From Bacillota bacterium (GTDB taxonomy: Bacteria > Bacillota > Sulfobacillia > Sulfobacillales > Sulfobacillaceae), in NCBI GenBank assembly GCA_021797635.1, contig JAJZZI010000162.1, positions 1,409 through 35,145 on the forward strand: DNA of 33,737 bases, written 5' to 3'. Each line of letters starts with the position of its first letter. Within the stretch, counting starts at the first letter, position 1. Positions 1-33,737 of this stretch are shown one piece after another. Below the pieces are notes generated by a model. That model ran no database searches. It was not told the origin of the DNA and worked only from the letters and a program-made list of their open reading frames with translations. The translations under genes were made by a program, and so were the position numbers.

Positions 1-1
1 T

Positions 2-109
2 CTATCCGCCAACGGTACCATCTCGCTCTGTGCAGAGACCGTGCCGGGCGGGGATGACGAAACCTTGATGCCTTTAGCACACTTCGGGCAACCCCTACGG
101 TCTAAGTGA
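2..109 (+). CDS. Possible C-terminal tail of an IS200/IS605-type TnpB-like protein (truncated by window start)
   Basis: Frame 2 is open from the window edge to TGA at 107-109 (LSANGTISLCAETVPGGDDETLMPLAHFGQPLRSK*). Support is mainly contextual: it is followed by a hairpin-rich omegaRNA-like segment. No catalytic motif is visible in the retained part. Confidence 0.3.
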   Translation, partial: LSANGTISLCAETVPGGDDETLMPLAHFGQPLRSK

Positions 110-500
110 TGACAAGCCAATAGGGGGAAGGGATTAGAGACCAACGCAGAGCGAAACGCGAAACCATCCGGCGCGGCACGCACAGCCAGCGGGAAGGGGA
201 GTCCCCCGAATTCAGCAACAAACGTCCACCATTGCATCACCTCAACCGACTAAATAAAAGCCTCAGTTACCAGTCATTGGGTGAGACGTGCCAGTTTTAA
301 GACCCTAGGCCCGAAACGACCCTAGGTCCCATCTGGGTGAGCTTTACCGCGAAGATGAGTGAGAGAATCGTGTAAGCCCGGAACTCGCAATGTTCCGCGA
401 ACCAGGAACCTCTGGCGGGGTAATCCCGGTGACCCTCGGAAACACCCGAAGAGGTGAAACCCCCACCTTGGCTTAGCCAGGTGGGGAAAGAGTTCGTCCA
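110..500 (+). ncRNA. Structured RNA / element right end resembling an IS200/IS605 omegaRNA (TnpB- or IsrB/HEARO-type)
   Basis: Nested complementary segments: GGAAC(380-384)/GTTCC, ACCTCT(408-413)/AGAGGT(450-455), CGGG-GTAA-TCCCG, CTCGG-aaacac-CCGAaGAG. A terminal hairpin CCCCACCTTGGC-tta-GCCAGGTGGGG (461-486, one bulged T) is followed by AAAGAGTTCGTCC. The layout resembles omegaRNA 3' ends, with a GC-rich hairpin near the element end. Confidence 0.45.
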
Positions 501-553
501 AAGCTTTCGCCGATCAAGAGGTATACAAAGGCACCTCGCTTCGGCGAATTCGC

Positions 554-1681
554 TTAGCGCTGATCCACGGGCTTCACCGTCAAGTGGGTTGGCCCCGTGT
601 ACTCCGCTCTGGGACGAATGAGGCGATTGTCATCGTACTGCTCCAGAACATGCGCCGTCCAACCCGCAATCCGACTCATGGCAAACACTGGCGTAAACAT
701 ATCGATGGGGATGCCCATCATGCGGTACAACGATCCCGAATAGAAATCGACATTGGCGTGGAGGTGTTTTTGGTCGCCTACGTAGGCGGCGATCGCTTCC
801 AGTCGTTCAAAGACGTCCATGTTGCCTTCACTCTTGCTCATTTCCTGAGAAATACGCCGTAATACCACGGCTCGTGGGTCATCGGTCTTATACACCCGGT
901 GACCAAAGCCCATAATCTTGCGTTTTGCTTCAAATGCCTGATCGAGCCACGACTGCACGTTATCCAAAGTCCCAATATCATCGACCATCCGCATCACCTG
1001 TTCGTTAGCTCCGCCGTGCAAAGGTCCTTTTAAGGTGCCAACGGCAGAAGTAATGGCGGAATAGATGTCCGAAAGAGTGGCTGCCGTCACCCGCGCAGAA
1101 AACGTCGACGCGTTCAGTTCGTGATCGGCGTGTAAAATGAGCGAGGTGTCAAGCGCTTTGGCATGCTGCGCTAAAGGCCGCTTTCCCGTTAACATCCACA
1201 AGAAGTTCTCCGCCAGGGGCAAATCCGGGTCGGGAGCAATAACGTCCTGGCCGTTTCGGCTGCGCTCATAAGCGGCCATCATCGTAGGGATTTGGGCCAC
1301 CAAACGCACCGCTTTGCGGTGGTTGGCAGCCCGATCCATCGAGTCTGCATCGGGATCATAGACCCCGGCCATACTCACTGCGGTCCGCAGCACATCCATG
1401 GGCGGTGTATTCTTGGGAATCCAAGAAATAAGTCCACTGACAGATGGGTTTAAGGTGCGATTATCCGCCAATTCTTGTTGAAACGCCAAAAGCGTTTTGG
1501 CATCAGGTAAGCTTCCGTGCCAAAGTAAAAAGACCACCTCTTCAAAGGTGGCATGTTCGGCCAAATCCACGGCATCATATCCGCGATAGACCAGACGGCC
1601 TTCTTTCCCATCAATAAAGCACAAGTCCGAGGTTAGCGCGACCACATCTTCCAGGCCTGCCTTAAATCCAGTGTCTGCCAT
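554..1681 (-). CDS. citZ: Citrate synthase
   Basis: 375 aa; citrate synthase family sequence (GRLVYRGYDAVDLAEHATFEEVVFLLWHG, GPLHGGANEQV, GFGHRVYKTDDPRA, HANVDFYSGSLYRMMGIP). Confidence 0.95.
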   Translation of the reverse strand: MADTGFKAGLEDVVALTSDLCFIDGKEGRLVYRGYDAVDLAEHATFEEVVFLLWHGSLPDAKTLLAFQQELADNRTLNPSVSGLISWIPKNTPPMDVLRTAVSMAGVYDPDADSMDRAANHRKAVRLVAQIPTMMAAYERSRNGQDVIAPDPDLPLAENFLWMLTGKRPLAQHAKALDTSLILHADHELNASTFSARVTAATLSDIYSAITSAVGTLKGPLHGGANEQVMRMVDDIGTLDNVQSWLDQAFEAKRKIMGFGHRVYKTDDPRAVVLRRISQEMSKSEGNMDVFERLEAIAAYVGDQKHLHANVDFYSGSLYRMMGIPIDMFTPVFAMSRIAGWTAHVLEQYDDNRLIRPRAEYTGPTHLTVKPVDQR

Positions 1682-1728
1682 CCCACCAATTCCTCCTTGA
1701 TTCCTGTTCCCCGGTCGAGCCCAGGGCG

Positions 1729-2031
1729 CTAGCTTGGCGTTGGACTCTCAGCGGCACGACGCTCCTCAATCTCCGTATTCCAAACGTCGTGACCGTTGAG
1801 TTGCATCCCTTTTGGGGGTAAGGAACCGCTTTTCATATGTAAGCGCGCTTGGTTTAGCACAAATTCCGCCATCTTCCGTTCAAGCACCTCCGCGCTTATG
1901 CCCTGAGGCGGCGAGGGAACCTCCACCACCCGCACCGGGTAGTGGTCCTTCTGATACACTCCCTCGTAGACACGCAAGTCCACGTTCCACTGAGTTGCCG
2001 TCTCAGCGATGCTATTCACGCTGACGCTCAA
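1729..2031 (-). CDS. Small conserved-hypothetical protein (100 aa)
   Basis: Open frame between gltD and the citrate synthase gene on the same strand; no recognised domain. Confidence 0.55.
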   Translation of the reverse strand: MSVSVNSIAETATQWNVDLRVYEGVYQKDHYPVRVVEVPSPPQGISAEVLERKMAEFVLNQARLHMKSGSLPPKGMQLNGHDVWNTEIEERRAAESPTPS

Positions 2032-2086
2032 CCAAGACTCCCCCTTGCTCCACGTGCTTATAGATATTCTAATCGTTTCTCCAGGT

Positions 2087-2140
2087 TTTGAAACCCCACG
2101 GGGCTCACGACTTGGCCCGTCTTTATGACCGAGCCAAGTC
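2087..2140 (-). terminator. Putative terminator hairpins downstream of gltD
   Basis: GACTTGGC (2109-2116) / GCCAAGTC (2133-2140) inverted repeat, followed on the minus strand by GAGCCCC-gt-GGGGTTTC. Confidence 0.4.
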
Positions 2141-2153
2141 CGCCGTCCCCATG

Positions 2154-3632
2154 TTACGGCAAATCAGTCTCCCCCATCAAATAGCGGTCACATTCACGTG
2201 CTGCCGCGCGACCTTCATTGATGGCCCAAACCACTAAGCTTTGGCCTCGCCGGGCATCCCCGGCCGCAAAGATGCCTGGCACGCTCGTGGCAAACGAACC
2301 ATAAGCCGCTTTAGCATTGCTGCGCGCGTCTCGTTCGACGCCGAGCGCATCCAAGAGGCTCGCTTCGGGACCCAAGTATCCCATCGCTAACAGCACAACT
2401 TGCCCCGGCAAACGCGCTTCACTACCTTCCACTTCGACCGGCCGTTTTCTACCCGATTCATCCGACTCCCAGCGCAATTGCACAATATCGAGCCCCTGCA
2501 CCTGGCCATTTTCGTCGCCTACCAGCCGCTTCGCGGTGGTGCGGTATTCCCGGGGATCACGACCAAAAATGACCGAAGCCTCTTCTTGTCCATAGTCCTG
2601 TTTATAGATCCGAGGAAACTCCGGCCAGGGATTTTCCGGCCCACGAACCAGGGGATTTTCTTCCAAAATCTCGAGCTGCACGACCTGACGACAGTGCTGG
2701 CGCATGGCCGTCCCCACGCAGTCCGTACCCGTGTCCCCGCCCCCAATCACGATGACGTCCTTACCCTCTACGGAAATATAGGGGTGATCCGGTTCAAAGA
2801 GCCTACGCGTGTTATTCCGCAGAAAGTCCATCGCAAAGTACACGCCCGAGAGGTCACGTCCGGGAACGGGCAAGTCCCGGGGCACGGTCGCACCCACGCA
2901 AATGACGACGGCGTCATACTCTTGCTTGAGGCGCTCGGCGGCATAATTTCGGCCGACCTCGGTGTTGGTCACAAACGAAATCCCCTCGGCCCGCATCAAG
3001 TCCAACCGACGGTCGACCACTGCCTTATCCAACTTCATGTTGGGAATTCCGTACATCAAAAGACCGCCAGGTCGATCAGCGCGTTCAAAAACCGTCACCC
3101 AGTGACCCGCCTTATTTAGCTGCGCCGCCGCCGCCAAGCCCGACGGCCCGGAACCAATCACGGCCACCTTCTTACCCGTGCGCACCAGCGGTGGATCAGG
3201 CACCACCCAGCCTTCATCAAAGCCGCGGTCGATAATCTGCCGTTCAATCGTCTTAATGGTGACGGGTTGGCCGCTTAAGCGGCCAACCGTGCATGAGCCT
3301 TCACAGGGTGCAGGACATACCCGTCCCGTAAATTCCGGAAAGTTCGTCGTTTTCAGCAAGCGCGTCAGTGCCTCTTGCCACGCTCCCCGGTACACCAGAT
3401 CATTCCATTCGGGAATGAGGTTATGGGTCGGACAACCTGACGCCATGCCGTTTAACATAATGCCGCTCTGGCAGTAGGGAACCCCACAATCCATACATCG
3501 GGCCGCCTGGGTCTCCGCTTCGGTCCGATCCAGTGGCTGGACAAACTCCTGCCAGTCGTTCAAGCGTTCTTTTGGCGCGCGATCCGGCGCCACCTGGCGT
3601 GGATATTCCATGAACCCGGTAATTTTCCCCAT
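2154..3632 (-). CDS. gltD: Glutamate synthase (NADPH) small subunit
   Basis: 492 aa; CMDCGVPYC and CPAPCEGSC Cys motifs, two Rossmann motifs ([23 protein letters not shown]); adjacent to gltB. Confidence 0.96.
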
Positions 3633-3661
3633 CCGATGCGCACGCCTCCTTCCTTGTTCTG

Positions 3662-6600
3662 CTACTTTCCTGCCACTTCGACCAATCCCGTTTGACTATC
3701 CTCGAAGGCGGCCATGACCGCTTCATTTTCACTGAGTCCCTGTTGTTTGGCCCGTAAAATAGCCTCTCGTACTCGGCGGTAGTCCTTGGGCACGACCCGC
3801 ACCAAGCGCTCTTGGGTCCCGTTCCAGTTCTGGAGCAACTCCGCTCCCCGCCGGCTCCCGGTATAATGGACGTGACGCTCAATCATGCTCCGAACTTCGG
3901 CCGCTTCGGCCGGATCATCCAAACTCTCCAGCGTCACCATATCTAAGTTGCAGCGGTGCGCAAACGTCCCCTTTTCATCCAAAACGTAGGCGATGCCGCC
4001 CGACATCCCCGCCGCAAAGTTCCTACCCGTCCGCCCCAGCACGACCACTCGACCGCCCGTCATATACTCCAGACCATGGTCTCCCACACCTTCAACCACC
4101 GCCTGCGCACCGCTATTTCTCACGCCAAAGCGTTCTCCCGCCATGCCCGCAATATAGGCTTCGCCAGAGGTTGCGCCGTAAAGCGCCACATTGCCAATGA
4201 TGATGTTCTCATGCGCCACGAACGAGGCGCGAGCATCGGGATAGACGAGGATTTTGCCGCCCGACAACCCCTTGCCCACATAGTCGTTGGCGTCGCCCTG
4301 TAGCCAAAGCGTCAAGCCGCGCGGGATGAAGGCACCAAAACTTTGGCCCGCCGAACCTTGAAAGCGAAATTGAATCAAGTCTTCCGGTAGCCCTTCGCGG
4401 CCATACTTCAGACTGATCTCACTCCCTAAGCGAGTTCCCAGCGCGCGATTGACGTTGCGGACGGGAAATTCACGCACCACCGGCTCTCCCCGTTCCAGCG
4501 CAGGAAGGGCTGCCTCTATCAACTCCGTCGCATCTAAGGTTTCACTCAAGTGATGATTCTGACGCTCCCGGTTTCGATCGATGTCGGGAGGCGGCGTTAA
4601 GATGGCGGATAGGTCCAAATTCTTGGCTTTCCAGTGGTCCGACAAACTGACCGTGCTCAAAAGATCGCTGCGACCCACCATTTCCGAAACCGTGCGCACG
4701 CCGAGCTTCGCCATGTAATGGCGAAGGTCGTTCGCGACCAACATCATAAAGTTCACCACGGCCTGAGGATCGCCAGTAAAGTTCTTTCTTAGTTCCGGAT
4801 TTTGGGTGGCAATTCCCGTGGGGCAGGTGTCCAAGTGACACACGCGCATCATGACGCAACCCAGGCTGACCAGGGGACCGGTAGCAAATCCAAACTCATC
4901 GGCACCTAAAAGCGCAGCGATAGCCACGTCCCGTCCCGTCAGCAACTTCCCGTCTGTTTCCACCCGAATGCGATCGCGAAGTCCGTTTAACAGCAGGGTC
5001 TGGTGCGTCTCAGCCAGCCCTAGTTCCCATGGCATGCCAGCGTGCTGGATGCTCGTTTCTGGGGAAGCGCCGGTACCCCCATCATATCCCGAGATAAGCA
5101 CGAGATCAGCCTTACCCTTGGCGACTCCCGCGGCAATGGTACCAACCCCTACCGCCGACACCAACTTCACCGTAATCCGCGCCTTGGGATTGGCGTTTTT
5201 CAGGTCATAGATGAGCTCCGCCAGGTCCTCAATCGAATAAATATCATGATGCGGAGGCGGAGAAATGAGCCCCACCCCAGGGGTTGAGTTCCGCACTTCG
5301 GCAATCCACGGATATACCTTTTTCCCGGGGAGCTGACCGCCCTCTCCAGGTTTCGCCCCCTGAGCAATCTTGATCTGGATTTCATCGGCATTAACCAGGT
5401 AATGGCTGGTGACGCCAAATCTCCCTGAGGCTACCTGCTTAATGGCGCTGCGCCGCCAATCACCATTCTCATCACGGGTATAGCGGTCAGGATGCTCTCC
5501 CCCCTCGCCCGTGTTGCTCTTGCCCCCGATGCGATTCATGGCTATGGCCAATGCTTCATGGGCCTCTTGGCTAATCGAGCCAAAGGACATGGCTCCGCTT
5601 TTGAAGCGACGGACGATCGATTCCGCCGACTCCACTTGATCAAGCGGGATAGGCTTTTGGGCAAACTTAAAGTCTAACAAGCTCCGAAGATTAAAGCGCG
5701 CCCTGGAAAATTCCAAGATCTTCTCTTTAAAACGCTCGAATAAGTCGGGATTATTCTGGCGCGTAGCCTGTTGCAACAGGTAGACCGACTCGGCGTCATA
5801 CATGTGCTCCTCGCCGTCTGCCCGCCATTGAATGTGGCCACCAGACTCTAAGGCCAGCGCTCCGCCCTTGCGTTGGGCGTATGCTTGGCGGTGGCGACGT
5901 CGCACCTCTTCGGCTACTTCCGCAAGGCCCATTCCCTGAATCTTCGACGACGTTCTCGTAAAGTAGCGGTCGAGAAAATCTTGGTTAAGACCCACCGCCT
6001 CGAACACCTGAGCACCTTGATAGCTTTGGATGGTGGAAATCCCCATCTTCGACAAGACCTTGACGACACCTTTGGTACTGGCCTTGACATAATTGTGAAT
6101 CGCCTCGTCCACCGAAATACCAGTCCAAATAGATTTCAGAATTTTGTCCTCGATCGATTCGAAGACCAAATAGGGATTAATCGCGCTGGCTCCATAGCCA
6201 ATCAAGGTCGCGAAATGGTGCACTTCTCGGGGCTCTCCCGATTCGATGACGAGTCCCGCCTGAGTTCTGGTACCCATGTCGATCAAATGGTGATGCAGGG
6301 CAGACACGGCCAACAATGCTGGCAGGGGCGCCATCACTTCGTCATGACCACGGTCTGACAACACGACAATGTTAACCCCTTGGGCAATCGCGCTATCCGC
6401 AGCCTGAAACAACGCGTCAAGCCCCGCCCGCATCCCCTCTTCGCCTCTGCCCACCTCATACAAAATCGAAAGCGTACGCGAGGAGAAACCCTCACGATTA
6501 ATATGCACCAGCTTATACAACTCGCTGTTGGTCAAAATCGGTGTAGGCAGCTCAATTTGGCGACAGGCTTCGGGTTCGGTGCGAAGCAGGTTTCCTTCCG

Positions 6601-8248
6601 AACCCAGGGTCGTAGCGACGGCGGTCACAATTTCTTCGCGAATGGCATCGATGGGCGGATTCGTTACTTGAGCGAACAACTGCTTAAAGTAACGATATAA
6701 GAGTTGGGGGCGCTCGGACAACACGGCTAGCGGCGTGTCCACGCCCATGGATCCTACCCGTTCTGCCCCTTCTATAGCCATCGGCTTCACCAGTTTGTCG
6801 AGCTCTTCGTGGGTGTAGCCAAATTCTATTTGCCGACGAAGCACCGTGTCATGATCCGGCTCCGGAACCGACGGCGGCTCGGGCAGATCTTCTAGCCGAA
6901 TGAGATGCTGATTCAGCCAGTCCTCATAGGGATGCTGGCTAGCAAATTGGGATTTCAGCTCCTCATCGGAGACAATCCGCTGCTGCTCCAGATCCACCAC
7001 CAGCATACGACCCGGTTGCAGTCGGCCCTTGGTCACGACCTCCTCGGGGGCAATGTCCAAGACGCCCACCTCAGAAGCTAACACAATGAGGTCTCCCTTG
7101 GTCACATAATAGCGCGCCGGTCTAAGACCGTTACGGTCGAGGATGGCAGCTATTTGCTTGCCGTCAGTCAAAACCATCGCTGCAGGACCATCCCAGGGCT
7201 CCATGAGACAACTGTGGTACTCATAAAAGGCCCGCTTCTCCGGACTCATGCTTTCGTGGTTAGACCAGGGTTCAGGAATCATCATCATCGCCGCCTGGGT
7301 TAACGGCCGACCAGCTAACACGAGAAATTCCAGCGTATTATCAAATACGGCCGTATCGCTGCCGTCCTCATCGATTATCGGCAGCAATTTGGCTAAGTCG
7401 TCACCAAAAAGATCAGACTGCAGCAATGCTTCACGAGCCCGCATCCAATTGACATTCCCTCGCAGGGTGTTAATCTCACCGTTATGAATCACGAACCGAT
7501 AGGGATGCGCCCTTTCCCAGCTAGGGAAGGTGTTGGTGCTAAAACGCGAATGGATCAAGGCAAAGGCAGACTCGGTCCGCGTGTCAGACAAGTCGGGAAA
7601 ATAGCTGCGCACCTGATATGAGGTAAACATCCCTTTATAGACAAGCGTTCGGCTCGAAAAACTTGCACAATAAAATGCATGCTCTCCGGAAAGGCCATGC
7701 TCGCGCAAGTCATGCTCGATGCGGCGGCGGATCACATACAACTTCCGCTCAAACGCATCCCCACTAGAAATGGTCTCTGCCCGTGCCACAAACACTTGGC
7801 GCAGGCGCGGCTCAGATGCCAGCGCCGCTTGGCCCAACCCATCATGGTTGCTCGGCACATCACGCCAGCCCAAGACCGTCTGACCCTCTTCGACAATGAC
7901 CGCTTCAATCTGCTGTTCAAAAACTGAGCGTGCATGGTCGTCTTGAGGCAAAAACATCATACCCACACCATAAGCACCCAGCTCCGGCAACGCGAAGCCC
8001 AGACGCGTGGATTCCTCCATGAGCAAGCGCTGAGGCAACTGGATCAAAATCCCCGCTCCATCACCTGCATTGGGCTCACTGCCTTGAGCACCGCGATGAT
8101 CAAGGTTCTCCAACACCGAAAGCGCTTGCTGCACGATGGCGTGAGACCGTTTAGACTTGATGTTCGCTACAAATCCAATTCCACATGCATCGTGTTCCCA
8201 CTTGGGATCGTACAGGCCTTGCGCCTTGGGCGCTCGAGAAAAGCTCAT
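3662..8248 (-). CDS. gltB: Glutamate synthase (NADPH) large subunit
   Basis: 1528 aa; N-terminal Ntn-type glutamine amidotransferase with CGIGFVANI after a short propeptide, FMN-binding synthase domain, C-terminal GXGXG domain ([12 protein letters not shown]). Confidence 0.97.
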
Positions 8249-8620
8249 AATTCTACGTAACCTTCCTTTCTGAGGAAAGTCTCAGCTTCGGATAAAAATG
8301 GCAGCGTCCTATCGTCGCGAGGCATAGCCATCGGGCTCAAATACACAAACCATGTATCAGCGATTCTACCATGGCTACGGAAAACTTTCTACTATAAATC
8401 CAAAGACATGCATAAATAACCAGCGCGACCTTAAATCTTCCACTCACTCAAAGCTTTCGCGGAGCACCCGATCCCGGCCTGGCCATCGCGATCGAATGGT
8501 AAGAAGTGCTGACCACACCACCGAAACGGGAAAATATTTCATCCCGAACGCTGATACCTACTTCGCGTTGATACGACCACAATCCGAGGAGTGCGCCAGG
8601 ATCTATCCGTCTACCCTAAT

Positions 8621-8650
8621 ATTATAACGGTTTAGGGCACTTTTTGGGAA
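8621..8650 (-). promoter_or_regulatory. Putative gltB promoter with overlapping inverted repeat
   Basis: Minus strand reads TTCCCA-N18-TATAAT (plus TGGGAA 8645-8650, ATTATA 8621-8626). CCCTAA (8614-8619) and TTAGGG (8632-8637) form an inverted repeat flanking the -10. Confidence 0.45.
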
Positions 8651-8826
8651 TCCCTTGGCGTTTCCCACCAACTCGGTCGAGGCCTCCAAATTTTGCCTTG
8701 GACCCCTTCCCGGGCTGGAGCCTTACGCGCCAGCCATCCCCTTTAAGCTCCACCGAGCCCTTTCCCCATTTTGGACGAGAGTTGTTATAATAGGAAAGAC
8801 TGTCGTGGTTAGGAGCCTAAAACATC

Positions 8827-9363
8827 GTGTTAAGAAATCGCATACGGCGAGTTCCCGTGACCGTACGAGGGACCCATTACATTCACGAGTATCTGGTGCT
8901 GCCCGATGTTTGTGCGGTCATTGCCGAAACATCTGAAGGCGTCGTACTAGTCGAGCAATACCGACCCGCCTTGGGCCGGAAAATCTTAGAACTTCCAGCA
9001 GGGCGTTTGCATCGTGGCGAAGATCCGGTCGAAGGTGCCCGTCGTGAGCTTCAAGAAGAAACGGGGTACCGCGCTGGCGATCTAAGGTTGTTGTCTCGCT
9101 TCTATCCGTCTGTGGGACTTTCTCGGCATAAAGTCCACTTGTATTACACGGTCGACCCGGTACCGGGAGAGACCCATTGGGATGCCACAGAGGAAATCGT
9201 CGTGAAGATTATCCCGGCATCCGAGGTGCCTAACTTGTTGGTCGAGGGCCGGGCAGCCGATGCCAAGACCCACCTGGGCCTGGTGTATTTTTTGAATTCG
9301 CGAGGCTGGGTATTCAAACGAGGGCGCTGGCGGCCGGAGGCCAACAATCAGGCTCCTTTGTGA
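8827..9363 (+). CDS. NUDIX hydrolase, ADP-ribose pyrophosphatase-like
   Basis: 178 aa, GTG start preceded by AGGAG (8811-8815); Nudix box in GRLHRGEDPVEGARRELQEETGY. Confidence 0.92.
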   Translation: MLRNRIRRVPVTVRGTHYIHEYLVLPDVCAVIAETSEGVVLVEQYRPALGRKILELPAGRLHRGEDPVEGARRELQEETGYRAGDLRLLSRFYPSVGLSRHKVHLYYTVDPVPGETHWDATEEIVVKIIPASEVPNLLVEGRAADAKTHLGLVYFLNSRGWVFKRGRWRPEANNQAPL

Positions 9364-9371
9364 GGACGCTT

Positions 9372-9396
9372 GGGGAGCGGTGATGAGCCGCTCCCC
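9372..9396. terminator. Bidirectional terminator-like hairpin between convergent NUDIX gene and kdpC1
   Basis: GGGGAGCGG-tgatgag-CCGCTCCCC, perfect 9-bp stem between the two stop codons. Confidence 0.65.
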
Positions 9397-9407
9397 CTTC
9401 ATGCCCG

Positions 9408-10004
9408 CTAGCCATGAAGCGCCTTATCGAGAAGAATGTTCAACTGGGTGACATTCACCACCTGAGCACCAAAAATTCCCCACTGCGGCCCCGAAGTGGA
9501 TGCCTCCACCAGCGCACGTAGAAAGCTCTGGGAAAGCCCGGTCGCCTTGGCCACGCGAGGAATTTGGATCATAGCCGCCTCGACACTAATGTCCGGGTCT
9601 AGACCTGAACCCGAGCCCTCCACTAGGTCGGGTGGAATTTGGCTGGTCTTCAACCCAGGGATGCTCTTTTTCAACGCGGCAATGCGAGAGCGAATCTCAG
9701 CCATCAACGCTTGGTTGGTGGGAGCCAAGTTGCTTGGCGCCGAGCTATAAGCGTTGTAGGGGTCGGGTTTGGCGGTGGTGGTCGAAACCGTGTCGGAAGG
9801 CCTGCCCCAAAAATATTTTGCCTGATCGAAATACTGCCCGACATGGGCTGACGCCACCACCCGACCGTTTAGCCTAATTTGGCTGCCGTTGGCCTGGTAG
9901 GGAAAAATCACTTGACTAATCCCAGTCATGGCTAAGGGATAAGCCAGACCTAACAACAACCAAAGAAACAGGGTGACCCCCACGAGAGGCTTTAGATATT
10001 TCAC
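9408..10004 (-). CDS. kdpC: K+-transporting ATPase subunit C (copy 1)
   Basis: 198 aa; N-terminal TM helix, YFWGRPSDT, SGLDPDISVEAAMIQIPRVA, downstream of kdpB. Confidence 0.95.
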   Translation of the reverse strand: MKYLKPLVGVTLFLWLLLGLAYPLAMTGISQVIFPYQANGSQIRLNGRVVASAHVGQYFDQAKYFWGRPSDTVSTTTAKPDPYNAYSSAPSNLAPTNQALMAEIRSRIAALKKSIPGLKTSQIPPDLVEGSGSGLDPDISVEAAMIQIPRVAKATGLSQSFLRALVEASTSGPQWGIFGAQVVNVTQLNILLDKALHG

Positions 10005-10015
10005 GTCGTCACCTC

Positions 10016-12031
10016 CTAGGCCAATCCAAATAAGCCCAGCACACGATCGATTCCCCAGATGCCCACAAAGGGAATCACGATGCCCAGAACACCCCAGTTG
10101 AAGATATTTCTTGCGAGCATTTTGTCCGCCGCCTCAGCTCGGTATGTAACTCCCCGGATGGCAAAGGGAATCAATGCGGGAATGATCAAGGCGTTGAAAA
10201 TGAGCGCCGACAAGATGGCTCCATGGGGCGTCTTAAGCCCCATGATATTGAGCTTCGAGAGCACGCTTAAGGTGGGCACGGCGGCGAACATGGCAGGGAT
10301 AATGGCAAAGTACTTGGCCACGTCGTTGGCGATGGAAAACGTGGTCAAGGCCCCCCGAGTGATTAAGAGTTGCTTTCCCACCATGACCACGTCCAAAAGC
10401 TTGGTCGGGTTGGACTCTAGGTCAATCATGTTGCCCGCTTCTTTGGCCGCCATGGTGCCCGTATTCATGGCCAGCCCGACATCGGCTTGCGCGAGCGCCG
10501 GTGCATCATTCGTACCGTCGCCCGTCATCGCCACCAGCTTGCCTTCCGACTGTTCGCGCTTGATGGTCTCAATTTTGTCTTCGGGCTTGAGCTCGGCGAT
10601 AAAATCGTCAACCCCCGCCTCTTGCGCAATGACCGCCGCCGTGATGCGATTATCTCCGGTGGCCATGACCGTGCGAATGCCCATCCTGCGAAAGTCGTCG
10701 AAACGTTCCTTGAGGCCAGATTTGACAATATCCTTGAGGCGAATCACGCCCAGGGCGCGCCCGTCGATTTCGACGGCAAGCGGCGTCCCACCTTCCCCGG
10801 CAACCGCCTCGGCTAGCTTCTCCAGCTCGGGTCGCTTTTCTGCACTGGAAATTTCGACAATGGCACTTATCGCCCCCTTTCGGATTTGACGGCCGTCCGC
10901 CAGGTCAATGCCGCTCATCCGGGTATGCGCAGAAAAGGGCACGGCTTCGCCTTCGACCAGGGGCAGCGCCTCTAAATGCAGCACGTCTTTGGCCAGCTCG
11001 ACGACCGACCGTCCCTCGGGGGTGCTATCGGACAGCGAAGCGAGTAGTGCCGCTTCGGCCACCTCCTCGACCCGGACGGACGTTACGGGCATAAACTCGG
11101 TGGCCATACGATTGCCAATGGTAATTGTGCCCGTCTTGTCCAAGATGATGGTGTCGATATCGCCCGCCGCCTCGACGGCACGACCGCTCTTGGCCACCAC
11201 GTCAACCTGCGCCACGCGATTCATCCCCGCAATCCCAATGGCGGAGAGTAGAGCACCAATCGTCGTAGGGATGAGACAGACCAAAAGGGCCACCATGGTC
11301 GTGGTATCGGTGGCGTGGGGACCATAATATCGAGCCTGAGGCACTAAGGTGACGACCACCAAGAGAAAGATCAGGGTCAATACCCCCAAGAGGGCGGATA
11401 GAGCGATTTCATTGGGCGTCTTTTGGCGGCTGGCGCCCTCCACCAGGGCAATCATGCGGTCTAAGAAGGTTTGCCCAGGATTCGTCGTAATCCGCACGAC
11501 CAACTGGTCAGAGAGCAGTCGGGTGCCCCCAGTGACGCTGTCGCCCGTGGCCTTAATCACCGGAGCAGATTCTCCGGTGATGGTTGATTCGTCCACTGAG
11601 CCCACGCCTTCGACCACTTCTCCGTCGCTAGGAATGACATCGTCCGGTTCTACCAACACCCGCATGCCCATGGTCAGTTCCTCGGAAGACACCCATTCCC
11701 AAGCGCCGTCGCCTTTCAAGCGCTTGGCTCGAGTACTGGACTTGGTCCGTCGCAAAAAATCTGCCTGGGCACGGCCACGGGCCTCGGCGTAGGACTCCGC
11801 GAAGGTGGCGAACAAGATGGTGAAGAAGAGTACGATGGTTACCAGAAGTTCGTATTGAAATGCCGCTTTGCCAATGGATCCGATGGTAAAAATCAAGGTG
11901 ACCACGGTGCCAATCTCGACCACAAACATGACGGGATTACGGACCATCTCGACGGGATTGAGCTTGGCAAAGGTATCCTTCAATACCTGCATAAAATATG
12001 AGCTATCCATCGTATGCGACATGGCTGTCAT
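10016..12031 (-). CDS. kdpB: K+-transporting P-type ATPase subunit B (copy 1)
   Basis: 671 aa; [36 protein letters not shown] motifs of KdpB. Confidence 0.97.
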   Translation of the reverse strand: MTAMSHTMDSSYFMQVLKDTFAKLNPVEMVRNPVMFVVEIGTVVTLIFTIGSIGKAAFQYELLVTIVLFFTILFATFAESYAEARGRAQADFLRRTKSSTRAKRLKGDGAWEWVSSEELTMGMRVLVEPDDVIPSDGEVVEGVGSVDESTITGESAPVIKATGDSVTGGTRLLSDQLVVRITTNPGQTFLDRMIALVEGASRQKTPNEIALSALLGVLTLIFLLVVVTLVPQARYYGPHATDTTTMVALLVCLIPTTIGALLSAIGIAGMNRVAQVDVVAKSGRAVEAAGDIDTIILDKTGTITIGNRMATEFMPVTSVRVEEVAEAALLASLSDSTPEGRSVVELAKDVLHLEALPLVEGEAVPFSAHTRMSGIDLADGRQIRKGAISAIVEISSAEKRPELEKLAEAVAGEGGTPLAVEIDGRALGVIRLKDIVKSGLKERFDDFRRMGIRTVMATGDNRITAAVIAQEAGVDDFIAELKPEDKIETIKREQSEGKLVAMTGDGTNDAPALAQADVGLAMNTGTMAAKEAGNMIDLESNPTKLLDVVMVGKQLLITRGALTTFSIANDVAKYFAIIPAMFAAVPTLSVLSKLNIMGLKTPHGAILSALIFNALIIPALIPFAIRGVTYRAEAADKMLARNIFNWGVLGIVIPFVGIWGIDRVLGLFGLA

Positions 12032-12057
12032 AAACGTATAAACCTCCCTCTACCGAC

Positions 12058-13752
12058 CTAAAATAGGTGATGCGCGAGCAAAAGATAGTGCTCGGCCAAG
12101 GGACCCAGTGCCATCACGGGAAAGAAGGTGAGCGCATTGAGAACCACGACGGAGCCAGCCAAGATGCCACCAAACAGGATGCCCTCAGTGCGCATCGTGC
12201 CCGATGAGGCGGGCACCGAGCGTTTCTTTAACAGTGATTCGGCCAGCAAGAACATCGCCATCACCGAGGCAAAGCGACCAATCACGGTAATGATGCCGAT
12301 GGTCACCTCGTAATAGGGCAGCGCGGCACCGAGCCCGCCCAGCGCCGAGCCGTTATTGGCGGCACCGGAGGTAATTCCGTATAAAATTTCAGCAAACCCC
12401 TGGGGTCCGGGATTAAACACTCCCTTGAGGCCCGCGGGGAGCGCCACCGAGAGGGCCGTCCCTACTAAGATCAGGAAGGGGTGCAGCAAAAACGCAATCG
12501 AGGCCAGCGACACCTCCCGGGCCTCGATTTTCTTGCCCAAAAATTCCGGCGTGCGGCCCACCATGAGACCCATGATGAACACGGTGATCACCACCAACAT
12601 GAGCATGTTGAGCAGCCCCACGCCCTTGCCCCCGAACACCAGGTTCAAAAACATGGCCGAAAAATAGGCCAGCTGAGTGATGGGCAGCGCGCTATCATGT
12701 GCGCTGGCCACGGAGCCCGTGGTAAACGACATCGTCGAGGTTTCAAAGGCTGCCGTGCCGCCGGTGCCAAAAACCAGTTCCGTGCCCACGCGATAGATAT
12801 GTCCATGAAGGCCTAGCGCGTTAATCACCGGATCGCCGAGTTCCATCGGAAAGTACACCATGGCGCCAATGGCTAAATACATTAGTCCGGCCACCGAGAT
12901 TAAGGTCCACGCCATTTTTCGCTTCCCGGTCATGACGCCTAACGTGTAAAAAAAGGCGACGGGTAAAAGGCCCATCATAATCACTTGAAAGAGATTACTT
13001 AGCGCCGTAGGATTTTCCAATGGGTTGGCACTGTTGGCATTGGTAAAGCCACCGCCGTTGGTTCCCAAGTGCTCGATAGCTTCCCAACTGGCCATAGGAC
13101 CTCGAGGCACGACTTGAGTGCTGCCCGTAATGGTATGGATGTGAAGATAGGCCCCCAACGTTTCCGGAACCCCTTGCCACACCATGAGGATGGCGAAAAC
13201 CACGGAGAGTGGCAACAACACGCGGGTACACATGAGAACCAAGTCCACGAAAAAATTGCCCATCTTCTTCCCCGACAGGGCACGAATAAACGCAATCGCC
13301 ATGGTCCCGCCAACGGCCGGGGTAACAAATTGCAGAAATTCCAAGTTGCCAAACTGCGAAAAGAGGGACATCGTATTTTCACCGCTGTATGCCTGCCAGT
13401 TCGTATTCGTACCAAAACTCGTAGCGGTATTGAAGGCGAGCTGAGGATTGACGGCGGGCATGTGCTGGGGATTGAAGGGCAACTGCCCCTGCAGACGGAG
13501 GAGGACGTAGGAAAGCACAATCCAGGCAAAATTAGTCAGGATCAAGGCGACCCCGTATTGCCTGGCCGTCATCGACGCCGACGGGTCGATGCCAAACATA
13601 CGAAAGACGCCATGCTCAAGGGGTCGCAAAGGTTTGTCTAAAAAGGTGGGTTCAAACGAAAACACGCTTGCTATATAGGTTCCGAGGGGTTTTAGCGTAA
13701 CCAAAAAGACGCCCACAACCACCACCCACACCGCTACCGTCTGCAGCGACAA
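12058..13752 (-). CDS. kdpA: K+-transporting ATPase subunit A (copy 1)
   Basis: 564 aa; KdpA pore-loop motifs TNTNWQAYSGENTMS, GTNGGGFTNANSANPLENPT, GAANNGSALGG. Confidence 0.97.
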   Translation of the reverse strand: MSLQTVAVWVVVVGVFLVTLKPLGTYIASVFSFEPTFLDKPLRPLEHGVFRMFGIDPSASMTARQYGVALILTNFAWIVLSYVLLRLQGQLPFNPQHMPAVNPQLAFNTATSFGTNTNWQAYSGENTMSLFSQFGNLEFLQFVTPAVGGTMAIAFIRALSGKKMGNFFVDLVLMCTRVLLPLSVVFAILMVWQGVPETLGAYLHIHTITGSTQVVPRGPMASWEAIEHLGTNGGGFTNANSANPLENPTALSNLFQVIMMGLLPVAFFYTLGVMTGKRKMAWTLISVAGLMYLAIGAMVYFPMELGDPVINALGLHGHIYRVGTELVFGTGGTAAFETSTMSFTTGSVASAHDSALPITQLAYFSAMFLNLVFGGKGVGLLNMLMLVVITVFIMGLMVGRTPEFLGKKIEAREVSLASIAFLLHPFLILVGTALSVALPAGLKGVFNPGPQGFAEILYGITSGAANNGSALGGLGAALPYYEVTIGIITVIGRFASVMAMFLLAESLLKKRSVPASSGTMRTEGILFGGILAGSVVVLNALTFFPVMALGPLAEHYLLLAHHLF

Positions 13753-13782
13753 AAAATCATCTCCTCTGGATACCCGGATACG

Positions 13783-13866
13783 CTAGAATTTCTCAGGGCG
13801 AATAATGACGTACACCAAGTAAATGCTGACGGCCACCGCGAGGCCAAGCAATACCGCGCCTTCCAC
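13783..13866 (-). CDS. kdpF: KdpF-like small membrane protein (copy 1)
   Basis: GTG start at 13866; (M)EGAVLLGLAVAVSIYLVYVIIRPEKF* (27 aa), single TM helix with C-terminal RPEKF typical of KdpF; just upstream of kdpA1. The track ORF 13783-13992 probably over-extends the start. Confidence 0.8.
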   Translation of the reverse strand: MEGAVLLGLAVAVSIYLVYVIIRPEKF

Positions 13867-13886
13867 GACATGCCCCCCTATTGCGC

Positions 13887-13970
13887 CTAAAGGCGCGCCA
13901 AATAGTGCAGCAAGGCCAAGAGCATACTCATCAGAGCCACAATCAGCCCCAGCAGTTCGATGTCTAACAT
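13887..13970 (-). CDS. Uncalled small hydrophobic ORF upstream of kdpF1 (27 aa)
   Basis: ATG at 13970: MLDIELLGLIVALMSMLLALLHYLARL*. Single predicted TM helix; immediately upstream of kdpF1, in a different frame from the track ORF. Confidence 0.5.
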   Translation of the reverse strand: MLDIELLGLIVALMSMLLALLHYLARL

Positions 13971-14168
13971 CGGCCTCAACCTCCATCAACAACGTAACCC
14001 TGACCTAGTATCGGCATTTATCCCCAAAAAAGTCTATGCGTTTTGTCGTATCCGGAAGATGGGGCGGTTTTTCGTGCCAACGGCCATTAGTCGCCAAAAG
14101 AATACTTGATTTCAGGCCCTGAAGGGACCCCTAAAACGTCGACGGATCCTGGGCCCTGTCGGGCATGA

Positions 14169-14202
14169 AAGAGCGGTCAGAGCCATGGCTCTGACCGCTC
14201 TT
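14169..14202. terminator. 34-nt perfect palindrome, probable terminator after kdpF2
   Basis: AAGAGCGGTCAGAGCCATGGCTCTGACCGCTCTT is identical to its reverse complement; it lies just past the kdpF2 stop on the minus strand, followed only by TTTC. Confidence 0.55.
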
Positions 14203-14225
14203 GGCGAAACCCCATATGGGCAGGG

Positions 14226-14312
14226 TTACAGCTTCTCAGGATAGAGAAGCGCATAGAAAAGATAAAACACCGACAAGAGGCCGACAATGCCTCCAATGAC
14301 CATCTCGGTCAC
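14226..14312 (-). CDS. kdpF: KdpF-like small membrane protein (copy 2)
   Basis: GTG start at 14312: (M)TEMVIGGIVGLLSVFYLFYALLYPEKL* (28 aa); TM helix plus YPEKL tail like KdpF. The start GTG overlaps the upstream sORF stop (GTGA). Confidence 0.75.
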   Translation of the reverse strand: MTEMVIGGIVGLLSVFYLFYALLYPEKL

Positions 14313-14434
14313 GACTCTCCACCCCTTCCCCTGGTTCGCATTTGCTGCCTTAAGAGGCGATCGCAGTAGCGTATATACGCTTCGCAGCCAAAGAAAAACA
14401 ACACACAAACCCCCACGCCGGCAACGTCCAACAT
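14309..14434 (-). CDS. Uncalled small ORF upstream of kdpF2 (41 aa)
   Basis: ATG at 14434 with upstream GGGGG; MLDVAGVGVCVLFFFGCEAYIRYCDRLLRQQMRTRGRGGES*; stop TGA overlaps the kdpF2 GTG start. Confidence 0.5.
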   Translation of the reverse strand: MLDVAGVGVCVLFFFGCEAYIRYCDRLLRQQMRTRGRGGES

Positions 14435-14461
14435 CACGATAACCCCCTTACCCGACGACGT

Positions 14462-15040
14462 CTAACTCCGATGGTGTATGAGATGTAGCAGCGCCAAGTT
14501 GATCTCCAAGACATTTACGTAAGAATTTCCGTACATGCCCAGAAAACGGCCAACCGTGTGGGTCGCCACTAAATGACGAACTGAAGACAGGGGCAAGCCA
14601 TTTAGGCGGGCGACCCGTGGTGCTTGAAAGTAGGCGGCAGCGACACTGATGTCAGGGTCCAAGCCGCTGTCCGAACTCTCGACCAGGTCAACGGGCACCT
14701 GGCTCGGCTTTACGCCGGGATTGGTCTTTAGAATATAGGCCATGTTGGCCTGGACTTCCTTGATCAACGCCGGATTGGTCGGCCCATAGTTGCTGGCCGT
14801 TGACGCAGCCGCGTTATACCCGGCAGCCGATGGTCGGCCGTCAAAGAACTTCGGGCTGGTAAAGGATTGCCCAATGAGCTTGGAGCCGATCACCCGCCCA
14901 TGATAGTGGACTAGGCTGCCATTGGCCTGATACGGAAAGAGGAGTTGGGATATCCCGGTCACCACTGCCGCGTACACGACGACGGTCAGGATGCCCAGCA
15001 ACACCAACATCCGAATTGATGTCCACAGATGTTTGATCAC
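14462..15040 (-). CDS. kdpC: K+-transporting ATPase subunit C (copy 2)
   Basis: 192 aa; QLLFPYQANGSL, FFDGRPSA, SGLDPDISVAAAYFQAPRVARLN. Confidence 0.95.
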   Translation of the reverse strand: MIKHLWTSIRMLVLLGILTVVVYAAVVTGISQLLFPYQANGSLVHYHGRVIGSKLIGQSFTSPKFFDGRPSAAGYNAAASTASNYGPTNPALIKEVQANMAYILKTNPGVKPSQVPVDLVESSDSGLDPDISVAAAYFQAPRVARLNGLPLSSVRHLVATHTVGRFLGMYGNSYVNVLEINLALLHLIHHRS

Positions 15041-15063
15041 TTTTGCTTCCCTCCTCGCCTCGT

Positions 15064-17124
15064 TTATGCGTGCAGCGACACTAGATGAAGGGCGGTCACC
15101 AGTAAATCGATGAGTTTAATGCCCACAAACGGCAGCACCAGCCCGCCTAAACCGTATATAAAGAGGTTATTGCGCAAAATGGTAGCTGCCCCGACCGGCT
15201 TGTAGCGCACCCCTCTAAGGGCCAGCGGAATTAAGAGCGGGATGATGATGGCATTGAAAATCACAGCGGAGAGCACTGCCGATTCGGGTGAGGTCAGGTG
15301 CATCACGTTGAGTGCCTGCAATCCTGGAAACACCACCACGAACATGGCCGGGATGATGGCAAAATACTTAGCCACGTCATTGGCCACCGAAAACGTCGTC
15401 ATGGCTCCGCGGGTAATCAAGATTTGCTTGCCAATCTCTACGATGTCCAGCAGCTTGGTCGGATTCGAATCCAAGTCAACCATGTTTCCCGCTTCGCGAG
15501 CAGCCTGCGTGCCAGAGTTCATAGCCACCGCCACATCCGCCTGAGCCAATGCCGGCGCGTCGTTGGTACCGTCCCCGACCATACCCACCAAATAACCTTC
15601 GGCCTGCTCCTTTTGGATGTAGCCGAGCTTGGTCTCGGGCGTGGCCTGCGCTAAGAACTCGTCGACACCCACTTCTTTGGCAATGGTCTCGGCAGTAATG
15701 GGATTGTCTCCCGTAATCATCACCGTCCGGATGCCGGCCGCGCGCAGCGAACTTAAGCGCTCGCTGATTCCCGGTTTGACCACATCTTTTAAGTAGATGA
15801 CACCGAGCGTGCGACGCCCTTCTGCGACCACTAAGGGAGTGCCACCCAACTTACCAATCCGAGTGACCACCTCGTCAAGCTGCTTAGTCGGCACGGTACC
15901 GCCGCATTCCTCCACAAACGCAGGCACCGCTTTGCTCGAACCCTTGCGAATCTGCCGACTATCCATATCGATGCCGGACATTTGCGTCTGGGCCGAAAAC
16001 TCATGGAAATTCGCTCCTACGAGGTCGCGCTCCGTGGTTTCGAAGCCAAATCGATCACGGGCCAAGGCTACGATGGATCGCCCTTCCGGAGTTTCATCAC
16101 TAAGCGAAGACAAAAGCGCCATTTCTCCAAGCTCCCGCTCGTCCACGCCCTCCATCGGGATAAATTCAGTCGCCATACGATTGCCGATGGTGAGCGTCCC
16201 CGTCTTATCCAGCAAGATCACGTTGACATCACCGGCGGCCTCGATGGCTCGGCCCGACATCGCCAGCACGTTTTTCTTAAGTAAGCGGTTCATGCCCGAA
16301 ATGCCAATGGCGGACATCAAACCGCCAATCGTCGTCGGTATCAGACAGACCAACAGCGCAATTAAAATAGTCACCGAGACGGTATTCCCAGAAAAGACGG
16401 CGAAGGGCTCGATGGTCAGCACCACGACCACAAAGATCAGCGTCAGTCCTGCCAGCAAGATGGCCAACGCTATCTCATTGGGAGTCTTCTGCCGTGCGGC
16501 GCCCTCAATCAAGCTAATCATCCGGTCTAAGAAGGTCTCGCCCGGATTGGCCGTGATTTCTACGGTAATCTGGTCGGAGAGTACCCGCGTACCCCCGGTA
16601 ACGGTATTGGTATCGCCGCCAGCGGCCCGAATCACGGGCGCCGATTCTCCCGTGATCGCCGACTCATCGATCGAGGCGGCGCCTTCGATGATGATGCCGT
16701 CACTCGGCACGATCTCGCCGGCAGCAATCATCACGCGATCGCCCTTTCTCAATTCGGTGCCGGCGACCTTGGTTAGCGTTCCGTCCGCACCGATTTTTGA
16801 GGCCATGGTGTCCGTTCGGGTACTACGCAAGGCCTGGGCCTGTGCCCGCCCACGACCCTCGGCAATGGCTTCCGCAAAGTTTGCAAACAGCACCGTAAGC
16901 CAAAGCCAAATGGCAATTTGCAACGTGAAATTAAATAGACCGGCCTTGCCCTCAATCAAGAGTCGAACGGCGTCGAGCGTCGTGAAGACGCTACCCACCT
17001 CGACCACGAACATCACCGGGTTGTGCATCATCCACCGCGGGTTAAGCTTCCTAAACGCATCTCCAATGGCCCGTGTCAACGGTATGCCAACGGTACCCTG
17101 CGGGTTGAGTGGTTGTGCTGCCAC
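15064..17124 (-). CDS. kdpB: K+-transporting P-type ATPase subunit B (copy 2)
   Basis: 686 aa; [60 protein letters not shown]. Confidence 0.97.
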
Positions 17125-18864
17125 TTAGGCCCCTCCTCCTCCAAACAGATGTCCCGACCACAAGGCGAAGTGTTCGGCCAACGGACCCAACGACAGCGCC
17201 GGAAAGAACACCAAGGCCCCTACGATGACCACCGTGGCAATCAAAAGTCCGCCAAACAAAAAGCCATGCGTGGGAAAGGTCCCGGCACTTTCCGGTACCG
17301 ATTGCTTTTGGACCAGAGAACCGGCAATCGCTAGGGCCGGAATATACATTGCGAACCGCCCAAAGAGCATCGCCAAGCCTACGGTCCAGGTATAGAAGGG
17401 AGCAGCAGCATCGAGGCCACCAAAGGCAGATCCGTTGTTGCCCACACCGGACGAGTAGGCATAAAGCACCTCGGACAAACCATGCGGCCCGGGGTTGTAA
17501 ATACCCGCAAGCCCTCCGTGGCTTGTAACCGCCCAGGCGGAAAATCCTAGGATCACAAAGGTAGGCACAATCATGGCCAACACGGCCATCTTGACCTCGT
17601 AAGACCCAATCTTCTTACCAAGGTACTCGGGAGTACGCCCGACCATAAGCCCAGCCAAAAAGACGGCCAAAACGGCAAACGCGAGCATTCCCAACAGCCC
17701 CACGCCCCAGGCTCCGATGATGACTTCTCCGCTCATCATTTGCCAAAGGGTAATCAGTCCGCCGATGGGCATCAAGCTATCATTGGCTGCTGCCGTCGAT
17801 CCCCAAGAGACGGCCGTCGTCGACGACTCAAATAGGGAGGACAAGGCGGGGCCAAAACGCACCTCTTTGCCTTCCATGTTGGGCCCGTGGATTCCGACCA
17901 GGTGATTCAAAATGGGGTTACCCAGGGCTTCGGCGTGATAAAGGACCAAGGTTCCGCCAAGAAACATGACTAACATCGCGCCCAAAATCGTCCATCCCTG
18001 ACGCGTGTCCTTGACCACCTTGCCAAAGTAGTAGGTCAGGCCCACAGGAATGGAAAAGCCTAAGACCATTTGAAACATGAGTGATGCCGCCGTGGCCGTC
18101 TCATAGGGATGGCCGGCGTTCATGTTAAAGAAACCTCCGCCGTTATCACCTAGCTGCATGATGGAGTTCATCATGCCTACGGGTCCCTGTGCTATCGTCT
18201 GAATGCCGCCCTGAAGGGTATGGGCGGTGACATAGGTGCCCCAGTTTTGCGGATTTCCCAGGCCCACTAAGACGATGGCCCCAATAAACGCCATCGGCAA
18301 GCTGACCCATAGTAGCGTGCGCACCAGATCCACCCAAAAGTTGCCCAGGGTATTGGCGTTCTTGCGGGTCAATCCACGAATGAAGGCCAACACCATAGCC
18401 AGACCGGAAATGGGAGACAAAAACTGCTGCATCATCAACATCGCTTGCGAGGCATAGCTCATGGTGCTCTCACCACCATAGGCCTGCCAGTTGGTATTGG
18501 TGGTAAAGCTAACCCCCGTGTTAAACGCTAGATGGGGTCCCACGTCCTTCATATGCATGGGATTGAAGGGCAAGGCTCCTTGAATGCGCAAGGCAATGTA
18601 AAGGACAATAAAGCCGACTAAGTTAAAGGCCAATAGTGCGATGAAGTACTCGGTCCAGCGCATTTCGTGGTCTTCGTTCACACCGGTCCATCGGTAGATC
18701 ACCCGTTCAACAGGACGAATTGCCGGATCGAACCAGGTTTTACGCCGATCATAGACCGCATAGAGATAAAGCCCCATGGGCTTGGCCATTACAACCAGAA
18801 ATGCCGTAAAGACCAAGATGCCTAGGACGCCCGGAACGGTCACGCGTGTCACCTCTTTCTTCAA
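17125..18864 (-). CDS. kdpA: K+-transporting ATPase subunit A (copy 2)
   Basis: 579 aa; TNTNWQAYGGESTMS, GDNGGGFFNMNAGHPYETAT, GVGNNGSAFGG. The true start may be the GTG at 18843 (MTVPGVLG...), preceded by AGAGGTG. Confidence 0.97.
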   Translation of the reverse strand: MKKEVTRVTVPGVLGILVFTAFLVVMAKPMGLYLYAVYDRRKTWFDPAIRPVERVIYRWTGVNEDHEMRWTEYFIALLAFNLVGFIVLYIALRIQGALPFNPMHMKDVGPHLAFNTGVSFTTNTNWQAYGGESTMSYASQAMLMMQQFLSPISGLAMVLAFIRGLTRKNANTLGNFWVDLVRTLLWVSLPMAFIGAIVLVGLGNPQNWGTYVTAHTLQGGIQTIAQGPVGMMNSIMQLGDNGGGFFNMNAGHPYETATAASLMFQMVLGFSIPVGLTYYFGKVVKDTRQGWTILGAMLVMFLGGTLVLYHAEALGNPILNHLVGIHGPNMEGKEVRFGPALSSLFESSTTAVSWGSTAAANDSLMPIGGLITLWQMMSGEVIIGAWGVGLLGMLAFAVLAVFLAGLMVGRTPEYLGKKIGSYEVKMAVLAMIVPTFVILGFSAWAVTSHGGLAGIYNPGPHGLSEVLYAYSSGVGNNGSAFGGLDAAAPFYTWTVGLAMLFGRFAMYIPALAIAGSLVQKQSVPESAGTFPTHGFLFGGLLIATVVIVGALVFFPALSLGPLAEHFALWSGHLFGGGGA

Positions 18865-18932
18865 ATAGCTGCAAATACCATGGAGAGTTTACCTCAGCGG
18901 TGAAATTGTCACCATAAACAGAGCAACTATTC

Positions 18933-18963
18933 ATGTAAATAATATGTAAAAATGTCATGTAAA
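18933..18963 (-). promoter_or_regulatory. Three direct repeats TTTACAT upstream of kdpA2 (putative KdpE-type operator)
   Basis: Minus strand TTTACATgacattTTTACATattaTTTACAT; plus ATGTAAA at 18933-18939, 18944-18950 and 18957-18963 (11- and 13-bp periodicity). Confidence 0.5.
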
Positions 18964-19396
18964 GGGGCCGAGAAACGGCGACGGGCAAAAGTCCGGGAAG
19001 GCGGCCGGCATGCCCGCGCGGATGCGAAAGCCACGGCACCCCGACTGGCCGATCCGTAGTTTTGCCAATGCTGGCCGTTCATTTGCGGGTGGGAAGCGGC
19101 TTTCGAGCGTCGTCTAAAGCAATGCGGCCAGCGATCCTACGGCGGTCAGGCTGATTTTTACAAAAATTTCACAATCGCTACCGCCCGGTTAAGCCTGGTG
19201 CAAAAGGTCGCTCCCTCTCCTTTTTACGGGCTTTCAAGCAACAGAGGGACCCATGTGGCTAAACGGTCGTCCCCTTCGAAGGTCTTGCCCAAAAAAGGGA
19301 GAACAGCAATCCTCACGTTGGCGGCATCCTGATATCAAACCGAGCCCTCCATCAAAAAGACGACGGCGTTAATTCTTGCTTTCTGATTTTTCCCAT

Positions 19397-20098
19397 CTAC
19401 TTGCCATGAGGCTTGGGGTACAGGCAGTAGCCGACTCCGGCGTGAGAGACCAGGTACACCGGCCGATGGGGGTCGGGTTCGATATGGCTTCTTAGTCGCC
19501 GGATATAGACGCGAAGGTACTCATGTTCGGCAAGATACTCTTCGCCCCAAACTCGACTTAAGAGATACTCGTGCGTCAACACTTTGCCGCAGTGGGTGGT
19601 CAATTCCTGACACAGGCGCCATTCAATGGGCGTGAGGCGAACGCGGCCATTTGAGCTTTCAATCTCGCGGGTGTCTTTAAGCAACTTAATATCCCCGCAC
19701 GCCGCACCTTCGGCCTGAAGCAGATCACGGCTTCGCCGAAGCAAGGCCCGAATGCGGGCCAGCATCTCACCGGGCGAAAACGGCTTAGCCAAGTAGTCGT
19801 CGGCCCCCATGTCCAATGCTTGGATCGTGTCTGCCTCCGAGTTGAGCGCGGTCAGTACCATCACCGGCACCGTCGACATCTTACGGATCCGCTCGCATAG
19901 GGTAAACCCATCCATATCAGGCAATCTCAGATCAAGTAAGACCACGTCCGGTTCTTCTTGATAAATCCACTGTAACGCCTGGTGACCATCGGCAGCTTCT
20001 CTCACGGCATAGCCCGCCATCACCAGGTTGGTGCGGATCAATCGGCGATATTTGGCCTCATCATCCACGATGAGAATAGACCCACTGACCTCGTCCAT
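19397..20098 (-). CDS. kdpE: OmpR-family response regulator, KdpE-like
   Basis: Start M at 20098 with RBS AAGGAGGGG (track ORF begins upstream at 20236); receiver (ILIVDDEAKYRR, VVLLDLRLPDMDG, KPFSPGEMLARIRALLRR) plus winged-helix DNA-binding domain. Confidence 0.85.
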   Translation of the reverse strand: MDEVSGSILIVDDEAKYRRLIRTNLVMAGYAVREAADGHQALQWIYQEEPDVVLLDLRLPDMDGFTLCERIRKMSTVPVMVLTALNSEADTIQALDMGADDYLAKPFSPGEMLARIRALLRRSRDLLQAEGAACGDIKLLKDTREIESSNGRVRLTPIEWRLCQELTTHCGKVLTHEYLLSRVWGEEYLAEHEYLRVYIRRLRSHIEPDPHRPVYLVSHAGVGYCLYPKPHGK

Positions 20099-20141
20099 CG
20101 TCGGCCCCTCCTTACATTTCTTCGCGGGCCTCCCCGGCTGG

Positions 20142-21803
20142 TTAGCTTGCCAACCGAGCCAGGGGCAGTTGCATGGTGACTTGAAACCCCAGATCGGGCA
20201 GATTCTCGGCGCGGATGTGGCCGTGGTGGTTGTCAACGATGCGTTTCACAATAGAAAGGCCGAGACCCGACCCTCGCACCTCAGACTGTGCGTGCGCTGG
20301 CACGCGATAAAACCGCTCGAATATTCTTGTAATCTCGCTGGGCGGAACCCCTGATCCAAAGTCCCGGACGGTAATTGTCCAGTCACTATGGCTTACGTCG
20401 ACATGAAGTTCGACGCGACCTTTCGAATACTTTACCGCATTTTGTAGCAATTCCCTACACGCCGTGTGCAGTTCACGCGGGTCCCCGTAGACCATCATAT
20501 CCTGGCTAGGCCGGTGGCTGATCAAGATCCGATCCCGTTCCCACGCTGGATGGTGCGCTATTAGAGCATCCAGCCAACTGGAAAGCAAAAACGGTTCAGG
20601 CCGGAACAATGCACCTGCATGGTCCATGCTCGACATAAGTAAGAGATGGTCGATTAGTCCTTCCAGCTCTTCCGTCTCCGAGACCGCCACATCTAAAAAT
20701 TCTTGGCGGTCCTGGTGAGCTAGCCGCTCCCAGGATTGTTGCAGCGTCTCCAAGTATCCTTTAACCAAGCCTAGCGGGGTTCTTAGTTCGTGCGAGACGT
20801 TGGCCAAAATCTCGGATTGCATCCGCGCCCGCTCTTCCATGAGTTGATTGGTTCGCGCCTGTTCGGCCAATTCGGCGGAGGCGGCGGCGATAGCAAACTC
20901 CTGCGCCAACACCTCAAGCAAATCGCGGTAGGTGAAGTACCAGCCGGGCTCGTTGGAGGTTAACAAAAGCACGCCCCACGTGGCTTGTTGATAGCGAAGG
21001 GGGAAGATGGCGACGCGAGCCTTGCGCACCCCGGGGATGAGATAGCCAGCCTCTCCCTCTTCTCCGCTATACTTGGGCACGTTGCTTGCCAAGCTTTCCC
21101 CGATGAGGCCTGTCGTCGACCCGATGAAGGCTTGAGGAATTGGTTGATTGGATAGCTGAAAGTTCCCAATGCTGGCATAAAGAGCCAAACTGGCGCTGCG
21201 GTCGGCGGTGAGTTGATAAATCGCCGCCGACCGCACCGCGGTATGCTGGGTGACTTCAAACAAAATATGATGCATCACCTCGTGCGGATTAGGATTGGAG
21301 GCTAAGGAAGCCCACCCCCGTTCGATGGCCAGCAACTGTTCTTTAAGCATCCCATGTTCCATCTCCAGCCAGGCAATATGCGCCTCCCGAAACCAATAGA
21401 CCGCGACCATAAGGGCGGCGAAGACCACCGCCCAGCTTGCCGGAGAAACGACCCAGCCCTCGAAGGACAACTGGTGCAGACGGGAAATGGCCGCCAGCGC
21501 CAGGTGGGCACTTTGCACGGCGACACTGCCTTGCCTACCGCGCACTCCCAGAAGGGATCGGGCCATGGCCAGGAGGTGAAGCGCCGTCGTCGGAGACGCC
21601 GTTTGGCGGGCATTTTCGATAGCAGCAAAGGCCAACGTGGCATGCATATACTGTCGATGCCAGGTATAGGAGGAGCGCCCGAGGATCCCCACCAAGACGA
21701 TCGCCGTGGCGATTAGGGCCGTGGCCACGCCAAGACTTCGGCGCGGCCCGCTTCGATAGTTAGGGGTCATCGCCGCCTTGGACCCCCGCGCTCTATGGGC
21801 CAT
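20142..21803 (-). CDS. Sensor histidine kinase (TM + GAF-like + HisKA + HATPase), partner of KdpE-like regulator
   Basis: HisKA ILANVSHELRTPLGLVKGYLETL, N box ELLQNAVKYS, G boxes DFGSGV, GSGLGLSIVKRIV. ORF track start is 21860; an internal ATG at 21803 (MAHRARGSK) overlaps the permease stop. Confidence 0.88.
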   Translation of the reverse strand: MAHRARGSKAAMTPNYRSGPRRSLGVATALIATAIVLVGILGRSSYTWHRQYMHATLAFAAIENARQTASPTTALHLLAMARSLLGVRGRQGSVAVQSAHLALAAISRLHQLSFEGWVVSPASWAVVFAALMVAVYWFREAHIAWLEMEHGMLKEQLLAIERGWASLASNPNPHEVMHHILFEVTQHTAVRSAAIYQLTADRSASLALYASIGNFQLSNQPIPQAFIGSTTGLIGESLASNVPKYSGEEGEAGYLIPGVRKARVAIFPLRYQQATWGVLLLTSNEPGWYFTYRDLLEVLAQEFAIAAASAELAEQARTNQLMEERARMQSEILANVSHELRTPLGLVKGYLETLQQSWERLAHQDRQEFLDVAVSETEELEGLIDHLLLMSSMDHAGALFRPEPFLLSSWLDALIAHHPAWERDRILISHRPSQDMMVYGDPRELHTACRELLQNAVKYSKGRVELHVDVSHSDWTITVRDFGSGVPPSEITRIFERFYRVPAHAQSEVRGSGLGLSIVKRIVDNHHGHIRAENLPDLGFQVTMQLPLARLAS

Positions 21804-23658
21804 CCGACTTACGCGACCCGCTGCCCAGGGGATCGGGCAGATGCATCGGCACCATGCCAATCACTACGTCCGTGCGTTTTTTAAGGGCGTTGGCGATGGC
21901 CGTGCCTAAACGGTTATGCATCAGCATGCTACCCAGACTATCCGGCACCACTTCAGGCACGAGCACCAGAATGCGCTGATTGGCGTGGCGTTCAATGCTG
22001 TTGATAAAGCGAAGCAGGGGCCGGATCACGGACTGGTATTGCGATTTTAAGATCACTAAACGTACGGGAGGATTCCATTTCTGCCAGTCGGCTTCGAATA
22101 CCCTGCGGAGCTGACTGTCTTCTCCATGGGGGGCTTCCAGAAAGACCACCACCGCGATCACCTCATCGCTTAAAGAAAGGGCGTGGCTCAAGGCCCGGCG
22201 CGTCAACTCGGTCAAGGACGGCGCTAAAGGCACGATGACGATGGGCCTCGGCCAAGGGGTCACAGGCTGAGGCAGGCCGCCGACCTGAAGTTGGCGCCCG
22301 GCGCGATCGTAATAGCGGCGAATGCGTCCGAAGAGAAAAATGATGACGGGGATGGCCAACACCACCACCCAGGCACCCTCGACGAATTTGGTCACCACGA
22401 ACAGCATGGTGGCTAGTCCCGTCGCGAATGCCCCCGCCAGATTGAGCGTGGCTCGAAGCTTCCAGCCCGGCGGTCGGGTCTTTCGCCAATGCAGCACCAT
22501 GCCAAATTGCGACAGGGTAAATCCCGTAAACACGCCAATCGCAAACATGGGAATCAGCGCTTGCGTATTGCCGTTAACGGCTACCAAAAGCAGGGCAGAG
22601 GCCATGGCCAAGACCCAGATCCCCCGCTCGAAGACTAAGCGATCGCCACGGATGGCAAACGATTGAGGAAGATAACGATCCCGGGCCAGCAAGCTGGCTA
22701 ATACCGGCAAACTTCCAAATGAGGTATTCGCCGCCAAACCAAGTACGGTGGTAATCGCTAATGAAACCACAAAAAACGCCCAGCTTCGACCTACAGCTCC
22801 AACCATGACCTTGCTCAAGAGCGTGGTATTGCCCCCGGGAAGAACGCCAAATCGCACGGTTAAGAGCGCTATTCCCAGCAACATCGCACCCAACAGTATG
22901 CCGAGCAGCCATTCTGTCCGTTTAGCGCGAAGTTGGCGAGGTTCGCGAAACAGGGGCACCCCATTGGCAATCGCTTCAACTCCCGTCAACGCCGTGCATC
23001 CGGCGGCAAACGCCGTAAGCAGGAAAAAGAGGCTTACATGAGGGGGAGCGCTGGCTATGGGCACTTTCTTAAGCATATAGGTATGCGCGGGGCGAAAAAA
23101 CCCATAGGCCAAGACACCGAGCAAGCCCACCACGAATACCATCGTCGGAAACAAAAAGGCCCTCGCACTTTCCCCAACTCCTCGGAGATTCATGAAGGTC
23201 ACGATGGCCAACAGGCCCAGGCACATCACTAAGGTCCAGGGCAACAGCGAAGGAAACGTCGAGGTCAAAGCCCCAATGCCTGCTGCAATCGAAATCGACA
23301 CGGTTAAGATATAATCTACGATTAACGCGGCAGCCGCCAATTTACTGGCGCCCGTTCCTAAATTGTCTTTGGAAACGGCGTAGGCCCCACCACCTTGCGG
23401 ATAGGCATCGATGACTTGACTATAGGACAAAACCAAAATTGCCAGCAATCCGATGATCGCCAGGGAAATGGGCAATAAATAGTGGATGCCTGCGGCGCCG
23501 ACGGTAATCAGCACCAAGGCAATCGCTTCAGGGCCGTAGGCCACTGAAGTTAAAGCATCTAGCGAAAGCGCCGCCAGTCCGCCAGACGTTCCGATTTCTT
23601 CCGATTCCGATTCGCGCGCCTTAAGCGGCCGCCCAAACAAAAACTGCCACGCGTCCAT
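21793..23658 (-). CDS. APC-superfamily permease, KimA/YdaO-like potassium importer
   Basis: 621 aa; resembles KimA as recalled: SLDALTSVAYGPEAI, YPQGGGAYAVSKDNLG, LAANTSFGSLPVLASLLARDRYLPQSFAIRGDRL, C-terminal cytosolic domain IVIVPLAPSLTELTRRALSHALSLSDEVIAVVV. Confidence 0.8.
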   Translation of the reverse strand: MDAWQFLFGRPLKARESESEEIGTSGGLAALSLDALTSVAYGPEAIALVLITVGAAGIHYLLPISLAIIGLLAILVLSYSQVIDAYPQGGGAYAVSKDNLGTGASKLAAAALIVDYILTVSISIAAGIGALTSTFPSLLPWTLVMCLGLLAIVTFMNLRGVGESARAFLFPTMVFVVGLLGVLAYGFFRPAHTYMLKKVPIASAPPHVSLFFLLTAFAAGCTALTGVEAIANGVPLFREPRQLRAKRTEWLLGILLGAMLLGIALLTVRFGVLPGGNTTLLSKVMVGAVGRSWAFFVVSLAITTVLGLAANTSFGSLPVLASLLARDRYLPQSFAIRGDRLVFERGIWVLAMASALLLVAVNGNTQALIPMFAIGVFTGFTLSQFGMVLHWRKTRPPGWKLRATLNLAGAFATGLATMLFVVTKFVEGAWVVVLAIPVIIFLFGRIRRYYDRAGRQLQVGGLPQPVTPWPRPIVIVPLAPSLTELTRRALSHALSLSDEVIAVVVFLEAPHGEDSQLRRVFEADWQKWNPPVRLVILKSQYQSVIRPLLRFINSIERHANQRILVLVPEVVPDSLGSMLMHNRLGTAIANALKKRTDVVIGMVPMHLPDPLGSGSRKSDGP

Positions 23659-23852
23659 ACGGTTAGTGTACCACGTGCAAAGGCTAATTTAATTAACGAT
23701 AGGTGGCTTGAGTGCCGCGCGCCTGTACTAGCAATTCGGGCTCGGATGTGCACAAAAAAGTCATTGAAATGTTTTCGCGGACCACGTCTGAAGAGGCCGC
23801 CAATCTGCTATGATAGATCGTGTATAGACATTACCTTGGGGGCTGTCTTGAT

Positions 23853-24119
23853 ATGAGCAGAGAATGGAGCTCGATGGTCTGCCGTCAGTGTGGGGCGTCA
23901 CTTTCAAGCAGCGACAGTAGTTGTCAGCAGTGTGGCTTCAGCATAGCCCCGATGGCGGCTACGGCTAAGTCTGCCCGAGTCGTTTCGTTGGCTAAACGGC
24001 GACGTGCGGCTAAACGGGCCATGAATCCCCACCCAGAAGCTCGCCGCACCAAACGTTGGCTTTTCGCCATTTTGTTCTTGGCGCTAGTCATTCCTTACTT
24101 CTTTCCCGTCCATGGCTAG
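23853..24119 (+). CDS. Small zinc-ribbon protein with C-terminal TM helix (88 aa)
   Basis: CRQCG...CQQCG zinc ribbon, basic linker, C-terminal hydrophobic RWLFAILFLALVIPYFF. ATG at 23853 preceded by GGGGG; the track start is 23820 (GTG). Confidence 0.6.
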   Translation: MSREWSSMVCRQCGASLSSSDSSCQQCGFSIAPMAATAKSARVVSLAKRRRAAKRAMNPHPEARRTKRWLFAILFLALVIPYFFPVHG

Positions 24120-25343
24120 GCCTACGGAATCGTTGGCTACTTCGTCCCGAAACTCCCTGCCGTCATGACAGAAGCGGTGCCACGTGTTGCGATAGAGCGT
24201 GGTAAGTGCCACTCCACCGGGCCAAAGCTCTTCAGCGATCAAGGACAATGCGTGGGGCAGCATGTGCATGTCCAAGTCTCTTCCGGTGTGTTGGTGCTTG
24301 AGGTGAAGGATCCCCTTCGGGCGCGAACGTTGGCGATCGACCCGCAGCCGAGGTATCCCCGCGTGGTCTAAATCGTCTAAAAGACGTTGTTTGGCCTTGG
24401 ACCACGAGCGGTCCTTGCCTGGGAGTACCCCAGCCAAACGGGCGCGGGGCTCGTCCAAGTACTCGCGAACCAAAGTCGCGTCACTAAAGTCGCGCGCCAC
24501 CCGAATGAGGCCTTGGTCCCCCTCCTGCTCATATGCCGCGTTGACCAATACGTAACCCAAGCGATAGGGGTTCAGTTGAGGCGAGGTGACCTGCACCAAC
24601 TCCGCATTAAGGCGGGCAATGGCTATAATTTCTTCGGGTCTAGGATCAAGCGCATGAAGAATGCGTCGATGCCAAAACGTGGCATAGCCCTCATTTCCCA
24701 CCTTGGTCAATTGCTGTGGCCAAAAATAGCGGGCTTCTTGATGCAGGACGCGCAGCACGTGGAGTTGCCACGGATGGAGATGGGGCGCCGAGGTGGCCAG
24801 AAATCCTAAGACGTCATCCTGGCTTTCGCCGATGTTCCGCATTCGGGGACTCTCCGCGGTAAAATCAGCCAACACGAGACCCGCATCAATAAACTTTTCC
24901 ACCTGGCGGCGGCCAAATCGTCGGCTGTATCGTTCAAGAATGCGCCGATGCTCGGCCATCACCCCAACTTCGTCTCGTGAAGTCGCCTCAAACGCCGCGT
25001 GCGAGCGAAAATAGGCAACATGGGCCAGTACGTGAGCCGCTACCACCAAGCAAGATCCCAGATCGAGCGAACGATCCACGAAGGCGTAAGCGGGTTCGTG
25101 GTTCACCACGAGTTCATAGATGCGACTTCGTCGAAAATGATAAGCGGCCTGGTAGTGGCCATATAGCTTGCCAAAGCTCCAATGCCGGTAACGAGAGGGC
25201 ATGCCGCCGTAGGCCGCGAGTTGACTCAGCGTGTGGCCATCCACTAATTCAAAGTGGGTTGCATACAGTGGAAGACCTAGTTTGGCGGCAGCTTCGGCGA
25301 CCCTGTCTAACGCCTCCCCCATATCCCGTTTATTGATGGCCAT
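24084..25343 (-). CDS. spoVR: SpoVR family protein
   Basis: 419 aa; SpoVR-like YGGMPSRYRHWSFGKLY, YELVVNHEPAYAFV, HVLAHVAYFR; in a cluster with yhbH and prkA. Confidence 0.93.
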   Translation of the reverse strand: MAINKRDMGEALDRVAEAAAKLGLPLYATHFELVDGHTLSQLAAYGGMPSRYRHWSFGKLYGHYQAAYHFRRSRIYELVVNHEPAYAFVDRSLDLGSCLVVAAHVLAHVAYFRSHAAFEATSRDEVGVMAEHRRILERYSRRFGRRQVEKFIDAGLVLADFTAESPRMRNIGESQDDVLGFLATSAPHLHPWQLHVLRVLHQEARYFWPQQLTKVGNEGYATFWHRRILHALDPRPEEIIAIARLNAELVQVTSPQLNPYRLGYVLVNAAYEQEGDQGLIRVARDFSDATLVREYLDEPRARLAGVLPGKDRSWSKAKQRLLDDLDHAGIPRLRVDRQRSRPKGILHLKHQHTGRDLDMHMLPHALSLIAEELWPGGVALTTLYRNTWHRFCHDGREFRDEVANDSVGLAMDGKEVRND

Positions 25344-25359
25344 GAAGATCTGCTCCTCA

Positions 25360-26526
25360 TCATAGACTATAGGCGCTGACTAGGCTCCAATCTTTGCGGT
25401 AATCTTGGTCGCCAAAGAACTCCACCAAGGCCCGCAGCACATCGGCTTTCGATCGCAACAATACCGCCCGCCGAGATTCGCGATGAAACGCTTGAAACAG
25501 CTGGGAAGGACTCCGTTCGGTATCGTGGATTTCCCCATAGCCAAAGAGATTGACTCGGTCGTTAAGCCGTAGTCCCGTTTCCATGGCCACGGGATTGTCG
25601 GACGTGAGATTTCCCCCGTCGCTAAAGTGAAATGCGTATGCGTTGTACTCATCTTGAGGATATCGGTCTTGCAAAATTTGATAGGCCAGGCGATAAGCTG
25701 ACGATGAGACCGTGCCCCCTGAAGCGCCTTGATGAAAGAAGGCATGCTCGTCTACTTCCCGCGCGCGCACATCGTGACTCACGAACACGACTTGGACCTC
25801 TGGGTAATGCCGGCGGAGAAACTCGGTCGTCCAAAAGAAAAAGCTCTTGGCAAGATACTTTTCGAAGTTTCCCATCGACCCTGAGGTATCCATCAAGGCC
25901 ATCACCACGGCTCCGCCGCGCTGCCGGGATGGCTCCGCGCTCTTGTAGTAACGAAGATCTTCCGGTTTAAGCACCCCGACCCTCGGGTCGCCCTCGACCG
26001 CGTTTCGCGTCAGGTTGGCTATCAGTGTGCGTCGACGACACCAAGAGGCCCCAAAACGGCCCAATGAGCTCGCATCCAATTGGCCCTGCGCGCCGGGGGC
26101 GAGCTTGTCTGGATCCAAGTCGGGCAGGACCAGTTTATCGAACAAGACCTGGGACACGTCTTCCAGCAGGACGGGAATTTCGGTCGCACCCCCCTCGCCG
26201 TCCTCATTCCCCGCTCCCCCGGCGGCTTCGGCACGGTCCTGACGAGACCCGTCTCCGCCTTCCGTAGAAGGCACGGACGGAACCCCGGCGTCCATAGATC
26301 CCTGGTTGGGATCGTAACGAATGCGGCTCTCCGAGAGTTCTTCTAGGGTGATGTGGAAGTGTTGTTGGCCCCGACTAACCATCACGTGGTCCCTGGCCAC
26401 CATGTCGGCAAGATTTTTTTGAATGGCCTGCTCGATGCGCTCTCGATGGCGGCGCTGGTCCACCCAGTCGGGTTTGGCAGGACTTTCCCCCGCTTCGCAA
26501 ACGCTAAAGAGACGAATCGCAACCAC
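25360..26526 (-). CDS. yhbH: YhbH/YeaH family (DUF444) VWA-like protein
   Basis: 388 aa; DTSGSMGNFEKYLAKSFFFWTTEFLRRHYP MIDAS-like motif and HFSDGGNLTSDN; between spoVR and prkA. Confidence 0.92.
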   Translation of the reverse strand: MVAIRLFSVCEAGESPAKPDWVDQRRHRERIEQAIQKNLADMVARDHVMVSRGQQHFHITLEELSESRIRYDPNQGSMDAGVPSVPSTEGGDGSRQDRAEAAGGAGNEDGEGGATEIPVLLEDVSQVLFDKLVLPDLDPDKLAPGAQGQLDASSLGRFGASWCRRRTLIANLTRNAVEGDPRVGVLKPEDLRYYKSAEPSRQRGGAVVMALMDTSGSMGNFEKYLAKSFFFWTTEFLRRHYPEVQVVFVSHDVRAREVDEHAFFHQGASGGTVSSSAYRLAYQILQDRYPQDEYNAYAFHFSDGGNLTSDNPVAMETGLRLNDRVNLFGYGEIHDTERSPSQLFQAFHRESRRAVLLRSKADVLRALVEFFGDQDYRKDWSLVSAYSL

Positions 26527-26555
26527 CCTCCCTTAAAAGTCTCGGCATAGAGGTC

Positions 26556-28418
26556 TCATGCGCGAAATACGGCGGCGAGCCGTCGAATCGCCTTCGTGGC
26601 ACAACGCGGACAATACGAGCCGGTGGCCACCATATGTTCCACCGCGCGCTCGATCCACTCCAGCGCCTTACCATCCGGACCGCTAAAGTGTAGAGCGTCA
26701 CGAAGGTCGTCAAACAGCTTGGCTTCTAATGCTCGGCGAAGCGTAGGGGCAACCGCCGCCAAGTGCTTGGAACCGTGCTCGAGGGCCGTATACATCTCTT
26801 CGCGAAACTGATGCTTCTGGCTGTCGGCTACCTCTAGCCGCGTTTCAATCTGCCGAAGCAGTCGCTCCGCCCCGGGACGGTCCTCTGGCCGGGCAACGTC
26901 GCATACGGACACGGCCAGCGCCGCACAATAATTCTGAAACAAGGATTCAAGCTGATCCTGACCTTCGGCTAAAAAAGCTCTACGAACTTCGGCTTCAATC
27001 TCGGCATCAAGCAAGTCCTCGGCCATGCTGGCACACTCCTCAACCCCCTCTCGCCACTGGGAATCGGCAAAGGGATCGTGGCTTGCCCCGCTGACCAAGG
27101 CGGAAATGGCGTCGCTGGCATCTACGCAATCTTTGGCCCGAACGATGGCTTTGGCAAGGCGATTCATGATGTAGCGGGGATCTAGTCCGTCAAATCCATC
27201 GGTCACCGGGCCGTCGTCGTGGAGCCCTTGGCGATGTCGCTCTAATTTGCTCAATCGGTCACCGCCCTGCCTGGGTTCGTCGTGAAACCGCGATAGCACC
27301 GCCATGGTGGCTGCCATTTCCAGCCCCTTGTCCGATATGTGCAGCTCGTTTTGGGCATGAGAGCGCAAGAGCTTTTGATAAATCCGCACTTCTTGACGAA
27401 CGTCCAGGTTGTAGGGAACGGGCACGACCAGCATGCGCGACAAGAGTGCCTGGTTTTTAGGGTTTTTCTTAAACGTGCGGAACTCGTGTTCGTTCGTATG
27501 GCCGACGATGACCTCGTCTGCCGAAATGAGTTGATAACGGCCGGTCTTGAAATTGCCTTCTTGGCTCAACGACAACAGGTGATACAGGAAGCGTTCATCA
27601 AGCTTTAGCATCTCCTGGAATTCCACCAGCCCGCGGTTGGCGATGTTGAGTTCTCCGTCAAAACGAAATGCTCTCGGGTCCGATTCCGTCCCCACCCGAC
27701 CAATCTCAGCAAAATCGATCGACCCGGTAAGTTCCGAGATGTCTTGCGACTTCGGATCGGAGGGAGCATAGGTACCAACGCCTCGTCGATGCGCTTCTGA
27801 AAACCAAAGCCGCTCCACTTCAAAACCGTCAAGCCTTCCTTGATATTCGTGCTCGAGGCGCCATTGGCAGTGTGGGCATAGGGTCGCGTCTGTCAACAGG
27901 TCAAGCCCAAGGTCTTTGGCCAACTCCCGCCGTACGGGCAAAGGCCAAAGGTTTAAGGGTTCTTCGTGCATAGGGCATCCCGAAATGGCGTATGCTTGGC
28001 CCTCTGAGGTCCGGCTAAACCGCTCCAAGCCACGCTTGATTAGCGTGACCATGGTGGATTTCCCTCCACCCACGGGACCCACTAAGAGCAGAATCCTCCG
28101 TCGAACATCAAATCCCCGGGCTGATGGCAAAAAGTAATCCTCGACCAAGCGCCTTATCGCGTCATCGATGCCAAATAAGCTACGACTAAAAAAGGGGTAG
28201 GGGTGGCCGCTTTCATCTTCGAGGCCCTCGGCCAGAATCATCCGGCAAATGCGCTGATGAGCCGTTTCAGCAATACTTGGGCGAGCCTTGACCTCTACCA
28301 AATACTCTCCTAAACTAATTCGTCCCGAGGGCTCACTTCGGATAAATAGCCGACTATCATCCAGCATGGACAACGGTTCGTTGGTGGCCACCACAGGCCT
28401 CCTTGTCACTATCGTCAT
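26556..28418 (-). CDS. prkA: PrkA serine protein kinase / AAA family
   Basis: 620 aa; Walker A GPVGGGKSTMV, GCPMHEEPLNLWP, LVEFQEMLKLDERFLYHLLSLSQEGNFKTGRY. Confidence 0.95.
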   Translation of the reverse strand: MTIVTRRPVVATNEPLSMLDDSRLFIRSEPSGRISLGEYLVEVKARPSIAETAHQRICRMILAEGLEDESGHPYPFFSRSLFGIDDAIRRLVEDYFLPSARGFDVRRRILLLVGPVGGGKSTMVTLIKRGLERFSRTSEGQAYAISGCPMHEEPLNLWPLPVRRELAKDLGLDLLTDATLCPHCQWRLEHEYQGRLDGFEVERLWFSEAHRRGVGTYAPSDPKSQDISELTGSIDFAEIGRVGTESDPRAFRFDGELNIANRGLVEFQEMLKLDERFLYHLLSLSQEGNFKTGRYQLISADEVIVGHTNEHEFRTFKKNPKNQALLSRMLVVPVPYNLDVRQEVRIYQKLLRSHAQNELHISDKGLEMAATMAVLSRFHDEPRQGGDRLSKLERHRQGLHDDGPVTDGFDGLDPRYIMNRLAKAIVRAKDCVDASDAISALVSGASHDPFADSQWREGVEECASMAEDLLDAEIEAEVRRAFLAEGQDQLESLFQNYCAALAVSVCDVARPEDRPGAERLLRQIETRLEVADSQKHQFREEMYTALEHGSKHLAAVAPTLRRALEAKLFDDLRDALHFSGPDGKALEWIERAVEHMVATGSYCPRCATKAIRRLAAVFRA

Positions 28419-28482
28419 TCAATCTTCGAAGCTAATTTTTCCCAAGACCGGCACGATTTAGACATTGCCCTGACGGTGGTCA

Positions 28483-29421
28483 TTAAAGATGATCGTGGCG
28501 CTTCATATAGATAAAGATCGCTGCCGTCACCGTCACCATAAGCACCAAGGAATACCAGTAGCCGTATTTCCAATGAATTTCCGGAATATCGAAGTTCATG
28601 CCGTAGATGGAAGCAATCGTGGTAGCGGGAAGCGCCAGTACGGAAATGACCGTCAGCACCCGCATCACTTTGTTAATTTCGTTTGATTGCATGGACGTAT
28701 AGGCTTCAACCGCCTCTGACAGTCCATCGCGGTAGCCATCCACGTCTTCTATGAGTTGCGACATGCGCTGGGACAAGTCCGTAAAATACAGGCGGTTTTT
28801 GTCATTGACGTAGGGAAAATGTTCGGATCCGAAGAGACTAAAGATCTCCAGTTCCGGTCGAATGGAACGACGGGCACGCATGGTCTGGCGACGCAGCCGC
28901 AAGATGTCATGGGACAAATTATGATAGGGGTGACTGAGCATGGCACGATGGATCTTTTCGTAGCCTTGGCTAATCTCGCCCGAGATTTTTCGCCAGGCGT
29001 TGACGTGAAGGTCAAGAAAATGATACAAGACCAGATCCACGCCATGAGCAAGCCCATTTTGCTCATACGAATGCTCAACCACGCGATCCAAGATGGCGTT
29101 TTCTCCCTGTAAGTGCGTAGTAACCAAAAACTGGTGACCAATAAAAACGCCCACCTCTTGGGTATTGAGATCGTCCACTGCACCCACCGGGTGATCCACG
29201 ATGGCGGTCACCGCTTTAGGTTCAATCAAGAGACCCGGCCGATGCTCATCTCCGTCAAGCACCCTTTGTACGGCCAAGGGATGGGCAGGATACAGATGAT
29301 GGAGTACCTCGGCCAGCGACTTGGCGTCTTTTTCACCTAGATCCACCCAAATCGCATCGGCATCTTTGGGCCAGGTATCGGTCCGATGGGTCTTTCCATC
29401 TTTACCGTATAAAATGCGCAT
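28483..29421 (-). CDS. corA: CorA-family divalent cation transporter
   Basis: 312 aa; two C-terminal TMs with YGMNF motif (GMN) and preceding long helical domain. Confidence 0.93.
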   Translation of the reverse strand: MRILYGKDGKTHRTDTWPKDADAIWVDLGEKDAKSLAEVLHHLYPAHPLAVQRVLDGDEHRPGLLIEPKAVTAIVDHPVGAVDDLNTQEVGVFIGHQFLVTTHLQGENAILDRVVEHSYEQNGLAHGVDLVLYHFLDLHVNAWRKISGEISQGYEKIHRAMLSHPYHNLSHDILRLRRQTMRARRSIRPELEIFSLFGSEHFPYVNDKNRLYFTDLSQRMSQLIEDVDGYRDGLSEAVEAYTSMQSNEINKVMRVLTVISVLALPATTIASIYGMNFDIPEIHWKYGYWYSLVLMVTVTAAIFIYMKRHDHL

Positions 29422-29527
29422 CGTCCACGCACCTCCAATCGTTAGTCATGATGTCCACCGCAGATTGGTGGTATGCAATTATCCAATCCAACTCACACTA
29501 GCCAGGTAAATCAGTAAATACGTAGGA

Positions 29528-30454
29528 GTGATCGCCGTGTCGTCCCCTTCTGCTCCCATCGACTGGACTCCCATGATCATTGGGTTCATCGCGGGGTTCA
29601 TCTCGCGCTTGATCTCGCTGCGCAGCGGGCGCGACCATTATCCCGGATACCCGTCTGGATATATCTCTCAGTTCGCGCTAGGCATCATCGCCGCCATGGT
29701 TGGATCCTCCATCATCACGGCCCTAGTGGGAAAACAATTTACCGCAGCAACCTTTCTCACCTTGGCCGCGACCCAGTTCCGTGACGTGCGTACGACCGAA
29801 CGCGCCACCTTAACCGCTGAGGAAAAGCTCATTTTAGTACCCCGAGGGGCGGGGTACATCGAAGGCATCGCCATTACCTACGAAGCGCGAAATTACGCCG
29901 CCATGCTGGTCGCTCTGGTTACCTCGACCGCGGCCGCCTTCTTGACGTGGATTCCGGGGATTATCGTAGGCATTTTAAGCATCGTTGTAGCCCAGCGTTT
30001 GATGCAGGGCAAGACTATCGGGGATATTCTCGAGGTCCGCGCGTCGAAAATTAGCTTTGAAAAGGAATCCCTCTTGTACGCAGGCGACGTGATGTTGATG
30101 GAGGTGGGCCTGCCCCATACGCGACAGCGCTGGATGGAAGACGGCCTAGCCGTAGAGCTCATTCCTAAAAACCCTCGCGGGCAAGCCGCCCTCTGGAACG
30201 TCTCTCAGCGTCAGGCCATGACCCACGTAGCGGCTTCGGCCGTGGGCGTACAAAAAGACGTGGGTTATCCTGACCAAAGTCCCTTGTGTCGCATGGAACT
30301 GCCACACCCAAGCGGCAAGGCTGGTCTTGGCATTCTCCCCGTGCACCGCGATATGGACCGCTTGATTGACGCCATTAAAGCCACTCCCGTCTTGGAATCG
30401 GGAAAATGGTCCAAACTCTCCAACACGGTGAAGCATACCGAATCGGGCAGCTAG
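29528..30454 (+). CDS. YIEGIA family membrane protein
   Basis: 308 aa; contains the literal YIEGIA signature (GAGYIEGIAITYEARNYAAM) and several TM segments. Confidence 0.88.
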   Translation: MIAVSSPSAPIDWTPMIIGFIAGFISRLISLRSGRDHYPGYPSGYISQFALGIIAAMVGSSIITALVGKQFTAATFLTLAATQFRDVRTTERATLTAEEKLILVPRGAGYIEGIAITYEARNYAAMLVALVTSTAAAFLTWIPGIIVGILSIVVAQRLMQGKTIGDILEVRASKISFEKESLLYAGDVMLMEVGLPHTRQRWMEDGLAVELIPKNPRGQAALWNVSQRQAMTHVAASAVGVQKDVGYPDQSPLCRMELPHPSGKAGLGILPVHRDMDRLIDAIKATPVLESGKWSKLSNTVKHTESGS

Positions 30455-30723
30455 CCTGTCCGAAGGCTCTCGTCGAAGACCAGTCTGGGATTTGAGAATA
30501 GTCATGGGATCCTCTGCAGTCGCCTCAGCCAGTCAGCGCTCGGTGGGCATGGCCCCGAACCAACGGCCTCGCCCTTTAGCGTCCCCGATTTTTACGCTTT
30601 CGTGCCCGAATGGTGAAAAAGACATTGGGGCGTGCAAGACTGGAAGCACCTTCTCCCAAAACGGGACCGGCACCCACACATCGGAGTGGATGTTCTATTA
30701 GGAATTCGCAGTATTGCAATGAC

Positions 30724-31272
30724 TTACGGCCGGAAGAAGTCGGCCACCGCGAGTGGTACACCGGGGAAAATCGAGCTTTGAGTTGTCTCGTTTCGGCGAA
30801 AAGGACCGATCCCTGCGTATCCTTCCGCGGTCAGACGATACACGAAGAGCGTTGCCACCTCTGGATCAAGAATCCAATATTCTCGGACACCAAACTTAGC
30901 ATATAAGTGGGCCTTCACTCCAAGGTCCCGAATCCGGGTGCTGGCGGACAACACCTCAACCATGAGGTCCGGCGCTCCCTGCACATGAGCCTCTTTGACA
31001 ATATCCAGGTGCTCCGCACGAATGAAGAGCACATCCGGTTCGGTGACGTTGTGGTCATCAAAAACGACATCAATCGGGGAGAGCGCCACTTTGCCCAGTC
31101 CGGCATTTTCTCGTTCGGTTAACCACAAGTGCATAAAATGAACCATTCGTTGATGCGTCCAACTCGGAGCCGGGCTCACGGCTAGATCTCCTTCCAAAAC
31201 TTCATAGCGCTTGCCGTCGTCTGGCATCTGCGCCAAATCACTTGCGTGGAAAATCGGTCGAATGACATCCAC
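30724..31272 (-). CDS. Uma2 family endonuclease (DUF820)
   Basis: 182 aa; RYEVLEGDLAVSPAPSWTHQRMV, TEPDVLFI, APDLMVEVLSASTRIRDLGVKAHLYAKFGVREYWILDPE. Confidence 0.92.
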   Translation of the reverse strand: MDVIRPIFHASDLAQMPDDGKRYEVLEGDLAVSPAPSWTHQRMVHFMHLWLTERENAGLGKVALSPIDVVFDDHNVTEPDVLFIRAEHLDIVKEAHVQGAPDLMVEVLSASTRIRDLGVKAHLYAKFGVREYWILDPEVATLFVYRLTAEGYAGIGPFRRNETTQSSIFPGVPLAVADFFRP

Positions 31273-31814
31273 GGCATCGCACCTCCTCGTACGTATGACA
31301 GCAATTTGCTAGGCCCACCAACGTCGAGTGACAAGCCTCTGACCGACCCTTACCGTCGATGGATTGCAATGACGGCCAAGGTGCAACAATTAACAAAGGC
31401 CTGCGATATGCGAAAGTGGGGGTTGTATAGCATGGGAACCAAAGACCGGAATAAGGCCTAAAACAGGACTGAGTGAGACCGATGACTGGCGTGAGGATAA
31501 CCAATCGTCGCGGTGAAAGCTACCAGGAATCATCCGAACCGTTCGATCAAGGGATCCTAAACTTCGGTTGTTACGCCGTTTTGGAGCTTGTTCCAGTGTT
31601 GAGCACAGTTGCTAGAGAAACCCCTGTTATCCTTAGCGCAAGAACTGTAGGCGGTCGCGCTGACCGATGAGTTCAGTGCGCACGAATATGCTGCGCGCAC
31701 CTTAAACATTCCCGTCGTGAGTGACGCCGGAAACCGGTGCCCTTATCCCAGGAAGCCGCACAGCGCTCGCCACCTCGTGTCAAGACATGGGCCTGAGGGA
31801 ATCCAAAGCGTTTC

Positions 31815-32081
31815 ATGCAGCGACCCGTGCCGGGTAGCCGCTTATCGCGCCTAGAGTGGGCCTTGCGATGGGATGACACCATCCCGCAAAGCACCGGAGA
31901 TATTACCGAACACCCTAGCATCAATCGTGGAGATTTGCTCCGCGAGATTTATACCCGGGGCATTGCCCCCTATGAAGATCCCACCATGGACCGAGCCACG
32001 CGATTGAACGAACTGGATCAACGCCGGAAACAAAGGCGTCAGAGTAATCCCCGATCATTCCGAGGGAATAAGCGACGATGA
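31815..32081 (+). CDS. Hypothetical small basic protein (88 aa)
   Basis: Open frame only; no recognised domain and a weak RBS. Confidence 0.3.
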   Translation: MQRPVPGSRLSRLEWALRWDDTIPQSTGDITEHPSINRGDLLREIYTRGIAPYEDPTMDRATRLNELDQRRKQRRQSNPRSFRGNKRR

Positions 32082-32233
32082 GGCGTTCTCCGTGGTCCGC
32101 GACGTTCGACGAGTTTCGGTACGATTCCTATGTATTCTGCGATCACGGGAACCATGACAAACGGCTCGATCCTTAGCGCTAATGGCTTAGCGGGCAGAAG
32201 TGTGCCTGATTGACCCCCACGATTCACCTTACA

Positions 32234-32780
32234 CTACCGTAAATACTGATAGACGGTCTCGCGACTAATTCCAAAGGTCTGGGCCAGGGTCGTCTTCGCC
32301 TCCCCGGCCTGCGCCTGCTGCCGGAGCATTTGCACTTCCCCGTCGTCAACGCGCGCTTTCGCCCCCGATAGACGCCGCGTTGTTTGGCCAAGGCAATGCC
32401 CTCACGTTGCCGTTCTTGCAGGAGGACCCGTTCAAATTCGGCAAAGGCCCCCATCGCGGAGAACATCAGCTGGGCCATCGGCGAGTCGTCGCCGGGGTCA
32501 ACTGCTCGTGGACAAATTCCACCCGAACGCCCTGGGCCGTCAACCGCGCGACCAGTTGACGGAGATCCGCCAGATCGCGCGCCAGGCGGTCCAGGCTATG
32601 GACGACCACGGTATCGCCCGCGCGCACAAAGGCCAATAACTGCTCCAGCTGCGGCCGGTGGATATCCTTCCCGGAGGCATACTTAATAAACACCTGGTCG
32701 ACCGGCACCTGGTCCAGTTGCCGCGCCGGCTGTTGATCCCCACTGCTCACCCGAATATACCCGATGCGGTGCCCCATCAT
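32234..32780 (-). pseudogene. Serine recombinase / resolvase-invertase, twice frameshifted
   Basis: Three frames together give a complete resolvase: MGHRIGYIRVSSGDQQPARQLDQ...DTVVVHSLDRLARDL...VEFVHEQLTP / MAQLMFSAMGAFAEFERVLLQERQREGIALAKQRGVYRGRKRAL / DDGEVQMLRQQAQAGEAKTTLAQTFGISRETVYQYLR*. Frame breaks near 32492-32497 and 32345-32356. Confidence 0.85.
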
Positions 32781-32803
32781 TCGATCCCCCGAATATCTCA
32801 CCG

Positions 32804-32878
32804 ACGTGTCCGAATAGCTTCTAGGATCCTCCAAGGATCTTGTCGAACAATGCGCTTTAGGACCGTATTCGGACGCGT
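32804..32878. repeat. Inverted repeat upstream of resolvase (candidate res site/operator)
   Basis: ACGTGTCCGAATA (32804-32816) versus the reverse complement of TATTCGGACGCGT (32866-32878), 12/13 match; 49-bp spacer. A CCGGACGTCCGG palindrome lies nearby at 32891-32902. Confidence 0.5.
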
Positions 32879-32996
32879 TTGGGCCACGATCCGGACGTCC
32901 GGTTAGGGTATACATCAATTTTACAAGTAACCCAGTGAGGAATTCTTACGTTATACCTTATAGAACGAAAGTCATGCCATAGAGAGGTCCCTGGTA

Positions 32997-33737
32997 GTGA
33001 ACCGTGTTTCAGAACGTATGCACCGACGATATCGAACATGGATTGCCTCGGGATTAGGTCTCGGCCTGTTGGGGGCTGTTACGGGACTCATAAGTTCCGC
33101 TAGTATTGGCCATCATCGCACCCAGGTATCGACTCCCGTAGGTTCCCCTTACCAAACCGCCCTTCGTTCGCGACCATCTCACATTGGGTCGCTAACCACG
33201 ATTCAGCTACCGTCTGTGCCTTTGCATGGCACGGGTCTCACGGTCGGTGGTATCGGGATGACACGGCTCGGATTGATCTGGCTGAGCTACACAGGCTCTC
33301 ACACTACCGTGTGGCTCGATCCGTGGCATGGGCACGTGCATCCGATTCTCCATTTCGCCGCCACGTTGCAGTTCTTCTCACCCACGGCAACCTGGGTCAC
33401 CGGAACCTGGATGGTGTTCTCCGTGACCCAAGGGGCGCCGCCCAAAGTGACTCGGCAGGTGTGGTGGCTTAACCTGGCCACCGGCCACTACCGCACGTTT
33501 TCCGTCTCGCCGGTTTGTGATGGATTTACCGCTCCGGGGATCTGGGGTTGCACGACCGGTGGGAATAGTCATCAACCCGGCATCGAACTGTCAGAAATCC
33601 ACCCGACATTGCCACCGAAACCACTCCCTCCGGCATTGTCAGTCCTCTTGGCGGGACCAAAACGCTGGTTTGTCCAGTGGGGACCGCCTCGCACCGTAAC
33701 CATTCAAGGCGCCGAATTTGTGCAATCCGAGCGCTTG
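32997..33737 (+). CDS. Membrane-anchored/secreted hypothetical protein, truncated by window end
   Basis: GTG start at 32997 with AGAGAGG upstream; 247 codons without stop: MNRVSERMHRRYRTWIASGLGLGLLGAVTGLISSASIGHH...GGIGMTRLGLIWLSYTGSHTTVWLDPWHG...; N-terminal signal/TM segment. Confidence 0.7.
   Translation, partial: MNRVSERMHRRYRTWIASGLGLGLLGAVTGLISSASIGHHRTQVSTPVGSPYQTALRSRPSHIGSLTTIQLPSVPLHGTGLTVGGIGMTRLGLIWLSYTGSHTTVWLDPWHGHVHPILHFAATLQFFSPTATWVTGTWMVFSVTQGAPPKVTRQVWWLNLATGHYRTFSVSPVCDGFTAPGIWGCTTGGNSHQPGIELSEIHPTLPPKPLPPALSVLLAGPKRWFVQWGPPRTVTIQGAEFVQSERL

Follow-up and report, generated by a model that had tools for sequence, protein, structure and literature searches.

A conserved single-helix microprotein family encoded beside kdpF, a candidate additional component of the bacterial Kdp potassium pump

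Introduction

No bacterial K+ pump has been studied more closely than Kdp, whose subunits were established in E. coli; the role of KdpF is poorly understood. The stretch of DNA analysed here (hereafter the window: 33,737 nt, positions 1,409 to 35,145 of contig JAJZZI010000162.1, assembly GCA_021797635.1) comes from a member of the Sulfobacillaceae and contains two kdp sets. Among named relatives, Sulfobacillus harzensis is the closest (80% in KdpA), which makes the source a bacterium of Sulfobacillus type. In both kdp sets, as a sequence-only reading of this DNA had correctly pointed out, kdpF is preceded on the same strand by a short hydrophobic open reading frame starting with MLD (sORF1 and sORF2). 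Are these two small ORFs genes and, if so, what might their products do next to a textbook pump?

Organization of the two kdp sets

The sequence-only reading had assigned one sORF-kdpF unit to each kdp set. This stands, but the unit does not precede its set in both cases: set 2 is opened by its unit (sORF1-kdpF1-kdpA2-kdpB2-kdpC2), but set 1 ends on it (kdpA1-kdpB1-kdpC1-sORF2-kdpF2), with kdpF at the 3' end and a stem-loop after it (table 1).

Table 1. Features of the two kdp sets, in window coordinates
Feature	Position	Strand	Basis
kdpA, set 1	17125..18864	-	TIGR00680, 656.8 bits
kdpB, set 1	15064..17124	-	DKTGTLT motif and position; alignment with relatives
kdpC, set 1	14462..15040	-	NCBIfam NF001454, 210 bits
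sORF2, 41 aa, predicted single-TM microprotein, canonical family member	14309..14434	-	outside-class profile and codon-position pattern
kdpF2, KdpF of 28 aa, GTG start	14226..14312	-	PF09604, 1.5e-06, above cut-off; start position kept in relatives
15-bp stem-loop 3' of kdpF2, terminator-like, between sets 1 and 2	14169..14202	-	-30.6 kcal/mol, z -5.4
sORF1, 27 aa, predicted single-TM microprotein, probable divergent member of the sORF2 family	13887..13970	-	weak profile score alone; ortholog scores; pN/pS
kdpF1, KdpF of 27 aa, GTG start	13783..13866	-	PF09604, 8.3e-09, above cut-off
kdpA, set 2	12058..13752	-	TIGR00680, 570.9 bits
kdpB, set 2	10016..12031	-	read in window; alignment with relatives
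kdpC, set 2	9408..10004	-	NCBIfam NF001454, 208 bits

sORF2 (translation MLDVAGVGVCVLFFFGCEAYIRYCDRLLRQQMRTRGRGGES) starts 27 nt past the kdpC1 stop, and kdpF1 starts 20 nt past the stop of sORF1 (translation MLDIELLGLIVALMSMLLALLHYLARL). A Shine-Dalgarno-like stretch lies about 8 nt 5' of both small ORFs (AAGGGGG for sORF2, GGAGGT for sORF1). The proposed overlap of the sORF2 stop with the kdpF2 start (GTGA) is confirmed, and is credible because this GTG occupies the very position at which relatives start, with the ATG of M[VA]EM[VL]IGG. As the T-run of the stem-loop is short (UUUC), termination after kdpF2 is presumptive; the 15-bp inverted repeat (14169-14202) could also be a bidirectional terminator between the two sets. 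In the window, neither a riboswitch nor any other known RNA was found at Rfam gathering thresholds, and a promoter scan returned no signal exceeding shuffles.

Upstream of set 1, the region 19397-23658 (minus strand) encodes a response regulator, a histidine kinase that lacks the KdpD-typical N-terminal part and an AA_permease_2 protein, which we take to resemble KimA-type K+ importers. This gene content suggests a K+ uptake cluster.

A small hydrophobic ORF beside most kdpF genes

The kdpA loci used for comparison were drawn from the window's class, a named genome collection, plasmid records and random draws, the last covering Gammaproteobacteria-, Actinobacteriota-, Bacteroidota-, Cyanobacteria- and Clostridia-type groups and centred on named loci. 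The count covers 169 distinct kdpF genes from these loci, each preceded by 120 nt or more of sequence; a sORF was counted when an ORF of 22-50 aa on the same strand, with a strong hydrophobic segment, ended in the interval from -90 to +24 relative to the start of kdpF. Such an ORF was present at 135 of the 169 loci (79.9%), versus 2.9% after dinucleotide shuffling and 1.8% in the antisense control, so that the layout is beyond chance, as had been argued from its repetition in the window. The commonest spacing is a 4-nt overlap (gap -4, 23 loci), and gaps of 10-16 nt are also frequent. Several of the loci left uncounted hold, on inspection, a divergent or slightly shifted sORF (L015, L097 and L102).

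The search for such ORFs beside kdpF, which had been recommended among Firmicutes, is successful well past this phylum. Indeed, sORFs were recorded in Alpha-, Beta-, Gamma- and Deltaproteobacteria, Acidobacteriota, Chloroflexota, Bacteroidota, Actinobacteriota, Cyanobacteria, Deinococcota, Bacillota and Eremiobacterota. In E. coli K-12, kdpF is not preceded by a sORF, though kdpFABC is present, and thus the sORF protein is not obligatory for a Kdp pump; one Proteus locus and one Halobacterium locus also showed no sORF.

Two loci deserve separate mention. In Deinococcus radiodurans (L114, 1230-1387), an unannotated sORF and an unannotated kdpF, overlapping at ATGA, lie between kdpB and kdpA. 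In one relative (G716; L286, 7357-7589), two hydrophobic sORFs precede kdpF, and the profile match is the farther one.

One family under coding selection

A family profile was built from 112 sORFs, all from outside the window's class. sORF2 scores 31.5 bits against this profile, a value equalled by none of 500 residue shuffles; the range for its orthologs at set-1 loci is 24-32 bits. sORF1 reaches only 5.0 bits by itself, and 11 of 500 shuffles are equally good; with the profile of alignment A2 it is found at 3.2e-5, a value to be read with the fact that A2 itself contains sORF1. Homology over some 27 hydrophobic residues is intrinsically weak. However, 11 of the 13 sORF1-type sequences of relatives score 11-25 bits against the outside-class profile, among them MLDIEMIGLTVILFLGLVYLIRLFGRV (21.0 bits), MLDVEMLALTVLLFAGLLYFAELLSKL (21.1 bits) and the S. 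harzensis ortholog MLDVEMMVLVLALLGVMLALLHYLERL (11.3 bits, 0 of 500 shuffles). Because most of its orthologs score in this range, the most fitting reading of sORF1 is that of a divergent member of the sORF2 family; judged by their sequences, which are 33% identical, the two are distant relatives.

The family is marked by M-x-D at the start, F at position 14 (80%), Y/F at 20 and, on the C side, C at 24 (59%), [DE] at 25 (71%), [RK] at 26 (71%) and [LIV] at 27 (91%). The helix of sORF2 ends in YCDRL followed by a basic tail, and sORF1 runs from MLD to LARL (LERL in close orthologs). The MLD start, first taken as the mark of these ORFs, is present in both, yet it is less diagnostic than M-x-D ... 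F14 ... Y20 ... C-[DE]-[RK]-[LIV]. The N side is acidic and the C side basic, the same charge bias as in KdpF, which suggests an N-out/C-in orientation of the protein. No significant conservation moment was found for a face of the helix (p 0.45).

Substitution patterns show that these ORFs are under coding selection. Across four independent close pairs of sORF2 orthologs, substitutions at codon positions 1/2/3 number 4/4/27 (pN/pS 0.11); the corresponding figures in the sORF1 close group are 80/21/137 (pN/pS 0.29), and wider sORF groups have pN/pS of 0.39-0.56. The check on codon-level conservation that had been called for thereby reveals purifying selection on both. Moreover, residue couplings inside the sORF fall at i+3/i+4 (20-24, 13-17, 10-14, 15-19 and 7-10), and indicate that a helix is what selection acts on in the predicted protein. 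Between the sORF protein and KdpF, coupling analysis gave no contact signal above noise with about 100 effective sequences.

From their sequences, both ORFs of the window are thus read as true protein-coding genes that belong to a single ancient family of predicted single-TM-helix microproteins of about 26-40 aa, and it is almost certain that the sORFs partnering kdpF form a real family.

Linkage to kdp loci and movement with kdpF

In the window's own genome, the only two profile matches are the sORF1 and sORF2 sites, and among 41 genomes (this one and relatives) 29 of 30 matches are at kdp loci. When kinship is ignored, 235 kdpA loci divide into 156 with both KdpF and a sORF, 24 with KdpF only, 5 with a sORF only and 50 with neither. 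The sORF adjoins kdpF on the same strand at 156 of the 180 KdpF loci, as do both sORFs of the window. The 24 loci with kdpF alone include set 2 of L118 and of L119 (9926-10009 and 5542-5625, respectively), where kdpF has no recognisable sORF and the adjacent set 1 has one.

The gene order varies, and the sORF moves together with kdpF across the layouts. Order kdpC-sORF-kdpF is found in 15 of 15 set-1-type loci (families f1, f3, f9 and f19 of the class), and kdpF-sORF-kdpA in Deltaproteobacteria, Burkholderia and one Rhizobium locus (Rhizobium mayense). No fusion of the sORF to KdpF, KdpA or KdpC was found in the sample, matches in long frames being unstarted upstream extensions. The position of kdpF at the operon end (kdpA-B-C-sORF-kdpF, window 14226-18864, minus strand) is in itself an unusual order, conserved in the 15 set-1-type loci of the class.

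Known families and precedents

Neither Pfam nor NCBIfam holds a model for the family, and a search of PDB chains gave no match to it (best E 0.45). The PDB KdpA chains found are three near-identical 557-aa sequences from E. coli, the species to which the structural picture of Kdp is owed and in which the sORF is missing. Two candidate identities were rejected: NrdG2 (TIGR02495; 17.8 bits versus a cut-off of 131) and BcsF (PF11120; best E 0.06, far under the cut-off). In public plasmid records, the Azospirillum sORF is annotated as 'hypothetical protein' (WP_281280356.1), and those of Rhizobium, Sinorhizobium, Sphingomonas and Deinococcus are unannotated; a gene of fewer than 45 codons can therefore go missed in very many genomes.

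Our literature search found no paper describing the sORF family. However, the description of the family as new needs one reservation, as an old report appears to include a member. One article (PMC5401905) writes the Clostridium acetobutylicum operon as kdpZYABCXDE, citing Treuner-Lange et al. 1997. There, kdpZ (orfZ) comes first and is followed at once by Y, a small gene expected to encode KdpF, and a Clostridium relative (L109) has the same layout, with MIDAIFIIVTALCFLLILPFITWCESEINKNQHIT followed by KdpF. From this position and this relative, kdpZ appears to be a family member, the likeness of kdpZ itself being one of operon order; it is the only precedent found. In the paper of Treuner-Lange and co-workers, orfZ and orfY reportedly figure as putative hydrophobic peptides, orfZ being given neither family nor function.

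As work-alikes, CydX, AcrZ and similar accessory subunits come to mind, one-helix microproteins that act on a membrane enzyme or pump or share its operon. They are non-homologous to the sORF protein as far as tested (no Pfam match), and the putative partner here is a P-type K+ ATPase. The sORF family would be a new addition to the one-helix accessory microproteins, themselves a known kind, and is associated here with a textbook pump.

Role of the sORF protein

A one-helix family found beside kdpF in most bacteria sampled and missing from E. coli makes an unrecognised extra part of Kdp probable. The sORF protein is probably a fifth, KdpF-associated single-helix subunit of Kdp, or an assembly or stability factor. 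It would be produced along with KdpF, often via overlapping or abutting codons, insert in the membrane, pack there with the pump, probably near KdpF, and affect the stability or activity of the high-affinity K+ ATPase. The earlier proposal of a Kdp accessory micropeptide family is therefore substantiated as regards the family (position, co-occurrence, genomic exclusivity and purifying selection), and its physical joining of KdpFABC is what we infer. The wider proposition, that most bacterial Kdp pumps carry such a fifth subunit beside KdpF and that the structurally studied E. coli complex is a reduced form, seems to us evenly balanced. A conserved KdpF partner across most phyla would revise which subunits are listed for a textbook complex and offer KdpF a possible physical partner; pump assembly or regulation in most bacteria would then depart from textbook KdpFABC.

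Other roles are conceivable. The sORF product could be a regulatory membrane peptide outside the pump, with KdpD, the sensor kinase, or some other K+ sensor as its target, for instance. KdpF itself, when overproduced, has been studied as such a peptide (PMC3618439), and the conserved charged end (C-[DE]-[RK]) would be cytoplasmic if the charge rule holds. However, in all layouts the sORF is linked to kdpF and kdpA/C rather than to kdpD/E, and in set 1 it accompanies kdpF behind kdpABC, on the 3' side, which makes this role unlikely.

Could the sORF instead be a translational leader or coupler that opens the ribosome site of kdpF, its peptide being inert? GTGA or ATGA overlaps and short gaps are common, and the region before kdpF in Caulobacter, about the size of a sORF, has been described as a structured 5' UTR of some 100 nt (PMC8552747). 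Yet the amino-acid sequence is conserved across phyla under purifying selection, and in several taxa the sORF lies downstream of kdpF and cannot be its leader there; we consider an inert leader quite improbable.

That the sORF encodes a second KdpF, duplicated or diverged, is more doubtful still. The likeness is real: both are tiny membrane proteins of similar size with a single helix and the same charge bias, encoded by adjacent genes of the kdp operon. However, the family lacks the PEKF-type end of KdpF (P-E-[KR]-[FL]) and terminates in C-[DE]-[RK]-[LIV], neither the two sORFs of the window nor 46 family members match PF09604 or TIGR02115, and a profile-profile comparison aligns just 12 columns with 17% probability; on these grounds the duplicate was rejected. 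Lastly, short hydrophobic ORFs arise easily, and sORF1, taken singly, does not stand out strongly from shuffles of itself; yet an origin of the two ORFs by chance in a GC-rich spacer is a negligible prospect, refuted by the prevalence relative to shuffles, the profile, the exclusive genomic location and the bias of substitutions towards third codon positions.

Besides the family that we regard as a probable Kdp component, a second, different small hydrophobic ORF lies between kdpF and kdpA in four Bradyrhizobium loci (L087, 4786-4891; L101, 4792-4891; L106, 3720-3819; L110, 4753-4891), as exemplified by MIGQLLVADAALTILLVGVLAMLLRSKPIRKV.
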